Positions 1-64,000 of a DNA stretch of 64,000 nt are shown here, piece after piece. The notes under the pieces are model-generated. The model did not search any database. It was not told the DNA's origin and saw nothing but the letters and a program-made list of their open reading frames with translations. Source of the DNA: Nitrospiraceae bacterium (GTDB lineage: Bacteria; Nitrospirota; Nitrospiria; Nitrospirales; Nitrospiraceae); assembly GCA_013140715.1 (NCBI GenBank), contig JABFSG010000032.1:1-64000 (forward strand), written 5' to 3'. Within the stretch, counting starts at the first letter, position 1, and each line of letters begins with the position of its first letter. The translations under genes and the position numbers were made by a program.

Positions 1-4
1 CCTG
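1..4 (-). repeat. Edge of a family A palindromic repeat (partial)
   Basis: The first bases of the window, read with the stop codon of the adjacent barrel gene, match the end of the family A repeat at 19614-19726. Both loci read CCTGCTAGAAGCG on the plus strand, which is the TAGCAGG end of the repeat next to a gene stop. Only the tip lies inside the window, so the assignment rests on 13 shared bases. Confidence 0.5.
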
Positions 5-943
5 CTAGAAGCGATAGCTGATACCGGTAGATAACCCATAGTCTGGCGCCCCGTTGGACAACCCGACTGTGACCCCGCCGTTGAACCGCCATCCGGAAGC
101 GGCTCTATAGTTCATGGCAAAAAAGACATCCCGGGCGTTTTGGCGTCCGGAGACGAGCGACCGATATTCCTCGAAATAGACACTGGTCATCAGGTCGTTC
201 GTGACATAGTAGCCGGCCCCGACATCATACCAATGTTGGTTTCTGAGATTGACTCCTTCCGGCCTGCCGATCACGTTGTATCCGCCATCGACGAATGTAA
301 CCAATTTGTCCCCCAAGAGTTTCGATACTTCCATACCGACACCCTCGTCCATTTCGCCGGTACCGAGACCCTGTGAAGCACTGGCTGTCGGAAGTTTGAG
401 TCGCCCCGTCACTGCGATCTGTGGAATCCAGTCCTTTTCTTCGACGACGTAGTATCGCCCCCTTATTATGATGTCGCCGATACCGGAAGTGGTCACCTTC
501 TGTCCGGCAGCGCGAGACGTGGTACCGCAGACACGATTCTTGCCACTGACGTTCGAGTTTTTCCCACTGCAGCCGCCGTCATCAACGGATCCGCCGCCAC
601 CACCACCCGTACCGGAATTACTTCCACCTCCATCGTCGACACGGAACGCAGTTCCTCCGACCAGAGTCGTTCGTCCGTCGGTCGTCGCCGTCACGAATGG
701 AATGACCACGGATACATCGCCATATCGAAAGAACCGACGAAGAGAAATCGGGGCGGAGAAAAAGGTACTGGTCGTATTCGTCCCATAGTTTCCACTTGAA
801 TAACTTGGCGTGAATCCCACTTGCCAATTCCGATCGGAGGCCGGTTGGGGCCCTGGATCCGTCTTATCCGCCGCCAATCCGCCTGTTGCCGTTCCGATGA
901 GACAAAGAATAGCCCCAATGATCCTGCGACTCCACTTCCCCAT
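5..943 (-). CDS. Outer-membrane beta-barrel protein (transporter / MetA-like family)
   Basis: A predicted 312-residue exported outer-membrane protein. It has a signal peptide (MGKWSRRIIGAILCLIG.., cleavage near residue 25 after GLAA), alternating aromatic/hydrophobic strand-like segments, and a C-terminal phenylalanine (GISYRF) typical of barrels folded by the BAM machinery. The overall pattern resembles the phenol-degradation MetA-like transporter family (PF13557). An unusual Gly/Ser/Asp-rich insertion at about residues 103-140 contains two cysteines and probably forms an exposed loop, perhaps disulphide-closed. The TAG stop coincides with the end of a family A repeat at the window edge. The substrate is unknown. 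The barrel call is fairly safe; the family name is inference. Confidence 0.7.
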   Translation of the reverse strand: MGKWSRRIIGAILCLIGTATGGLAADKTDPGPQPASDRNWQVGFTPSYSSGNYGTNTTSTFFSAPISLRRFFRYGDVSVVIPFVTATTDGRTTLVGGTAFRVDDGGGSNSGTGGGGGGSVDDGGCSGKNSNVSGKNRVCGTTSRAAGQKVTTSGIGDIIIRGRYYVVEEKDWIPQIAVTGRLKLPTASASQGLGTGEMDEGVGMEVSKLLGDKLVTFVDGGYNVIGRPEGVNLRNQHWYDVGAGYYVTNDLMTSVYFEEYRSLVSGRQNARDVFFAMNYRAASGWRFNGGVTVGLSNGAPDYGLSTGISYRF

Positions 944-1078
944 TTCTATTCCTCCCTATTATTTAATTCTATGCCGCTTGTTTCTTGTCCACTGACATGT
1001 ACGAGGTACAGGTTTCGAGCATTGCGGGCTATACGAAGTCTCATCTGTCTCAATCTTCTTATGGGGCCATAAAACACG

Positions 1079-1112
1079 GAGAGCGATGCCGCCATCCGGC
1101 TACATCGCTCTC
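1079..1112 (-). terminator. Hairpin downstream of the 1140-1751 gene
   Basis: GAGAGCGATG (1079-1088) and CATCGCTCTC (1103-1112) form a perfect 10-bp stem. On the minus strand it lies 27 bp past the stop of the 1140-1751 gene and is followed by a short T run (CGTGTTTTA), which fits a factor-independent terminator for the DUF5666 pair. Confidence 0.6.
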
Positions 1113-1139
1113 TGTCGTCGTTTCGTATAACTGTTCTGT

Positions 1140-1751
1140 TCAGTGCCTTCCCTGCCGTCCCTCTCGTTCCGGCCTCTCCGGTCTCTGGTCGAGATCAACT
1201 CGCTCCGGACGGTTATGCCGATCCATCTGAACCGCCCTGGCATTTTCACGCCCCTCACGCCCATGCTCACCTGCCACGCGGTCGGCACGGTCGAGACCTC
1301 GGAGTTCTCCGCCTGTATTAGCCCGTCGATCTTCATGCCGGTCCTCTCGGCGGTCCATTTGACGATCTTCTCGGCGATCTGCCTGCCGGTCTTCCTGCCG
1401 CACATCACCGACATGGCCCACTCGATGATCGTCCCGACCACCCCGACCGCTATTGTCGCCGCCGCGGCCTGAACCACTGTTGGCCGACCCAGGGCCGCTG
1501 TTATCCGAACCACGACCGCTATTTGCTGAGCCGGGACCACTGTCACTTCCGCCACGACTGCCCCGGTCATCGGTGCGACTGCTACCTCGATCACTGCCAT
1601 CTTCGAGCCGGACACCGCTTGTCGTTCTCAGCGACGACTTGAGGATATCCGACTGCCCATTCTGGATCGGGGAAGACGTCTGAGCTCCTACCGGTACGGC
1701 CATGATTGCCAGAGCGCCGACAACCAGGACTGACCTCGTCAAATGTATCAT
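1140..1751 (-). CDS. Exported low-complexity Gly/Ser- then Asp/Arg-rich protein
   Basis: A 203-residue protein of unknown function. The start is the ATG at 1751, where AAGGAGG lies just upstream (plus strand 1757-1763); a longer TTG reading would run through that ribosome site. Residues 1-22 form a signal peptide (MIHLTRSVLVVGALAIMAVPVGA). The mature part is low complexity: a GSxNSGxGS-type region at about residues 50-100, then charged repeats of the type DRREDRQ at about 105-140, then an Arg/Glu/His-rich tail. No cysteine or enzymatic motif is visible. It begins 18 bp after the DUF5666 lipoprotein gene and is probably cotranscribed with it. The composition suggests a disordered or matrix-associated surface protein; this is inference. 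Confidence 0.6.
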   Translation of the reverse strand: MIHLTRSVLVVGALAIMAVPVGAQTSSPIQNGQSDILKSSLRTTSGVRLEDGSDRGSSRTDDRGSRGGSDSGPGSANSGRGSDNSGPGSANSGSGRGGDNSGRGGRDDHRVGHVGDVRQEDRQADRREDRQMDRREDRHEDRRANTGGELRGLDRADRVAGEHGREGRENARAVQMDRHNRPERVDLDQRPERPEREGRQGRH

Positions 1752-1769
1752 GATCGACCTCCTTTTCAA

Positions 1770-3227
1770 TTAATCTTCAAGTTCCACTTCGCGCCATGTC
1801 ACGATCAGCCCGTTCAGCCTTCCCTTCACCTTGACCAAGGTACCGACCGTCACAATATTAAAGAAAGCTGCACGGCCAATCAGCTGACCGTTGAGACCTT
1901 CGAAGTTGTCATTACTAATTCCCAACATGTCGACCGCCACACCGAGAATCGTCAGATTCGGATTCGACACAATCTGGACTGGTCCTTGGAGATCCACATC
2001 GACGTCGCCTGACCTCTGCTCCACACGAGTGGCAATGACCGAGTTGCCGCTGCCTACCCGGCCGCGCACCCGCACATGCTCGCCGACCAATAGATCGTTC
2101 AAACCGACGATCGCATTTCCGCCATTCGCCTTGAATTCTGTTTGACTGTTCACATCAACTGTCACACCCGGCAACCCCGAGATCGTGAAGGTCTTCGCGA
2201 CAAGATCGATAGTGTCCACGTTACCTTCCAGCCGCACGCTCTCATGAAACTTCACATGCTTCGCTGTCAGGATTCCGTTTGCCAATCGTCCCTCGGCAGA
2301 CAACTTCACCCCCACGACGATCTCATCGATCGTGCCGCCTCGGAATTCCGTGTTTGCCGTCGTCTGCACATGGGTGCTGCCGATGAAGAAATCGCCAAGG
2401 CCGTCAACTCGCGTCACAAATCCTTCCACTTCGAACTCGTCTGCCTGCTGGGCAGCCTGATTCTCCGGCTCGACCTTCGTCGCAATAAGAGTCCCTTCCG
2501 TCTGAACATTTGGGCCAGGTGTAAATTGGGTGCCCTTTGCTTCCACCAACAAACCATCCCAAACATTGCCGGACGGATTCGGCATATCGTTGATGATCGC
2601 CGTCGCATAGTTCACGGTCAAGTTGCCGATCTGGAACGTCTTCGCTCCGTCGTTGTGATTCTTCACAAAGCCCCGCACTTCGGGCGTCACCCCAGCTATC
2701 TTTTTTTCAATGAACGTTGCCTGGATTACACCATTGGGACGGATATGGCCGTTCACTTCCACGTTGTCACCGACCACGGGCGTAACGTTATTGTCAAAGA
2801 TCGTCGTGTTGTCGACCAAAACCGTCTGGCCCATCACCACCAGGCTCAATCCATCGACGGCGATCGACTGCACCAAACCTTCTACTGCATCCTTTTGCTG
2901 GACAGAATCGGCGGTATGTTCATTACCATTGAACGAGCCGCTCACGAAGACGGTCATACCCTGTTTAAGGCCGCAATGATTGGCCGGACTAATATCGCAC
3001 CGATTCGTTGTACCGTCATCTCGGCGCACTTCCACACCATTCGCTTCGAACTTCTTGCCGTTTACAAACACACTGCCGAAACCGGTAATGGTGCCGGATG
3101 ATGCGGCCGATCCGCTGGCACTGCCTGTCGCCGGACCAGAAGGCGCCCCGCCGCTCCCGCAACCTCCCAGCAATCCCACCAAACCAACTGCGCCGAGAAT
3201 ATTGAATATGATTGATGGCCGTCTCAT
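1770..3227 (-). CDS. DUF5666-repeat lipoprotein
   Basis: A 485-residue predicted lipoprotein. Hydrophobic residues 8-22 end in a lipobox (LLGGC, lipid-modified Cys23), followed by a Gly/Ala/Ser linker. The rest is a series of small beta domains with recurring patterns such as GxVxxxDxxxxxFxIGxxxVxxxxxTxF and VGxxVEVxGxxxxNGxxxAxxI, which are characteristic of DUF5666 OB-fold-like repeats. I count about five. The function of the family is unknown. The minus-strand gene is followed after 18 bp by a low-complexity exported protein gene, so the two probably form an operon ending in the hairpin at 1079-1112. Confidence 0.75.
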   Translation of the reverse strand: MRRPSIIFNILGAVGLVGLLGGCGSGGAPSGPATGSASGSAASSGTITGFGSVFVNGKKFEANGVEVRRDDGTTNRCDISPANHCGLKQGMTVFVSGSFNGNEHTADSVQQKDAVEGLVQSIAVDGLSLVVMGQTVLVDNTTIFDNNVTPVVGDNVEVNGHIRPNGVIQATFIEKKIAGVTPEVRGFVKNHNDGAKTFQIGNLTVNYATAIINDMPNPSGNVWDGLLVEAKGTQFTPGPNVQTEGTLIATKVEPENQAAQQADEFEVEGFVTRVDGLGDFFIGSTHVQTTANTEFRGGTIDEIVVGVKLSAEGRLANGILTAKHVKFHESVRLEGNVDTIDLVAKTFTISGLPGVTVDVNSQTEFKANGGNAIVGLNDLLVGEHVRVRGRVGSGNSVIATRVEQRSGDVDVDLQGPVQIVSNPNLTILGVAVDMLGISNDNFEGLNGQLIGRAAFFNIVTVGTLVKVKGRLNGLIVTWREVELED

Positions 3228-3257
3228 GACATGACCCCCTGGTTGTTAAACTCATAA

Positions 3258-3698
3258 CTACGATTGTGGTTTTGAATGATCGTCCGTCGGCAATCCGGAC
3301 GGACGCGGCGCGACAGCCAACACGTCTGCGGACCAGTTGACGCGCGCAGGGCACCACTGCCAAACCCCTAATGTGATGATGCGAGTGAGGCCTGCGGGAA
3401 AGCAGGCAATCTTGTTGACCGACAGATCGCGATTGACGAGGCTCGTCGAAACCCCGCACCGATTCAAATAAAACTCAGCGCTGACATGGTGTAAGTCGAA
3501 ATGGGGCACGAAGAAGGCGACCACCGGTACAGGCAAGACTGCCAGCGAAGAATTATCCACCCACTCGCTCCCAGCACAATGATTGAACGGCCCTGCCGTC
3601 TGTTTTACGTTGTCGCGAACTAATGTGGACGTGCAGCCGGACACGAATAAGGCAAGTGCCAACAGGACGAAAACGGTCTTTGAATTGCTCTGCCACAT
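3258..3698 (-). CDS. Hypothetical lipoprotein
   Basis: A 146-residue protein with an N-terminal hydrophobic segment and lipobox (LFVSGC, Cys22), so probably lipid-anchored in the envelope. AGAAGGGAGAG precedes the ATG. The mature part has several cysteines (Cys41, Cys80, Cys98, Cys115) and a Pro-rich C-terminus. I do not recognise a family. It lies upstream of the DUF5666 lipoprotein on the same strand with a 30-bp gap and may belong to the same transcription unit. Confidence 0.55.
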   Translation of the reverse strand: MWQSNSKTVFVLLALALFVSGCTSTLVRDNVKQTAGPFNHCAGSEWVDNSSLAVLPVPVVAFFVPHFDLHHVSAEFYLNRCGVSTSLVNRDLSVNKIACFPAGLTRIITLGVWQWCPARVNWSADVLAVAPRPSGLPTDDHSKPQS

Positions 3699-3757
3699 GA
3701 TACTCTCCCTTCTGCCTTTGTCTGATGGACGATACCCTCGCCATTCTCGCTTTCGAT

Positions 3758-4105
3758 CTAAAACAGGAATTTGAGCCCAACATAAAATGCCCCCTTGCCG
3801 TTGGGTTGGCCAAACGGTATGTGTTTTGTCCAGCGCACTTCGGCGAGGGTTGGAATGTCTGCCATAGTAATCGGCGTCGGCACATGGACCTTCATGACCT
3901 GTTCGATCGACGGCGGCTGCTCCATCAAGACCAACATCCCTCCATTACTGATGTTCAGAGACAGCAATTGCCCACTGTCGGTCGACGAGGACGAGGCTTC
4001 TCCCGTTGTCGTCATCTCGTAGGGTATGGGTCTCAACAACGTCGCTCGAGCACTGTGACTTCTCTGATTCTCTGCAATCGGCACATCCAACCCTGCCTTC
4101 GCCAT
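3758..4105 (-). CDS. PilZ-domain protein
   Basis: A 115-residue protein resembling a single PilZ domain, the family that binds cyclic di-GMP. The start at 4105 is set by a GAGGAGGT ribosome site. Visible features are an early RxxxR-like stretch (NQRSHSARATLLRP), the strand pattern LLSLNISNGGMLVLME (the D/NxSxxG motif) at about residues 48-63, and a C-terminal FYVGLKFL strand. The second PilZ motif usually reads DxSxxG; here Asn replaces Asp, so cyclic di-GMP binding should be tested rather than assumed. The HD-GYP protein at 14290-15777 could be a partner in the same signalling network. Confidence 0.7.
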   Translation of the reverse strand: MAKAGLDVPIAENQRSHSARATLLRPIPYEMTTTGEASSSSTDSGQLLSLNISNGGMLVLMEQPPSIEQVMKVHVPTPITMADIPTLAEVRWTKHIPFGQPNGKGAFYVGLKFLF

Positions 4106-4390
4106 CTCAGACCTCCTCGGTATGAAAAATATTGAGTTCCTCAATCTCATGAATCTCATGATGGTTCGTTGTTTCTCCGGCGAGAGCCACCGAAGCGGAA
4201 ACTGCCCTTGAATAGATCCGTGCCATGATGCCCTCTCTCCAACCGCGTCTAATGGGTTAGACGGAGGTCAATAAGAAAGGTAAATAGGGAGGGTGAGCGT
4301 CTTACTGAATGTCCGGGAAGAATGCGCTGGACAGCCTCGATAGATGAAGCTGGTTGGTCACTCTCGACAGCAACAGGGCCATATGAAACG

Positions 4391-4420
4391 AGGCGCTCAG
4401 GATCACCATCTTGAGCGCCT
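4391..4420. terminator. Hairpin between the PilZ and cupredoxin genes
   Basis: AGGCGCTCAGGAT (4391-4403) pairs with ATCTTGAGCGCCT (4408-4420) with one mismatch and a four-base loop. On the minus strand it lies about 70 bp past the stop of the cupredoxin-propeller gene and is followed by CGTTTC. It is probably a second terminator for that gene. Confidence 0.45.
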
Positions 4421-4445
4421 TGCAATGATAGAAGGATCGACGTTC

Positions 4446-4471
4446 TGGGCTGGCTCCTGCGAGCCAGCCCA
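4446..4471. terminator. Perfect 11-bp hairpin after the cupredoxin-propeller gene
   Basis: TGGGCTGGCTC and GAGCCAGCCCA enclose a four-base loop. The hairpin starts 17 bp beyond the stop codon at 4489 on the minus strand. There is no strong T tract, so efficient intrinsic termination is uncertain. Confidence 0.5.
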
Positions 4472-4488
4472 TTTCACGAAAGCCGCTA

Positions 4489-6285
4489 CTACTTAATAGG
4501 ATCCTGTTGAGCTGGAGTGAGCTGACCTTTCCAGACTGGCGGGAGATTCTGCACCCAGCCGTTGTAGACGACTGGAATCGTGAGAATTCCCTGTCCACCC
4601 ATGCCGGCATTGCCTGTGACCGTATCGTCACTCTTGGTGTCGCCGACCGATGTCAGCAAGACACTCCCGGCAATGGTTGCCTCAGACAGATTCCCGTTGT
4701 TGTTCGGATCTGTATCGACCACGATCAATCGGTTCGAGAACTTGCTGGAGACATAGGCATAGTAACCGCCGCCCTGTTTCGCTCCATACTGTACCCCATG
4801 GCATCCGGGATCGCAGCCGAGGAACTTCACGACCCTGTCGGTCTTGGGATCGATGATCGCGATCGTGCCGGTCAGCGTGTTCGCCGTGACCATGCTCTTG
4901 CCGTCCGGGCTCACCGGTGTCTGGATAGGCAAGGCGCCGCCGAATTCACCACTGATCGTCCCTCCGATTGGATCGTACCCACCCAACAGATTGATGGTCT
5001 TCGTCACGATATTATTCTGCATGTCGATGACGGTGATCGTGCTGTCGAGCAAGCTGGCGACATAATACTTTTTCGAATCAGGCGTCATGCCGGTCGCGAT
5101 TGGAATCACCCCGGCCGGCAGAATCGCATCGATCATGTTGTTGGTGAAGTCGAACTGTGTCGTGTTCGCCGAGAGGGCATTAGGCGTCACCATCGTCTTC
5201 CCGTCATGGCTCATCCAATGGGCATGGGGATGGCCTGCTCCAATGTTGATCCGACGCTGAATACCATTGGCCAGGGGCGCCAGTTCCACCACCGAATCGT
5301 TGTCCTTCGATCCGTTCAACGCGACATGCAGCTGATCCGTATCGGTTCTGGTCATCACGTGTGATGGCCCTTCACCGACCGTGATGTTGTTCACAAATTT
5401 CCCGGTCTCCCGGTTGAACACGGCCAGCTTACTATCGAACCATTGAGTCTGATAGATGAGGGTCTGACTGCGATCCGTCCACATGTTGTGGGGATTGTTC
5501 ATGTTGATTTCCGGCAACGCAACCTTCCGAGTCGGCTTCCAAGTCTGACCACTGATGGCTGTTGCCGTCCCAGGCTTGGATTTGCCCTTGGTCAGCTCGA
5601 ACTGCGTATCCACCCAGACCTCTCCGACTGCCGGCGCAGGATTCTTCAACTCGCTCAACGTGATATCGTTGCCATAGCGGGCGCTCAACACGGCATTGAG
5701 GTTGGCAACTGCGCCTCCAGTGATTCGAACATCCACGCTCGGATAGTTGATATGCCAGACGGCGGACGATGCGTAGTTCTGCCAATTCGCTGGGTTGGTC
5801 GCGATGAAGAAGGTGCGCAACAGTCTGGTCGCCAGATCGCTGCTGGTCGGCACCGTGATTCCGTTCACCAATGTGATGCTGTCCCCGAGATCGAGCCCCG
5901 GCGTGCTGGGATTGTCCACGATGACTGCGCCGAACATGTATGGATGGATCTTGCACGTGAAGACATAGAGACCAGGCGTCTGGAGCACCACTGTATCAGA
6001 CCCCTTGCGCGGCTCCGTATCGAAGGGCATATTCTTCGCGCCGGTTGGGAAAATCAGACTGGTGCGCGTATGGACCGTGTTGGACTTCCCGCTAAACCGC
6101 ACTTCGGTTCCCGGTGTCGTCACAGCAAGTGAGCCTCCCCCAGCCGTATTCTTAAACCAGGCACCAGGCTCATCGGTTATTTGGAATTCGACTCTCGGGC
6201 CGCTTGCATTGGCCGTCGGCAAGGACGAGCCGACAAACCAACAGAGCCCCAAGACCGCCAACATAATCAACCTACGACTTCTCAT
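4489..6285 (-). CDS. Secreted amicyanin-like cupredoxin fused to a YVTN-type beta-propeller
   Basis: A 598-residue exported protein. The start at 6285 follows AAAGGAGG. The signal peptide is residues 1-28 (..PTANASG). Residues 30-125 form a cupredoxin domain with type-1 copper ligands His72, Cys111, His114 and Met117. The CxxHPxM arrangement (CKIHPYMFGAVIV) matches amicyanin, with a short loop between His and Met. A linker of about 130 residues follows. From about 265 to 560 the protein has propeller repeats of the YVTN/lactonase type (for example KLAVFNRETGKFV, TITVIDMQNNIV, TIAIIDPKTDRVV). Histidines in the propeller (PHNMW, PSHVM, HPHAHWMSHD) recall metal-binding propellers, but nitrous oxide reductase motifs are not evident. 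It probably acts as a periplasmic electron-transfer or metal-handling protein; partner and substrate are unknown. Confidence 0.75.
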   Translation of the reverse strand: MRSRRLIMLAVLGLCWFVGSSLPTANASGPRVEFQITDEPGAWFKNTAGGGSLAVTTPGTEVRFSGKSNTVHTRTSLIFPTGAKNMPFDTEPRKGSDTVVLQTPGLYVFTCKIHPYMFGAVIVDNPSTPGLDLGDSITLVNGITVPTSSDLATRLLRTFFIATNPANWQNYASSAVWHINYPSVDVRITGGAVANLNAVLSARYGNDITLSELKNPAPAVGEVWVDTQFELTKGKSKPGTATAISGQTWKPTRKVALPEINMNNPHNMWTDRSQTLIYQTQWFDSKLAVFNRETGKFVNNITVGEGPSHVMTRTDTDQLHVALNGSKDNDSVVELAPLANGIQRRINIGAGHPHAHWMSHDGKTMVTPNALSANTTQFDFTNNMIDAILPAGVIPIATGMTPDSKKYYVASLLDSTITVIDMQNNIVTKTINLLGGYDPIGGTISGEFGGALPIQTPVSPDGKSMVTANTLTGTIAIIDPKTDRVVKFLGCDPGCHGVQYGAKQGGGYYAYVSSKFSNRLIVVDTDPNNNGNLSEATIAGSVLLTSVGDTKSDDTVTGNAGMGGQGILTIPVVYNGWVQNLPPVWKGQLTPAQQDPIK

Positions 6286-7019
6286 ACGGACCTCCTTTGG
6301 TGATTTATGAAACCCACACTTTCCGGCCACCCTCTCAGTGGGGGAGGTTTATAGGTAAGTGTTAATGCCAGTCAATCGTTTACTAGAGCCACTTTGCGGA
6401 TTTAGACAATCTTTAATCGGCCCAGAGAGCTATATGGCCCTATATAGGGAGGGGCAAATTGGCTACTGTCAGCCAATGAGGACTAACGGACATCACGGAA
6501 AAAGGGGCGGGGCAGAGTCGGAAGATGGAATTCGACGTGGAGAATGATGAGGAGCACGCGGAGAAAACTGCGCCAGATACCCATCTTAGAAACTTACGGG
6601 CATCGGTCATGACGGGAGGCGACAGGAGCAGTGGGATCGTGACCTTGAGGAGACGTTCGCAGAAGGCAACATCTTCCAGGATCGGCTGATTGGGAAACCC
6701 ACCGAGCTATTCGAACAGGGCACGACGGACGAAGAGGGCCTGGTCGCCGTAAATGATGCGGCTTCTGATACAACGGAAATTGTCCAGGAACGAGATCGGC
6801 TTGCGCAGCGACTCACCTCGCCTCACATCGGCACATACGCTCATATTTGGACAGACGGCTGCCGTTTTTTTCCTGTGTGCCTGGTATTTCAACCTTCTTT
6901 GCCCACCAACACTTCGATCTACTGAATTTTCTTGATCAATCTCGCACTACGCCGCGGCACACGCCTTGCTGAGGGATTCTGGGTTGAAAAATAGCCCTCA
7001 CGCCGAAAGGAGGTTTTTA
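6286..7019. other. Long intergenic stretch with a decayed gene
   Basis: Between the cupredoxin-propeller gene and the small secreted protein there is no intact gene. The only recognisable content is the glycosyltransferase remnant at 6530-6830 on the minus strand. The remainder (6286-6530 and 6830-7005) shows no convincing coding frame. Confidence 0.6.
6530..6830 (-). pseudogene. Remnant of a family 2 glycosyltransferase (rSAM/selenodomain-associated type)
   Basis: Reading the minus strand gives SLRKPISFLDNFRCIRSR, IIYGDQALFVRRALFE, then a TAG stop (6707-6709), and in the same frame LGGFPNQPILEDVAFCERL, LLSPPVMTDARKF. After a frame shift near 6585-6590 it continues as MGIWRSFLRVLLIIL. This order (YGDQxxFVRRxxFExLGGFPxxPxxEDxxxxxRL, then PxVxTxARxF, then GxWRxxLRxxLI) is the C-terminal half of the TIGR04283-type glycosyltransferase family. 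The N-terminal catalytic half is missing. With one nonsense codon and one frameshift this is a dead, truncated copy. I recognised the family from memory. Confidence 0.7.
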
Positions 7020-7376
7020 ATGCAGAAGGCTCACAAGCGAACTCTCCCGGTTCTGATCGCTGCCCTGGCTATTGTCGCGTTGGCCATGACTCCGGCGCTG
7101 GCCAAGGACGCGAAATACAAGAAGTCCGGCTACTCGCCTACGAAGGTCTCGGCCGAAGCAGCAGGCTCCCATGATCAAAAGCCTGGCCCGGCTTGGAGGA
7201 CGTTCAGTGGCACAGTCAAGAAGATCGATGGCAACGCCTACACCGTAGAAGATTACGAAGGCAACCACGTCAAGCTGTACATCGGCCAGGGCACGAAACA
7301 GATCAAGCAGAAGAAAATCGGGGACACTGTCCGAGCGGAAATTACGCGAGGCGGCTTCGCGAATTCCATTCAGTAA
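7020..7376 (+). CDS. Small secreted protein with a C-terminal OB-like domain (DUF5666-like)
   Basis: A 118-residue exported protein. The ATG at 7020 follows AAAGGAGG. The signal peptide runs through about residue 28 (..MTPALAKD). The C-terminal part (FSGTVKKIDGNAYTVEDYEG.. VKLYIGQGTK.. IGDTVRAEI) has the strand pattern of small DUF5666 or similar OB-fold domains that modulate a beta surface. It is basic (many Lys). It is separated from its convergent neighbour by a strong terminator. Function is unknown. Confidence 0.65.
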   Translation: MQKAHKRTLPVLIAALAIVALAMTPALAKDAKYKKSGYSPTKVSAEAAGSHDQKPGPAWRTFSGTVKKIDGNAYTVEDYEGNHVKLYIGQGTKQIKQKKIGDTVRAEITRGGFANSIQ

Positions 7377-7423
7377 CCCCCATTTCGAATCCGCGCACCC
7401 ACCTCACGCGCGGCGGTGTCCAT

Positions 7424-7466
7424 GAAGGGGCCGACCATCAATAGGTCGGCCCCTTCATTTTTCCCT
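7424..7466. terminator. Bidirectional rho-independent terminator
   Basis: GAAGGGGCCGACC (7424-7436) and GGTCGGCCCCTTC (7444-7456) form a perfect 13-bp stem with a seven-base loop, followed on the plus strand by ATTTTTCCC. It sits between the convergent genes ending at 7376 and 7480 and can serve both. Confidence 0.9.
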
Positions 7467-7479
7467 TCCTCTTACAGAT

Positions 7480-8226
7480 CTATTTTCCAACCTGCGTAAA
7501 CTGAATATCGCCGTAATAGGCAGTGGCCCGTTCCTTCGTGTTGTCGGTGTCGGTCATGATGGCGACACCGTTCATCAGCGGGGGCTCTTCGCCGAATGCC
7601 TTCTTGTAGTCTTCGTAGATATTCCTCTCTTCACTCACCCAGAGCCCGACCTTTTGCATTCCGCTCTCCACGACAACCATCTGCGCAAAATCGGTATAGG
7701 CATTCTCAACGATCGCGCCAACCGGCGCTTTGGTGTCCCAAATATAATTCAACGCCCCGATGGGAATGTCGCCGAAAATCGCTTGACCGGCCTTGAACTT
7801 GAGCTTCTTGCCGAAACTCACTTTATCCGGATCGTAGGCGAAGGTGATGTAGAGCCTGGCTGGGAAATCGTCGCCGTCTCTCCTCGTGACATCGTTGTGT
7901 TTCAGAATGCTCTCCACCTTCCATCGCCACCGCACAATCGGGTATTCCTTGGGGTCGATATTGACTGCTTTGATAAGACCTGAGGCAGAGGCGTCGCTCA
8001 CGGCCTTGACGACGACCGTATCTCCATCCTTGACCAATTCATACACCGTCTGTTTCGGGATCTTGACAAACGTGAGCGGCTTCCACCCCTCCGGCATTGC
8101 CTGGCCAACCGTCCCGCTGGAAAATTTCGCCACATCGATCGCCGCCGGCGACTCAGCTCTTGCAGTTGTAAACACAAGGAGTAGTCCCATCGCAACTAGC
8201 ATGAATTTCCACACCATTCTTTCCAT
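7480..8226 (-). CDS. Exported DUF3047 protein
   Basis: A 248-residue protein with an N-terminal signal peptide (WKFMLVAMGLLLVFTTARAES). I place the start at the ATG at 8226, with another in-frame ATG at 8217; neither has a strong ribosome site. The sequence FSSGTVGQAMPEGWKPLTF, VRWRWKV, DDFPARLYITFAYD, LNYIWDT and AYYGDIQF fits the DUF3047 family of periplasmic proteins of unknown function. The frame stays open upstream to 8430 but overlaps the repeats at 8243-8408, so that extension is not believable. It lies downstream of the MerA-like gene on the same strand. Confidence 0.75.
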   Translation of the reverse strand: MERMVWKFMLVAMGLLLVFTTARAESPAAIDVAKFSSGTVGQAMPEGWKPLTFVKIPKQTVYELVKDGDTVVVKAVSDASASGLIKAVNIDPKEYPIVRWRWKVESILKHNDVTRRDGDDFPARLYITFAYDPDKVSFGKKLKFKAGQAIFGDIPIGALNYIWDTKAPVGAIVENAYTDFAQMVVVESGMQKVGLWVSEERNIYEDYKKAFGEEPPLMNGVAIMTDTDNTKERATAYYGDIQFTQVGK

Positions 8227-8242
8227 CCACTTCTGCGGTGAG

Positions 8243-8296
8243 AGGGGATAGGTTATCCCCACGTGCGCGCGTCCAACGAGGGTCTTCTGATCCCCT
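8243..8296. repeat. Family B repeat, partial copy
   Basis: AGGGGAT (8243-8249) and ATCCCCT (8290-8296) flank a stretch containing TGCGCGCGTCCAACGAG, which also occurs in the family B copy at 41936-42030. It looks like a shortened second copy beside 8308-8408. Confidence 0.55.
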
Positions 8297-8307
8297 ATGC
8301 CTCTATT

Positions 8308-8408
8308 TTGGGGGAGCGGCCAAGGCTGCCCTTTACTGCGCGCATCGAACGAGCACTTTCTGAATGTGCGCGTTCTGCGAGCAAGAAGGGCACCTGGCCG
8401 CTCCCCCC
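8308..8408. repeat. Family B long-hairpin repeat
   Basis: The arms around 8309-8333 (GGGGGAGCGGCCAAGG.. CCCTT) and 8386-8407 (AAGGG.. GGCCGCTCCCCCC) can pair. The loop (8336-8384) closely resembles the loop of the 41936-42030 copy on either strand (TGCTCGC..AACGCGC.. CTCGTT..GA.GCGCGCAGT). The left neighbour, the MerA-like gene, ends with a TAG at 8408-8410 exactly at the hairpin edge, as seen for family A repeats. Confidence 0.7.
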
Positions 8409-9964
8409 TATCCCCTCCTCGTCCACGCAAACAACTTCGCCAACCAGGCCTTGGTACTCGGAGTGAAGTGCTCCTTGCGCCAGAGATTCACAACTTTCTT
8501 ATTGACTTCCGCTTGGGTTGGATAGGGATGAATCGTACCTGCGATCGTCTTGGCGTCGGCGCCGCCCTTCATCGCGACGGAAAACTCGCCGATCATCTCG
8601 CCTGCGTGCGCCGCTACGATTGTGGCTCCAAGAATTTTGGCGGTGCCCTTCTGAACGTGAATCCTCGCGAAACCTTCCTCTTCTCCGTCGAGAATCGCGC
8701 GGTCGACCTCGTCGAGCTTGTGGGTAAAGGTTTCGACCTCGATGCCTTTCTCCTTCGCATCCTTCTCATACATGCCGACATGCGCGACCTCCGGTTCCGT
8801 GAAGGTACACCAGGGCATGATCAAGGACTCCACGCTGGCATAGCCGAGGCCCAGAGGATGAGGGAAGAGGGCATTCTGAATGACGATCTGCGCCATAGCA
8901 TCGGCCGCATGGGTAAATTTGTAGCGCGAACACACGTCGCCCGCCGCAAAGATCCTTGAATTGGTCGTCTGTAGCCGTTCGTTCACCTTGATCCCGTTCT
9001 TGTCATACTCAACGCCGACTGTCTCCAGTCCAATTCCCTCGACATTCGGGGTTCGCCCAACGCCGACAAGAATTTCGTCGACCGTCACATCGTACTTTTG
9101 CCCATGCGAATCGACTGTGAGCCGCTTACCACCGGCAATGATTTCTACTGTCAAATCCTTCCCACAACAGAAGAGCTTCACCCCATCACGCACCATGCGC
9201 TGTTCAACGATCTCAGCTGCATCACGGTCTTCTTTCGGCAAGATACCGTGAGCTGTTTCAATGAGGTAGACTTGGCTTCCAAAGCGGGCAAACGACTGGG
9301 CCAACTCGCAACCGATCGGGCCGGCGCCGATCACCCCGATGCGTGGCGGTAACTCTGTCAGCGAGAATACCGTTTCATTGGTGAGATACCCCGCTTCTTT
9401 CAAACCGGGCGTCGGAGGAGCCGACGCTCTCGCGCCTGTACAGACTGCAGCCTTCGCAAAGGGCAAGGTCCGGTTACCGGCCGGTCCTTCGACTTGGATG
9501 CGGTCTGGTGCGATAAAGCGCCCGCTGCCGATATAGACATCCACGCCCAACTTTGTATAACGATGGGCCGAATCGTTGTGGCTGATCCGCGCACGCAGCT
9601 TTCTCATGCGGGCCATCGAAGCCCCGAAGTCGTACTTCACACCGGGAGGAATGTGCAGGCCGAACTCCTCGGCATTCCGCAAGTCAGCCCAAGCCCTTGC
9701 AGCTCGAATGATCCCCTTTGAAGGTACGCAACCGACATTGAGACAGTCGCCGCCCATCAAATGTTTTTCGATCAAGGCCACTTTTGCCCCCAGGCTTGCG
9801 GCAATGACCGCCGTAATCAATCCTGCCGTCCCAGCCCCCAGCACCACAATGTTGTAGCGGCCGGCCGGTTCCGGATTCACCCAATTGGACGGATGGACAT
9901 TCTCCGCAAGAATTCGATTATGCTCATCGTTCGGGAGAACGAAACCCTCTTCATGCTGACTCAT
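8408..9964 (-). CDS. MerA/lipoamide-dehydrogenase-type FAD disulphide oxidoreductase
   Basis: A 518-residue flavoprotein of the class I pyridine nucleotide-disulphide oxidoreductases. The start at 9964 follows AGAGGGTC. It has an N-terminal extension of about 37 residues, then an FAD-binding GxGxxG (GAGTAG, 43-48), the redox-active CLNVGC disulphide (Cys74, Cys79) and PSK. A second NAD(P)-binding GAGPIG lies near 235 and an FAD/ribityl motif AAGDV near 355. The C-terminal active-site dyad of the partner subunit is present (HPYPTQAE). It lacks the N-terminal HMA domain and the C-terminal Cys pair of true mercuric reductases, so mercury reduction is not supported. The upstream TVP38 gene lies 82 bp away on the same strand, an association often seen in genomes. 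The physiological substrate is unknown. Confidence 0.85.
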   Translation of the reverse strand: MSQHEEGFVLPNDEHNRILAENVHPSNWVNPEPAGRYNIVVLGAGTAGLITAVIAASLGAKVALIEKHLMGGDCLNVGCVPSKGIIRAARAWADLRNAEEFGLHIPPGVKYDFGASMARMRKLRARISHNDSAHRYTKLGVDVYIGSGRFIAPDRIQVEGPAGNRTLPFAKAAVCTGARASAPPTPGLKEAGYLTNETVFSLTELPPRIGVIGAGPIGCELAQSFARFGSQVYLIETAHGILPKEDRDAAEIVEQRMVRDGVKLFCCGKDLTVEIIAGGKRLTVDSHGQKYDVTVDEILVGVGRTPNVEGIGLETVGVEYDKNGIKVNERLQTTNSRIFAAGDVCSRYKFTHAADAMAQIVIQNALFPHPLGLGYASVESLIMPWCTFTEPEVAHVGMYEKDAKEKGIEVETFTHKLDEVDRAILDGEEEGFARIHVQKGTAKILGATIVAAHAGEMIGEFSVAMKGGADAKTIAGTIHPYPTQAEVNKKVVNLWRKEHFTPSTKAWLAKLFAWTRRG

Positions 9965-10046
9965 CGCGATGACCCTCTCTGACGGCTGAGTGACCATCGC
10001 AACACTCCCACTTTTTTCTGCGTTTCACGTTTCACGGCGTCCTCGC

Positions 10047-10784
10047 TCACGCCTTTTTCGCCGTGAATTTCTTGTAGCCGATCGGCACCAGTGCAAGGAG
10101 CCCCAGCAGGGCGAAGGCGGCGATGACATTAGGAGAGGCAATTTCTTTCAACGAATTGATCGTCCCCAGTTGCCGGCCCGCATAGGCATAGACAAAGGAA
10201 CCCGGGATGATGCCCAGCGCCGTGGCGGCCACATAGCTTCCAACGTTCATCCGCGTCAAACCGGATACCAGATTGACGGCAAAAAATGGAAAGAGCGGAA
10301 TCAGCCGGAGTGTAATGAGATAGCTAAAGGCATTTTTCGCAAATCCCTGCTGGAGCGGCTCCAACCATCTGCCGAACTTCTGTTCGACCCAGTCGCGCAA
10401 CATGTAACGAGCAGCCAGAAATGCCAGTGTCGCTCCGCTTGTCGCCCCGAGGTTCACTAACAGGGTCCCGAATACACTGCCGAATAAGAACCCGCCCGCC
10501 AAGGTCAAGATGACTGCGCCGGGCAACGACAGCCCAGTCACTGCAATATAGCAAAGGACGAACAGCGCTGCGGCTCCTGCATAATTGGCTTCCGTGAAAG
10601 CCAACAGTTGATCGCGATTGTCTTTCAGCGCCGTCAAGGACAAGAACTGTCCGAGGTCAAAATAGAAAAAGGCTCCGATGGCGGCCGCGATCACCGCAGC
10701 AATGGCAATTTTCCCGGCACTCGAATTGGCCGGCACAGCTGTCTCAGATAGGGGGCTAGGCATAACAACCTCGTCCTGTATCAT
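10047..10784 (-). CDS. TVP38/TMEM64-family (DedA-like) membrane protein
   Basis: A 245-residue integral membrane protein starting at the ATG at 10784 after GAGGAG. There are about six hydrophobic segments, including one at 25-45, and the VTT/SNARE-associated core (GLSLPGAVILTLAGGFLFG, GATSGATLAFLAARYM, LRLIPLFPFFAVNLVSGLT). The family belongs to the DedA superfamily, linked to lipid transport or scrambling. It is probably cotranscribed with the downstream MerA-like reductase. A role in envelope redox or lipid homeostasis is inference. Confidence 0.85.
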   Translation of the reverse strand: MIQDEVVMPSPLSETAVPANSSAGKIAIAAVIAAAIGAFFYFDLGQFLSLTALKDNRDQLLAFTEANYAGAAALFVLCYIAVTGLSLPGAVILTLAGGFLFGSVFGTLLVNLGATSGATLAFLAARYMLRDWVEQKFGRWLEPLQQGFAKNAFSYLITLRLIPLFPFFAVNLVSGLTRMNVGSYVAATALGIIPGSFVYAYAGRQLGTINSLKEIASPNVIAAFALLGLLALVPIGYKKFTAKKA

Positions 10785-10819
10785 GGGGGCTCCTCGTATG
10801 ACTGTCAATGTCGTGTCCT

Positions 10820-10843
10820 GCCAGAATGCTGAAAAAGTCCGCC
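10820..10843 (+). repeat. Family A repeat, single (left) end
   Basis: GCCAGAATGCTGAAAAAGTC matches the left end consensus of family A (CAGGATGCTGAAAAAGTCC at 42037-42062, minus strand). No matching right end is visible downstream, so this is a solo end or the site where another element inserted. Confidence 0.6.
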
Positions 10844-10851
10844 TTGCTAAC

Positions 10852-11033
10852 CTGCATTATTCATGACTCTTCTGCTGCAATCGCCGATTCGCTGTTCCGA
10901 CGAGCCGGCAGCGGGCGGGCTGAGGAGTGGGACAGGCACCGCCGAAGACGGCGGAGCCAGTCCCCTGGGCTCCACGCGCCGATCTCATGACGCGGCTTGG
11001 CGATTTCGCGACGAATTGTCATGAATAATGCGG
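10852..11033. mobile_element. MITE-like element with 14-bp perfect terminal inverted repeats
   Basis: GCATTATTCATGAC (10854-10867) and GTCATGAATAATGC (11018-11031) are perfect inverted repeats around about 150 bp with no coding capacity. GCTAA occurs just outside both ends (10845-10849 and 11034-11038) and could be a target duplication. The interior holds a second hairpin, GGGACAGGCACC paired with GGAGCCAGTCCC. It is a non-autonomous mobile element candidate. Confidence 0.55.
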
Positions 11034-11213
11034 GCTAAGAGTTTGGTCGCCGCTCTACCCATATTCTTACAAGCTCACGACTCCGTAAGAACACAAACAA
11101 CCCCCGTAACAGATGGCATGCATAAGACATACGGCCATGGCGCGAAAATGGATGTGCGGAATGGCAAGTTCGCTCAGACTACTAGTCTCGAGGAGAAGAC
11201 AAATGGAGCCTGT

Positions 11214-11825
11214 TCAAGAGGCAGACCGGCTCACATGGGAGCCTGCGCGGGACACGTCGACGCCCGCTCTTTTTCTTGGTCGATTCGCAGGGCCCTGAAG
11301 GGGGGTTTTACGAGGGGGAGGATACTCTCTCTGATAGTTGCTGACATCGCGATTCATGTCGAGCCGTCCGAGGGTACGTTCGAACGGATCGATCATCCCG
11401 TCATGGTTCTTGTCGAGTTCTTGAAAGTGATCATGGAGGATTTCACCCGCCTGAGGGTTTGGCGCTCGACCTGCTCGGCGGTCTATGCTGGGGTCGTAGC
11501 GTTGTGGCTGCTCGAGAATTCCGTGATACGAGAGGTCCGGCTTCGGCTCGACGATGGCCGGTGCAAGCCACTTCTTCGCAACCTTCCGATGGCGATGGAT
11601 CTTCCGGGGAACGGGTTTGGCTGGTACCGGCTGCTTGCTATCCACTGCGGGAATAGCTGTAGAAACTTGCCGATCTGGCGCATGGGGCTGAACTACCGAG
11701 GACTTGGCATCCTTCTTCGTCGCGACCGTAGCAGCCAGCACCGGTGGCTCCAACTCGCCGAAACCACTCAGTGCCGCTAAGACACCTGCCAAGAGAAGCC
11801 CACATCTGTAAGATCGTAACAGCAT
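11214..11825 (-). CDS. Exported EF-hand protein
   Basis: A 203-residue protein starting at the ATG at 11825 after GAGGGA. Residues 1-32 form a signal peptide (MLLRSYRCGLLLAGVLAALSG..). A basic, Pro-rich linker (PVPAKPVPRKIHRHRKVAKK) is followed by an EF-hand calcium loop at 138-149 (DKNHDGMIDPFE, with canonical Asp1, Asn3, Asp5, Gly6, Asp9, Glu12). A degenerate second loop lies at 156-167 (DMNRDVSNYQRE). It probably binds calcium in the periplasm or on the surface; the function is otherwise unknown. The gene is not obviously in an operon. Confidence 0.65.
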   Translation of the reverse strand: MLLRSYRCGLLLAGVLAALSGFGELEPPVLAATVATKKDAKSSVVQPHAPDRQVSTAIPAVDSKQPVPAKPVPRKIHRHRKVAKKWLAPAIVEPKPDLSYHGILEQPQRYDPSIDRRAGRAPNPQAGEILHDHFQELDKNHDGMIDPFERTLGRLDMNRDVSNYQREYPPPRKTPLQGPANRPRKRAGVDVSRAGSHVSRSAS

Positions 11826-11957
11826 TGCTCCCTCGGCAAACTTTGCGAAACCTCTCAAGTGTATCAGGCCCTATGATGCCCCACAGACCCCTGATTCCTT
11901 AAATGAATTCTTATTCCAGCCCGAAGATCTCCTCATGACCAATCCACTATGCTTCGA

Positions 11958-11981
11958 GCAGGATGCTCAAAAAAACTGTCC
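11958..11981 (+). repeat. Family A repeat, solo right end
   Basis: GCAGGATGCTCAAAAAAACT carries the TGCTC form of the family A terminus, as at 44847 and 52776. It is followed by an unrelated short inverted sequence and no partner end, so it is a truncated copy upstream of the molybdenum enzyme gene. Confidence 0.55.
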
Positions 11982-12102
11982 CCAACGGACGGGGCTCTTC
12001 CAGAGCCGTCTGCCCGCGAGAGACGCTCACACCTCACATTTCACGTCTCTGCCAGTTGTCAGAAAGGCCTTGGCTCACGTAGTCTGTGACAAGGAGGCCA
12101 CC

Positions 12103-12747
12103 ATGGACGAACCAAGCAGACTGACGAAGACGAAGGAGCAATGGGCCAAGGCGCGCCGAGGGGGTGAAGAACGGGAAGTATTCTACGAAGGAGACTCCCG
12201 CTTGCCACCGGGACAACACCTCGTGGAGACCTTTCCTGTACTGGATCTGGGATTCAAGCCTGACATTGCCCTATCCGAATGGAGTCTGACCATCGGCGGG
12301 TTCGTGACCACCCCTGTTACCTGGACATGGGAGCAATTCCTAGCGCAACCCCAATTCAAAGACCTGTCCGATTTCCACTGTGTGACCAGCTGGAGCCGGT
12401 TCGACAACGAGTGGGAAGGAGTTAGTTTTAAGCACATACTGTCAATAGTGAAACCTCTGTCTTCAGCGAAGTTCGTTCTCTTCAAATCGTTCGACGACTA
12501 CACCACCAATTTGCCGCTTGAAGCCTGCGACGATCAGGACGTGCTCCTGACGTACAAATGGAACGGCAAACCCCTCACAAAGGAACATGGAGGGCCGGTT
12601 CGCGTGATTGTCCCGAAACGCTATGCCTGGAAAGGCGCCAAATGGGTGAAAGAAATCACTTTTTCGGATAGGGATGAAAAGGGGTTCTGGGAAGTGCGGG
12701 GCTACTCGAATAGCGCCTTCCCTTGGGAAAATGATCGCTATGGGTGA
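12103..12747 (+). CDS. Sulfite oxidase-like molybdopterin oxidoreductase (YuiH type)
   Basis: A 214-residue cytoplasmic protein consisting of only the sulfite-oxidase molybdopterin-binding fold. AAGGAGG precedes the ATG at 12103. Signature elements are LTIGGFVTTPVTWTWEQF, the presumed Mo-coordinating Cys93 in DFHCVTSWSRFDNEWEG, and KRYAWKGAKWVKEITFSDRDEKGFWEVRGYSNSAFPWENDRY at the end. There is no Tat signal and no dimerisation or haem domain, unlike MsrP (YedY) or SorA. The substrate is unknown. It is followed by repeat C and then the dipeptide epimerase gene. Confidence 0.85.
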   Translation: MDEPSRLTKTKEQWAKARRGGEEREVFYEGDSRLPPGQHLVETFPVLDLGFKPDIALSEWSLTIGGFVTTPVTWTWEQFLAQPQFKDLSDFHCVTSWSRFDNEWEGVSFKHILSIVKPLSSAKFVLFKSFDDYTTNLPLEACDDQDVLLTYKWNGKPLTKEHGGPVRVIVPKRYAWKGAKWVKEITFSDRDEKGFWEVRGYSNSAFPWENDRYG

Positions 12748-12766
12748 AGCTCTCTCGCCTGCCTAG

Positions 12767-12826
12767 TTCATCTGGTTGATCTGGTTAGTCTGGTTCAACC
12801 AAATCAACCGGACAAACAAGATAGAC
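12767..12826. repeat. Repeat C (TCTGGTTNA-type palindromic tandem)
   Basis: Nonamer-like units (TCTGGTTGA, TCTGGTTAG, TCTGGTTCA) read into an inverted array (AACCAAATCAACCGGACAAA), giving an imperfect hairpin centred near GGTTCAACC. A related array occurs at 24211-24287. Both begin 20 bp after the stop of a plus-strand gene, so it may act as a 3' mRNA structure. Confidence 0.65.
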
Positions 12827-12842
12827 CCATCAGATACAGAAC

Positions 12843-13940
12843 ATGCCACTCACCATACGCAAAGTGGAGTTCTGGCCGGTAGATGTACCCATCACTGACC
12901 CCTTCGTCGTTGCCACCGGCTCAAGGACGGTGGCAGAGAACGTCTTCCTCCGCGTCACCCTGACAAACGGAGCCCAGGGGTATGGAGAAGCGGCGCCGTT
13001 TCCTGAAGTCGGAGGAGAAACGCGCGAAAACTGCCTCACGGCCCTCCGACAACTCTGCAAAGCAATTATTGGTCATTCAGCCGCGGACTACAAGAAAATC
13101 GGGCTGAAGCTATCAGAGCAGGCGCGCACTCATCCAGCCACACGTTGTGCACTTGAAACCGCCGTCATCGATGCCTATTGTCGCGCATCGAATATCCCGA
13201 TGTGGCAGCTCTGGGGCGGCACGGATGTGCGAGCACGGGAGACGGACATCACCATTCCCATCACCGACCTCGACAAGACCGTCGCCCTGGCGCGCGGATG
13301 GTACGTACAGGGATTTCGCCTCTTCAAAATGAAAGTCGGCAAAGATGTCGAGTGCGACATCCGACGTCTGGAAGCCGTGCATCACGCACTTCCAGGAATC
13401 TCATTCATCGGAGACGGCAATCAGGGCTTCTCGCGCCAGGACTGCCTGACGTTTGCACGGGAGGTGAAGGCATTCGGCGGGACAATGGTATTACTTGAAC
13501 AGCCGGTGGTGCGTGAGGATCTCGATAGTATGGAGGCAATCCGCCGAGAAGCCGGTATTCCAGTTGCGGCGGATGAATCAGTCCGCTCGATCGTGGATGC
13601 GCAAGAGGTCGTCGCCCGTGGCGCGGCTGACTACATCAATATCAAGATCATGAAGACCGGTGTAGTCGAAGCAGTGGAGATTGCCTCCTTCGCCAAAACA
13701 TCCGGCATCAAGCTGATGATCGGCGGGATGGTCGAAACGCGTATCGCGATGGGCTGTTCTTTTAGCCTGGTCCTGGGACTCGGCGGCTTCGACGTACTCG
13801 ACCTGGATACCCCGCTCTTGCTGGCCAACGATCCCGTCACGGGTGGCTACCGATACAACGGCCCACACCTGCAACCCTGGTCAGGTCCAGGCCTCGACAT
13901 GAAGATAACATCTTCTCCGAACGTCACCACCATCGAGTAG
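12843..13940 (+). CDS. Dipeptide epimerase (enolase superfamily)
   Basis: A 365-residue member of the muconate lactonising enzyme subgroup, resembling L-Ala-D/L-Glu epimerases of murein-peptide recycling. Catalytic elements are in order: KxK (Lys162 and Lys164 in FKMKVG), metal ligands Asp191 (GDGNQG), Glu219 (LLEQP) and Asp244 (AADES), and the opposite-face Lys268 (NIKIMKTG). The C-terminal PDTPLLLANDP-like part reads DLDTPLLLANDP. No strong ribosome site precedes the ATG. The exact dipeptide specificity cannot be read from the sequence. Confidence 0.85.
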   Translation: MPLTIRKVEFWPVDVPITDPFVVATGSRTVAENVFLRVTLTNGAQGYGEAAPFPEVGGETRENCLTALRQLCKAIIGHSAADYKKIGLKLSEQARTHPATRCALETAVIDAYCRASNIPMWQLWGGTDVRARETDITIPITDLDKTVALARGWYVQGFRLFKMKVGKDVECDIRRLEAVHHALPGISFIGDGNQGFSRQDCLTFAREVKAFGGTMVLLEQPVVREDLDSMEAIRREAGIPVAADESVRSIVDAQEVVARGAADYINIKIMKTGVVEAVEIASFAKTSGIKLMIGGMVETRIAMGCSFSLVLGLGGFDVLDLDTPLLLANDPVTGGYRYNGPHLQPWSGPGLDMKITSSPNVTTIE

Positions 13941-13941
13941 C

Positions 13942-14136
13942 TCAACTGCTCGCTTCATCACACTTCTTACAATTCAAGGTCTCGCCGATATGCGGTTTCC
14001 GGCCTTCCTCTGTCAGAACCCATGGCCGATTCGTCATCGGAGGCTGGTGACGCACATGCTGACCATGGCCGCATTGGAGATCGGCCACCCAATCGCCGTG
14101 TTCGTCTTGGTGAAAACCAACAATGGCCCTATGCAT
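13942..14136 (-). CDS. DUF3565 protein
   Basis: A 64-residue protein starting at the ATG at 14136 after GGGGG. It matches the DUF3565 pattern throughout: AIVGFHQDEHGDWVADLQCGHGQHVRHQPP, RPWVLTEEGR and LNCKKCDE. The conserved CGHGQH and CxxC suggest a small zinc site. Function is unknown. It is convergent with the epimerase gene, with stops only one base apart. Confidence 0.85.
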   Translation of the reverse strand: MHRAIVGFHQDEHGDWVADLQCGHGQHVRHQPPMTNRPWVLTEEGRKPHIGETLNCKKCDEASS

Positions 14137-14289
14137 TAAAACCCCCACTTCCCAGAGATCGAAGAACCAAGAAGCCTGATCATAAAGACCGCTTTCGCGT
14201 GCATATCTGGAATATATTGCTAGACTTCACGCTGATAGGCTCGTGCCAGCCTACCCATTCTATCTGTCCATTACGATGGATTCTTCACC

Positions 14290-15777
14290 ATGGAAGAACA
14301 GACTCTTCGTCAGTTCCAGGATATCAGTGCACTGCTGAATTCATCGCTTGACCATCGGACCATTCTTCAACGCGCCATCGAAGCTGCCACAGTCATCATG
14401 GACGCAGAAGCAGGATCCTTGTTGTTGTTGGACGAGACAACGGGTGAATTATACTTCGATGTCGCCCATGGAGAGAAGGGTGCTGCCGTAGGTCAGGTGC
14501 GGCTCCGATTCGGCCAGGGTATCGCCGGACATGTCATGCGAACCGGGGAGCCGGTCATCGTCAATGACGTCCAGGGCGACCCCCGTTTTTTTCGCCATGC
14601 AGACCAGGCCAGTGGATTCGTCACTCGCAACATGGTCTGCACGCCCGTCACAGCACATGGACGGATCCTGGGCGTCTTGCAGGCCATCAATCGGAAACAT
14701 GACGGGACTTTTGAAGAGCAGGACCTGCAGAACTTCGTGGCGTTAGGACACCAGGTCGGGATCGCGATTGAAAACGCCAACCTCTACGAAGAAATCCAAC
14801 TCCTCTTTGAGGGGTTCATCTCCGCAAGCGTTCAAGCGATCGAAAGCCGCGATCCCACAACCTGCGGCCATAGTCAGCGTGTCGCGACACTGACCTGTCA
14901 GCTCGCTGAGGTCGTCAATCGGGTCGAATCAGGCCCCTACGCAGGAGTCTGCTTCAATGCCGACCAGATCAAAGAGATTCGTTATGCGGCCGTGCTTCAT
15001 GACTTCGGCAAAGTGGGGGTACGGGAACACATACTTGTCAAAGCCAGAAAGCTCTACCCGGCTCAGCAGGAAGCCATAAAAGCCCGCTTCGACTACATCA
15101 AACGGACTCTGGAGGTCGATACGCTCAAGCGAAAACTCACCGTCTATGAGGCCAAAGAGCGGACAAAAAAGCAATCTCTTTTGGCTCAATTCGATCAGCA
15201 ACTTGCCCGGCGGATGGAAGAACTCGACGAGATGTACTCATTCATCTTGAAGTGCAATCAACCGGCTCCTTCCTTGGCAAACCCCTCGAACAGGCTCAAA
15301 GAAATCGCCCATCTTGAATATCCTTCCTTCGACGGACCCCGACCCTATCTGACAGAAGATGAAGTAGCCGCTCTTTCGGTCCCCGAAGGCAGCCTGACCC
15401 ATGAGGAACGAAAACAGATCCAAAGACACGTAACCCACACGTTCGAATTTCTCTCGATGATCCCCTGGACCAGATCGCTTAAACACGTGCCGGCCATCGC
15501 ATGGAGCCATCATGAAAAGCTGGACGGCAGCGGCTATCCGCGTGGGCTGTCGAAAGATCATATCCCCATCCAATCCAGGATGATGACAATTTGTGATATT
15601 TACGACGCTCTAACCACGTCAGATCGGCCTTATAAATCAGCCGTCTCCACAGTGACTGCGATCCAATATCTCATGAGCCAAGTGAAGGAGGGAAAAATCG
15701 ATGCTGCTCTATTCGAACTGTTCGCGGGGGAAAGGGTCTACGAGGCGACACTTGTGAGGAATCGGAAGGTCGCCTAA
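14290..15777 (+). CDS. GAF plus HD-GYP domain protein, probable cyclic di-GMP phosphodiesterase
   Basis: A 495-residue cytoplasmic signalling protein. The GAF domain covers about residues 10-165 (AEAGSLLLLDE, FGQGIAGHVMRTGEPVIVNDV, GVLQAINR). The HD-GYP domain runs from about 180 to 490, with His194 (HSQRV), His237/Asp238 (HDFGKVG) and HHEKLDGSGYPRGL from 407. A charged, helical insertion of about 100 residues (264-370, coiled-coil-like) splits the HD-GYP domain between these motifs, which is unusual. The catalytic residues for cyclic di-GMP hydrolysis appear intact. No transmembrane segment is seen. It may act with the PilZ protein at 3758-4105. Confidence 0.85.
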   Translation: MEEQTLRQFQDISALLNSSLDHRTILQRAIEAATVIMDAEAGSLLLLDETTGELYFDVAHGEKGAAVGQVRLRFGQGIAGHVMRTGEPVIVNDVQGDPRFFRHADQASGFVTRNMVCTPVTAHGRILGVLQAINRKHDGTFEEQDLQNFVALGHQVGIAIENANLYEEIQLLFEGFISASVQAIESRDPTTCGHSQRVATLTCQLAEVVNRVESGPYAGVCFNADQIKEIRYAAVLHDFGKVGVREHILVKARKLYPAQQEAIKARFDYIKRTLEVDTLKRKLTVYEAKERTKKQSLLAQFDQQLARRMEELDEMYSFILKCNQPAPSLANPSNRLKEIAHLEYPSFDGPRPYLTEDEVAALSVPEGSLTHEERKQIQRHVTHTFEFLSMIPWTRSLKHVPAIAWSHHEKLDGSGYPRGLSKDHIPIQSRMMTICDIYDALTTSDRPYKSAVSTVTAIQYLMSQVKEGKIDAALFELFAGERVYEATLVRNRKVA

Positions 15778-15837
15778 CCCCTCACACCTACCTCTGGCTA
15801 TCATCAAAACCCTTTTCTGCCTCGGTCGACCTTCTGC

Positions 15838-17988
15838 CTAACCAGCTTGGGCTTCAATCGCGCCCTGTGTTTCGGTCCGAGCAGACACCAGCTCGACTGT
15901 ATAGACTCCGACCGGTTCTTCACGTCCCTTGACCGTCATCACTCGCACCTTGCGAACCGATATACGATAGAGGACATCGGACGGTGAAACCATCGCCCCC
16001 CCTGCCAGAATCTGTTCAAGACGGGTGGCGGTCTGTTCCGTCAATAGGATCGAATGGCCCAGCGTCCTCGTAAGCCCTTGGATACGACTGGCCAGATTCA
16101 CCTGATCGCCGATCATCGTATAATCCATTTTCTTCCCTTGGGCGCCAATGTTCCCTACCAACGCCGTCCCTGTATTGATACCGATACCGTTATCAAGAAC
16201 CGGCTTCCCCTCTTTTTTCCATTTCGCTTGTAGGCCGACAAGTCTCGCTCGCATTTCCAAGGCGCACTGCACAGCGAGTTCAACATGGTCCGGTTGATCG
16301 ACCGGCGCCCCCCAAAATACGACAATCTCATCCCCAACGAATTTGTCGAGGGTGCCGTTCCACGAAAAGATTACATCGGTCATTGCACCGAGGTATTCAT
16401 TGAGTTGTTCCACCACCACTTCGGCTGATCGGTGTTCGCTGTAACTGGTAAACCCTGCAAGATCGGCAAAGAGCATCGTCAATTCCTTGCGTTCTCCCCC
16501 TAATGTCGCCTTGGAGGGCGATTTCATCAGCTCCTGCACAATCCGAGGACTCACGTAGCTGGCAAACATGACCTGAATGTCCCTGGCCTGTCGCTCTCGT
16601 AACATATAACTCAAGACTGTAGTAACCATGAAGACCAAACCCACTGTACACATGGGCATGAGGAGCGGGAGATTGAGCCGTTCGACGGCAAAGAGATATT
16701 GAATGATACCGAAGTAGGCCGCCCAGACTGACAGGACCATAACCAGCCCGTAGAGCGCACGGATCCTCGGCAGGATGACCGTCAAGACCAGACCCAACAC
16801 CACCACCACAGTGATTTCCGCCGGGCCGACCCAGATACTCGTTCTGAGAACTTGTTCGTGAATGATGTTCTCAATGACCGTGGCATTTTTCTCGACGCCA
16901 GGGAAGTTCGCCGAGAACGGTGTGCTTAATTGGTCATAGGTCCCCAGGGCTGCCGTACCGACAAGCACAACCTTCCCGGCAAAGAGTCCAGCCGGCTCAC
17001 GCCCATGCAGCACATCGGTGGCAGAAACCCAAGGAAAGCGCAGGTCTCGCCCTGCATAGTTGATGAGCATTCTGAGTTTCTGATCGGCTGGGACATGCAA
17101 GCTCCCGATCTGCACTCCTTCACCAAGAGAGAGAGCCATCTGTTCACGGGGAACTCCCAGATAGAGCCGGGCCAACTCAAGGGCAAACGATGGGTAATAG
17201 CTGTCCTGATGACGAAGAACCAGTACCTCTCGTCTGGTAATACCGTCATGATCGGGCAATCGATACACATGGCCAAGCCCCTCAGCTGCAGCGGCGAATG
17301 GAGCCAGGGGAGGCAAGAATGAATCGGCTTCATAGGGCTGCGTCTCTTGATTCCCACTCGGCCCCCTCACAAGCATAAATTCATTACGCTTCAACACCTC
17401 CGCCACAGGTTGCTCTGGCGCAAGATAACGAGATTTCCCTTGAACCTCTCCAACGAAGAAAGGCATGGCCAACACCACGGGTCCAGCCTTCTCCAGTTGC
17501 TCGGTGAATAGTCGGTCCGTCTCTGCACGGCGAAAACGCTCTGCCAGGGCCTCTGCCTCTGCCTCTGGAATGAGCCTCCGCATTCTGATCTCATCAAACC
17601 AACTACGCATGTTTTGCATAAATTGCGATTCTTCTGGTTCAGCGTAGATAACGTCGAGGCCAATGACCTTCGCCCCACCGGCCTGAATCCTTTCAACCAA
17701 TTTGGCATGAAGATCGCGGCCCCAGGGCCACCGCCCCACTTCCTTCAGGCTCTTTTCATCTACAAGTACCATGATGACATCATGACCGAGCTCTCTCTCC
17801 CCTCGTAGCTTGAACTGAAAGTCCAGCGCTAAGTTATCCAGACGAACCATCGCACTGGGACCGAACCAGGTGATCACCGCGAGCCCAATCGTAACCAGAA
17901 ATCCCAGCCCCATCCCGAGGCGAGAAATTCCCCGCAACTGGTTATCGTCCTGCTGCATAGATGGTCTCAACGGCTGCTCACGGTTCAT
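15838..17988 (-). CDS. CHASE2-domain class III adenylate/guanylate cyclase
   Basis: A 716-residue membrane protein. An N-terminal transmembrane helix (about 28-48) leads into an extracytoplasmic CHASE2 sensor (to about 395, including VLVDEKSLKEVGRWPWGRDLHAKL and GKVVLVGTAALGTYD). Three transmembrane helices (about 400-470) follow, then a class III cyclase domain. Metal-binding aspartates are in LFADLAGFT and in FVGDEIVVFWGAP, with the GIGINTGTALVGNIG motif following. It is the last of four same-strand signalling/envelope genes (21356-23053, 19728-21302, 18164-19279). The cyclic nucleotide made, cAMP or cGMP, cannot be decided here. Confidence 0.9.
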   Translation of the reverse strand: MNREQPLRPSMQQDDNQLRGISRLGMGLGFLVTIGLAVITWFGPSAMVRLDNLALDFQFKLRGERELGHDVIMVLVDEKSLKEVGRWPWGRDLHAKLVERIQAGGAKVIGLDVIYAEPEESQFMQNMRSWFDEIRMRRLIPEAEAEALAERFRRAETDRLFTEQLEKAGPVVLAMPFFVGEVQGKSRYLAPEQPVAEVLKRNEFMLVRGPSGNQETQPYEADSFLPPLAPFAAAAEGLGHVYRLPDHDGITRREVLVLRHQDSYYPSFALELARLYLGVPREQMALSLGEGVQIGSLHVPADQKLRMLINYAGRDLRFPWVSATDVLHGREPAGLFAGKVVLVGTAALGTYDQLSTPFSANFPGVEKNATVIENIIHEQVLRTSIWVGPAEITVVVVLGLVLTVILPRIRALYGLVMVLSVWAAYFGIIQYLFAVERLNLPLLMPMCTVGLVFMVTTVLSYMLRERQARDIQVMFASYVSPRIVQELMKSPSKATLGGERKELTMLFADLAGFTSYSEHRSAEVVVEQLNEYLGAMTDVIFSWNGTLDKFVGDEIVVFWGAPVDQPDHVELAVQCALEMRARLVGLQAKWKKEGKPVLDNGIGINTGTALVGNIGAQGKKMDYTMIGDQVNLASRIQGLTRTLGHSILLTEQTATRLEQILAGGAMVSPSDVLYRISVRKVRVMTVKGREEPVGVYTVELVSARTETQGAIEAQAG

Positions 17989-18105
17989 ACGTTACACCCT
18001 TCGTCAATTAGCCCATTCTGCCTGGATACGTTGAGGGAACAAGAAAATTGTGGAGACCGCACACGCAATTCCCTCTCAAGTCGTGTGTGCACCCCCTGAA
18101 AACAC

Positions 18106-18137
18106 AGCGGCCCTTGACCAAAAGGCCAAGGGCCGCT
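18106..18137. terminator. Hairpin terminator between FecR-domain and cyclase genes
   Basis: AGCGGCCCTTG (18106-18116) pairs perfectly with CAAGGGCCGCT (18127-18137). On the minus strand it starts 26 bp past the FecR gene stop and is followed by GTGTTTTC. It probably ends the upstream transcript and separates the cyclase gene. Confidence 0.65.
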
Positions 18138-18163
18138 CAGAACCTATCGAACGCTTCTATTGA

Positions 18164-19279
18164 TTAATCCTTATATCCATTATGGCCATGCCCACTGTTA
18201 CTTCCACTCCCAGATCCGCTGCTTCCGCTATTTCCCTTCTCGGCCCCCTCTCCCGCATCAGTAAAAACCGCCGGTGGGCTCGCGACCACCGGCATTGCCG
18301 CCGAAACGGTATTTCCAGAACTTGTGCTGGAGAGCCCATAAGTGTTCTTATCACTTTTGGCACTATCGTGATTCGTTTTGCCATGAAACTCGGATAGACC
18401 CATCAAAGTTGCATGGGCGTTGGCAAGATGGCGGGCATGATCTTCCGGATGCAGGGCCTGTGTCGGCAGTTCGTCCGATAACGCCTCTCGCAACATTGTA
18501 TTCTCCACAGAGAGGATCGCCCGGGCTAAACCACGGCGCGACGAGGGCTCGTTGATTGTCGCATCTTGGTGTGATGTTTCTCTTTTCCCCTCGTGGCGAT
18601 CCACAAGCTTCACTCCATGAGTATCCCTCTTCGCAACGTGAGCTGGCTCGGACTGGGTACTAGTGTTGACGCCAAGCCCATGTATGGCTGGAATCGACGG
18701 AGCCATTCCGTGCTCGGCCATAGAGAACTGTCCTGGATCGACGGCCACCGTCACCCCTCCGGACGTGAAATCCACGCGGCCGGATTCGCCGATGTTGATA
18801 ATGCCCGACTGACCGTTTTCGTGCCAGACAGAGAAGTACGTGCCGCGAGCGGCAGCCACCGCCGACGGAGTATGGACTTCAAACCGTGAGCCATTCGATT
18901 TGAATACCTTGCTCACCAGCGCCCTGACTTGGCCCTGCACAACCCTCACCACGGATCGCCGAACGTTGGCTTCAGGATTGTAGATGTACTCAGTGATCTC
19001 TACACGGCTGTTCTCCCCTACGGTCAAGACGCTGTCGTCCTGAAAGAAGGCTTTGGTCCGAGACTCTTTATCCGTCTGAATCACATCCTTAAAGAGCACC
19101 TCGTCGTGCAACTTAACCGGAAACACGCGAGCCTCTCCCGAATGTGTCACGCTGACTTTACCCATTACAGCCGTATAGACGCCGATGCCGCCGGAAGCCG
19201 ATTCTTCCGCAAACACGATCGACGGACTCAGCATTAGGGCACCAGCAACGAGGCTCATGGTGAATCGTTGTCTCCTCAT
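18164..19279 (-). CDS. Exported FecR-domain protein with a Gly/Ser/His tail
   Basis: A 371-residue periplasmic protein. The start at 19279 follows GGGAGGAA. The signal peptide is about residues 1-22 (..PSIVFAEE). The FecR domain occupies about residues 30-180 (GKVSVTHSGEARVFPVKLHDEVLFKDVIQTDKESRTKAFFQDDSVLTVGENSRVEI, then SRFEVHTPSAVAAARGTYFSVW). The remainder is a low-complexity region with a final SGSSGSGSGSNSGHGHNGYK-type tail. There is no N-terminal anti-sigma domain, so this is the stand-alone extracytoplasmic FecR type, not a ferric-citrate regulator. It lies between a TPR/barrel gene and a CHASE2 cyclase gene, an association I know from other genomes as a cell-envelope module of unknown function. 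Confidence 0.8.
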   Translation of the reverse strand: MRRQRFTMSLVAGALMLSPSIVFAEESASGGIGVYTAVMGKVSVTHSGEARVFPVKLHDEVLFKDVIQTDKESRTKAFFQDDSVLTVGENSRVEITEYIYNPEANVRRSVVRVVQGQVRALVSKVFKSNGSRFEVHTPSAVAAARGTYFSVWHENGQSGIINIGESGRVDFTSGGVTVAVDPGQFSMAEHGMAPSIPAIHGLGVNTSTQSEPAHVAKRDTHGVKLVDRHEGKRETSHQDATINEPSSRRGLARAILSVENTMLREALSDELPTQALHPEDHARHLANAHATLMGLSEFHGKTNHDSAKSDKNTYGLSSTSSGNTVSAAMPVVASPPAVFTDAGEGAEKGNSGSSGSGSGSNSGHGHNGYKD

Positions 19280-19727
19280 ACGTTCCTCCCAGATATTGGT
19301 CAACCCCTCCGTGTCATCCCTTAGGAAGGGCACAAACCGTACCGTGAGGCCCGACGAGCATGCTGATTTTCAAGCCTTTGATATCAGCCGACTTCTAAGC
19401 AGTGGCATATTTCAGACCCCTTCTAAAGGGTTATACCTTCTCAATACTTCACTTGATGTGATGCCGTATTACGGCCTTGATCATGACAAAAAGCGGCATG
19501 ATCTTTCAGAGGAATGGACTAGAAGAGGTCTGACAGGCTGCGGAAAGGCTCTGTGCGCACACCAGGATGTCATTGGCCTGTAGTAGGCCTTGGGCAATAC
19601 GAGCATACCGCGCAGGATGCTCAAGGCCGTCCAGCAAGGCCGCAGCGAGCGGAGAGGCGAGGCGTACGCTTCGGTACGTTGAGCTTCTGAGCGGCGTGAG
19701 AACGCCTCTGGCGTATTCAGCATCCTG
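19280..19727. other. Intergenic stretch with a family A repeat
   Basis: The right third is the family A repeat at 19614-19726. The part next to the FecR-domain gene (19280-19613) presumably holds its promoter, but I see no convincing box or coding frame. Confidence 0.55.
19614..19726 (-). repeat. Family A palindromic repeat, full copy
   Basis: The ends AGGATGCTC (19614-19622) and TTCAGCATCCT (19716-19726) are inverted. The inner hairpin GGCGTACGCTTCGGTACG matches the GGCGTACC..GGGTACG core of the other copies. The left (TGCTGAA) end faces the TPR/barrel gene, and TAG of its stop codon (19728-19730) continues directly into CAGGATGCTGAA. Confidence 0.85.
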
Positions 19728-21302
19728 CTAGAAGCGTCCGCTCAGCGTGAGAGAGTAGATATGACGGGAGTAGTCAAAGAATTTGATGTTGGATTGGTCT
19801 CTGACGTAGTTGTATTCCGCCGTGATCGAGAGCCAGTCTGTGACGGGACGCCCGACGGAGCCCGTCAAAAATAGAATGTTGTCGTGGCGCACGGTGGTCC
19901 CAGTGGTTGAAAGCGAGCTGGGATTATCGTACTGCTGGCGATAGTAATCGAGGGCGAAGTTCGGTCTCAACGTCATAACATCTGGTAACCCCAGCCCTGC
20001 CGAAAAACGGTGACCCTTGTAGGCCCAATCGGAGTTCGACGGTACGCCGGGACTGGCCACGACTGGATTCCCTCCACCGGTTCGATCCATGTCGAACGTG
20101 TATCCAACCCGCACGTGGCCTGTTCCATTGGAAAAATAGGCATACTGGGTAACACCTCCGAGCCAGTTTTTCCCGTCGCGGAATGAGTTATTGGCAAACC
20201 GATCGTTCTGAAAGTCTTTGTTTTGATATCGAAACTGCAGCTGCGTAAAGTAGCTGTTTCCCTCTGCAATCGTAACAATAGGCTGAACGGCATGTGTGAT
20301 GAGGAACGGCTGGTTTCCCACCTGAACATAGTCGAACGCGTACTGCATTCTTGCCTGGACAGGACCGATCTTCCGCTGCACGAAGACTGAGGGTGAATGG
20401 TCTTGCACATCGAAGGCCGTCAGCTCATGGTGAAAACTTTGATAGAACCCATAGGTCATTCCGGCCGTCCAGTCATCGGTTTGTAACGGCCGATACTCGC
20501 CTCGCGCATAGATTGCCGTTCGAAAATCATCCTTTTGAGAAATACTCGATGTACCGCCGGGCGGCTGTGTCCCGATCGGGAGTAGTACAACGTTACTGTC
20601 GTATTGGCCGCTGATACTCAAATTCAGATTCCATTGCTTGGGGCCTTTGGGGACTGCCGCCCGCTGCTGAAGAATCGCTTTCGCTGAACGTGCCAATTCC
20701 GATTCCGGCTCGCCCGACTCGATCGCGGCATTAAGCTCTTTCTGCGCCTGATCGATCAAGCCCCGTTGATAATAGGAAATGCCGCTGTAATACCGCGCCG
20801 AGGGCGTGAGATCGGGGCTGAGCGCCATGGCGCGAGAAAAGAGTTCTGGCGCCTGAATGAAGGACTTGAGTTCTTGTGCGACAAGTCCCTGGTAGAAATA
20901 CACCATCGGATTCTTGGGATCGAGTTGCTCAGCATGTCGAAGGGCATCGAGCGCTTCGTGATACTTGCCTTGCTGGCTCCTCGCCACACCCAGTCCCAGC
21001 CAGGAAGGCGCCGCCTTGGCGTCGGACTGGATATTTTTTTCAAACAAGGATTCAGCTTCGCGATATCGCTTGAGCCGCAGATAGGTTTGTCCGAGATAGT
21101 CTGTAGATTCGGGGTCGCCCGGCTTTGCTTCCCGCGCCCGTTCAAACATCTGAGCCGCCAGTTCGTAATGCCCGCGTCCGAACTCGGCGATCCCCTTCGA
21201 CATACTGAAATCGTAGGTCTCATGCGGGACCTGGCCCCATGAAAGTGCGACCACGCCTAGAACGCTCAGGAAGATGCTCAACAGCAAACATGAAAATCGC
21301 AC
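19728..21302 (-). CDS. TPR protein with a C-terminal outer-membrane beta-barrel
   Basis: A 524-residue exported protein starting with GTG at 21302 after AGAGGGAC. The signal peptide is residues 1-23. TPR repeats cover about 30-215 (for example ESTDYLGQTYLRLKRYREAESLFEKN, APSWLGLGVARSQQGKYHEALDALRHAEQLDP). The C-terminal half (from about 235, LNLSISGQYDSNVVLLPIG) alternates strands and ends in LTLSGRF, a barrel C-terminus. The layout resembles the surface-lipoprotein-assembly-modifier/TPR-barrel class of exporters. It lies 53 bp after the histidine kinase gene and before the FecR gene. The stop codon merges with a family A repeat. Confidence 0.8.
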   Translation of the reverse strand: MRFSCLLLSIFLSVLGVVALSWGQVPHETYDFSMSKGIAEFGRGHYELAAQMFERAREAKPGDPESTDYLGQTYLRLKRYREAESLFEKNIQSDAKAAPSWLGLGVARSQQGKYHEALDALRHAEQLDPKNPMVYFYQGLVAQELKSFIQAPELFSRAMALSPDLTPSARYYSGISYYQRGLIDQAQKELNAAIESGEPESELARSAKAILQQRAAVPKGPKQWNLNLSISGQYDSNVVLLPIGTQPPGGTSSISQKDDFRTAIYARGEYRPLQTDDWTAGMTYGFYQSFHHELTAFDVQDHSPSVFVQRKIGPVQARMQYAFDYVQVGNQPFLITHAVQPIVTIAEGNSYFTQLQFRYQNKDFQNDRFANNSFRDGKNWLGGVTQYAYFSNGTGHVRVGYTFDMDRTGGGNPVVASPGVPSNSDWAYKGHRFSAGLGLPDVMTLRPNFALDYYRQQYDNPSSLSTTGTTVRHDNILFLTGSVGRPVTDWLSITAEYNYVRDQSNIKFFDYSRHIYSLTLSGRF

Positions 21303-21355
21303 CGGTCCCTCTTTTCAACGGCCATCTCAACCTCGCGGGCCAGATCGAGCAGCAT

Positions 21356-23053
21356 TCACAGAGGCAACGTACACGTGGCTGCCGAGGATTTCTCCATCCC
21401 ATCGAGGCTCTGCCTGATACGGCGAAGCAGGGTGTCCGAAGTGAACGGTTTTTGTAGAAAGTTCGTCTTCCCCGCCATTCCCTCCGAAGATATTTCGGTT
21501 TCGTCCGGATAGCCAGAGACAAATAGAACCCGCATGGACGGGCGGTGGAGAGCTACGCGACGCGCCAGTTCACGGCCATTCATCATAGGCATGACAATAT
21601 CGGTGACAAGCAGGTGGATAGGCTCGGAGGATTCGCGGCAGATCCGCAACGCCTCTTCTCCATTTCCCACCGGCAAGACCCTGTAACCGCTGGCTTGCAA
21701 GACGCCGCATTCGAGGCTGCGCACCTGCTCCTCGTCATCGACCACGAGAATGGTCTCAGACCCCTGTACGCACGTCGACCCCAGCTCCGTGACGACCACA
21801 CCAGGATCCGGCACCTCGACCTGCGGCAAGTAGATTTTAAACGTGGTCCCGCACCCCACTGCACTGGAGACAGCCACATGGCCGCGGCTCTGCTTCACGA
21901 TCCCGTAGACAATGGACAACCCCAAGCCGGTTCCTTTGCCGGGAGCTTTTGTGGTAAAGAATGGCTCGAACAATTTGGCCAACGTCGTCTCATCCATACC
22001 GCTCCCCGTATCGTTGACTGAAAGACAAACGTAGCGGCCGGGTTGCAGATCGGCTGATTGGCTCGCATACAGGTCGTCCAACTCGACATTGCCTGTCTCG
22101 ATCGTCAGTGACCCCTCCCCCAACATGGCATCTCGAGCGTTCACCGAGAGGTTCATGAGTACCTGTTCAATCTGACCGGGATCGGCTTTAATCCAACCAA
22201 GATTCGGATCGAGCTTCGTAAGCAGATTTACATCTTCCCCGATGAGCCGCTTCAGCATTTTCTCGAGATTGGAAACGAGCTCGTTCAAGTTGACGACTCG
22301 CGGTTCCAGAACCTGCTTGCGACTGAATGCCAGCAATTGCTTGGTCAGGCCTGATGCCCGCTGGGCGGCTTTCAATATTTCTTCAGCGTACATTCTTCCG
22401 ACAGCCGAGGGATCCAACGAGCTGACGATCATTTCACTGAAGCCCTGCATGACTGTCAGCAGATTGTTGAAATCGTGCGCGACACCTCCTGCCAACCTGC
22501 CCATGGCCTCCATCTTCTGCGACTGCTGCAACTGAATGTCCTTCAGACGTATCGCTTCTGCGTTGTCCGTCTGTTCGATAGCCGCGGCGGCAATTGAGGC
22601 GATAACGACCAAGATGTCCAGATCGTCACGGTTGATCTGACCGGTAGCCTTGTTCAGCACCTCCATCACGCCGATAGGAGCTCCGCCGTGACGCATGAGC
22701 GGCACGACGATCATATCCCGTGATTGATAGCCTGTAAGGCGGTCGGTAGCTGAAAAATGTCTTGGGTCTTGCTGCACGGCGGGAATAATTTCTGGATTGC
22801 CGCTGGAAAACACAGCACCGGCAATCCCTTCGTCCCAGGGTATTGACGTTCCACACAGCTGCTCGGCGCTCTCACCGACCACATAGCGGAAAATGAGCTG
22901 TTTAGTTTTCGCATCAGCGAGCAGGATGGATCCGGCATCCTCTCCAATAGTCTCTAGGGCAGTGTGGAGTACCTGTCGCACCATATCGTCGACATTCGTA
23001 TATTGGAAGAGTGTTTCACTGAGATGGCGAATGGATTCCAGTGTCGACGACAT
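21356..23053 (-). CDS. Cytoplasmic GAF hybrid histidine kinase with receiver domain
   Basis: A 565-residue sensor kinase. AAGGAAGAG precedes the ATG at 23053. The GAF domain is at about 15-160. The HisKA H-box is GGVAHDFNNLLTVMQG with phospho-accepting His193. The ATPase motifs are N (NLSVNARDAM), G1 (NDTGSGMDE), F and G2 (FEPFFTTKAPGKGTGLGLSIV). A C-terminal receiver domain has Asp485 (LLVTDIVMP) and Lys534 (FLQKPFT). There is no transmembrane helix, so the signal is probably sensed in the cytoplasm by the GAF domain. A separate response regulator is not adjacent. The TPR/barrel gene follows at 53 bp. Confidence 0.9.
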   Translation of the reverse strand: MSSTLESIRHLSETLFQYTNVDDMVRQVLHTALETIGEDAGSILLADAKTKQLIFRYVVGESAEQLCGTSIPWDEGIAGAVFSSGNPEIIPAVQQDPRHFSATDRLTGYQSRDMIVVPLMRHGGAPIGVMEVLNKATGQINRDDLDILVVIASIAAAAIEQTDNAEAIRLKDIQLQQSQKMEAMGRLAGGVAHDFNNLLTVMQGFSEMIVSSLDPSAVGRMYAEEILKAAQRASGLTKQLLAFSRKQVLEPRVVNLNELVSNLEKMLKRLIGEDVNLLTKLDPNLGWIKADPGQIEQVLMNLSVNARDAMLGEGSLTIETGNVELDDLYASQSADLQPGRYVCLSVNDTGSGMDETTLAKLFEPFFTTKAPGKGTGLGLSIVYGIVKQSRGHVAVSSAVGCGTTFKIYLPQVEVPDPGVVVTELGSTCVQGSETILVVDDEEQVRSLECGVLQASGYRVLPVGNGEEALRICRESSEPIHLLVTDIVMPMMNGRELARRVALHRPSMRVLFVSGYPDETEISSEGMAGKTNFLQKPFTSDTLLRRIRQSLDGMEKSSAATCTLPL

Positions 23054-23294
23054 CGGACTCTTCCTTGCCGGTTACGAAGCAGGCGGCCAGTCAATCAATC
23101 AAGGTTCACGTATGGGTATACCGTCACAACGGCGTCTGACCAAGCAAAAACACGTAATTTAACAGGGCATTGAGTGTCAGGTCCCCAACAGGGGTGAGTG
23201 ATAAAAGCCGATGAAGACCCTGATAATCGGGAACCACTTGTATGCTACACTCGCACGGGTCCGTGTTTGCGAACACGAACGGAGCATAATCGTG

Positions 23295-24191
23295 ATGGGG
23301 CAATCTCCAGGGATCGGATTCGTAGGGGTTGGGCGGATGGGGGCCAACATGGCCCGGCGCTTGAGGGATCGACAGGAAACAGTCGTGGCCGTCTACGACA
23401 AAGCCCACGCGAGGGCCGCCGATCTTGCTGTTGAGTTAGCTTGTGAAGCGGCTGTGACTCCTGCCCGCGTTGCGGAAGTTTCGGATGTCATTTTCACAGT
23501 CGTGTCCGATGACGAAGCAATGCGCCAGATCTTTTCCGCAACTGATCGAGAAAGTCTTCTTCAACATGCCAAAAACCGCCTTTTCGTAAACTGCGCTACC
23601 CTCTCGCCGGCTGTGCATATCGACGTCGAAGCTCTGGTCACGCAACGTGGAGGCAAGAGCCTTGAAGCCTGCATGGCCAGCAGTATAACCCAGGCGCGGC
23701 AAGGCACCCTCTACCTCATGTGCGGCGGGCATCCAGATGTCTACGAGTCGGCGAAGCCGCTGTTAGAAAAATTGAGCGCTCACCTGCGCTATATCGGATC
23801 TGCAGGGGAGGCAGCGAAGGTCAAAGCCCTCGTCAACATGGTGATGAATTGCAATACGGCGGCCCTGGCAGAAGGGCTCGGACTTGGAGCGGCACTTGGT
23901 CTCGATCTGACGATGTTGCGAGAGATCTTCGCTCAAACAGGAGCCGCATCGCGTGTGTTAGAGACCGACGGTGAGGACATGCAGAATCGTTCCCATGACT
24001 GTTACTTCTCTGCCGCCCATGCAGCCAAGGACTCCGGCATCGCCCTTTCGCTAGCAAAGACCGTCGGTCTGACGGTCCCGCTCGCTCAAGCGACCTACGA
24101 TCAATACCTTCGGCTTGTCGCACTCGGCAAAGGGGAGCTAGACAAATCCGCCCTCTCTGAACTCACCTTCAAAGACCGAAGCTCCCAATAG
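23295..24191 (+). CDS. NAD(P)-dependent beta-hydroxyacid dehydrogenase family protein
   Basis: A 298-residue protein of the 3-hydroxyisobutyrate dehydrogenase superfamily. I chose the ATG at 23295 (GGAGC upstream) because the Rossmann motif GFVGVGRMGANMARRL follows after seven residues. The substrate-binding region has MASSITQARQGTLYLMCGG where the family normally has (M)DAPVSGG. The catalytic lysine region reads GEAAKVKALVNMVMNCN, with Lys in the expected position. The variant MASSI segment suggests a non-classical substrate, perhaps of the GLYR1/succinic semialdehyde reductase type. The substrate cannot be named. Confidence 0.8.
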   Translation: MGQSPGIGFVGVGRMGANMARRLRDRQETVVAVYDKAHARAADLAVELACEAAVTPARVAEVSDVIFTVVSDDEAMRQIFSATDRESLLQHAKNRLFVNCATLSPAVHIDVEALVTQRGGKSLEACMASSITQARQGTLYLMCGGHPDVYESAKPLLEKLSAHLRYIGSAGEAAKVKALVNMVMNCNTAALAEGLGLGAALGLDLTMLREIFAQTGAASRVLETDGEDMQNRSHDCYFSAAHAAKDSGIALSLAKTVGLTVPLAQATYDQYLRLVALGKGELDKSALSELTFKDRSSQ

Positions 24192-24210
24192 CCCGCACGA
24201 TACAATCGGG

Positions 24211-24287
24211 ACTGGTTGATCAGGTTCATCTGGTCTGTCCGGTTTATCTGGTTAGTTTCGTTCAACCAAACAAACCAAATAAACAAG
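24211..24287. repeat. Repeat C (second copy)
   Basis: Units such as TTCATCTGGT, CTGTCCGGTT, TATCTGGTTAG are followed by the inverted array AACCAAACAAACCAAATAAA. It is the same family as 12767-12826, again starting 20 bp after a plus-strand stop, and lies between convergent genes. Confidence 0.65.
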
Positions 24288-24317
24288 CCGAGTCTCGCGC
24301 GTCACCATTCGGCCGGT

Positions 24318-24773
24318 TCACCGCTTCTCAAAGGGAAGTTCGGACCTCTGACTAGCTGGGAAATAGGTCCACCGCTTCTGCTCGTTCTCATCGAAACTGC
24401 CGAGGAAGGTCACATATCGGTCGAGGGTGCGAAACTCAGCGAGCGTGATGGTGCAGTGAAAGGGATCGACAACGCGAGCATCGAATTGGCCCACCACATA
24501 AAGCAAGCCCGCTCCCGCCTGGTAGAGATTTCGTCGACTGACATACCCAGTATTGGGGAACAGCGTCTCCTCAATCGAGCAACCAGCAGGCCCTTTGAGT
24601 GCAAGCCGAAGATTGTGCCGAGAGAGGAACATATCCGTGGCGACTCTGGTGACCGTCAGACGCACCTGATCGGTCGAGAATTCAACAGAAGCCGGCTCCG
24701 GCTCATCGCTGTTGCAGGCCACCAGAAAGAGCAAGAGGACGGCCAAAAACCCTGCCAGATACGCCCGATTCAC
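24318..24773 (-). CDS. Hypothetical lipoprotein
   Basis: A 151-residue protein with a lipobox (LFLVACNSDE, Cys20). The mature part (VRLTVTRVATDMFLSRHNLRLAL, TITLAEFRTLDRYVTF) looks like a small beta-rich domain; I do not recognise it. The start ATG overlaps the stop of the GlcG-like gene (ATGA at 24770-24773), so the two are translationally coupled. Confidence 0.6.
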   Translation of the reverse strand: MNRAYLAGFLAVLLLFLVACNSDEPEPASVEFSTDQVRLTVTRVATDMFLSRHNLRLALKGPAGCSIEETLFPNTGYVSRRNLYQAGAGLLYVVGQFDARVVDPFHCTITLAEFRTLDRYVTFLGSFDENEQKRWTYFPASQRSELPFEKR

Positions 24774-25321
24774 TTGGTTGCTGGAACCTTCTGCCCTGCG
24801 CCAATCGCATTCAGCCCCGCTTGAGCGCAGGCATCGTCGAGGTGCGCACCTGGTGCCCCGCCAACGCCGATTCCTCCGACAATCTCACCGTTGAACTCAA
24901 TCGGGAGTCCGCCACCAAGTATCAACACCTGATCGTTCATCTCACGCAGAGCTTGCAGGGTGGGGACCTTATTGATCAGCTCCGCCACCTCGGTCGTTGG
25001 ACGGCGGAGACTCGCCGCTGTATAGGCCTTCTTCCTGCTACTGTCGACCGTATGAGGGCCGGCTCCATCGGCTCTTACCATAGCGCGAAGTACCCCGGCC
25101 CGATCCACAACCGACACGCTTACCCTATAACCATCCTTGATGCATGCATCCAACGATGCCTGAATCGCCTTAACGGTATGGCCTATCGGCAAGACCGCCT
25201 CTCGCGGCAATTCATCAAAAGCCTGTATCGTATAGGGCGTCAATATCATGAATGCCGATGCGATCATGAGCCGATATGCCACTGGCACAGAACGGTTCTG
25301 ATGTGGATGAACAGGTGCCAT
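24770..25321 (-). CDS. Exported GlcG/HbpS-family protein (DUF336)
   Basis: A 183-residue protein. AGGAGA precedes the ATG at 25321. A hydrophobic N-terminal segment (LMIASAFMILTPYTIQAFD) is likely a signal peptide. The GlcG fold motifs are VSVSVVDRAGVLRAMVRADGA, SRKKAYTAASLRRPT, LILGGGLPIEFNGEIVGGIGVGGAPGAHLDDACAQAG. Members bind haem or act as stress chaperones, and some are found beside oxidoreductases. It is coupled to a downstream lipoprotein gene. Confidence 0.85.
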   Translation of the reverse strand: MAPVHPHQNRSVPVAYRLMIASAFMILTPYTIQAFDELPREAVLPIGHTVKAIQASLDACIKDGYRVSVSVVDRAGVLRAMVRADGAGPHTVDSSRKKAYTAASLRRPTTEVAELINKVPTLQALREMNDQVLILGGGLPIEFNGEIVGGIGVGGAPGAHLDDACAQAGLNAIGAGQKVPATK

Positions 25322-25438
25322 CGGATGTCTCCTGGTTAAAAATGAAAGATGTAGAGTAAGGAGCGTACGAAGGCGAGAGAGGGCCTGTCAAGGGACGACT
25401 ATGGGCGAGAGTTCAGGAGGAAATGGAGCGCGCGGTCC

Positions 25439-25624
25439 TCAGCTCCAGACGACACGCTCTTGATTGAGGAGGTAATCGATCACTTCGATGCTATTACGCA
25501 TCTGGATCTGGGCCTTTTCAGACATGGGAAGGACGGCACCGACCAGTTTGCCTGACTCGACGTCGTCGAGCGACGGTATCCCGTCAGGTCCGCGCTTTTC
25601 CAGCTCTTGTCGGTAACTTGCCAC
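25439..25624 (-). CDS. Small hypothetical protein
   Basis: A 61-residue protein. I chose the GTG at 25624 because AGGAGG lies five bases upstream; the frame is open further up to a TTG at 25660 without a ribosome site. The sequence (ASYRQELEKRGPDGIPSLDDVESGKLVGAVLPMSEKAQIQMRNSIEVIDYLLNQ) is acidic and helical with no known motif. It may be a small cytoplasmic protein. Confidence 0.55.
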   Translation of the reverse strand: MASYRQELEKRGPDGIPSLDDVESGKLVGAVLPMSEKAQIQMRNSIEVIDYLLNQERVVWS

Positions 25625-25763
25625 GCTTGCCTCCTGTTTCTCTAGATATCGGATCAGCAATTCCTACGCCAGGGAGTCATCACCTATCTGATTCACGGCG
25701 TACAGGTAGCATAGCACATGGAAATCTACGCTCAGGGAGAGTGTCTATCTTATTGATTGGATG

Positions 25764-26816
25764 CTACTTTTCAGCTGATCGACGTGCCGCTGGCGAGGCA
25801 GGCGGAAGGGCACCAAGGTATGGGAAATGGCCGATCTTGAGAAGTGGCGTATCGAAACGTAGGTGAAAATCGTCATGCCCTGGGTCAATAAAGTATGGGT
25901 CGCCGGTAATATCTGACTGGGCTTTCAATTCCGGGGCCGGTTGGTTTGGATTACCCACACGGAGATAATCACCGTCCCGGTTGTAGAGCGCATTGAAAGA
26001 CGTGGTGGTCCGACTGGATGGGGCAATCAAAAAGCCGACTTGATTCAGCCCAACCACGTTGCCGGTGACATCGCTCTGGGATTGCCCGAGAAACGCTGCT
26101 CCGCCACCATTCTTGACCAGGGTATTGCTCACCAGCACGGCTTTGGCATGATCGCTGACCACGATGGCTTCAAACAGACTTCGGGTAATGACATTTCGCT
26201 CCAACCGCACATTCGACTTGCCGGCGATCGAGACGCCATGATCGTTATCATGAATAAAACTCCCCATGAGGACGGCTTCTGAATCGGCAAACTGAGCGCC
26301 GGTCGTCTCGCTTCCCCCAATGACACAATCCTCGATCCGCACATCCTGGACTTGCTGGCTGAACAACATGCCGTTGATCGTGACCCGGCGCAGGACAATC
26401 CCTTGCCCATTGAATAGGCCGACCGCATGGCCCCCACGGTCGTTGATCGTCATATCGCTGATTTCAATATCCGTCGCTCCATAGGGCCACTTGCCGACAT
26501 GGAGAGCACCCACCACGATATCACGCCCCAGAATCGTCACTTGATCCATTCCAGCCCCGACAAATCTGATCTTCTCTTTGCTGTGAATAGTCACATCCTG
26601 GTGATAGTGGCCGGCCTTCACGAAGACCGTGTCGCCCTTCTTGGCTGCATCCACCGCTTCCTGAAGAGAGCTGTAGTCCCCTGTTCCATCCACCGAAACC
26701 ACGAGAGTCCTGGGACCAGGTCGAGGCCCTTCATCAGCCCATCCCGAACCAACGGCCCAGAACCCAAGCGCCGTAATGAAACTTAAAAAAACGAGTTGTT
26801 TCATGTGGGAACTCAT
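25764..26816 (-). CDS. Exported right-handed parallel beta-helix protein
   Basis: A 350-residue secreted protein. GGGGGAGG precedes the ATG at 26816 and a signal peptide ends near residue 27 (..GSGWADEG). The N-terminal segment VVSVDGTGDYSSLQEAVDAAKKGDTVFVKAGHYHQDVTI is the pectate-lyase/pectinesterase-like entry to a beta-helix. Repeats such as NVRLERNVITRS, KAVLVSNTLVKNGGGAAFLG and SDVTGNVVGLNQVGFLI fit the NosD/periplasmic copper-binding type. The fold call is reliable; activity (polysaccharide binding or cleavage) is unknown. It is divergent from coaE. Confidence 0.8.
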   Translation of the reverse strand: MSSHMKQLVFLSFITALGFWAVGSGWADEGPRPGPRTLVVSVDGTGDYSSLQEAVDAAKKGDTVFVKAGHYHQDVTIHSKEKIRFVGAGMDQVTILGRDIVVGALHVGKWPYGATDIEISDMTINDRGGHAVGLFNGQGIVLRRVTINGMLFSQQVQDVRIEDCVIGGSETTGAQFADSEAVLMGSFIHDNDHGVSIAGKSNVRLERNVITRSLFEAIVVSDHAKAVLVSNTLVKNGGGAAFLGQSQSDVTGNVVGLNQVGFLIAPSSRTTTSFNALYNRDGDYLRVGNPNQPAPELKAQSDITGDPYFIDPGHDDFHLRFDTPLLKIGHFPYLGALPPASPAARRSAEK

Positions 26817-26877
26817 ACAAGCCTCCCCCGCCGGAAGTCAATCGGGGTTGTCGATTGTGAGGCAAGAACTCGCATGT

Positions 26878-26883
26878 TATGCT
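26878..26883 (+). promoter_or_regulatory. Extended -10 promoter directly before coaE
   Basis: TATGCT preceded by TGT (26875-26877) ends 8 bp before the coaE ATG, which has no ribosome-binding site. It matches similar arrangements at trxB, dciA and 37290. Confidence 0.45.
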
Positions 26884-26891
26884 CCGCACCC

Positions 26892-27494
26892 ATGATTCTG
26901 GTCGGCCTCACAGGCGGCGTCGCCACGGGCAAAAGTACCGTTGCCAAGTTGTTCAAGCAATGCGGCGCGTTCATTATCGATGCCGATGAACTGGCTCATG
27001 AAGTTGTCAAACCCGGCAAGCCTGCCTGGCGAGAAATTGTTGCGTCCTTCGGGAAGACAGTGCTCAATCAGGACTGCTCGCTCAACCGACAGGCTCTTGG
27101 ACGCATCGTCTTCCGCAATCCGAAAAAACGCCGGAAACTCGAACACATCATCCACCCCCGTGTCGCTCGAGAACAGGCCAGACTGACAAACCAGGCCGCT
27201 CGAACAGATCCAAAAATCGTGGTGATTTACGACGTGCCGCTCTTGTTCGAGGCTGGCATTGCCACACGTGTGGATACAACCATCGTCGTCACCGCCGACC
27301 GTGCAACCCAAATCGACCGATTGAAAATACGCAACGGCCTCTCCCGTGCTGACGCAATCCGACGAATTAAGAGCCAGATGCCGCTATCTAAAAAAATCCG
27401 CCTGGCCGATATCGTGGTCGATGGCACACTTCCACACCGACAGGTCATGCAATCGATTCGACGCATCTACTTCGATCTCTTAAAAGAGAGATAG
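26892..27494 (+). CDS. coaE: Dephospho-CoA kinase
   Basis: A 200-residue enzyme that phosphorylates dephospho-CoA in the last step of CoA synthesis. The P-loop is GLTGGVATGKST (residues 5-16), followed by IIDADELAHEV and the family's HIIHPRV and YDVPLLFEAG motifs. The start at 26892 fits the family's N-terminus. There is no ribosome site; an extended -10 (TGTTATGCT, 26875-26883) lies just 8 bp upstream, suggesting leaderless translation. An in-frame ATG at 26874 would place the -10 inside the gene. Confidence 0.9.
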   Translation: MILVGLTGGVATGKSTVAKLFKQCGAFIIDADELAHEVVKPGKPAWREIVASFGKTVLNQDCSLNRQALGRIVFRNPKKRRKLEHIIHPRVAREQARLTNQAARTDPKIVVIYDVPLLFEAGIATRVDTTIVVTADRATQIDRLKIRNGLSRADAIRRIKSQMPLSKKIRLADIVVDGTLPHRQVMQSIRRIYFDLLKER

Positions 27495-27628
27495 TCTCAG
27501 CCGTACTTCTGGCTGGAGCATGGTACGTACTATGTATGGGCCTCGATGATCGCCAAACCGGACGGTGCGGAAAGAATTCATTTCGATTAGAGGTAAAAGA
27601 ATTGCTGGGGGTATTGTACGTCACTCGC

Positions 27629-28993
27629 TCAAAATCCTATTTCCATTCCCGTCACCAGCCTATCATTCTGATCGAATTGACCGAACAAACCGTTACGGTT
27701 TCCGTAAAATAGATCAAACCCCAACCATACCTTCATGTTATCCCGCAGTTCGTAACTCACTTTGGGTCGGACCAGCCCATCACCCTCATTCACATTACGC
27801 AGCCACAGCGCTTCAGCCTCCAGGGTTTCATTCAGAAAATGCCTCCTGATCAATAAGGAAGTCGTCGTATCCAATGTATCCCGTACCATGTCGTTCGTGG
27901 GATTAAGCAACCAGCTTTGGAACAGTTGGAAGCTCACCAGCGAATCCTGAATGCCGAACCAATCCAACCCCAGGACATAGGCCATTTCACCAGTCTTGAT
28001 GACACCATCCCCGTCACCTCGGCTCGTGGTCAGCACGAATCGATCGGTATTGTACGTCGCTTCACCGCGAACGGTCAGCTGGCCGAAGGCATTGCTGAAT
28101 GAGCCTCCGAAGAGGTGATTGCGCTCATAACGCGGGCTGATTGTGACGACAGGCCCGCTTGGAGTAAGAGACAGAGACTGAAAAAAGACCGGAAAGTCAG
28201 CGTAATGATAGAGGTAGTTAAATGTAAGATCCCATCCATGCCAAAAGGTGGACAGTCGCATGCCGATATCGGAATCAGTCAAGAGATTCTTCGGACGTTC
28301 GATGGAGCGAAGATTCACAGCAATCCCCGGCGGTGCTTGGGGGACTACCAGCGGCGAGGTAAACGCAAAGGTTGCGCCTGATTCCGGAAGTAGATGATAT
28401 GTGCGATCCGGAATCCACAGAAACTGCAAGTTACTCTTACCAAAAGACAGCTCCGCATTGACTGTCCAGAGCGGAATGCGGGAATCGTCGAAATTATCCA
28501 AAATGAATTCCCTAAAGTTTTGCGGATTGATGACATCAAGCAGTTTCAGGCCATCGGCTTTACCCCATACCACTTGTTGCTTGCCAAGAGTGAGGTGGGC
28601 TTTCCCTAGTTGGGTGCTGAGGTAAAATTCTCGCAATTCCATATCGGTTCGGTCTCCCAGCAACAAACGGCGCGAATTCGATGCGATCTCCCTTTGCCCA
28701 GGTTGACCAGGTTCCAGGTGGTCGAACCCCTCGGCATACAGCCGGGCAATAGCCGTGAATCGAGTCTCCTCACTGAATCGATACTCCAGCTGTGGGTCAA
28801 TGAGGAATTCCAATTTGTTGGCCCCGTCATGCGCTATCCCATAGGCTCCTTCCGATTCAAGCACCGCGCTGAAACGAAGACGATCCGCCCCAGCCGGTTG
28901 GACGTCTTCGGGCATTCCCGCGGCAAGAACACTGGCAGCGAACAACCAGCCCGCTAGCGCGATCACTCCACACTGCGTATATGAACGTGACAT
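27629..28993 (-). CDS. DUF1302-family porin-like outer-membrane protein
   Basis: A 454-residue exported protein. It has a signal peptide (..ASVLAAGMPE, cleavage about residue 25), a barrel-like strand pattern and a C-terminal phenylalanine (MEIGF). LGKQQVVWGKADGLKLLDVINPQNFREFI is the diagnostic segment of DUF1302/DUF1302-like proteins often found with MMPL/RND genes. It is the last gene of the operon 32229-27629 (gap 6 bp), with no ribosome site of its own, so it is probably translated by coupling. It is likely the outer-membrane part of a lipid or hydrophobe export system. Confidence 0.8.
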   Translation of the reverse strand: MSRSYTQCGVIALAGWLFAASVLAAGMPEDVQPAGADRLRFSAVLESEGAYGIAHDGANKLEFLIDPQLEYRFSEETRFTAIARLYAEGFDHLEPGQPGQREIASNSRRLLLGDRTDMELREFYLSTQLGKAHLTLGKQQVVWGKADGLKLLDVINPQNFREFILDNFDDSRIPLWTVNAELSFGKSNLQFLWIPDRTYHLLPESGATFAFTSPLVVPQAPPGIAVNLRSIERPKNLLTDSDIGMRLSTFWHGWDLTFNYLYHYADFPVFFQSLSLTPSGPVVTISPRYERNHLFGGSFSNAFGQLTVRGEATYNTDRFVLTTSRGDGDGVIKTGEMAYVLGLDWFGIQDSLVSFQLFQSWLLNPTNDMVRDTLDTTTSLLIRRHFLNETLEAEALWLRNVNEGDGLVRPKVSYELRDNMKVWLGFDLFYGNRNGLFGQFDQNDRLVTGMEIGF

Positions 28994-28999
28994 GAACCA

Positions 29000-29812
29000 C
29001 TAAAATCCGCGTCGTAAGCCATCTTCTGTGAATAGTTCATCCTTGACGTTCCGACTGTAATCCACGTCCTTGAAAATAAACTCGGTCTTATGCCCGGTCT
29101 TGTGGTTTTCGCTGATGAGCCGATGGGATGTCCAGATGTCCTGGATAGGTTTAATGTCCATAAATTGGGTGGTCTTTAAGGGATTACCGGCCACATCCCA
29201 GAATTTCGCCTGGCGTACCATCCAGATCTCGGCATCGACCCAAGATTGCACTTTCCCGTAGCCTAATTCCTTGGCCGTTTTATCACTCACTGGGATTTCC
29301 TCGACCAGAAAGCATCGGTGGCCGTCAATCGTCTCTTCACCAAAGGTTTTCCAAGAGTAATCCTCCACCCCGACTTTGGCTTCTTTGCGGATGTCCTCGT
29401 AGGTTAAATCGGTGCCAAGGAAGTAATCGCCTCGGTCAGAAGCTGAGATACGGCGAACCTTACGTGCGGCAGGTATGTACAACCATTGATCGTCATCGCG
29501 ATCCGTTTCAGGGTAATCATAGGTTAAAAACGCTGTGTCTTTGATGTTGGCAGGACTTAAGTAGAAGATCACCGTACGCTTCTCCTTGCCAAAATACTTG
29601 CGGAAGCTCTTGGTTTCCCTCACCCGCTCAGTGCCGCCTCGATCTGTCATCACCATTGTGACAAGGCGTGAAACCATTTCACCTTCATTGCGGGCGTTGA
29701 TACGGTGGGCTATCTCATCGCCCGCGGGCAGCGCTTCCGCTCCCGCATTACACGCAAACAAAGGAAACAGAAGGGATAGCACGAGAAGCATGTGTCGCAT
29801 CTTCGGTTGCAT
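29000..29812 (-). CDS. Outer-membrane lipoprotein-sorting (LolA-like) protein
   Basis: A 270-residue exported protein. Its N-terminus is a signal peptide (MRHMLLVLSLLFPLFACNAGAEA). The sequence ESKxFRKYFGKEKRTVIFYLSPANIKDTAFLTYDYPETDRDDDQWLYIPAARKVRRISASDRGDYFLGTDLTYEDI-type core is characteristic of the LolA-like 'outer membrane lipoprotein-sorting protein' family that accompanies MMPL/RND transporters. It lies 5 bp after the transporter gene and 6 bp before the DUF1302 gene. A periplasmic lipid carrier role between the two is inferred. Confidence 0.85.
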   Translation of the reverse strand: MQPKMRHMLLVLSLLFPLFACNAGAEALPAGDEIAHRINARNEGEMVSRLVTMVMTDRGGTERVRETKSFRKYFGKEKRTVIFYLSPANIKDTAFLTYDYPETDRDDDQWLYIPAARKVRRISASDRGDYFLGTDLTYEDIRKEAKVGVEDYSWKTFGEETIDGHRCFLVEEIPVSDKTAKELGYGKVQSWVDAEIWMVRQAKFWDVAGNPLKTTQFMDIKPIQDIWTSHRLISENHKTGHKTEFIFKDVDYSRNVKDELFTEDGLRRGF

Positions 29813-29817
29813 AGGTA

Positions 29818-32229
29818 TTACTTCCTTTCTTCAACGATGGAGATGGAATACGCTGGTTCCAGATGAGCTTCCTGCTGAATTTCTTCAGGAAGAGTTCTGA
29901 ACCCGAGAAAGCGGGGGCGGAACAGCTTGGCCATCGCCGGCATGACCATAATGCTGGCCAGGAAACTCACCGTCATGGCCACCGTAACCAGGCCGCCGAA
30001 ACGAACCAGCGGCGGCACTACGCTAATCATAAGAGTTCCGAACCCTAGGCTCATGGCTGCGAAATTGAAGAACAGCGCCCGGCCGGTCGAGGGAAACAGC
30101 TGGGACATGCGCTCCTCGAAGGTTCCCGTTCCGGATTCCATCAGATCCCTGATCCGCTGGGTGGTATGGACACCAAAATCAATCGACAGTCCCGTGGCAA
30201 TGGCCGCAAACATGGAGGTACCGACCGCGAGCCAGATCCCGCTGAAGCCCATGACGCCATACACCAGCAAGACGGAGGCGAACACCGGCACGAGAGTAAA
30301 TAATCCAGCGCTGAGCGAACGTAACAGCCAGGCCGCCATCAGCCAGCTAATCACCAACGCCAGGCCTTCGCTGACAAAGTGCGTCGTGGCGATAGTTTTT
30401 AACCAATGGTGGTTGACGTTGACCCGTCCACTCAAATGCGCGGTCATGTCACTAGTATTAAAATGCTCGGCGAGATACTGGTCGAGCTTCTCAATCACAA
30501 TGCGGTTATTAGTGTAATAGGACGTATTGATGCTGGCGCGAATATTGGCGCGGCGGTAATCGTAATCGATCTCTTCCTCGAAATCGGTGGGATCTCCGGA
30601 CGCCGAGTACAGCAGAAATAGTTGTGCGATGAGATCGCGGTTGTCAGGAATGCGATAGGCTTCATGGCGGTTTTCGTTGATGGACCGGTGCATCTGCTTG
30701 ATGTAATCGACCACCGAGGTCGTCCCGCCAACACCCGGCAAGGTTTCGACAAACCGCTGCAAGGCATCGATGCGCTGAAGATAATCGGGGTTGAACAGTC
30801 CCTCCTTGATCTGAGTTTCAATGACGATATCAAGATAATTGGTGCCGTCCATCACCTGATTAATGGCTTTGTCGGCGTAATAAATTGGTTCGTTCCGCTG
30901 GAAGTTTTCAATCGTGGCCTCATCGATAGTCAGTCGAAACGCCCCCATCCCACCGATGATGCTAATTATGAGAGTCACGGCAAGAATGAGTCGAGGCCGT
31001 CGGATTGCAAAATTCCCCAATGCCGCTACGGCGCGTCCATAGCGGTCGGGCGTGTGTTCGCCACGAATCGCAGGAGACAGTTTGAATGTCACCAGCATCA
31101 ACGCCGCAGGAATAAACACCATGCCATACAGCCAGGCGGCCATGACCCCAATGGCGGCGAAGAGACCGAAGTACTGCATCGGCGGCATACCGCCGGACAG
31201 ATACAGGGAAATAAACCCCACGAAGGTGGTGAGAATCGTATTGGTAAGTGGCTTCCAGGTCTCGGTCATTGTGCGCACAATGACATCCCGATGGCTGAGA
31301 TCGGGGTGCGCACGGCCAAGCCCGTAATAATGAGTGAGAACATGAATAGGTTCCGCAACCGCCATCCCGATGAGGATGGAGGCGAGCCCGTTGGTGATCA
31401 CATAAAAGGGGACGCCTCCCGCCGCCATGGTGCCGAAGGCGGCGGCGACCGTGGCCAGCACCACCACATTCGGCAACAGCGTACCCCACAGAGTGCGAAA
31501 CGCAATACACAACACCAGCGTAATAACGATACCTACGATGGGATTGAGCCGGCTGGCATCCTGGTCAATATAGTTAAAGAGATATCCGGAGATCGCACCT
31601 TCACCGGCGACGTGCAACTCCACACCGGGAATCTGAGGAGTGTCTTTGATCAATGTCATGAAGGCGTTGTACGTCGTTTCGCTTTTCATCTCATCAAGGA
31701 TCTCAGCGACGATCAGCGTAGCGGTAAAGTCGCGCGCCACCAGACTGCCTTGATAGAGCGGGAAGTCAGCAATCGCAGCGCGGATGGCGTCGGCCTGAAT
31801 CTGAGTGGTCGGCAGCGGATCAAAGAATTTGCTTACCAGCATGCCATCGGCAGTGCCGACGATATTGCTTTCTGTTGCCAGACTGACAACTCTATCGGGA
31901 TCAACATTTGGGATTTTCTTGACTTGATCTGTCAACCGTTGCACCAATTGCAAGGTCTCTGGATGAAAGACACCGGTTGGCCCATGATTGATGATGGCAA
32001 TCACAAACGGATCGGATAACCCGAACACCTCCTTCATCTGATCCCGGTACACTCTGGCGGGATTGTCTTTGGCAATAAAAGAATCCGAAGAGGTATCTTT
32101 GGTCAGGCCGGGAATGAATGCTGCAGCGCTGAGCATCAGCAAAACTCCCACCAGAACCAATGTTTTTGGATGCCCGGTGACCCACGAGAAAAAATCCTCG
32201 GCTTTGCTAGGACGTGTGGACTGGCTCAT
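29818..32229 (-). CDS. RND/MMPL-superfamily transporter (HAE3-like)
   Basis: An 803-residue inner-membrane protein with two MMPL halves, each one transmembrane helix, a large periplasmic loop and five more helices (about 12 in total). Recurring motifs are GLTKDTSSDSFI near the start, GMAVAEPIHVLTHY (about 288) and GLSIDFGVHTTQRI (about 694), typical of hydrophobe exporters. AAGGAGGGAG precedes the ATG at 32229. It is the first gene of an operon with the LolA-like and DUF1302 genes, and an operator-like palindrome lies 17 bp upstream. The substrate is probably a lipid or other hydrophobic compound; proton coupling is expected from the family. Confidence 0.9.
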   Translation of the reverse strand: MSQSTRPSKAEDFFSWVTGHPKTLVLVGVLLMLSAAAFIPGLTKDTSSDSFIAKDNPARVYRDQMKEVFGLSDPFVIAIINHGPTGVFHPETLQLVQRLTDQVKKIPNVDPDRVVSLATESNIVGTADGMLVSKFFDPLPTTQIQADAIRAAIADFPLYQGSLVARDFTATLIVAEILDEMKSETTYNAFMTLIKDTPQIPGVELHVAGEGAISGYLFNYIDQDASRLNPIVGIVITLVLCIAFRTLWGTLLPNVVVLATVAAAFGTMAAGGVPFYVITNGLASILIGMAVAEPIHVLTHYYGLGRAHPDLSHRDVIVRTMTETWKPLTNTILTTFVGFISLYLSGGMPPMQYFGLFAAIGVMAAWLYGMVFIPAALMLVTFKLSPAIRGEHTPDRYGRAVAALGNFAIRRPRLILAVTLIISIIGGMGAFRLTIDEATIENFQRNEPIYYADKAINQVMDGTNYLDIVIETQIKEGLFNPDYLQRIDALQRFVETLPGVGGTTSVVDYIKQMHRSINENRHEAYRIPDNRDLIAQLFLLYSASGDPTDFEEEIDYDYRRANIRASINTSYYTNNRIVIEKLDQYLAEHFNTSDMTAHLSGRVNVNHHWLKTIATTHFVSEGLALVISWLMAAWLLRSLSAGLFTLVPVFASVLLVYGVMGFSGIWLAVGTSMFAAIATGLSIDFGVHTTQRIRDLMESGTGTFEERMSQLFPSTGRALFFNFAAMSLGFGTLMISVVPPLVRFGGLVTVAMTVSFLASIMVMPAMAKLFRPRFLGFRTLPEEIQQEAHLEPAYSISIVEERK

Positions 32230-32246
32230 TGCACTCCCTCCTTATA

Positions 32247-32258
32247 GTGTATATGCAC
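32247..32258. promoter_or_regulatory. Operator-like palindrome at the RND operon promoter
   Basis: GTGTATATGCAC fits the pattern GTGYATVTRCAC shared with 32399-32410 and 32964-32975. It lies 18 bp above the transporter start codon, next to its ribosome site, where a bound MarR protein would block transcription. Confidence 0.6.
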
Positions 32259-32398
32259 GTATCTGCCCATACATTTCCACTGTTTCATGATGAACCCTCG
32301 CTATTTGACTAAAAGAAACTGCGCGGGAAATATGTCCCAGCACTCAAAAGAGAAGCGCCGCAACGAAATTGTTCCACCATCACGTAGCGCCTCATACA

Positions 32399-32410
32399 GT
32401 GCATCTACAC
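32399..32410. promoter_or_regulatory. Operator-like palindrome, intergenic copy
   Basis: GTGCATCTACAC has the same pattern as 32247-32258. The similarity extends: about 30 of 39 bases match between 32243-32281 and 32395-32433 (both followed by CGTAT.TGCCC), so the site and its flank were duplicated. Confidence 0.55.
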
Positions 32411-32515
32411 GTATTTGCCCCTAAAATACCACTCGCCCCATCAGCAACCGTGTTTCCTCCTGTGGCGACCAAGAAAGCCGCCAGATTCCATTGTCATCTC
32501 AACGATTGCGGTTAT

Positions 32516-32959
32516 TTATCTGGTTAACGTTCTGATTGCAGCCAATTCTTTGAGTAGGCCCTTGAAGCGCGATGGTCCCAAACCATCCACAACTTTCTGT
32601 TGTGCTTGTTCCCATAAAGGCAGTGCCTTCATCAAGATGTCTCGGCCCGCACCGGTTAATTTCACCGACTTGGTTCGTCCATCCTTCCCCTGATCAACCC
32701 CAACATACCCTCGACCGACTAATGTTTTAAGATTACGCGTCAGCGTAGTCCGGTCCACGCCAAGAATCTCGGCTATCTCAGTAATCGGTAACTCTCCCAC
32801 ATGATGCAGGACCGCGAGCAAAGAAAACTGCGTACCTTGTATTCCAATGGGTTGGAGTATCGCATCATAAAATCGAGTGATCGCCCGGGCTGACTTGAGC
32901 AGATTAAAACATACACATTCCGGGCACTGACTCAGCACCTGGGCGTAGCTAGATTTCAT
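32516..32959 (-). CDS. MarR-family transcriptional regulator
   Basis: A 147-residue winged-helix repressor. Its core is GTQFSLLAVLHHVGELPITEIAEILGVDRTTLTRNLKTLVGRGYV (helix-turn-helix), then the wing QGKDGRTKSVKLTGAG. An N-terminal cysteine cluster (QCPECVCFN, residues 11-19) could sense thiols or metals. I chose the ATG at 32959. The longer frame to 32995 would begin inside the -35 element, and a 17-bp-spaced promoter (TTGACA at 32990-32995, TACATA at 32967-32972) ends 7 bp before this ATG, suggesting a leaderless, autoregulated message. The neighbouring RND operon (same strand, downstream) carries the same operator motif and is the likely target. Confidence 0.85.
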   Translation of the reverse strand: MKSSYAQVLSQCPECVCFNLLKSARAITRFYDAILQPIGIQGTQFSLLAVLHHVGELPITEIAEILGVDRTTLTRNLKTLVGRGYVGVDQGKDGRTKSVKLTGAGRDILMKALPLWEQAQQKVVDGLGPSRFKGLLKELAAIRTLTR

Positions 32960-32963
32960 ATGA

Positions 32964-32975
32964 GTGTATGTACAC
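32964..32975. promoter_or_regulatory. Operator-like palindrome overlapping the marR-type gene -10
   Basis: GTGTATGTACAC is a perfect GTGTAnnTACAC palindrome. It covers the -10 hexamer of the regulator's own promoter, as expected for autorepression. Confidence 0.65.
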
Positions 32976-32995
32976 CTATTGAGACTCTGTGTCAA
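32967..32995 (-). promoter_or_regulatory. Promoter of the MarR-family gene
   Basis: On the minus strand TTGACA (32990-32995) and TACATA (32967-32972) are separated by 17 bp. The start codon at 32959 is only 7 bp beyond the -10, so the transcript would have almost no leader. Confidence 0.6.
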
Positions 32996-33004
32996 GCCTT
33001 TGCG

Positions 33005-33016
33005 GTGCGTCTACAT
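33005..33016. promoter_or_regulatory. Weaker operator-like site above the MarR promoter
   Basis: GTGCGTCTACAT matches the operator pattern with two deviations and lies just upstream of the -35 box at 32990-32995. Confidence 0.35.
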
Positions 33017-33183
33017 CAAGACTTCCAAACCGGTTGCAATAATATATGACGAGGCCGGAGAGGAAGCCACATCCGAGGGACCCACAGAATCTGGATTCCC
33101 CACAGGCTGATCAGAAAGGCCGCCTCTCAATCGTGTGACTCTCTCAACCACCTGCTAGCTCACGGCCCCTTCCGTGCTTCAGA

Positions 33184-33357
33184 CTAGGCATAAGCCGAAC
33201 CAAACCAGACACCAGCGACCGCCACAAATACATTCGCAGCGCGAATGACAATGGCCCACCATACGATAGCAGCAAGGAGGCCTGAGACCGCTCCGAGCAA
33301 GATCCCGCCACCGGCAAGCGGGAGCCAATAGGCTTTTCTCTCTTTCTGCGCTATCAT
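33184..33357 (-). CDS. Small hypothetical membrane protein
   Basis: A 57-residue protein with a strongly hydrophobic middle (LPLAGGGILLGAVSGLLAAIVWWAIVIRAANVFVAVAGVWFG), so two transmembrane helices are likely. The chosen ATG at 33357 lies 6 bp from the divergent start at 33364 and inside that gene's probable -10, which is unusual. Without homologues it is uncertain whether it is expressed. Confidence 0.45.
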   Translation of the reverse strand: MIAQKERKAYWLPLAGGGILLGAVSGLLAAIVWWAIVIRAANVFVAVAGVWFGSAYA

Positions 33358-33363
33358 AGCCCC

Positions 33364-33636
33364 ATGCCGATTGATCCTGACGACCCACCTATTTGGCTCC
33401 GCAAGCTGCATGTAACTGCGGCGCACACCCCCAGCGATTATCCCGCAACTCCGGCTGAGGGGATATTACAAGTCTGTCGGCTATCTGATGCACATCGTGC
33501 GCTGGAAAGTGCCATGAAACGCGCACTAGGCCAGGCCCCTTCTCCGCTACTTCCCCCTTTCCAACCGCTGGCTGTTCCCCTCTCGCCTCAACCTTCCACA
33601 GAGCAAGCGATTCTCTCTCATGTCAAACGCACCTGA
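33364..33636 (+). CDS. Small protein preceding the broken nucleotidyltransferase
   Basis: A 90-residue protein (MPIDPDDPPIWLRKLHVTAAHTPSDYPATPAEGILQV.., then a Pro-rich tail). I do not recognise a family. TATCAT (33352-33357) lies 6 bp before the ATG and there is no ribosome site, suggesting leaderless expression. It overlaps the start of the nucleotidyltransferase pseudogene by 17 bp, so the two were one operon. It might be the antitoxin or partner of an AbiE-like pair; that is inference from context only. Confidence 0.5.
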   Translation: MPIDPDDPPIWLRKLHVTAAHTPSDYPATPAEGILQVCRLSDAHRALESAMKRALGQAPSPLLPPFQPLAVPLSPQPSTEQAILSHVKRT

Positions 33637-34192
33637 CCAAAGCGCGCTGGAACTGTATCTCCGTGCCATTCTCGACAGCTTACCTGATCCTGCACCGACA
33701 TACTGCCTCATCGGTGCCCTTGCGCTCGGCGCCTAGGGGCGCATCCGATCCACCAAGGATATCGACCTCCTCACCGTGGCGCATGAATCCCAGCGTTTGC
33801 AGCTGACCGCATCGTTGACACGACGTGAATTCCACGCGGACCAGAATTGGTCAAATCTCAATCCCTTTGCCGCCGACAGAGTCATGCGATTTCTGCATCC
33901 TCGTTTCCCAAGCATTCCTCTCAACATCCTACTCACAGCCGATGCCCATGAGGAAATCACACTGACTCGTCGGCACCCCCTTGAAATACTTGGCATCCAC
34001 ACCTGGGTATGCGGCCCTGAAGACCTCATCTTGATGAAGCTCAAAGCAAGCCGTCCCCACGACTTCGAGGATGTACTGAGTATTGTCTCCAACCCGAACC
34101 TGACTCTCGACTTGGATTACCTCTGGTCTTGGGCCGAACGATTGGGCTTGCAGAGCGAACTGCACTACGTGCTAATTTCTGCGAAGCATTAA
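33620..34192 (+). pseudogene. AbiEii/DUF6036-like nucleotidyltransferase broken by an amber codon
   Basis: The reading frame encodes 190 codons with a single TAG at 33734-33736 (codon 39). The sequence before it (YCLIGALALGA) and after it (GRIRSTKDIDLLTVAHES) is exactly the nucleotidyltransferase G-x-A-..-R.T.DIDLL signature interrupted at one position, where the family often has Trp (TGG to TAG). The rest is intact (WSNLNPFAADRVMRFLHP, PLEILGIHTWVCGPEDLILMKLKASRPHDFEDV). So it is one point mutation away from a complete protein, or it needs amber suppression. It overlaps the 90-residue gene by 17 bp. Confidence 0.75.
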
Positions 34193-34224
34193 CCACCCTC
34201 CTACCGTCTCCTTCCCGGCTGTGT

Positions 34225-34230
34225 TACAGT
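34225..34230 (+). promoter_or_regulatory. Extended -10 before trxB
   Basis: TACAGT with TGT before it (34222-34224) ends 6 bp from the trxB ATG, with no ribosome-binding site between, consistent with a leaderless transcript. Confidence 0.45.
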
Positions 34231-34236
34231 CCCCGC

Positions 34237-35163
34237 ATGCGCAATGTCGTCATTATCGGCTCGGGGCCGGCTGGACTCACCGCCGCGGTCTATGCGGCAC
34301 GTGCGAATCTGTCACCCCTGCTCATTGAGGGCTGGCAATCGGGCGGGCAACTGACCACAACGACGGAGGTCGAGAACTATCCTGGCTTTGCCAAAGGGAT
34401 TATGGGCCCGGAACTGATGAAGGAAATGCGGAGCCAGGCAGAACGATTCGGCACGGAGTTTTTGACCGGCGAAGTCACAGCAGCAAACTTTACACAACGA
34501 CCGTTCACGATCACCGTTGACGCCGAACAGACCATCCATGCAAAAACCGTCATCATCGCCACCGGCGCGGCGGCCATCCAGATCGGGGTGAAGAATGAGG
34601 CGCGCCTCACGGGCCACGGCGTCTCAACCTGTGCGACTTGCGATGGATTTTTCTTCAAAGGGAAAGAGCTGATTGTCGTGGGCGGCGGCGACAGCGCAAT
34701 GGAGGAAGCAACTTTCCTGACCAAGTTTGCGACCAAGGTTTCAATCGTGCATCGTCGCGATAAGCTGCGGGCCTCCAAAATCATGCAAGACCGCGCGGTG
34801 AAGAACGAGAAGATCTCTTTCGTGTGGAACTCCGTCGTCGAAGACATTTTCGGCACAGATATAGTCACGGGCGTCCGCCTCAAGAATCTCGTGACCGGCA
34901 AGGTCACAGAGCTGCCTTGCGCCGGCGTCTTCGTCGCAATTGGGCATCGCCCCAATACCAGTCTCTTCAGCAGCCAAATAGACATGGATGCCAAGGGGTA
35001 CATCCGCACGATAGAGGGAACAGCCACAAATGTGCCGGGCGTCTTCGCCGCCGGCGATGTGCAGGATTCGACATACCGCCAAGCTGTGACCGCCGCGGGC
35101 TCCGGCTGCATGGCGGCCATCGACGCCGAACGTTTCTTGGAGTCAGGTAGTCATAACCTGTAA
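34237..35163 (+). CDS. trxB: Thioredoxin reductase
   Basis: A 308-residue flavoenzyme that reduces thioredoxin with NADPH. It has the FAD GxGxxG (GSGPAG, 8-13), the redox CATC motif (Cys132, Cys135), the NADPH motif GGGDSAMEEA with HRRDKLRAS after it, and the C-terminal GVFAAGDVQDS FAD motif. The length fits low-molecular-weight TrxB. The ATG at 34237 begins the FAD motif properly. It is followed 8 bp after the stop by a family A repeat and then thiI. Confidence 0.95.
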   Translation: MRNVVIIGSGPAGLTAAVYAARANLSPLLIEGWQSGGQLTTTTEVENYPGFAKGIMGPELMKEMRSQAERFGTEFLTGEVTAANFTQRPFTITVDAEQTIHAKTVIIATGAAAIQIGVKNEARLTGHGVSTCATCDGFFFKGKELIVVGGGDSAMEEATFLTKFATKVSIVHRRDKLRASKIMQDRAVKNEKISFVWNSVVEDIFGTDIVTGVRLKNLVTGKVTELPCAGVFVAIGHRPNTSLFSSQIDMDAKGYIRTIEGTATNVPGVFAAGDVQDSTYRQAVTAAGSGCMAAIDAERFLESGSHNL

Positions 35164-35172
35164 ATCCCTCCA

Positions 35173-35296
35173 GGGATGCTCAAAATGGTCATCCAACAAG
35201 GCCGCTGGCGAGACAAATACCGGAGGCGTACCCTCATGGGTACGTTGAGGATTTTGTTGAGCCGAGAACGATGTTGGCGGCCATTTTCAGCATCCC
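35173..35296 (+). repeat. Family A palindromic repeat between trxB and thiI
   Basis: The ends GGGATGCTCAAAATGG (35173-35188) and CCATTTTCAGCATCCC (35281-35296) are inverted with one mismatch. The core GGCGTACCCTCATGGGTACG lies at 35225-35244, and GAGCCGAGAACG follows. The left-type end reads TAGCGGGATGCTGAAAATGG on the minus strand, where no gene is stopped. It lies 12 bp before the thiI ATG. Confidence 0.9.
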
Positions 35297-35308
35297 GCTA
35301 GATAAGCC

Positions 35309-36487
35309 ATGCGCTGCGCGATCGTCCACTACCACGAACTCGCCCTCAAAGGTCGCAACCGCGAATACTTCGAACAACGGCTCGTGCGCAATATCCAATG
35401 GACGTTGAAAGACCTCGGTGTCAGACGGGTTGAGAATCTTCGCAGCAGGATTCGTGTCATCCTACCTGACGTAGTGACAGACCGAGCCGTCATCGAACGG
35501 CTCACGAGGGTCTTCGGGATCGCCAACTTTTCGCTGGCCCATGGGTTGCCGCTCGATCTAACCAAGCCGGACCTGGAAACCCTCAGCAAGGCCATTATCG
35601 AATCACTCCGGTCGGAATCCTTTTCCACCTTTCGTGTCTCGGCAAAGCGAGCGGACAAACGTTTGACTTTGACTTCCATGGAAATCGCGCGGGACATCGG
35701 GGCTGCCGTCTGTGAAGGAACCGGCAAGAAAGTCAGCCTGAAAAACCCCGACCTCACAGTTTATCTGGAACTACTTTCCAAGGAAGTCTACTACGCAATC
35801 AAGAAGATTCAGGGGCCTGGCGGAATGCCGGTGGGGGTCAGCGGAAAGGTTGCTTGTTTGATCTCCGGAGGGATCGATTCGCCCGTCGCGGCCTATCGCA
35901 TGATGAAGCGCGGGTGCCGAGCCCTCTTCGTCCACTTCTCGGGGCGACCGCTCGTCAGCCGCGCCTCGGAAGAAAAGGTTCGCGAACTCGTGCAGCTCCT
36001 CACAATCCATCAATATACGTCGAAGCTTTATGTCATCCCGTTCGGGGAGATTCAACGCGACATCGTGGCAACCGCGCCGGCTCCCTATCGCGTGGTGCTC
36101 TACCGGCGCGTCATGGTCCGCATCGCGCAGGAACTAGCCAAACGCGAGCATTGTTGGGGCCTCGTCACGGGCGATAGCCTGGGGCAGGTAGCCTCCCAGA
36201 CACCGGAGAACTTGACGGTCATTGAAGAGGCGGCAGAGCTGCCGATCCTGCGCCCGCTCATCGGCATGGACAAGGTGGAAATAACCGAACAGGCTCAACA
36301 GATCGGCAGCTTCACTATTTCGATCGAGCCCGATCAAGACTGCTGCTCACTCTTCACCCCGCCGCACCCAAGCACAAAAACCAGACTGGATGATATTCAG
36401 AAGGTCGAACGGCTGTTCGATATCAGTACACTGGTAAAGCAGGGACTCGACAGGACCGAGCTATCTCAATTCACATTCCCTTTGTAA
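35309..36487 (+). CDS. thiI: tRNA 4-thiouridine synthetase ThiI (short form, no rhodanese domain)
   Basis: A 392-residue enzyme that thiolates U8 of tRNA and, in some organisms, supplies sulfur for thiamin. It has an N-terminal ferredoxin-like domain, the THUMP domain (about 60-165, FRVSAKRADKRLTLTSMEI) and the PP-loop ATPase CLISGGIDSPVAAYRMMKRGC at about 185. Near the end EPDQDCCSLFTPPHP carries the conserved Cys region. The C-terminal rhodanese domain of E. coli ThiI is missing, so sulfur must arrive another way. The start lies just after a family A repeat and has no clear ribosome site. Confidence 0.92.
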   Translation: MRCAIVHYHELALKGRNREYFEQRLVRNIQWTLKDLGVRRVENLRSRIRVILPDVVTDRAVIERLTRVFGIANFSLAHGLPLDLTKPDLETLSKAIIESLRSESFSTFRVSAKRADKRLTLTSMEIARDIGAAVCEGTGKKVSLKNPDLTVYLELLSKEVYYAIKKIQGPGGMPVGVSGKVACLISGGIDSPVAAYRMMKRGCRALFVHFSGRPLVSRASEEKVRELVQLLTIHQYTSKLYVIPFGEIQRDIVATAPAPYRVVLYRRVMVRIAQELAKREHCWGLVTGDSLGQVASQTPENLTVIEEAAELPILRPLIGMDKVEITEQAQQIGSFTISIEPDQDCCSLFTPPHPSTKTRLDDIQKVERLFDISTLVKQGLDRTELSQFTFPL

Positions 36488-36506
36488 CCTGACACTCGCA
36501 GGCCCC

Positions 36507-37073
36507 TCACTGCCGCCTAACGGTGGGCTGCGCCTTCGCGAGCGCCTTTTCCGTCATGATTCGAAAATGCGATTCCAAATCCTGCCGCATCGCCAGGGCA
36601 ACCATCCAATCCGGCACACTCGAGTCAATCTCCACGAAGAGTTCAAACTCGGCTTTCGTGTAAGCTCCACCGTCGACGGGAGTGAGTTTCCAGAACCGAC
36701 GATACTGTTTGAAATCGCCCCCCTTCAATTCCGTCAATAATCCGCCGGTCGGCAGGGTCCTCGTTTCACTCAAGAGACGCCTCTCTCCCGGAAGCAAGGC
36801 ATGGTCGATCCGAATATCCGTGAACACCTTGCCGTCTTGCTCCCGTATCTCCGCCATCCGCATCCGTACGTCGAAGAGCTCGGGCCAATGGGCATAGTCG
36901 GTGAGTATTCGATGAATGACCGCCGACTCCACAGGAAAGAGAATCGTAGCCGTTGCCCGCACACCGCCTGTAGGTTCCGAACGAACATCCATCACGACCG
37001 ATTCGACCGCACGGCTCCATCCGGGCCAGCTAAACATGAGACATGCCATAATGACGATTGCGCGCCACAACAT
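36507..37073 (-). CDS. Exported SRPBCC-fold (START/polyketide cyclase-like) protein
   Basis: A 188-residue protein with a signal peptide (MLWRAIVIMACLMFSWPGWSRA). The sequence VRATATILFPVESAVIHRILTDYAHWPELFD.. and RRFWKLTPVDGGAYTKAEFELFVEIDSSVPDWMVALAMRQDLESHFRIMTEKA fits the SRPBCC lipid-binding fold. The start is uncertain: the ATG at 37073 or an in-frame ATG at 37094 seven codons earlier; neither has a ribosome site. Ligand unknown. It is convergent with thiI. Confidence 0.7.
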   Translation of the reverse strand: MLWRAIVIMACLMFSWPGWSRAVESVVMDVRSEPTGGVRATATILFPVESAVIHRILTDYAHWPELFDVRMRMAEIREQDGKVFTDIRIDHALLPGERRLLSETRTLPTGGLLTELKGGDFKQYRRFWKLTPVDGGAYTKAEFELFVEIDSSVPDWMVALAMRQDLESHFRIMTEKALAKAQPTVRRQ

Positions 37074-37275
37074 GACGCAAGTATATAGACTCATCGAAGA
37101 CCAGGCGAGTAAAAGCGTGCTGAAACGTGGTTGACGAGCCGAACAGACTGAGCAAATACTCTGCGGGCAAGCCCTTCCGAGTAGGCTGAGGTTGAAAGGG
37201 GGGGAAGAACATTGGGGGTTGGAAGCAGTGGGCCATGTCCCTGCCTTAGGCCTCTAACCTCAAACCATTCTGTGC

Positions 37276-37281
37276 TAGGAT
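37276..37281 (+). promoter_or_regulatory. Extended -10 before the 37290 gene
   Basis: TAGGAT with TGC before it (37273-37275) ends 8 bp before the ATG at 37290, again without a ribosome site. Confidence 0.35.
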
Positions 37282-37289
37282 GCGACGTC

Positions 37290-37661
37290 ATGACACGCTG
37301 GTCCTTCCTGTTGCTCATGCTCATGCTCATGATCCTGTCCGGCCTTTCGGAGTCGGCTCACGCAGAACCCGTGGACGATTCATACGCCACAACAGAACGG
37401 TCTTGTAGTTTCGGTATGGCAAAGGGCGAGGGCTCGCAGGTCTGTCACGTCCCTTTCCCCACGGGCTGCCTCGTGGCCCATGTCCCAGGAACCGACAGAC
37501 CCTGGACGACTATCTCCAAGGGCGGACAAACAACCTGCCGATTTGACGATAAATCTACAGATTGGAAGACCCAGATCACCGGCTCCTGCAGCCGTTGCAA
37601 ATCCGACCATTGTTCGGTCCAGTTTATCGTCCGTTTCGACTGTTCCCAACAAGCTCAATAG
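37290..37661 (+). CDS. Small secreted Cys-rich protein
   Basis: A 123-residue exported protein. It has a signal peptide with a Met/Leu repeat (MTRWSFLLLMLMLMILSGLSESAHA). The mature part has eight cysteines in spaced pairs (CSFGMAKGEGSQVCHVPFPTGC, CSRCKSDHC), consistent with several disulphides. No family is recognised. Its stop is followed by two bases and then the queG ATG, so the two genes are probably cotranscribed. Confidence 0.6.
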   Translation: MTRWSFLLLMLMLMILSGLSESAHAEPVDDSYATTERSCSFGMAKGEGSQVCHVPFPTGCLVAHVPGTDRPWTTISKGGQTTCRFDDKSTDWKTQITGSCSRCKSDHCSVQFIVRFDCSQQAQ

Positions 37662-37663
37662 CC

Positions 37664-38701
37664 ATGTCCATCTCTGATGAGATCAAACGCGAAGCTCGCG
37701 CTCTGGGTTTCAACGCCGTTGGCATCAGCCGCATAGACGATAGCAGTCGGCGACCGGTTGAACCCCTTCCTTCCCTACCCCCTCACCCCAATACCCCGTT
37801 ATCCCATCGCTTATTCAGCTATCTCACGGAATGGCTTCGGCTGGGATACCACGGCACCATGACCTGGATGACGCGCGATCCTTCTCGTCGAAGCGATCCG
37901 AGGCAGGTATTGCCAGGATGTCAATCTATAGTGTCGGTCGGGATGAACTACTACACGGACAATCGCGCGAACGAGCAGCCCGGAATGGGACGTATTGCCC
38001 GTTACGCCTGGGGGAAGGATTACCATACGGTAATGAGCCAGCGACTCGCGCAACTCGAAGCGAAGATCGCAGCCCTGTCGCCAGGCGTAACCACACGGAC
38101 CTACGTCGATACAGGCCCGATCATGGAAAAGGCCTGGGCGCAGCAAGCCGGCCTTGGCTGGATTGGAAAACATTCCAACCTCGTCTCGGCTGAGTGTGGC
38201 TCCTGGCTCCTACTCGGGGAAATTCTGACGACCCTGGATCTGAAAGAGGATGAGCCGGCTACAGATCTGTGCGGAAGCTGTACACTCTGTATTCAGGCCT
38301 GTCCGACCGGCGCCATCGTCGAACCCTATGTCGTCGATGCCAGACTCTGCATCTCCTACCTAACCATTGAACTACGCGGCGACCGGGAGGTTATATCTGA
38401 CGAACTCGCCGCCCAAATGGGTAATCGCATTTTCGGTTGCGACGATTGCCTGGATATCTGCCCCTTTAATCTACAGGCAGACGCAACAGATGAACCAGCC
38501 TTTGCCCCCACTCCCTTGACCCTCGCGCCCAGCCTGTTGGCCTTAGCTCAGATCAACCAGGAGAGTTTTTCAACCACCTTCAAGGGAAGTCCCCTCAAAC
38601 GAGCGAAATGGAGCGGCCTTCTCCGCAATGTGGCAATCGCACAAGAAAACCACCGCCGACAGACAGGGGTCCGAGCACTACAAGATCCCTCTTCTATCTG
38701 A
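37664..38701 (+). CDS. queG: Epoxyqueuosine reductase
   Basis: A 345-residue cobalamin-dependent iron-sulfur protein that reduces epoxyqueuosine to queuosine in tRNA. The N-terminal cobalamin-binding domain includes LRLGYHGTMTWMTRDPSRRSDPRQVLPGCQSIVSVGMNYY and YVDTGPIMEKAWAQQAGLGWIGKHSN. Two 4Fe-4S clusters are given by CGSCTLCIQACPTGAI and GCDDCLDICPFN with CISY between. The ATG at 37664 directly follows the previous gene. The HEAT-like C-terminus is short. Confidence 0.95.
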   Translation: MSISDEIKREARALGFNAVGISRIDDSSRRPVEPLPSLPPHPNTPLSHRLFSYLTEWLRLGYHGTMTWMTRDPSRRSDPRQVLPGCQSIVSVGMNYYTDNRANEQPGMGRIARYAWGKDYHTVMSQRLAQLEAKIAALSPGVTTRTYVDTGPIMEKAWAQQAGLGWIGKHSNLVSAECGSWLLLGEILTTLDLKEDEPATDLCGSCTLCIQACPTGAIVEPYVVDARLCISYLTIELRGDREVISDELAAQMGNRIFGCDDCLDICPFNLQADATDEPAFAPTPLTLAPSLLALAQINQESFSTTFKGSPLKRAKWSGLLRNVAIAQENHRRQTGVRALQDPSSI

Positions 38702-38764
38702 CCGGGAAGAGGAGTAGGCTATAGCCATAGCAGTGCCTAGATTGGTGTTCGCGAGGAGACCAAT

Positions 38765-40120
38765 ATGCATCCTCCGATCCTGCTGCTCATCTCGGCCGAT
38801 CCTCACGCCAAACCGTTGCTTGAACAGGCCCTCGACCACCGCCACGCCACAATCCTCGCTGCTGCCACGACCGAAGAGGGCCTGCGTCTCTTGAAAGACC
38901 AAACAAACCTCGCACTTGTCGTCTGTGATGAGAGCCAGGGACGAATTGCGAGCCAAGTGATTCTGCCTCAAGCCAGACACATCGCTCACCAACTCCCCGT
39001 GATTATCCTTGGAACAGACGGATCAGCAAGAGCTGCGGTGGAAGCGTTGCACCGTGGCGCCAGCGACTACCTCGCACAACCGGTGACCGCGAAGGATCTC
39101 CAGACCGCCATCTACAAAACCCATATATTCGAAACGCTAGAACCCCAAATTCGGATGGAGCAGCCCTTCGCATTCGATCAGATCGTCGGCCAGTCGCCTC
39201 AGATGAAACTCCTGAAACATCTGGCAACCGAAGTCGCTCAAACCGATGCGACCGTCCTCATCACCGGCGAAAGCGGCACCGGCAAGGAACTCTTTGCTCA
39301 GGGGATCCATGCCTCCAGCCCCCGGACCAAAGGTCCCTTCGTGGCTCTCAATTGTGCCGGTATTCCAGAGCACCTCCTTGAATCGGAATTGTTCGGCTAT
39401 CAGCGAGGCGCCTTTACCGATGCCAAGCAGACCAAGCCTGGTCGATTCCAACTCGCAGAGGGCGGCACGCTCTTTCTCGACGAAATCGGCGAACTGAGCC
39501 CTACCGCGCAGGCGAAACTCTTGCGCGTCCTGGAAAATCGCCAGGTCGATCCACTGGGCGACACCCACAGCATCCACATCGACATTCGCGTGATCGCAGC
39601 CACCAACGAGGATTTGCCGGCACAGATCAAAGCCGGGCGATTCCGCCTGGACCTCTACTATCGGCTGAACGTCTACCAACTGCGTGTCCCTCCACTCCGC
39701 GAGCGACCCGAAGATATCGAACCGATCCTGCTATCGTTCCTGGAGGTCGCGCGCCGAGAGCATGGCTCTCGCATCAAGGGCATCGCCCAAGCCGCGTTGA
39801 TCATCTTGCAGAACCATGACTGGCCCGGCAATGTGCGGGAGCTGCACAATGTGGTCGAAGGACTTACCATCACCTGCAAGGACGAAATGATCCAACCGGA
39901 CCACCTTCCTCTCTCTCTACGAGGTGCTCTATCGAATAGATCGAACGGAGAAACCCAACAGACTTCGCTCCTAGCCCTCGGCCTATCATTACAAGAAACG
40001 GAAAAGAAACTGTTACAAGAAGCGTTACAGCGCACAGGTGGCAACATTTCAGAAGCCAGCCGACTTCTCAAGGTCACCCGCAATACACTCCGATATCGCA
40101 TGGCGAAGAACCACATCTAA
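38765..40120 (+). CDS. NtrC-family sigma-54-dependent response regulator
   Basis: A 451-residue transcription activator. It has an N-terminal receiver domain (1-120) with Asp55 (LVVCDES), but the usual acidic pair near residue 11 is only ADP, so phosphorylation may be weak. The AAA+ domain has Walker A GESGTGKE (168-175), the sigma-54 contact loop GAFTDA (215-220, one residue off the usual GAFTGA), Walker B GGTLFLDEIGE, and the C-terminal Fis-type HTH (GGNISEASRLLKVTRNTLRYRM). No sensor kinase is adjacent; the hybrid kinase at 21356-23053 is one possibility. Confidence 0.9.
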   Translation: MHPPILLLISADPHAKPLLEQALDHRHATILAAATTEEGLRLLKDQTNLALVVCDESQGRIASQVILPQARHIAHQLPVIILGTDGSARAAVEALHRGASDYLAQPVTAKDLQTAIYKTHIFETLEPQIRMEQPFAFDQIVGQSPQMKLLKHLATEVAQTDATVLITGESGTGKELFAQGIHASSPRTKGPFVALNCAGIPEHLLESELFGYQRGAFTDAKQTKPGRFQLAEGGTLFLDEIGELSPTAQAKLLRVLENRQVDPLGDTHSIHIDIRVIAATNEDLPAQIKAGRFRLDLYYRLNVYQLRVPPLRERPEDIEPILLSFLEVARREHGSRIKGIAQAALIILQNHDWPGNVRELHNVVEGLTITCKDEMIQPDHLPLSLRGALSNRSNGETQQTSLLALGLSLQETEKKLLQEALQRTGGNISEASRLLKVTRNTLRYRMAKNHI

Positions 40121-40314
40121 GAAGGGTCTTGGCTCATGTTCGTGGCACATCTCGGAAAATCGATTGTGAAGCGATCGGAATGAAGGTAGGGCTAATAAGA
40201 GGAGAGACCTTTTCAGGATTCTGATAGAGGGTTGCCCTTGTCTTCCACCATAAGCTTGTCTAGAATGTGCCCGTTTGCAGGATAAAAGATATTCAAACTG
40301 CCAAGGAGGAATCG

Positions 40315-40584
40315 GTGCAGGGTCTACGGTTCGAGCGCATCGGGAAAAACCGCCATTACAATGTGGTCTTCCACATGGGACGCAGCTACGTACCAGTCAG
40401 CGACGAAACTCTGGAAGAGCTCAAAGCCCAAAGCCTACTTCCGGTCGAACGGTTTCTCGACCTCTTGATCGACCGTGTCGGCTACTCCTCCTATCTCAAA
40501 GATCAAATTCGCGCAGAACTCAAAGCCTCCGGCGATCCGGTGACGCAGATTACAGTCCTCCAAGGCGCCATCCGCGACCTCTAG
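40315..40584 (+). CDS. Small hypothetical protein
   Basis: An 89-residue cytoplasmic protein. The GTG at 40315 is preceded by AAGGAGG with good spacing, which decides the start (the frame extends to 40267). The sequence (GLRFERIGKNRHYNVVFHMGRSYVPVSDETLEELKAQSLLPVERFLDLLIDRVGYSSYLKDQIRAEL) is mixed alpha/beta with no family I recognise. Its TAG stop is part of the left end of a family A repeat (TAGCGGTTGCTGAAAC). Confidence 0.6.
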   Translation: MQGLRFERIGKNRHYNVVFHMGRSYVPVSDETLEELKAQSLLPVERFLDLLIDRVGYSSYLKDQIRAELKASGDPVTQITVLQGAIRDL

Positions 40585-40708
40585 CGGTTGCTGAAACAGG
40601 CGCCCAACTTCGTTCTCGGCTCAAAAAAATCCTCAACGTACCCCAGAGGGTACGCCTCCGGTGTTTTTTTCGCCTGCGGCCTCGTTGACCAGCTGTTTGA
40701 GCAACCGC
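40584..40708 (-). repeat. Family A palindromic repeat, reversed copy
   Basis: GCGGTTGCTGAAACAG (40584-40599) and CTGTTTGAGCAACCGC (40693-40708) are inverted ends with one mismatch. The inside holds CGTTCTCGGCTC.. CCTCAACGTACCCC.. GGGTACGCCTCCGG, the reverse complement of the family A core. The tip here is GCGGTTGCT where other copies have AGGATGCT, and the two tips changed together, keeping the pairing. Confidence 0.88.
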
Positions 40709-40821
40709 ACCATGCGATGGCGATGGATTCCTACCGAGGCATGCTGCTTAATGTTGCAGCTGAGCGGGCGCCTTAGGACTGCGGGAACCCAACAGCGGTG
40801 CTGTTAGACGCATATGTGTTG

Positions 40822-41811
40822 CTAATAGTCATGACTCGGCACGAACCCGTAGTAGGCAGCGACACATTCATAAGCCCGGTTCACTGCGACCTCGATGTCG
40901 GACAAGGCCGTCTGTAGCTGAGGATCGAAGAACTTCACATTCATGCGACCTGTGTGGACGAATATATGCCGATCCTCGACGAGCTGTTCAATCGAGTCGA
41001 ACAGAGACGTCTTGCGTCGTCGGTAGGGTTTTCGAAGGGCCGCTCCGATATCGAGTTTCGGATCGAGCAGACGAAAATTCTCAGCGATGGAGGTAGGCCG
41101 CTGAAACGAGAAGCCGTCCGCAATGGCGCGCTCGATCGAATGCGAGCCGAGAGCCACTTGTTCCAAATTGCTATGGCTAAGGCGGGCTCGTTTCAGGGCA
41201 CTCTCGCGCTGCTTCGAATACTTCAATGCGGCCGCGAACGTTGATCGAAAATAGTCTTCCCACACTGCGACAATGTATGGAAGCAAGAAATTGTTTGAGA
41301 GAATTCTCGGGTTCAGCCCGTCCATGAATTCGAGTCCGGAAGACTTCTCCCGGGCTATGGGCCCCTCGAACTTGCGATTCATCAAGTAGATACGAGCTCT
41401 ACCAAGACCGTTGTGAAAGCGCCAACGCGCAATAAAACAGCCAGAGGCCAGCGGTAACGGTGGTCGCTCATCTGGCCGCCAGTATCGGTTTCGCCCAGCA
41501 TCAGTAGTGAAATGGCCGCCGAAAAAGTCTCGGATGAGCTTGAGCGTCTTGTTCTGTTGCGTGAGATCCCAGTAGCTTCTGCCCACTCTTGACCGGGTCG
41601 TCACGATTGGACCGCGCGACCGTCGGTAAATGTCGATCTCAACACCGACGTAAGATCGATACTCCTCTTGGTCGTACCAGAAATAGCTGCCGATTCTGCC
41701 CGGGACCTTTAGTCCATCCTCACTCTTCCTGTACCCCAGCAAAGCAACGAGCTCCTCAAGCTGGGCCAATTTAGCCGATCTCGGCAAAACGCTCTCAGAT
41801 GTATAGCTCAT
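40822..41811 (-). CDS. HEPN-motif protein of unknown function
   Basis: A 329-residue cytoplasmic protein not assigned to a family. Near the C-terminus DSIEQLVEDRHIFVHTGRMN contains Rx4H (Arg281-His286), the catalytic signature of HEPN ribonucleases, within a predicted helical C-terminal half (from about 190, NNFLLPYIVAVWEDYFRSTFAAAL). The N-terminal half (RRSRGPIVTTRSRVGRSYW, LKLIRDFFGGHF, YWRPDERPPLPLASGCFIARWRF) is beta-rich and unknown. It is a lone gene flanked by a family A repeat (40584-40708) and a B/A composite repeat (41936-42062). An RNA-cleaving defence or toxin role is possible but inferred only from the motif. Confidence 0.55.
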   Translation of the reverse strand: MSYTSESVLPRSAKLAQLEELVALLGYRKSEDGLKVPGRIGSYFWYDQEEYRSYVGVEIDIYRRSRGPIVTTRSRVGRSYWDLTQQNKTLKLIRDFFGGHFTTDAGRNRYWRPDERPPLPLASGCFIARWRFHNGLGRARIYLMNRKFEGPIAREKSSGLEFMDGLNPRILSNNFLLPYIVAVWEDYFRSTFAAALKYSKQRESALKRARLSHSNLEQVALGSHSIERAIADGFSFQRPTSIAENFRLLDPKLDIGAALRKPYRRRKTSLFDSIEQLVEDRHIFVHTGRMNVKFFDPQLQTALSDIEVAVNRAYECVAAYYGFVPSHDY

Positions 41812-41935
41812 TGACGCGGGCCTTGCCCCAATTACTTAGCATACTGATCGGCATATCCTGCTCCATGAATCCAGCCAGAATTGGCGCGAAATTTTCTACA
41901 AATGGTCCTTCCAAGCTCGCTCGTTGTTCATTTTT

Positions 41936-42030
41936 GGGGTGGCCTGGTTTGGTCCCCAACTGCGCGCGTCCAACGAGGCCCTTCCGAGGGCGCGCGTTGC
42001 GCGAGCACGGGGGATCAATCAGGCTACCCC
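41936..42030. repeat. Family B long-hairpin repeat joined to a family A end
   Basis: GGGGTGGCCTGGTTTGGTCC (41936-41955) pairs imperfectly with GGATCAATCAGGCTACCCC (42012-42030). The loop carries CTGCGCGCGTCCAACGAG and GCGCGCGTTGCGCGAGCA, found also at 8336-8384. It is followed at 42037-42062 by the left end of a family A repeat. Confidence 0.65.
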
Positions 42031-42036
42031 TCTCCT

Positions 42037-42062
42037 GCTGGCGGACTTTTTCAGCATCCTGC
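42037..42062 (-). repeat. Family A left end at the TPR gene stop
   Basis: On the minus strand the TPR gene ends GAT-TAG and continues CAGGATGCTGAAAAAGTCCG, the family A left end. No right end is seen; family B sequence occupies the interior position. Confidence 0.75.
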
Positions 42063-43099
42063 TAATCAGCCATTTGGCCTTCTTGGAACAGCTGATTCAG
42101 TATCGCGTTTTTCTTCTCGGGATCTTTGTAGTACTTGAGGGCTTTTGTAAAATTATCCAGAGCGCTCTCTCGCTTTCCTTTTTGGGAATAGTATTCCGCG
42201 ATGCCGTGATAGGCCCGAGGATCTTGGTCGTTCGACTTGAGAGCTCGGTTGAAGGCTTCGTAGGCTGCCTGCAGATGTTGTCTGCCCAACGCCAGCCAAC
42301 CGATCGCCGAGTGCGCCGGACCGAAGCTCGGATCGGCAATGAGCGCCGCGTTGTATTCCTTCTCTGCCAGGTCCAGACGGCCTCTCGTTTCGTAGAGACC
42401 TCCCAGCGAAAAATGCACCTCTGCGTCTTTGGAGTTCAGGCGCAAGGCCTCTTTGTAAGACTGCAAAGCCGGTTCAAATTTTCCCTGCTCGGCGAGCGAA
42501 CAGGCGAGGTTAGCGTGGGCTACCGGATCATGGGGACATAATTTGATGACCTCGCGATATTGAGGAATCGCCATCTCCAACCGTCCCTGTTCTTGATAGG
42601 CCACACCCAAGTTGGTCCGCGCCGGCGCATAGGAAGGATCCAGTCGCACCGCTTCACGGTATTCCTTGATCGCCATTTCGAGGTGGTTGGCCCGCTCGTG
42701 AATCTGCGCGAGAAAATAATGGGGGTAAGCGGACTGCGGTGCGAGCTTGGACGATTTTTTGTAGGACACGATCGACTGTTCAGACTGTCCCGACTGCGCC
42801 AGGAATAGCCCCATCACGAGATGGGCGTTGGCCCGCTCCGACTGCTGTGCGACAAATCCTTCGACCCATTCTTTGACCAGGGCAATATCTTCGGATTCTT
42901 GGAGACATTTCTGGTGAGTCGTCCAGGCTTCGGCGAACTCCCCATGGAGCAAATGAATCACGTTCAGGGCGAAATGGGGTCGAGGGTTCCGGTCCATGCC
43001 GGTGGCAGGATGGCGAGCCCAGGCCAGCGCTGTCTGCTGCGCCTGATCCCATCGGCCTTCCAACAGCGCGGTTTCACACTGGGCTTGGTAGTCGGTCAT
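42062..43099 (-). CDS. Tetratricopeptide repeat protein
   Basis: A 345-residue soluble protein made largely of TPR units from about residue 90 onward (for example PHYFLAQIHERANHLEMAIKEYREAVRLDPSYAPARTNLGVAYQEQGRLEMAIPQYREVIKLCPHDPVAHANLACSLAEQGKFEPAL). The N-terminal 80 residues are helical and less regular. No signal peptide is seen, so it is probably cytoplasmic. It starts 17 bp after the ThyX-like gene on the same strand and is probably cotranscribed. It presumably acts as a protein-protein scaffold. The stop codon merges with a family A repeat end. Confidence 0.8.
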   Translation of the reverse strand: MTDYQAQCETALLEGRWDQAQQTALAWARHPATGMDRNPRPHFALNVIHLLHGEFAEAWTTHQKCLQESEDIALVKEWVEGFVAQQSERANAHLVMGLFLAQSGQSEQSIVSYKKSSKLAPQSAYPHYFLAQIHERANHLEMAIKEYREAVRLDPSYAPARTNLGVAYQEQGRLEMAIPQYREVIKLCPHDPVAHANLACSLAEQGKFEPALQSYKEALRLNSKDAEVHFSLGGLYETRGRLDLAEKEYNAALIADPSFGPAHSAIGWLALGRQHLQAAYEAFNRALKSNDQDPRAYHGIAEYYSQKGKRESALDNFTKALKYYKDPEKKNAILNQLFQEGQMAD

Positions 43100-43116
43100 T
43101 CGGATCGGTATCGTGG

Positions 43117-44604
43117 CTATCTTGTGAGGGTATCCTCAATGTCCGGCGATGTCGCCTGGATGCGATCCCCGAGTGAGGGATAGCGCGCAGCAAGTTTTTC
43201 TTTCATCAGCCAGGCCACGGTCCGATACGACCAGTGGCCCTTCACGCCGGAACGGAGTCTGGCTATGTACTCAGCTTCCGCGTAGTCCATCTTGAAGAGG
43301 CATCGGACTTTGAATCCGAACGGCGTCGCATAGAGCGATCCCTCCGCGCTCGTTTTCTTGAGCTGCTCGATATCCGATCGGACCGCGTCCATCGCCTGCC
43401 GATACTCACGATCCAATCCAGCCTGTACAAGCGGCGGCGGCACTTCATAGCCGTGCACCGTCGTAAAATTCTGCTGAATCTGCTGGCAACGCCGGTGCCG
43501 ATGCATGTCGCGCCAGCCTCCGATGTCCATTAGCACGTCGAATGTGAAAGCATAGCCGCTGCGGAATTCTTTGATGAGTTCGTCGTAGGGTCCCCGTGCG
43601 CTCGTCGCCACGTCGACAGCCTCCTGTTTTTGCTTTTCTGTCCAGGTGCGGACGACCCCGAGGAGGCTCCGATAGGGAGCGTGCGAGACGCGGTACAGCA
43701 AAGTGGTCACGATCTCGTCCAATGGGTCGTGGGGCTCGATGAGCGTTACCGGCTCCGGCTCGCCCCAGGCCGTCGGTTGATCTAATCCAGTTCCCCGAAG
43801 CGCATCCTTCGCGTATGAGGCGAGGGCCTGATAGACCGAGGCCTGATAGTCGTTCGGCTTCGCATGGCGGGCTAACGTCGGGGCGAGGGGTTCATGCGCT
43901 CCGACCGGTTGACCGCAGAGCTCACCCCAGATGTTGACGGGCGACCGCTGGCAGGCATCCTTCAGTTCGTCTCCGATCGCACGAAGCTCCGGCAGCTGGG
44001 ATGACAAGAGTCTGGTGATCTGTTTCTCCAACGTCCTGATACTGACGACCTGCCCGACGTTGGTCTTGGCTGCGAGGGGCAAGAGATACCGCGTCACATC
44101 GAATGCGCGTGCGGCAATCGTTCGTTGGTAATCGGCCTGTTTCATCGACTCGGGTCGCGGTTCACGTTCCGAAATAAATTGGGTTAAGGGTTCGTGTAGG
44201 AGCCTATAGATCTCGGCAAGGCTGCGGAGAATGCCGAAATAGGTGCCCTCTGTTTCCGAGCCCCGAATGGAATCGGGCACGAACCACCCGCCGGACACAA
44301 AGTTTTGATACCGGCTGGATTTTGCCTGACCATCCCACAGAGGCTCGTCCTCAAGTCGAATCGCGGCGAGTTCGGAAATGTCCTCGAAGCAGATGATGAC
44401 ATGGCCCAAGTCGGCGATCGACGCATGGCCGTAGTCGAAATAGAACTGATCCCAGAACTTTTCAGAAGAATGGCCATGTACCCAGCGGAGGCTGCTCTCG
44501 ATAGAGTCGGGCGATCGGCTGTAGCGAGCCAGGGCATAGGCTGACTTCTCGGGCGGCATCGGTGCGAGCGCAATGACGCGGCGGGTCGGTTGATCTACAC
44601 TCAT
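43117..44604 (-). CDS. ThyX-like FAD-dependent thymidylate synthase homologue, duplicated
   Basis: A 495-residue protein. The start at 44604 follows GAAGGAAG. Both halves resemble ThyX: the first has FYFDYGHASIADLGHVIICFEDISELAAIRLED and DGQAKSSRYQNF; the second has RVSHAPYRSLLGVV, FDVLMDIGGWRDMHRHRRCQQI and YARLRSGVKGHWSYRTV-like ends. The ThyX signature RHRxxSxxExSxRY is only partly kept (RHRRCQQIQQNFTTVHGY), lacking the nucleophilic-site Ser/Glu. So it may not make dTMP. It is followed by a TPR protein gene. Its size is about twice that of a classical ThyX. Confidence 0.75.
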   Translation of the reverse strand: MSVDQPTRRVIALAPMPPEKSAYALARYSRSPDSIESSLRWVHGHSSEKFWDQFYFDYGHASIADLGHVIICFEDISELAAIRLEDEPLWDGQAKSSRYQNFVSGGWFVPDSIRGSETEGTYFGILRSLAEIYRLLHEPLTQFISEREPRPESMKQADYQRTIAARAFDVTRYLLPLAAKTNVGQVVSIRTLEKQITRLLSSQLPELRAIGDELKDACQRSPVNIWGELCGQPVGAHEPLAPTLARHAKPNDYQASVYQALASYAKDALRGTGLDQPTAWGEPEPVTLIEPHDPLDEIVTTLLYRVSHAPYRSLLGVVRTWTEKQKQEAVDVATSARGPYDELIKEFRSGYAFTFDVLMDIGGWRDMHRHRRCQQIQQNFTTVHGYEVPPPLVQAGLDREYRQAMDAVRSDIEQLKKTSAEGSLYATPFGFKVRCLFKMDYAEAEYIARLRSGVKGHWSYRTVAWLMKEKLAARYPSLGDRIQATSPDIEDTLTR

Positions 44605-44990
44605 GACGCTTCCTTCAGTGACAGATAGAGATAGGCCGCGAACTATACCCCCGCGCACCGGTCGGCGCAAGAAGGAGCGGCGCGCTTTACCAAATATCGC
44701 TCGTGAAGTGACAGAGTTTTCGCATGTGCGGTTTACCGAACGACTGCCTTTGGCCTGCGTTGACATGCCTGTAACCCATCGCTATAGTCCCGAATCTTTC
44801 TAGAAGTCTACAGAGAAACTGTTTATGACAAGGGGAAAACATCTCGCAGGATGCTCAAAAAGGCTGTTCAGCAAGGCCTCAGCCGATGGAAGGACCAGAG
44901 GCGTAGCCCCTTGGCTACGTTGAGGATGCTTTCGAGGCGAGAACGACGCTGGCGGGCTTTTTCAGCATCCTGACAGACGGTCGCTGAATT
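44605..44990. other. Intergenic stretch with a family A repeat before hisS
   Basis: The interval between the divergent ThyX-like gene and hisS contains the family A repeat at 44847-44972 and, left of it, about 240 bp (44605-44846) with no coding frame I trust. Any promoter for hisS must lie inside or left of the repeat. Confidence 0.6.
44847..44972 (+). repeat. Family A palindromic repeat upstream of hisS
   Basis: CAGGATGCTCAAAAAGGCTG (44847-44866) is inverted against GGGCTTTTTCAGCATCCTG (44954-44972). The core GGCGTAGCCCCTTGGCTACG and GAGGATGC, then GAGGCGAGAACGACG follow the family pattern. It ends 18 bp before the hisS ATG. Confidence 0.9.
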
Positions 44991-46256
44991 ATGGATTCGA
45001 TCAAAGGCATCAAGGGCGTCAAGGATATCCTTCCTGAAGAAACGCCTCGGTGGCGCCTCATTGAAGATACGGCGAGGCGCTGGGCGCTCTGTTACGGCTA
45101 CCAGGAAATCCGCATTCCCCTATTCGAACTCACTGCACTCTTTGCCAGGAGTATCGGGTCGGCGACGGACATCGTGGAAAAAGAGATGTACACCTTTCCT
45201 GACAGGGATGGAACCTCACTGACCCTACGTCCAGAAGGCACAGCAGGCACGGTACGCGCCTTCATCGAACACAATCGGGCGGCTGATCCACTCCCACAGA
45301 AGTATTTCTACATCGGTCCCATGTTCCGCCACGAACGGCCCCAGGCAGGACGTCTCCGGCAGTTTCATCAATTCGGAGTCGAATCCTTCGGCACGTCGGA
45401 TCCCCGCGCCGATATCGAAGTAATTGCGCTGCTGTGGCGCCTGCTATCGGATCTGGCTTTGCCGGACCTGACGCTTGAGATCAACAGCCTTGGAAGCTCC
45501 GAAGACCGCGCTGCATACAAACCTCTCTTACGCTCGTTTCTCTTACAGCAAGAATCCCGTTTTTGCGAGAACTGCCGACGCCGTATGGACACAAATCCTT
45601 TGCGGGTACTGGATTGCAAGGTCCCGGACTGTCGTGCTGCGACCGAGTCGGCTCCCAGGCTGATGGACCACCTTTCTCCTGAAGCCCGTGTACATTTCGA
45701 CCAGGTGCTTTCCGGCCTTTGTGCGCTCGATGTTCCCTATCAACTCAATCCTCGGTTAGTCCGAGGACTCGATTACTATTGCTTGACAAGTTTTGAGATT
45801 ACCTCCTCTCATTTAGGAGCTCAAAACGCAGTAGGTGCCGGCGGTCGTTATGACGGCTTGGTGGAAACTCTCGGGGGTCCCTCTGTTCCCGCTGTAGGAT
45901 TCGCGGTAGGGCTTGAGCGTATATCCTTGATGCTCCAGAAGACATCCACAGCCCTACGAGATGAATGTCTCTATTACGTCGCGGCTTTTGGAGAAGCAGG
46001 GGTTAAGTGTGGGCTGGTCCTGCTCGACGAACTCCGGAAAGCTGGACTTTCTGCCCAATGTGACTACCGCTCCAGTTCTCTCAAATCTCATCTTCGTCAA
46101 GCCGACCGATCGAAATGCCGCTTTGCTATTCTCTTGGGCGATGACGAAGTCGCTCGTGGCACCGTCATCCTCCGTAATCTCGAATCCAAGGCGCAAGAAG
46201 CTCTCCCACTCTCCGGTCTCGCCTCCCTTCTAAGAGCTCGGACTTTCTCTGCATAA
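44991..46256 (+). CDS. hisS: Histidyl-tRNA synthetase
   Basis: A 421-residue class II aminoacyl-tRNA synthetase that charges tRNA-His. Motif 2 is FRHERPQAGRLRQFHQFGVESFG, the histidine motifs are LVRGLDYYCLTSFEI and GGRYDGLVETLGG, and motif 3 is PAVGFAVGLERI, followed by the anticodon-binding domain (from about 325, LVLLDELRKAGLSAQCDYRSSSLKSHLRQAD). The N-terminus IKGVKDILPEE fits the family start. Its 5' end lies next to a family A repeat. Confidence 0.97.
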   Translation: MDSIKGIKGVKDILPEETPRWRLIEDTARRWALCYGYQEIRIPLFELTALFARSIGSATDIVEKEMYTFPDRDGTSLTLRPEGTAGTVRAFIEHNRAADPLPQKYFYIGPMFRHERPQAGRLRQFHQFGVESFGTSDPRADIEVIALLWRLLSDLALPDLTLEINSLGSSEDRAAYKPLLRSFLLQQESRFCENCRRRMDTNPLRVLDCKVPDCRAATESAPRLMDHLSPEARVHFDQVLSGLCALDVPYQLNPRLVRGLDYYCLTSFEITSSHLGAQNAVGAGGRYDGLVETLGGPSVPAVGFAVGLERISLMLQKTSTALRDECLYYVAAFGEAGVKCGLVLLDELRKAGLSAQCDYRSSSLKSHLRQADRSKCRFAILLGDDEVARGTVILRNLESKAQEALPLSGLASLLRARTFSA

Positions 46257-46358
46257 GCATCTCATTTTTGGTATTGACTTTAGATAAAAAACCTCGTAGT
46301 CTCGCTGACAATATATTTCATAAGTAATTGATTGTATTGAATTGTTTTATTCATAGCT

Positions 46359-46679
46359 ATGGCGGATCGTAGGTTAGGTCTATTGTTATCCACACCCCCG
46401 TCACACCCGAGTGTTGAGACGGTCGTCCAGTTGGCATTGGCTGCTTTACGACAAGGTGTTGAAGTTTATATCTATCTGATTGATGGGGGGGTAAGAGTAG
46501 CTACGGATCCGCGCTACCTTGGTTTAATGGATAGTGGAGTAAAGATGTCTGTCTGTGCCTACGGCTGTCAGCAGCACGGTATTCCGACTGTTTCAATCGA
46601 TTCGAGAGCCTCCCTGTCCGGACTTGTCGTACTGTCTGGGATTATTGATGGCTGTGACCGCTTTCTAGCTTTTACATAA
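46359..46679 (+). CDS. DsrE/TusD-like sulfurtransferase subunit
   Basis: A 106-residue DsrE-fold protein, first of a trio. LGLLLSTPPSHPSVETVVQLALAALRQGVEVYIYLIDGGVRVATD is the family's first half; the second holds VKMSVCAYGCQQHGIP with Cys66 and Cys70, where TusD/DsrE carry the sulfur-accepting cysteine. The genes 46710 and 47074 supply DsrF/TusC-like and DsrH/TusB-like partners, so a heterohexameric sulfur-relay complex is likely. A perfect DnaA box lies inside this gene at 46386-46394. Confidence 0.75.
   Translation: MADRRLGLLLSTPPSHPSVETVVQLALAALRQGVEVYIYLIDGGVRVATDPRYLGLMDSGVKMSVCAYGCQQHGIPTVSIDSRASLSGLVVLSGIIDGCDRFLAFT
46386..46394 (+). promoter_or_regulatory. Perfect DnaA box inside the DsrE-like gene
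   Basis: TTATCCACA is the consensus DnaA-binding nonamer. It lies about 1 kb before the predicted unwinding element and could be part of the origin region or coincidence. Confidence 0.4.
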
Positions 46680-46709
46680 CCTCATTATTGTCACTGCGGC
46701 TGATTGTCT

Positions 46710-47051
46710 ATGTCTAAACGCATCGCCGTGGTGATTTCTGGCGATCCCTCTGTTACAAGTCGCCCTGTTGAAGCGCTTCGAATCGCACTCGGTCTTTACG
46801 CTGGAGATCATGACACTACTGTCGTCCTCTTAGGACGTACTCCCTCCCTCTTGATGGAAGACACAGAAGAGATAGTCGATGTCGACATTCTTGAAAAATA
46901 TCTTCCTTCCTTTCAACATTTAGCCATCCCTTTCGTCGTCGAGCCTGGAACGAGGATAGATACATTGTCTGACAGTTTTTCCGTGAAAGTTCTCCCTGTA
47001 GATGAAATACGTCAGTTAATTAGATCTGTTGATAGAAGTCTCGTTTTCTGA
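46710..47051 (+). CDS. DsrF/TusC-like protein
   Basis: A 113-residue protein starting at the ATG at 46710 (30 bp after the previous stop). The pattern KRIAVVISGDPSVTSRPVEALRIALGLYAGDHDTTVVLLG matches the DsrE/F fold of TusC-like subunits. LPVDEIRQLIRSVDRSLVF closes the domain. No catalytic cysteine is seen, as expected for TusC. It is the middle gene of the trio. Confidence 0.65.
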   Translation: MSKRIAVVISGDPSVTSRPVEALRIALGLYAGDHDTTVVLLGRTPSLLMEDTEEIVDVDILEKYLPSFQHLAIPFVVEPGTRIDTLSDSFSVKVLPVDEIRQLIRSVDRSLVF

Positions 47052-47073
47052 GATATCAATCAGTCCTGTATTT

Positions 47074-47316
47074 ATGAGCGCAACTCTCTACCTGCTTCGA
47101 CAACCGGCAAACCATCTCTCTCCCTCGCTCTTTCGAGTGAGCGATAAAGATATGGACGTCGTCTTTATGGAACATCCGGCTTCAATTATCCTCTCTTCTA
47201 TGAGGGGAGCTATTCAAACCGATGGAGAACCAGTGGCTGCTGATTCTCAACAGGTATTGACATACGACGACCTTGTTGAAAAAATTTTTGAAGCCGATCA
47301 CATCATTGTCCTCTAG
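47074..47316 (+). CDS. DsrH/TusB-like protein
   Basis: An 80-residue protein starting at the ATG at 47074 (22 bp after the DsrF-like stop). ATLYLLRQPANHLSPSLFRV, PASIILSSMRGAI and QVLTYDDLVEKIFEADHIIVL correspond to the small TusB/DsrH subunit (YDxLVxxIFxxDxVIVW ending). The conserved cysteine of DsrH is missing. It is the last gene before the origin region. Confidence 0.65.
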   Translation: MSATLYLLRQPANHLSPSLFRVSDKDMDVVFMEHPASIILSSMRGAIQTDGEPVAADSQQVLTYDDLVEKIFEADHIIVL

Positions 47317-47369
47317 GCTTATCAGAGGTTTCTTCTCTTAGTTAATTTTGCAATAAAGAAAGATCGTCG

Positions 47370-47390
47370 TAGGAGTAGGAATAGGAGTAG
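47370..47390 (+). promoter_or_regulatory. DnaA-trio-like element
   Basis: Seven consecutive triplets with a middle A: TAG, GAG, TAG, GAA, TAG, GAG, TAG. They lie 4 bp before two back-to-back DnaA boxes and next to an AT-rich stretch. DnaA-trios are 5'-TAG/TAA-like triplets on the strand leading into the box, as here. Confidence 0.6.
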
Positions 47391-47394
47391 GTTC

Positions 47395-47412
47395 AGTGGA
47401 TAGTGTGTATAG
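47395..47412 (-). promoter_or_regulatory. Two back-to-back DnaA boxes
   Basis: AGTGGATAG (47395-47403) and TGTGTATAG (47404-47412) read as CTATCCACT and CTATACACA on the minus strand, seven and eight of nine matches to TTATNCACA. They are oriented so that the trios lie on the correct side. Confidence 0.55.
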
Positions 47413-47539
47413 AAAGTAAATTATTGAATATTATGGATTCTTATTACGCTGTCCTTGTGGAGAAGATTGGGGGTTGACTCTGGGTAACCACTGCATGCAG
47501 AGTTCATAATCTGTGGCAATTGAGGTAAGTGATAGTCCC

Positions 47540-47567
47540 TTGACCAGGTGACGGTTCAATAATAATT
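47540..47567 (+). promoter_or_regulatory. Possible dnaA promoter
   Basis: TTGACC (47540-47545) and ATAATT (47562-47567) are separated by 16 bp, and transcription would start about 55 bp before the dnaA ATG, upstream of three DnaA-box-like sites. Confidence 0.45.
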
Positions 47568-47602
47568 GAAGATGAAGGGTAAAGACCGCAGGAAAAACCA
47601 GG

Positions 47603-47634
47603 TTATCAACAGGTGTGAATAAGTCTGTGTATGA
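47603..47634. promoter_or_regulatory. Cluster of DnaA boxes at the dnaA start codon
   Basis: TTATCAACA (47603-47611, 8/9), TGTGAATAA (47614-47622, perfect TTATTCACA on the minus strand) and TGTGTATGA (47626-47634, 8/9, overlapping the ATG). This is a likely site for DnaA binding and autoregulation. Confidence 0.6.
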
Positions 47635-48995
47635 AGAGTAATGTAGAAATTATGACTATCCCAAGCGAATGGCAGAGTGCTTTGGCCTATATACAAGGGA
47701 AAGTTCCGAAGCAAGTCTACGATACCTGGTTTACGCCTATTCACCTTGAAAGGATCGAGGGGTCTACGGCTCAACTTGGTGTGCCAAATAAGTTTTTTGG
47801 CGACTGGTTAAGCCAACATTACGGTTCGCTCCTCGCAGAGGCTGTTTCTGCTACTCGAGGTGGAGAAGAGACCACTATCATGTTCGTTATTTCTCAAAAA
47901 CAGGCAAAGCAGGCCGAAAATAGTGTGAGCAGTGCGCCAACAAGTCGCCAAACTACAGGGGTCAGGCCGAAGCGGGGTATTCTGCTTAATCCAAAGTATT
48001 CATTCAAGAATTTCGTTGTAGGCGCAGGAAATCAATTTGCCCATGCCGCTTGCATGGCAGTCGCCGAGCAGCCGGCAAAAGCCTATAACCCATTATTCAT
48101 TTATGGTGAGACCGGACTGGGGAAAACCCATCTCTTGAATGCCATCGGGAATTATGTGGCTGAACGGACCGATCTCCGGATTGCCTATTTGACGACGGAG
48201 CAGTTTACCAATGAGGTCATCAACTCTATTCGATACGACAAGATGATGGATCTGCGGAAGCGGTATCGTCATATCGATATGTTGATGATCGACGATATTC
48301 AATTCTTAGCGGGTAAAGAGCGGACGCAGGAGGAATTCTTTCACACGTTCAACGCGCTCTATGAAGCGCATAAACAGCTTGTTTTGTCGAGCGATCGGTT
48401 TCCGAAAGACATGCCCGATATCGAGGAGCGGTTGAGATCGCGGTTTGAATGGGGCTTGATCGCCGATCTCCAGCCGCCGGACGTTGAAACACGAATTGCC
48501 ATCTTACGGAAAAAGTCCGAAGACGAAGGCGTCACGTTGCCGGAAGACGTCATCCAATTTCTTGCGACGACGATGAAAAGCAACATCCGCGAACTTGAGG
48601 GTTCGCTGGTGCGTCTTGGCGCCTATGCTTCGCTCACAGGCCAAACGATCACACTGGAGATGGCCAAGAATGTCCTCCGGGATTTGATCGGCAGCAAGAA
48701 AAAGATCGTGTCGATGGACGATATTCAGGAAACGGTGGGCGCGCGGTTCCACGTGAAGATCGCCGATCTGAAATCCCGTCGCCGAAGCAAGATGCTGGTG
48801 CATCCGAGACAGATTGCCATGTATCTCTGTCGGGAGCTCACGGATTCGTCCTATCCCGAAATCGGGCGTCAGTTCGGAGGCAAGGACCATACGACCATCA
48901 TCCATGCCTGCAAGCAGGTCATGAAAGCGAAAGACAGCGATAGTACATTGAGTGCCACATTGGACAGCTTGAGGGAGCAGATCCTACGAGCCTGA
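47631..48995 (+). CDS. dnaA: Chromosomal replication initiator DnaA
   Basis: A 454-residue initiator protein. It has N-terminal domain I (EWQSALAYIQGKVPKQVYDTWFTP), a short linker (to about 115), an AAA+ domain with Walker A GETGLGKT (159-166) and Walker B DMLMIDDIQFL, the arginine-finger region, and a C-terminal DNA-binding domain with the DnaA signature GGKDHTTIIHACKQV. The start at 47631 has no strong ribosome site; an alternative ATG lies eight codons downstream. The stop is 23 bp from dnaN. Confidence 0.97.
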   Translation: MKSNVEIMTIPSEWQSALAYIQGKVPKQVYDTWFTPIHLERIEGSTAQLGVPNKFFGDWLSQHYGSLLAEAVSATRGGEETTIMFVISQKQAKQAENSVSSAPTSRQTTGVRPKRGILLNPKYSFKNFVVGAGNQFAHAACMAVAEQPAKAYNPLFIYGETGLGKTHLLNAIGNYVAERTDLRIAYLTTEQFTNEVINSIRYDKMMDLRKRYRHIDMLMIDDIQFLAGKERTQEEFFHTFNALYEAHKQLVLSSDRFPKDMPDIEERLRSRFEWGLIADLQPPDVETRIAILRKKSEDEGVTLPEDVIQFLATTMKSNIRELEGSLVRLGAYASLTGQTITLEMAKNVLRDLIGSKKKIVSMDDIQETVGARFHVKIADLKSRRRSKMLVHPRQIAMYLCRELTDSSYPEIGRQFGGKDHTTIIHACKQVMKAKDSDSTLSATLDSLREQILRA

Positions 48996-49018
48996 GCGTC
49001 GTGGCTGGAGGGGAAGAG

Positions 49019-50149
49019 ATGATGAAACTGCGTATGGGACGAGTTGAGCTCTTGACGGGTCTCCAGCGGGTTCAAGGTGTCGTAGAGAAGCGCAATACGA
49101 TGCCGATCCTTTCGAATATTTTGATCGAGGCAAAACAGGAGGGGGTCGAAATTGTCGCCACCGATCTCGAAATCGGCATGCGGGGGCATTACAAGGCTAC
49201 AGTGGAGAAGGCCGGAGGGGTCACGGTCTCGGCCCGGAAACTCTATGAGATCATCAAAGAGCTGGCGGTCGGCGAAATCGAGATCACCTCGGGTGATAAT
49301 AATTGGACGACGATTCATGCCGGTAAGAGCCAATTCAAGATCGTCGGACTTCCGAGTACCGACTATCCCGCGCTGCCCGTGATCGAACGGGAAGGGCTCA
49401 TTCCCCTTGCCGGGGCCGGTTTTCTGGAGCTGATACGGAAAACCCTCTTCGCCGCAGGAGACAACGACGCGCGCTACATTCTCAACGGTCTGTTAGTGAC
49501 GCTTATTTCGACGGAAAAGAAAACGATCTTGCGACTGGTCGGCACCGATGGACATCGGTTGGCGGTTGCCGAGCAGGAGGTCGGGAATGCGGGGGCCAAG
49601 GGTGCTCCACAAGAGATCAAGGCCATCATTCCGAAGAAAGCGGCGCATGAGATGCAACGTCTATTGGAAGAGGGCGGCGAAGGAGAACCCTTGATCGGGT
49701 TTACGAAAAATCTCATGATTTTTCGGAAGAGCGGGCTGCTGTTGACCTCACGGCTCATGGAGGGGAACTACCCAAATTATCAGCAAGTGATTCCGAAAGA
49801 GAGCGACAGGAAAATCGGGGTCAATCGTAGCGAACTTGAAAGTGCGTTGCGGCGCGTCTCCGTGCTGTCCCGTGATAAGGCAAGCGCGGTAAAGGTCTCC
49901 TTTGCCGCCGGGCAGATGACGCTGTTTTCCAGCAATCCTGATTTCGGGGAAGCGACCGAAGAGCTTGCCGCACGGTATGAGGGAGAGGCCCTGAACACGG
50001 GGTTCAATGCCCGCTACCTGCTGGATGTACTCGGGGTGATGGATGGAGAAACGATCTCGCTTCAAATGGACAATCCGCTGAGCCCCTGTTTGATCCAGGA
50101 ATCAGACAGTCCCGGGTTCAAGTGTGTGGTCATGCCGATTAAGGTCTAG
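49019..50149 (+). CDS. dnaN: DNA polymerase III beta sliding clamp
   Basis: A 376-residue clamp protein that tethers the polymerase to DNA. The start at 49019 follows GGAGGGG; another ATG lies one codon on. The family features are VEKRNTMPILSNILIEA, DGHRLAVAE, KGAPQEIKAIIPKKAAHEM and the C-terminal SPCLIQESDSPGFKCVVMPIKV, whose tail ends in the typical MPI(R/K)V. It lies directly after dnaA as in most bacteria. Confidence 0.96.
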   Translation: MMKLRMGRVELLTGLQRVQGVVEKRNTMPILSNILIEAKQEGVEIVATDLEIGMRGHYKATVEKAGGVTVSARKLYEIIKELAVGEIEITSGDNNWTTIHAGKSQFKIVGLPSTDYPALPVIEREGLIPLAGAGFLELIRKTLFAAGDNDARYILNGLLVTLISTEKKTILRLVGTDGHRLAVAEQEVGNAGAKGAPQEIKAIIPKKAAHEMQRLLEEGGEGEPLIGFTKNLMIFRKSGLLLTSRLMEGNYPNYQQVIPKESDRKIGVNRSELESALRRVSVLSRDKASAVKVSFAAGQMTLFSSNPDFGEATEELAARYEGEALNTGFNARYLLDVLGVMDGETISLQMDNPLSPCLIQESDSPGFKCVVMPIKV

Positions 50150-50211
50150 CTGAATCGAGTAATCAGCCGGATCGCTGTAGACGGAAATCAGGGAGCCGAT
50201 GATGTTATTGA

Positions 50212-52695
<2,484 letters not shown>

Positions 52696-52775
52696 CAGGG
52701 AAGTTGCCAGCCTTCAGCGATCAGATCAACGAAGGCTATTACGCTCGAAGTCAGATGAGAGATGTCTTAGCGGAA

Positions 52776-52878
52776 GGATGCTCAAAATGATCATCCAGCG
52801 AGGCCGCAGGTGTACCCTTGGGGTACATCGAGGATGTTGGTGAGCCGAGAACGAAGCCGGGGATCATTTTCAGCATCC
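52776..52878 (+). repeat. Family A palindromic repeat between gyrB and gyrA
   Basis: GGATGCTCAAAATGATC (52776-52792) and GATCATTTTCAGCATCC (52862-52878) are inverted ends with one mismatch. The inner GGTGTACCCTTGGGGTACATCG and GAGCCGAGAACGAAGCC match the family. It ends one base before the gyrA ribosome site. Confidence 0.9.
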
Positions 52879-52890
52879 GTGGAGAATTAG

Positions 52891-55353
52891 ATGCCACCTG
52901 ATGAGAGATTAGGCCAGATCGCCATCGAGGATGAGATGCGCTCGTCGTACCTGAGTTACGCGATGAGCGTCATCGTCGGTCGGGCGCTTCCCGATGTGCG
53001 TGACGGCCTCAAGCCGGTTCATCGCCGAATTCTCCACGGCATGAATGAAATGGGCTTGGCGTCGAACCGAGCCTACCGGAAGTCCGCCAAGATTGTCGGC
53101 GAGATCATGGGGAACTATCATCCCCACGGAGACAGTGCGATCTACGATACGCTCGTTCGAATGGCACAACCATTCAACATGCGTTATATGCTAGTAGACG
53201 GCCAAGGTAACTATGGATCGGTGGACGGCGACCCGCCTGCCGCCATGCGCTATACCGAAGCCCGCCTGACCAAGGTCGCTGAGGATATGCTCGCCGATAT
53301 CGACAAGGAGACGGTCGATTTCGGGCCCAATTACGACGAGTCTCTGGTCGAACCGCTCGTCCTCCCTTCGAAAATCCCGAATCTTCTTGTCAACGGCGCA
53401 GGCGGCATTGCGGTGGGCTACGCCACCAACATTCCGACTCACAATGTCGGCGAAGTGATCGATGGGCTCCTCCTCTTCCTCGAGAATCCGGACATTACAC
53501 TGGCTCAGTTGATGAAAAAAATCCCAGGCCCTGATTTTCCGACCGCCGGATTCATCTATGGAACGGCCGGTATCAAGTCCGCCTATGAAAGTGGACGGGG
53601 GCTCCTGACCTTGCGCGCAAAGGTGAAGATTGAGTCAGACGAACGCACAGATCGGGAACGGTTGATCGTCACGGAGCTCCCCTATCAGGTCAATAAGGCC
53701 AAGCTGATTGAAAAGATTGCGGAGTTGATCAGGGACGAACGGATCAAAGGGATTTCCGATCTGCGCGACGAATCCGATCGGGAAGGTATCCGCGTCGTCA
53801 TCGAGCTCAAGCGGGGCGAAATCCCGCTCATCACCCTGAACAATCTGTATAAGCTCACGCAACTCCAGACGACTTTCGGGGTCATCATGCTTGCGCTGGT
53901 GAACAACCGGCCGGAGGTACTGACCCTCAAGCAGATCCTGCATCATTTCATCGAGCACCGACGCGAAGTCATCGTACGCCGGACCGCCTTCGAACTGCGC
54001 AAAGCGGAAGAGAGGGCCCATATACTCGAGGGTCTCAAGATCGCACTCGATAACCTGGATGCGGTGATTGCCTTGATCCGGCGGGCGCAATCGCCCGATG
54101 AAGCACGCGCGGGACTGATGCGGCAATTTGCGCTGAGCGAAATCCAGGCGAATGCGATTTTAGAGATGCGGCTCCAGCGACTTACGCAATTGGAGCGGAA
54201 CAAACTGGTCGAGGAATATAAAGATGTTTTGAAGCAGATAGAACGTCTCAAGTCGATCTTGGGCAGCGACGCCCTGGTTCGCACGATTGTCAAAGATGAG
54301 CTGATCGAAGTGCGCGAAGCCTATAGGGACGACCGCCGCACGCAGATTGTGAAAGAAGAAGCGGAGATCACCCTGGAAGACATGATCGCAAACGAAGAGG
54401 TGGTCGTTACGATCTCGCACGCAGGCTATATCAAGCGCAACCCGGTGACCCTGTATCGGGCACAGCGGCGTGGCGGCAAGGGCAAGATCGGGATGGGGGT
54501 GAAGGAAGAGGATTTTGTCGTGACCCTCTTCACCGCATCTACCCATGAGTCCCTCCTGTTCTTCACCGACGCAGGGAAGGTCTATTGGCTGAAAGTTCAC
54601 GAGATTCCGGACGCAGGACGGGCTGCCAAGGGCAAAGCGCTGGTGAATCTGCTGGCACTGTCCGGAGACGAAAAGGTCACCGCAACCGTGCCGGTCAAAG
54701 AGTTTCGAGAAGACCGTTTCGTCGTGATGGCGACCGCGCAAGGCATCATCAAGAAGACCGAGCTCTCGGCCTACGGCAATCCACGCCAGGGCGGCATTAT
54801 CGCGCTGTCGTTAGACAAGGGGGACCGGCTGATCGGGGTGCATGTGACCGACGGCCAGCGGGAAATCCTCTTGGGCACGAAGAAGGGCATCACGATTCGA
54901 TTCAAGGAAGACGATGTGCGCCCGATGGGACGCACGGCGCACGGAGTGCGAGGCATTACGCTTGAAGAAGGCAACGACGTCATCGGCATGGAAACGATCA
55001 CTCCTGATTCCACCACCCAAATCCTCACGGTCACTGAGGGCGGCTACGGAAAGCGCACGCCGGTGAATGAGTATCGCGTCCAAGGACGCGGAGGGAAGGG
55101 CATCATCAGCGTCAAGACCAATGAGCGTAATGGGCTCGCGGTCGGGTTTCTTCAAGTCCGAGACGGCGATGAGATCATGCTGATGGCAGCTCATGGCAAG
55201 GTGCTTCGGTGCAAGGTGGACGAATTTCGTGAGATTGGCCGTAACACCCAGGGGGTTCGGATCCTCGATCTGGATGGTGCGGGCGATCGAGTCGTAGCCG
55301 TTGCGCGTTTGGCCGAGAGTGCCGAGGTGCTCCCCGAGGAAGGCGGAAGCTAA
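52891..55353 (+). CDS. gyrA: DNA gyrase subunit A
   Basis: An 820-residue DNA-cleaving subunit. The active-site tyrosine is Tyr121 ([11 protein letters not shown]), and the quinolone-resistance region [12 protein letters not shown] (Ser82, Asp86) is wild type. The GyrA box is QRRGGKG ([13 protein letters not shown]), so this is gyrase and not topoisomerase IV. The C-terminal domain is a beta-pinwheel. A GGAG ribosome site (52881-52884) lies immediately after a family A repeat, so the repeat separates gyrA from gyrB. Confidence 0.97.
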
Positions 55354-55401
55354 CGGATATTCGCGACGTCATACGTCTTGTTCGTTGAGCGCAGGCCTCC
55401 C

Positions 55402-56001
55402 ATGCAGGAGCAGGATCCATCTTCAACATTCCCCACCAGGTCCAAGCCCAAGAAGCCCATGGATATGGTTGTCAAGTTGGGGCTTGGCGTGCTTGTCGGG
55501 TGCTTTGCCCTGATCTGGGGCGGGATGTTTTTGACCCGTCCCGATCGATCGATCCCTCCCTATAGTGTCGGAGCGCAAGAAGAGGCAGTCGTTGCGATCC
55601 ATGTTCCCGACGACACGAGTGATGAAGACATCGAAAAGCTGATCGAGCGTTTTCGCAAAGTCGGTCATGAGGGAAGAAAGTTCGAGCCTATGAAGATCAA
55701 TCCGACGACACCCGACTATCCGGGTGACCACTATCGCCGCATAACCATCTACATCTTTTCCGACAATACCTGGACGGAGCCTGTGACGCTGCACAAGTAT
55801 TTGACCGGGGAGGACCGTGGAGGATTTCAGAGATCCTTGAGAGGCTTGTATCAGCTCACCGAGTCGGAAGAAGAAGGGCGGATCGGTCCGCTTCCGGATG
55901 GATCGGAGACGACGGCGCCGCAAGCGGATGTCCGTCAACTTTTCAAGGGGCCGCTCAGCCGGCCTTCGGCCCCCCCGGTTGGGTCAATACCTGCGCCATG
56001 A
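55402..56001 (+). CDS. Membrane-anchored hypothetical protein
   Basis: A 199-residue protein with one transmembrane segment near residues 24-45 (VVKLGLGVLVGCFALIWGGMFLT) and a periplasmic or soluble remainder (AVVAIHVPDDTSDEDIEKLIERFRKVGHEGRKFEPMKINPTTPDYPGDHYRRITIYIFSDNTWTEPVTLHKYL). No family is recognised. It follows gyrA by 48 bp. The last 47 bp overlap, tail to tail, with dciA on the other strand. Confidence 0.6.
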   Translation: MQEQDPSSTFPTRSKPKKPMDMVVKLGLGVLVGCFALIWGGMFLTRPDRSIPPYSVGAQEEAVVAIHVPDDTSDEDIEKLIERFRKVGHEGRKFEPMKINPTTPDYPGDHYRRITIYIFSDNTWTEPVTLHKYLTGEDRGGFQRSLRGLYQLTESEEEGRIGPLPDGSETTAPQADVRQLFKGPLSRPSAPPVGSIPAP

Positions 56002-56443
56002 GCTGCGCGAGGCGATCGCGGAGAAGCGGATCTTGAATGATTGTGACATGCGCCGATATTTCCGCGAGCAATGTTTCACTCGGTGGTGAAGCGGTCTCAC
56101 GAGAGGTTTCTGTCGAGGCGGGCAAGTAGCCGGCATCCGGCAACTCTCCAACCCGAAGTACGATGTCGGTTATGAGTTCCCCACCGGCCCCCCTGTCGAG
56201 TTTCTGGAGGAGGGTCGGTTTGAGGAAGGTGAGCTGGTGCAGCCAGACACTGTTGCGGACCAGGAGATAGAGCTTCTTAAAACGAATCTGGTCCGGCCAG
56301 GTGTTTGAGGCGATGGGTTCTCCGACGACAGCAACCCAGTCTCGCCGCAATCGGTTTTCGAGTAAGGTGGTTTCGAGACCCAAACGACGGGCCAACCCCT
56401 CGAGGACGTGGGAAACAGAATCGATGCGAGCAGGTCCGCGCAT
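55955..56443 (-). CDS. dciA: DciA-like (DUF721) protein
   Basis: A 162-residue protein of the DUF721/DciA family, thought to load the replicative helicase DnaB in bacteria without DnaC. The core is LEGLARRLGLETTLLENRLRRDWVAVVGEPIASNTWPDQIRFKKLYLLVRNSVWLHQLTFLKPTLLQKL. The C-terminal half is variable. The promoter-like TGCTATGAT lies 5 bp before the ATG, which has no ribosome site, so the message may be leaderless. The position near dnaA, dnaN and gyrBA supports the replication role. It overlaps the end of the 55402 gene. Confidence 0.75.
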   Translation of the reverse strand: MRGPARIDSVSHVLEGLARRLGLETTLLENRLRRDWVAVVGEPIASNTWPDQIRFKKLYLLVRNSVWLHQLTFLKPTLLQKLDRGAGGELITDIVLRVGELPDAGYLPASTETSRETASPPSETLLAEISAHVTIIQDPLLRDRLAQLMAQVLTQPGGPKAG

Positions 56444-56448
56444 GGGGG

Positions 56449-56454
56449 ATCATA
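56449..56454 (-). promoter_or_regulatory. Extended -10 before dciA
   Basis: TATGAT preceded by TGC on the minus strand ends 5 bp before the dciA ATG, with only CCCCC between. Confidence 0.45.
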
Positions 56455-56546
56455 GCAAAAACTGCTGCGGCAATCAGCAGTCGGTTTTCGGTCACATTCG
56501 GGCGGCTGAGAGTGACCGATCGTTGGGAGTGAAAGCCTGACGTCTG

Positions 56547-57020
56547 ATGGGGAAAGAAAAGGACAGTTTCGAAAAAGCAGTGGTCACGAATCGAAAGGCC
56601 TATCACGATTATTTCATAGAAGAGAAATTCGAGGCTGGTATCATGCTCCAGGGGACTGAGGTGAAATCCATCCGAGAAGGCCGGGTGAACCTACAGGACA
56701 GTTACGCCAGCGTGAAGGGTGCCGAGGTCTTTCTCCACCATTGCCATATCAGTCCTTACAGCCATGGCAACCTCATGAATCACGAACCCCTTCGGACGCG
56801 GAAACTGCTCCTCCACCGCAAGGAGATTGATAAGCTGCTTGGCAAGACGCAGCAGCAAGGGCTCACACTTATCCCGCTCCGGCTCTATTTTTCCAAGCGG
56901 GGACTTGCCAAGGTGGAACTCGGGTTGGCCAAGGGCAAGAAGCAGCATGACCGCCGTGAGTCCATCAAGACGCGCGAGGCCACCCGTGAAGTGGAACGGG
57001 CGATGAAGGAAAGAAAGTGA
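56547..57020 (+). CDS. smpB: SsrA-binding protein SmpB
   Basis: A 157-residue protein needed for trans-translation. The signature regions are [64 protein letters not shown] and the basic tail [28 protein letters not shown]. No tmRNA gene is recognisable next to it. The ATG has no strong ribosome site. Confidence 0.96.
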
Positions 57021-57308
57021 GCAGTACATCTTTTTTGAGTGGCCGCGAATCTGTTTTCGCATAACAAAAACCTCACACATGTTTGTGGGCCACTTCCTAG
57101 GCAAGTCTGTCGCATAAGATTTTGCGACTCTCGGATTCCTCCCGCTCAAAAAAATCTAGCAACGCGCTGCTCCTTGAACCTAAACACGATAGTCCGGCAG
57201 TGGAACGGACATTTCTCTGTTGGCGAGCGGGCGGATGATCTGTTGAGATGGCAGGGAATGGGATCTCACGACTTTCCAGCATGAACGGGATCGGGAATGC
57301 CGTAAGTC

Positions 57309-57722
57309 TTACGCGGTTTGATGAGTCGGCATCTGCATCACGCTGAAGTCTTTCTGGGCGAGGAGATGCCCTTCCATACAAAGACGAAACTCGTACCGTC
57401 CAGGCGCGGGGAAGACAAGTGAGGGAATATTGATTCCGAAATCTGCAATTTGGAGACGGTCGCCGATAGCAATATTCGGTAGGGTGGCTCTGCAGACCAA
57501 TTGTTCGTTGTTAAGGTGAATTAAATCGATATCGAAGTGATAAGTCCCTTCAGCATCGGTAAGGCAGAAGTACAGCCCCATCTGTGAATGTTGGAAGGGA
57601 AAGCTCACAGCCTGTAAGTGTGTGAAGAGGCCGATCAAGCTTTTCTTTTTGGTGACGCTGTCTTCGATGACCTGGTCGCAGACCAAGAAGGCTTGCACAC
57701 TCGGTTTCACGACATCTGACAT
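57309..57722 (-). CDS. DUF6941-like protein
   Basis: A 137-residue beta-rich cytoplasmic protein. The pattern PSVQAFLVCDQVIEDSVTKKKSLIGLFTHLQAVSFPFQHSQMGLYFCLTDAEGTYHFDIDL.. and FPAPGRYEFRLCMEGHLLAQKDF resembles the DUF6941 family. The function is unknown. I give the family name from memory of the pattern. Confidence 0.6.
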   Translation of the reverse strand: MSDVVKPSVQAFLVCDQVIEDSVTKKKSLIGLFTHLQAVSFPFQHSQMGLYFCLTDAEGTYHFDIDLIHLNNEQLVCRATLPNIAIGDRLQIADFGINIPSLVFPAPGRYEFRLCMEGHLLAQKDFSVMQMPTHQTA

Positions 57723-57865
57723 ACCGCCATTGTACGGGAGTCCTGTGCCTTGTCAAAAAATGATGTGTTTTTCAACAAAAAGCCAAAGGGTGGACGGTCG
57801 GTATTTCTGTTGATTGTAGGGAAGGGAACGTGCGGATAGAGACCGGGGTCTATCTTGTAAGCCGA

Positions 57866-58402
57866 TTATCCGATTGCCCCCGCATTGCCCCGGCTTTCCG
57901 CGACATTGCCAAACAGGGTGAGACCGGTGCCGATGCGGCAGTAGTGCGGACTGACCGTAACTAATTCGCCTTTATGGGTAAAGAAGTTTCCCGCGGTGAT
58001 GCGAATTTTTCTTCTTTGCAGGAGGCAGGCCTCGAACACCGTATTGCCCGTTGTTCGGTCCGCAACGGTGACCGAAGGAGTTTCATCTTGAGTTGCCTCG
58101 TCGCCGGTCTTTACATCGATGGTGAAACGGCCCGCACTATGCGCCGAGAGCGCATTCCGTCGTATATGACCGACGCGGGTTCCCTGCTCATCGTATAGGT
58201 CCATCGTCAGGATCAACACCAAGGGATCTGGTTGCGTTTCCAGCACCAACTGCTCTTTACCTTGAAGTTTGACGACGCCGTTGGTGTTTCGAAACACATT
58301 CGATCCGACATGCAGCTCAAGACCCTGTTCGGGTTTCTCAATGTCGACGAGTTCAGGAGAGTCCGGGCTGTCGCTAGCTTTGATTTGGAGTGGGTTGTTC
58401 AT
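57866..58402 (-). CDS. Hypothetical protein
   Basis: A 178-residue soluble protein (GTGGAAC before the ATG). Visible elements are ELHVGSNVFRNTNGVVKLQGKEQLVLETQ, LILTMDLYDEQGTRVGHIRRNAL and ITAGNFFTHKGELVTVSPHYCRIGTGLTLFGNVAE. The repeated hydrophobic strands suggest a beta-rich domain. No known family. It is the last gene before the tRNA and the integrative element. Confidence 0.55.
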   Translation of the reverse strand: MNNPLQIKASDSPDSPELVDIEKPEQGLELHVGSNVFRNTNGVVKLQGKEQLVLETQPDPLVLILTMDLYDEQGTRVGHIRRNALSAHSAGRFTIDVKTGDEATQDETPSVTVADRTTGNTVFEACLLQRRKIRITAGNFFTHKGELVTVSPHYCRIGTGLTLFGNVAESRGNAGAIG

Positions 58403-58595
58403 GTTCCACCATGAGCCTGCCGACGGAAAGAAGAGGCCGACGTATTTTCCGCAAGGTAGGCTATACGATCGTCTCTGTCAAGTCATGTGTGAATCAACAG
58501 TGCAGGGCCTGAGCACGACCTGAGATTCGCGAGGAATTGAAAAGTGAAAAGTGCTTGTGCTACTGTGCCAAGTCGATCCCATATCATTGAAAGCT

Positions 58596-58673
58596 GGTCC
58601 CATCGTCTAGCCTGGCCTAGGACGGAGCCCTCTCAAGGCTTAAACACGGGTTCAAATCCCGTTGGGACCACCA
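58596..58673 (+). tRNA. tRNA-Glu (CTC)
   Basis: A complete cloverleaf: acceptor GGTCCCA pairs with TGGGACC, the D arm follows, then the anticodon stem GAGCC/GGCTT with loop CTCTCAA (anticodon CTC, Glu), T arm CGGG/CCCG with TTCAAAT, and an encoded CCA. It is intact although an integrase sits beside it, so its 3' end probably forms the attachment site. Confidence 0.9.
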
Positions 58674-58699
58674 CATTGTTATCATTAGGTTTTTTGCCT

Positions 58700-58737
58700 C
58701 CATGTTTGAGGACCATTGGGTTGGTCCTTAAACATGG
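58700..58737. repeat. 16-bp inverted repeat between tRNA-Glu and the integrase
   Basis: CCATGTTTGAGGACCA (58700-58715) pairs with TGGTCCTTAAACATGG (58722-58737) with one mismatch. It lies between the tRNA and the end of the integrase gene and may act as a terminator or as a recombinase accessory site. Confidence 0.4.
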
Positions 58738-58752
58738 AATGGCACATCATCT

Positions 58753-59694
58753 CTAACTCGTCAGCATCCGTCTTGCCGGCTCTTCATAAAACGACACCAC
58801 CTGCTTCAAATGCGCTGGCCGAATCATGGTGTAGATTTGGGTCGTATCGATGCGCGCATGCCCGAGCAAGGCCCGAACTTGTTCCAAGTCATGCTGTTGC
58901 TCCAGCACCTCCATCGCAACCCCGTGCCGCAGATCATGGGGCTTCAGCATCGGGTACCCAATGAGCCGCCCATAGGTTTTGCAGAGCCGCCAGATGTTTT
59001 TACCTTGCATCGGTGATCGACTCTTTCCGATGATCCGCCGTCCCCACAGAGACCAGAACAGCGGGGTCTCCGGCCCGATCTGGCCCAGGGTGCCAGTCAA
59101 CCGTTCGACGTACGCATGGAGATACGCCATCACACTTTCCGGCAACGGAATGTCCCGCGTCTGTCCGCCTTTGACGCGTACCCGCCGCAATCCCCAGGTG
59201 CCGTCGAGGTGTCGCACCTGAAGCGTCGCGACCGACTCGCGGCGCATCCCTGTGTAGCGCATGATCAGAAAGATCGCGATATCACGAGGCCGCTGGCGTT
59301 GCTGCGCCGCGGCGATCAGCGCATCCATGAGGGCCGGTGTTGGCACTTGTCGCGGTGGTTCCATTCGGTGCGGTGGTCGGTCCATCGCCGCGACGGGATT
59401 CGCTTGAAGCACGCCCCGCTTCACGAGCCAACAACAGAAGCTCGACAGCGTTGATTGGCGCGAACGCATCGTACTCAGGGCAAGATCACAGCTAGCCATG
59501 TCGTCCATCCACATCTGAATCGATGACAGCGAGAGATCAGTGGCGCGGGCCAACCGTCCATGTCGGGATTTGACGAAAATCAGAAACTGTTCGAGCACCC
59601 AGCGATAGCTTTGCACCCCTCCTTCCGTTTTGCCACGCTGTTTGAGCTGGTACTGACAAAACTGCTCCACGAGATCCACTAACTGTTGCGTCAT
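58753..59694 (-). CDS. Tyrosine recombinase (integrase)
   Basis: A 313-residue site-specific recombinase. GAGAGG precedes the ATG at 59694; the frame stays open to 60249 but overlaps an unrelated region. The N-terminal SAM-like domain covers about 1-100. The catalytic residues are Arg151 (GMRRESV), Lys175 (VKGG), His253 and Arg256 (HDLRHG), His279 (LGHARI) and Tyr288 (TTQIY). It lies 80 bp from tRNA-Glu and reads toward it, as integrases of tRNA-targeted elements do. Confidence 0.9.
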   Translation of the reverse strand: MTQQLVDLVEQFCQYQLKQRGKTEGGVQSYRWVLEQFLIFVKSRHGRLARATDLSLSSIQMWMDDMASCDLALSTMRSRQSTLSSFCCWLVKRGVLQANPVAAMDRPPHRMEPPRQVPTPALMDALIAAAQQRQRPRDIAIFLIMRYTGMRRESVATLQVRHLDGTWGLRRVRVKGGQTRDIPLPESVMAYLHAYVERLTGTLGQIGPETPLFWSLWGRRIIGKSRSPMQGKNIWRLCKTYGRLIGYPMLKPHDLRHGVAMEVLEQQHDLEQVRALLGHARIDTTQIYTMIRPAHLKQVVSFYEEPARRMLTS

Positions 59695-60050
59695 GGCATT
59701 GCCTCTCCGGTCCCTGCCACGACCACGACTTCGCCGAGGAAGAGTATGCGGAGGTACCAGCCAGCCGTCAAGCGGGGTCGGGAGCAATTCGCAACTGTCT
59801 TGTGTGAGCGATTCCGTGTCCGTCATCCGTTCTCTGGCCGTATGCGAAATCGGGGGAGTCTTACAACACCCCCGAACCCCCTTCTGCGCTCGCGTCGGCA
59901 CGCCAGCGTCTCTTTGGTGGCAGCGCGGCGCGACAGAGCACCGGGCCAGCCTTCCTGCAACCTTCCAGGCCCGCCCGCTGCCATGGGCACCGCCCCGCGA
60001 CTCGGATTGATTCCTGCCCCGGAGGTGGTGGGGGGCAGGGAATTGAGTGT
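59695..60050. other. GC-rich non-coding stretch inside the island
   Basis: Between the integrase start and the zinc-ribbon gene I see no gene. It contains small GC hairpins, including one near 60014-60040 (CCTGCCCC.. GGGGCAGG) past the zinc-ribbon gene stop, and presumably the integrase promoter. Confidence 0.5.
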
Positions 60051-60500
60051 TTATCGGACGAGCGCTTTCAGTTGATCCTTCTCCAGGCTCGCGCCGAATT
60101 CCCGTTCCATGCGTTCTCCCATCTCCTGCCAGGTCCTTCCGGCTGCCTTCATCTCCTTGAGCACGTGAAGTGCCTTTGCCAAGGAGCGGTCCTCGGTATC
60201 TTTCCCGTGCTCGTTCCCTCCCCCACGGGCCCTTGCCATTTTCCGACATAAAGACTTCGTCAGTGGTCCTTGGGTCACAGGTTCTTTCAAGGGCATGATT
60301 GGGTGTTTCAGGCGGCGGGGCCTATCCCAGTAGGGACTTTTGCAACCGGGACATCGGGCTGGTTTTTTGGGGCGACGAGGCCACCAGGCCTTTCCGCACC
60401 GATGACAGACTTGCTGGCGCAGTTCTACTGATGTCTCATTTCCCGATGCGAGTACTCTCTGAGGAACAGGGTTGTCGTCTAATCGGTTGGAAATATTCAT
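60051..60500 (-). CDS. Zinc-ribbon protein
   Basis: A 149-residue protein with a zinc ribbon at about residues 32-55 (CHRCGKAWWPRRPKKPARCPGC) and a basic then helical tail (ALHVLKEMKAAGRTWQEMGERMEREFGASLEKDQLKALVR). The CxxC-CxxC arrangement with KSPYWD after it occurs in many small DNA- or RNA-related proteins of mobile elements. Its start overlaps the stop of the excisionase-like gene (ATGA at 60497-60500), so the two are coupled. Confidence 0.6.
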   Translation of the reverse strand: MNISNRLDDNPVPQRVLASGNETSVELRQQVCHRCGKAWWPRRPKKPARCPGCKSPYWDRPRRLKHPIMPLKEPVTQGPLTKSLCRKMARARGGGNEHGKDTEDRSLAKALHVLKEMKAAGRTWQEMGERMEREFGASLEKDQLKALVR

Positions 60501-60778
60501 GATCCGTTGCCTAGAAATTGCGCCCCCGTTTTACCAGACGGGGGCTGGTCGGCCTGCGCGCGGCCGGCAGTGCCGCCCGGCGCGCGAGTCGAGCGTGCCC
60601 CAAACCTGGCCTCTGCGTTCCGCTGCATATAGGTGCTGACTTCCTGTAGATCAAACCGTAACGCGGTCCTGACCCTTGTCGACGGAATCTCGCCTTTGCG
60701 AACCGCTCGCCGGATGGTGTCCGTACTCACGCCAATGAAGGCGGCGAGTTCTTTGATCGACAAATCGGATGTCTTCAT
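60497..60778 (-). CDS. Excisionase-like helix-turn-helix protein
   Basis: A 93-residue DNA-binding protein. AAGGAGG precedes the ATG at 60778. The MerR/excisionase HTH (LSIKELAAFIGVSTDTIRRAVRKGEIPSTRVRTALRFDLQEVSTYM, residues 6-51) is followed by a Gly/Ala/Pro-rich tail. It could be the recombination directionality factor for the nearby integrase, or a regulator of the coupled zinc-ribbon gene. Confidence 0.7.
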   Translation of the reverse strand: MKTSDLSIKELAAFIGVSTDTIRRAVRKGEIPSTRVRTALRFDLQEVSTYMQRNAEARFGARSTRAPGGTAGRAQADQPPSGKTGAQFLGNGS

Positions 60779-61058
60779 GTGCCCTCCTTGGTTCAAACGT
60801 TCTCCCACCCTACGCCGGACATTCTGCCCTGGGAATTAGGCCGTTGTATGCTGATGTATCCTCTGGTGCGCTCTCGTGCGCATGCCATCGCGCTCCGATG
60901 ATCAAGCCTGCATCCGCTGGCGTGAATATGAGCGTAAGGCAAAGAAGAAGAAAATGGAATTAGGCAGTTGAGGACAGCTGGGGACAGTACAGGACACGTA
61001 GTTCTCTATTGTGTAATGGATCGTGCATTTTGTGAGGCAGCGGAGGAACAGGTCTGTC

Positions 61059-61088
61059 TTGACTCAGAGCGTATGACGATATTATGAT
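61059..61088 (+). promoter_or_regulatory. Promoter of the toxin-antitoxin pair
   Basis: TTGACT (61059-61064) and TATGAT (61083-61088) are spaced by 18 bp, 28 bp before the antitoxin ATG. Confidence 0.6.
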
Positions 61089-61095
61089 CGATCAT
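61084..61095. promoter_or_regulatory. Operator-like palindrome over the toxin-antitoxin promoter
   Basis: ATGATCGATCAT is a perfect 12-bp palindrome overlapping the -10 hexamer (61083-61088), the usual place for autoregulatory antitoxin binding. Confidence 0.5.
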
Positions 61096-61116
61096 GAATT
61101 GGTAAGGAGGTTTATC

Positions 61117-61326
61117 ATGGCCATGACGACGATTTCACCGAAGTTTCAAATTGTGATTCCCAAAGAAGTGCGGGAAAAGCTCCATCTTGCCCCAAGTCAG
61201 CGCTTGCAGATTGTGGAGAAGGGCGGAGTCATTACCCTGGTGCCAGAAGTCCCCCTGAAATCACTCAAGGGTACGCTCAAGGGGATGTCCAAGACAGATC
61301 TTCGAGAGAAGAAGGACCGATTGTGA
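61117..61326 (+). CDS. VapB-type antitoxin (AbrB/SpoVT fold)
   Basis: A 69-residue protein of the swapped-hairpin AbrB family. AAGGAGG precedes the ATG at 61117, so the longer frame from 61084 is not used. TTISPKFQIVIPKEVREKLHLAPSQRLQIVEKGGVITLVP is the DNA-binding domain; the C-terminal part should bind the toxin. It overlaps the VapC gene by 4 bp. Confidence 0.85.
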   Translation: MAMTTISPKFQIVIPKEVREKLHLAPSQRLQIVEKGGVITLVPEVPLKSLKGTLKGMSKTDLREKKDRL

Positions 61327-61694
61327 AGGTATTGCTAGATTCCAGCGGATGGATCGAATTCTTTACGGGTGGACCACTCGCCGAACGGTATGCCGCCTAT
61401 CTCACCTCTCGGTATCAGCTCATTACGCCGACCGTTGTCTTGTACGAGGTGTATAAGAAGATCAAACGGGAGCGGGGGGAGGAGACGGCGTTATTGTTCG
61501 CGGGACGGCTCAGTGCCACCCAGGTCATTCAATTGACGGAATCGATTGCCTATCTCGCTGCTGATTTGAGTTTGCGACATGGTTTAGCGATGGCCGATGC
61601 GATTGTGTACGCAACCGCCAAAGACCAGGAGGCCGAAGTAGTCACGGGTGACGCAGATCTGAAGGATCTGCCGGGAGTGGTCTACGTCAAATAG
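61323..61694 (+). CDS. VapC-type PIN-domain toxin
   Basis: A 123-residue PIN ribonuclease starting with GTG at 61323 (GTGA overlap with the antitoxin stop). Metal-binding residues are Asp6 (LLDSSGWIEFF), Glu42 (LYEVYKK), Asp92 (AMADAIVYATA) and Asp110/Asp112 (TGDADL). All appear intact, so the toxin is probably active. It is the toxin of a classical toxin-antitoxin operon that may stabilise the island. Confidence 0.88.
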   Translation: MKVLLDSSGWIEFFTGGPLAERYAAYLTSRYQLITPTVVLYEVYKKIKRERGEETALLFAGRLSATQVIQLTESIAYLAADLSLRHGLAMADAIVYATAKDQEAEVVTGDADLKDLPGVVYVK

Positions 61695-62015
61695 GTGTTC
61701 GAAGCTGTTCTCCCCTGATACGCGCCATCATGAGCACATAGTACCCCCCGGTGAAAGGACCAAGTGACTCCTTGTGTATGTAATGACAGGCCCCCCATCC
61801 ATTCTGGTCCAAAATCCTATTCGGCGAGCACGGACATGTCCGCTCGATTTTCAACGGTTTTGGGCATATGCTTTCGCCGGTCCAAAAACAAATGAATTTG
61901 ACCTTCAATCCTCTTCGTTTCTTTCAATAGTGCCGTAAAACGCCACCCTCATGATGAGGCATTGTCATGACGACGTGTTCCGTCGTCTTCAGTGCCGACT
62001 GGTATACTCTGAAGT
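61695..62015. other. Non-coding stretch with repeat D
   Basis: After the toxin gene no reliable gene is seen for about 320 bp. It contains the first repeat D fragment (61877-61903). Confidence 0.55.
61877..61903. repeat. Repeat D, partial copy 1
   Basis: GGTCCAAAAACAAATGAATT then TGACC shares its sequence with 63178-63202 and 63605-63620. It is the right half of repeat D. Confidence 0.5.
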
Positions 62016-62024
62016 GTGAAAGTC

Positions 62025-62327
62025 ATGACCTTCAGAGAATGGACCGGCTTGGGCCTTATCGTGGTGGGTCTACTTTTGCTTCCAGCGGCGTGGGCGTTCA
62101 GTCGTGCCTTGTGGCTTCTGAGCTTTAGTATGTTCGCTGTGGGAGTTTGGATTTTCTACACAGGTCGAGTTCTCCGACGCGAAGCCCGACTCGACAAACT
62201 CAAGGGTAGCCAGCGTGCGGGAGCAGACATCCCGAGCGACATTCACAACTATACTGGGTGGCAACAGGCTGGAAGGTCAAAGACCATGGATACTTCAGCT
62301 GAGGCTGTTGACGCTGACGGTGATTGA
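62025..62327 (+). CDS. Small membrane protein
   Basis: A 100-residue protein starting at the ATG at 62025, or a GTG three codons earlier. Two hydrophobic segments (LGLIVVGLLLLPAAWAF and ALWLLSFSMFAVGVWIFYTG) are probably transmembrane, followed by a charged soluble tail. No family recognised. First of a row of small same-strand genes. Confidence 0.5.
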   Translation: MTFREWTGLGLIVVGLLLLPAAWAFSRALWLLSFSMFAVGVWIFYTGRVLRREARLDKLKGSQRAGADIPSDIHNYTGWQQAGRSKTMDTSAEAVDADGD

Positions 62328-62420
62328 AGGACCATAAGGGACATGCGACCGTTCTATGACGCCTTACAGCCACCGCTGCAAGCATTGCTTCACCGCGTGG
62401 AAAAGTATGGGTAGAAACTC

Positions 62421-62756
62421 TTGAACTCTTCATGGCTCCATAACACGAAGCAGACGTGGAAAGTTGTGTTATTTTTGCTGTCGATGGTGTTTACCCTTTG
62501 CCTATTCGCTCTGTTTGTGTGGCGAGTGAATAACCCTAACGCAGTTCTCTCTGTCGTTCCCGACGAAATTAGTTTAAGTCTCTCTTTCGTGGGGCTGGGT
62601 CTGATTTCATTGGGCTGGCTGTGGCTAAGCGTAAAGTGTCCAGAATGTAAAAGGAGTGTATCAGGACACATACTCAAGACAGCTCCTGCTGGCACATGGT
62701 TCACAACTTTAACAACCCTGCAGAAGTGTCCGCTATGTGGAGTCAACCGGACGTAA
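62421..62756 (+). CDS. Small membrane protein with a zinc ribbon
   Basis: A 111-residue protein. Its start is uncertain (TTG at 62421; no ribosome site). Two hydrophobic stretches (VVLFLLSMVFTLCLFALFVW and LSFVGLGLISLGWLWLSV) are followed by CPEC and CPLC (residues 73-107), a probable zinc ribbon. No family recognised. Confidence 0.45.
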   Translation: MNSSWLHNTKQTWKVVLFLLSMVFTLCLFALFVWRVNNPNAVLSVVPDEISLSLSFVGLGLISLGWLWLSVKCPECKRSVSGHILKTAPAGTWFTTLTTLQKCPLCGVNRT

Positions 62757-62759
62757 CTT

Positions 62760-62783
62760 CAGTCAGGTCAAAAACAGATGAAA
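62760..62783. repeat. Repeat D, partial copy 2
   Basis: TCAGTCAGGTCAAAAACAGA matches the inner part of repeat D and overlaps the start codon of the following gene (62778). Confidence 0.4.
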
Positions 62784-63146
62784 GACTGGAAGTCAGTAGT
62801 TTCTCTCGGAATGGGTTGTTTTCTTCTGACGTGCCTATATTTCACATCGCTAGCCCTAAGCTATGGCTATGATGGCGAAGTGCGTGTCATAAACTTGGCC
62901 ACCGAACCGGTAAAAAATGGTGAACTCGAAGTTTGCGATCAACAATTCCAGCTTGGAGGAATTGACAAGGGAAAAAGCAAGTTGTTCCGATATAAAGTGA
63001 GGTCGGACTCACATTTCAGACTTATAGTGGAATTCAATTCTGGAAGAAAGCTAACACGAGAACTAGGTTATGTCACAAGTGGTCGGGACTTTAAGCATAC
63101 TCTGACATTGAAAGATGGTGAGGTCTTGTTAACTCTGCTGCCGTGA
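62778..63146 (+). CDS. Hypothetical exported protein
   Basis: A 122-residue protein with an N-terminal hydrophobic segment (VVSLGMGCFLLTCLYFTSLALS). The rest is beta-rich (GEVRVINLATEPVKNGELEVCDQQFQLGGIDKGKSKLFRYKVRSDSHFRLIVEFNSGRKLTRELGYV). The family is unknown. Confidence 0.5.
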   Translation: MKDWKSVVSLGMGCFLLTCLYFTSLALSYGYDGEVRVINLATEPVKNGELEVCDQQFQLGGIDKGKSKLFRYKVRSDSHFRLIVEFNSGRKLTRELGYVTSGRDFKHTLTLKDGEVLLTLLP

Positions 63147-63156
63147 GTTCCTCAAT

Positions 63157-63202
63157 GGGTCATTTTTGAGCCGATGAGGTCAAAAACAAATGAATGTGAC
63201 CC
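63157..63202. repeat. Repeat D, full palindromic copy
   Basis: GGGTCA (63157-63162) and TGACCC (63197-63202) flank TTTTTGAGCCGATGAGGTCA and AAAACAAATGAATG, giving a compound hairpin. It lies 10 bp after a gene stop. Confidence 0.6.
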
Positions 63203-63264
63203 TTAAGCCCCTTCATCGATAGTTTTGTGGTTCAAAGCAAGCTAATCCTTAAGTGAGTTTTGGC

Positions 63265-63537
63265 ATGGAACGATACTATTGCAGATGGAATGAAGATGAC
63301 ATAAGAGGTCTTCATTCTATTTCTCAGATCTCAAGTTTGTACACAGAATCCAATGCACAGGGGGTGGTGCTGAGAGAGATTGGTCTCGACAAACTTGGAA
63401 AGATTACTCACTGATATCCATCAAGTTCACACCCTTTCGGGTCTCGCGGGATCTTTGACACCCAAACTGTTGAACTTTCTAGCGGAGCCACAAAGCTCAC
63501 TAAGGATGAGTTCGAGGATCTTTGGCACATGACGTAA
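63265..63537 (+). pseudogene. Broken small gene, possibly DUF6881-like
   Basis: From the ATG at 63265 the frame reads MERYYCRWNEDDIRGLHSIS, SLYTESNAQGVVLREIGLDKLGKITH, then TGA (63412-63414, codon 50), and continues in the same frame as YPSSSHPFGSRGIFDTQTVELSSGATKLTKDEFEDLWHMT to a TAA. REIGxDxxGKxxHxxPS.. GxxGxFDxQ.. EFExLW resembles the DUF6881 family, which occurs among immunity-type proteins. One nonsense codon (CGA to TGA would explain it) disables it. Confidence 0.6.
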
Positions 63538-63585
63538 TGAGAAAGCGAGGCAGTTGAGTTCGAAAGCCAGAAGGGACCAAATTCA

Positions 63586-63625
63586 GTCATTTTTGAGCCG
63601 ATGAGGTCCAAAAACAAACGATTTT
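63586..63625. repeat. Repeat D, copy 4
   Basis: GTCATTTTTGAGCCGATGAG then GTCCAAAAACAAACGATTTT repeats the 63162-63189 sequence after the pseudogene. Confidence 0.55.
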
Positions 63626-63711
63626 GGAGAGCGATAGGACACACAACAAAAGAGTTATCCGAAACTAGCCCTAGCCCGCCCCGCGAAATGGTTTCTGACT
63701 TCGTTCCGTAA

Positions 63712-63993
63712 TTAGAAAGTTCTTATATGGTCGTCAATGGTCTTGAATCCTTTCTCCCTCAAGGCATGAACAATCTTACTCAGATTACCTTTAGTATTGG
63801 CGTAGAACGTGGTGAATTCGTCGTGATCGGCATAAATAGCGAAACGCTTGGGAGAGGGAATAAACAAGAAGTCGATCCAGTCTGCTAGGGTGGCACTTAA
63901 AAGGGCTTCGACCTCTTGTTGGCCCTCTGCTTCCAAGACAACGTCGTGGGTGACTTGCTCCGAAACTGATCGTTCGGTAAGAAATGCATTCAA
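63712..63993 (-). CDS. Hypothetical protein, possibly partial at the window edge
   Basis: A frame of 93 residues (EQVTHDVVLEAEGQQEVEALLSATLADWIDFLFIPSPKRFAIYADHDEFTTFYANTKGNLSKIVHALREKGFKTIDDHIRTF). The TTG at the window edge may not be the true start, so the gene may continue beyond 64000. The mixed alpha/beta pattern is plausible but no family is recognised. Confidence 0.5.
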   Translation of the reverse strand: MNAFLTERSVSEQVTHDVVLEAEGQQEVEALLSATLADWIDFLFIPSPKRFAIYADHDEFTTFYANTKGNLSKIVHALREKGFKTIDDHIRTF

Positions 63994-64000
63994 CGTTTTT

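Follow-up and report, generated by a model that had tools for sequence, protein, structure and literature searches.

Where do the two strands of the chromosome part in this Nitrospira genome, and what might place a replicative helicase on each of them? The interval upstream of dnaA raises both questions. The window (the whole stretch of 64,000 nt that we analysed) has Nitrospira sp. CG24E as its closest named record (98% identity in DnaA), and its gene order is hisS, a DsrE-like gene with two small open reading frames, the trio element, dnaA, dnaN and two genes which we take, from their translations, to be gyrB and gyrA. The parts of the element and the initiator gene are:

47341..47363, no strand assigned: AT-rich stretch, the core expected to melt first (18 of 23 positions A/T by direct count, 78%)
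47364..47390, plus strand: putative DnaA-trio array TCG TCG TAG GAG TAG GAA TAG GAG TAG (direct reading, simulation, family conservation)
47391..47394, no strand assigned: spacer GTTC, 4 bp from trios to box (4 bp in most family members)
47395..47403, minus strand: trio-proximal DnaA box AGTGGATAG, minus-strand reading CTATCCACT (2 mismatches; family alignment columns 86–94 conserved)
47404..47412, minus strand: second tandem DnaA box TGTGTATAG, minus-strand reading CTATACACA (2 mismatches to TTATCCACA; columns 95–103 conserved)
47631..48995, plus strand: dnaA, the initiator gene (Bac_DnaA match; matches the B. subtilis DnaA-BUS structure 8btg)

The trio element sits at the chromosome origin. 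The assembly consists of 105 contigs, and skew was computed on the 139-kb contig only: the cumulative GC-skew minimum lies at 47134, 236 bp from the trio array. In a relative assembled as a single contig (G033), the sampled skew is negative throughout the 1.9 Mb leading up to dnaA and positive from that gene on. The skew minimum expected here in the preliminary description is thus found, on the contig and as a sign flip at dnaA in the relative. At ~85000–120000 of contig G000:C31 (L032, L033), some 40–70 kb to the right of the origin, GC skew returns to negative; the cause may be the orientation of the genes there, an inversion or a fault in the assembly. Three small genes (46359–47316) separate hisS from the origin: the first is DsrE-like (PF02635) and contains a perfect DnaA box, TTATCCACA, at 46386–46394, while the other two gave no Pfam match.

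The preliminary description had reported seven middle-A triplets between an AT-rich stretch and two tandem DnaA boxes upstream of dnaA, and all of these are in place, the seven (TAG GAG TAG GAA TAG GAG TAG) occupying 47370–47390. It had overlooked two in-register TCG TCG triplets (47364–47369), which lengthen the array leftwards. The B. subtilis orientation that it proposed is also right: the order of boxes, trios and AT-rich stretch, as well as the strand of the trios, are those of B. subtilis and of the Bacillota origins compared, and those described in PMC10201434 and PMC10316083. Seven consecutive NAN triplets lie on one strand, where at least three are asked for, and the boxes are situated 4 and 13 bp from the trios, under a rule that asks for a box with at most two mismatches within 16 bp and accepts a tandem partner. 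Both tandem boxes are weak, with two mismatches each to TGTGGATAA, which is a point against the basal unwinding system (BUS) reading. The published criterion is lax: it asks for at least three NAN triplets close to a box, and 18–19% of random strands pass it, so that run length and conservation have to carry the claim. A BUS with at least seven NAN triplets occurs in ~0.2% of simulated strands, and a seven-triplet [TG]A[GA] run is expected at ~1e-4 per simulated 314-bp intergenic region (Markov simulation); no second run of this sort occurs in the 64-kb window.

For conservation, the upstream regions of 30 and then of 40 further family members (70 in total) were aligned. The triplets, whose loss in close relatives would have told against the element, are kept in close and distant relatives alike, over ~70 family species. 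Counted from the boxes, the proximal four read TAG (A in 100%), GAG, TAR and GAG, with a middle A in 83–100%, and the distal four have either A or C in the middle (C in 29–63%) with G in third place in 94–96%. On the DnaA protein tree, 42.5 of the 52 steps at the distal middle positions are A–C exchanges, compared with a baseline share of 18% of A-involving changes in A-majority columns outside the array (p ~1e-22, the steps being treated as independent). Third positions vary chiefly between A and G, and first positions chiefly between G and T.

The B. subtilis structure shows DnaA capturing two bases of the triplet, the 3′ G and the middle A. Asn187 touches the amino group on the middle base, where C is accepted in place of A but G and T are not (PMC10721633). 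The equivalents of Asn187, Ile190, Ile193, Lys222 and Glu223 are invariant in the 70 species, bar one ambiguous residue; in 9 diverse members, the counterparts of Glu183, Arg202 and Glu228 do not vary either. With the G kept and the capture residues invariant, the A/C exchange gives an evolutionary pattern that matches the measured chemistry and, judged from the sequences, it is the evolutionary counterpart of the B. subtilis amino-group rule. Trio variation over ~70 species therefore amounts to a natural experiment which agrees with DnaA recognising the middle base (A or C) by its amino group, together with the adjacent purine, a rule previously proposed from the structure of one organism. 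In all 70 family members, Asp203 stands for B. subtilis Asn196, which contacts the uncaptured 5′ base; this may relate to G being tolerated as the uncaptured first base. At the first position, the proximal triplets switch regularly between G and T (GAG TAR GAG TAG; 47373–47390, alignment columns 70–81) in 86–96% of cases family-wide, a six-base periodicity of an uncaptured base that is unexplained by the capture of single trios.

Position, orientation, spacing, skew, conservation and the DnaA capture residues all agree with the reading advanced in the preliminary description, and the element is very probably a DnaA-trio BUS at oriC. The statement that trios are documented in only some phyla is outdated. 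They are predicted in 85% of 2070 surveyed species (PMC8287927), so that their presence in one more phylum is not itself news, and that survey may already include the right-hand trios of sequenced Nitrospira. Trio arrays upstream of dnaA also occur in many other Nitrospirota. No significant array was found upstream of dnaA in other lineages of the phylum (L103, L106, L111–L114 and L117–L125); their origin may lie elsewhere, or another motif may be used.

Between the trios and the start of dnaA, further boxes occur:

47456..47464, minus strand: DnaA-box-like site TTCTCCACA (TGTGGAGA conserved in the genus)
47603..47611, plus strand: DnaA box TTATCAACA, dnaA-proximal cluster (nearly invariant in the family)
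47614..47622, minus strand: DnaA box TTATTCACA, dnaA-proximal cluster (nearly invariant in the family)
47626..47634, minus strand: DnaA box TCATACACA, dnaA-proximal cluster, overlapping the dnaA start (nearly invariant in the family)

One could suppose that the strands open at this cluster (47603–47634), the trio element being accessory, since the best and nearly invariant boxes are found there. Only three-NAN runs lie nearby, of a kind frequent in random sequence, and the cluster overlaps the dnaA start codon, which suggests an autoregulatory or distal delivery site instead; we hold opening at the cluster to be improbable, and one box followed by two reversed ones likely serves autoregulation and/or distal DnaA delivery. 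Less credible still is that the right-hand triplets are a functionless TAGGAG hexamer repeat born of slippage. The TAGGAG unit does repeat in the window and in the relative L007, but other relatives hold the triplet register with different units at a fixed distance to the boxes, and the types of substitution are position-specific, a pattern of conservation by which slippage is refuted. The same interval includes a conserved block, TTGGGGGTTGACTCTG...CAGAGT (47467–47503), an imperfect inverted repeat of single genomic copy that is kept in most of the genus. It showed no conserved RNA fold and no Rfam match; the promoter of dnaA or the site of a regulator may lie here. Scans for Rfam families, promoters and terminators returned nothing useful.

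To the left of the AT-rich stretch, the family alignment revealed a second conserved block, CTTCTCYKA, overlooked in the preliminary description. Its minus-strand reading, T[A/C]R-GAG-AAG, follows the grammar of the trios:

47329..47340, minus strand: candidate mirrored trio set TAA GAG AAG AAA (direct reading; family-wide block; like arrays in other Nitrospirota)

The putative middle base of the block toggles between A and C in 9 of 12 steps (baseline 34% in T-majority columns; p ~0.005). Within the family, the set is two to four triplets long, and 8 of 38 members reach p ≤ 0.05 individually (median p 0.09). Outside the family, we applied a fixed scoring to Nitrospirota origins with a significant right-hand array, looking for a four-triplet array on the opposite strand 10–62 bp to the left. 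Such an array was significant in 14 of 33 origins; four other opposite-strand intervals taken as controls gave 0 or 1 of 32–34, and the same strand gave 1 of 33. In the set of sequences collected once the hypothesis had been formed, 11 of 23 were significant (Fisher 3e-9; 4e-8 with one per genus; 7e-5 with the first per family), and the same-strand controls in these sequences were not. Several Nitrospirota with a good right array carry no mirrored one. Where both arrays occur, the gap between them is mostly 15–27 bp and 63–100% AT, and no consistent DnaA boxes flank the mirrored set, which is therefore not a second BUS but at most a second trio set. We consider it likely, from these comparisons, that the mirrored set is a real DnaA-trio set in Nitrospirota.

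Opposed trios as a general bacterial feature were not supported: the same pipeline returned 2 of 60 origins from other phyla, mostly Bacillota. Single opposite-strand trio-like arrays were seen beside the BUS in L245 (Omnitrophota), L250 (Acidobacteriaceae) and L236 (Deferrisomatales), though most such arrays outside Nitrospirota fail the stricter pipeline. Some opposite-strand matches in Bacillota resemble the ribosome-binding site of dnaN. A ribosome-binding site or coding sequence was rejected as a reading of the mirrored array for most loci, since the upstream gene there is co-oriented and ends a short distance before the array. The upstream reading frame does pass through the array in L105 and L127, neither of which is among the significant loci.

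Two other accounts of the left block have to be weighed against a trio set. The triplets might be one arm of an inverted repeat, forming a hairpin or cruciform and not binding DnaA: in some members, good pairing is possible between the block and the purine tract that adjoins the trios on their left (e.g., CTTCTCTTA with TAAAGAGAAG in L055), and L109 has a near-perfect inverted repeat. Against this, mirrored arrays are equally similar to the right arrays of their own and of other species (8.63 versus 8.67 of 12). Moreover, when the left middle base becomes G on the plus strand, its putative partners do not turn to C, so there is no compensation, and the window itself holds no terminator-like stem. 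Pairing is largely refuted by these comparisons and we regard it as unlikely. Somewhat more room is left for a duplex site of another protein or regulator, unrelated to trios, above all in the window's own family, in which the block is short, strongly conserved and partly invariant (CT in 95–97%); even so, we think it rather doubtful, for the changes in the block follow the rules of the trios, including the A/C exchange, and outside the family its counterpart is a TAG/AAG triplet array of varying sequence.

A course of events can be proposed from these parts. By analogy with the B. subtilis mechanism, from which we infer strand unwinding here, DnaA would bind the tandem boxes at 47395–47412 and oligomerise along the plus strand; the filament would capture the G and the A or C of each triplet, and the duplex would open leftwards into the AT-rich stretch. 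If the left block is a trio set, the minus strand exposed beyond that stretch would offer its own short array, which DnaA could engage in mirror orientation. As the set has no consistent boxes, DnaA would need delivery from elsewhere, possibly from box clusters such as that at dnaA; in B. subtilis, distal boxes are thought to deliver DnaA by looping (PMC6669920). Lying on opposite strands, each filament would be directed into the AT-rich gap, and a pair of 5′-to-3′ helicases loaded in the gap would depart in opposite directions, giving bidirectional replication without DnaD. No DnaB_2 (PF07261) or DnaD-type domain was found in the genome, with B. subtilis and L. lactis controls giving matches, and the only candidate loader found lies 8.7 kb from the origin:

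56159..56419, minus strand: DciA domain (helicase operator)

A role of the mirrored trios in designating the second strand for the loading of a helicase is a tentative proposal. For the reading as a whole, in which two facing DnaA-trio sets, each on its own strand and separated by an AT-rich core, would place both replicative helicases of Nitrospirota independently of DnaD, we estimate a probability of about 0.4. If true, dual helicase loading would be solved by the origin DNA itself. The mirrored set is, in any event, a candidate open to experiment, in a genome where no DnaD-type loader was detected. Searching for opposed trios with A or C in the middle catches what the published NAN-plus-box scan would miss. 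In the literature searched, of which coverage was partial, we found no description of a family-wide A/C exchange or of mirrored, two-strand trio sets.

The closest known system is the B. subtilis BUS (PMC6669920, PMC10721633), which shares with the Nitrospira element the co-oriented pair of boxes, the short spacer, TAG-like triplets on the same strand, the AT-rich stretch beyond, the skew minimum and the DnaA capture residues. The B. subtilis BUS is located between dnaA and dnaN, whereas the Nitrospira element lies upstream of dnaA, has weaker boxes, T or G as first base and A or C in the distal middle positions, and adds, beyond the AT-rich stretch, a trio-like set on the other strand. For the second helicase, loading in B. 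subtilis is proposed to go through DnaD acting on the strand that faces the trios (PMC10201434). The DnaD recognition element (DRE) resembles our candidate in being a sequence opposite the trio strand, proposed to specify the second helicase; the DRE lies directly across from the trios, as their complement, and is read by DnaD, while the Nitrospira candidate is a separate array beyond the AT-rich stretch, in a genome where no protein of the DnaD/DnaB type was found and DciA is present instead. Thermotoga maritima, which is also an organism with DnaA and DciA, has repeated TAG triplets in its unwinding element that are needed for opening (eTrio/DnaA-trio, PMC10316083), but both of its motifs are on one strand, and no opposed set is described there. 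The E. coli KAK-boxes near DUE-R (PMC13220808) number only three copies, of untested importance, in an origin apart from dnaA; with K = T/G and a middle A, they have the same first-base alphabet as the TAG and GAG triplets of Nitrospira.
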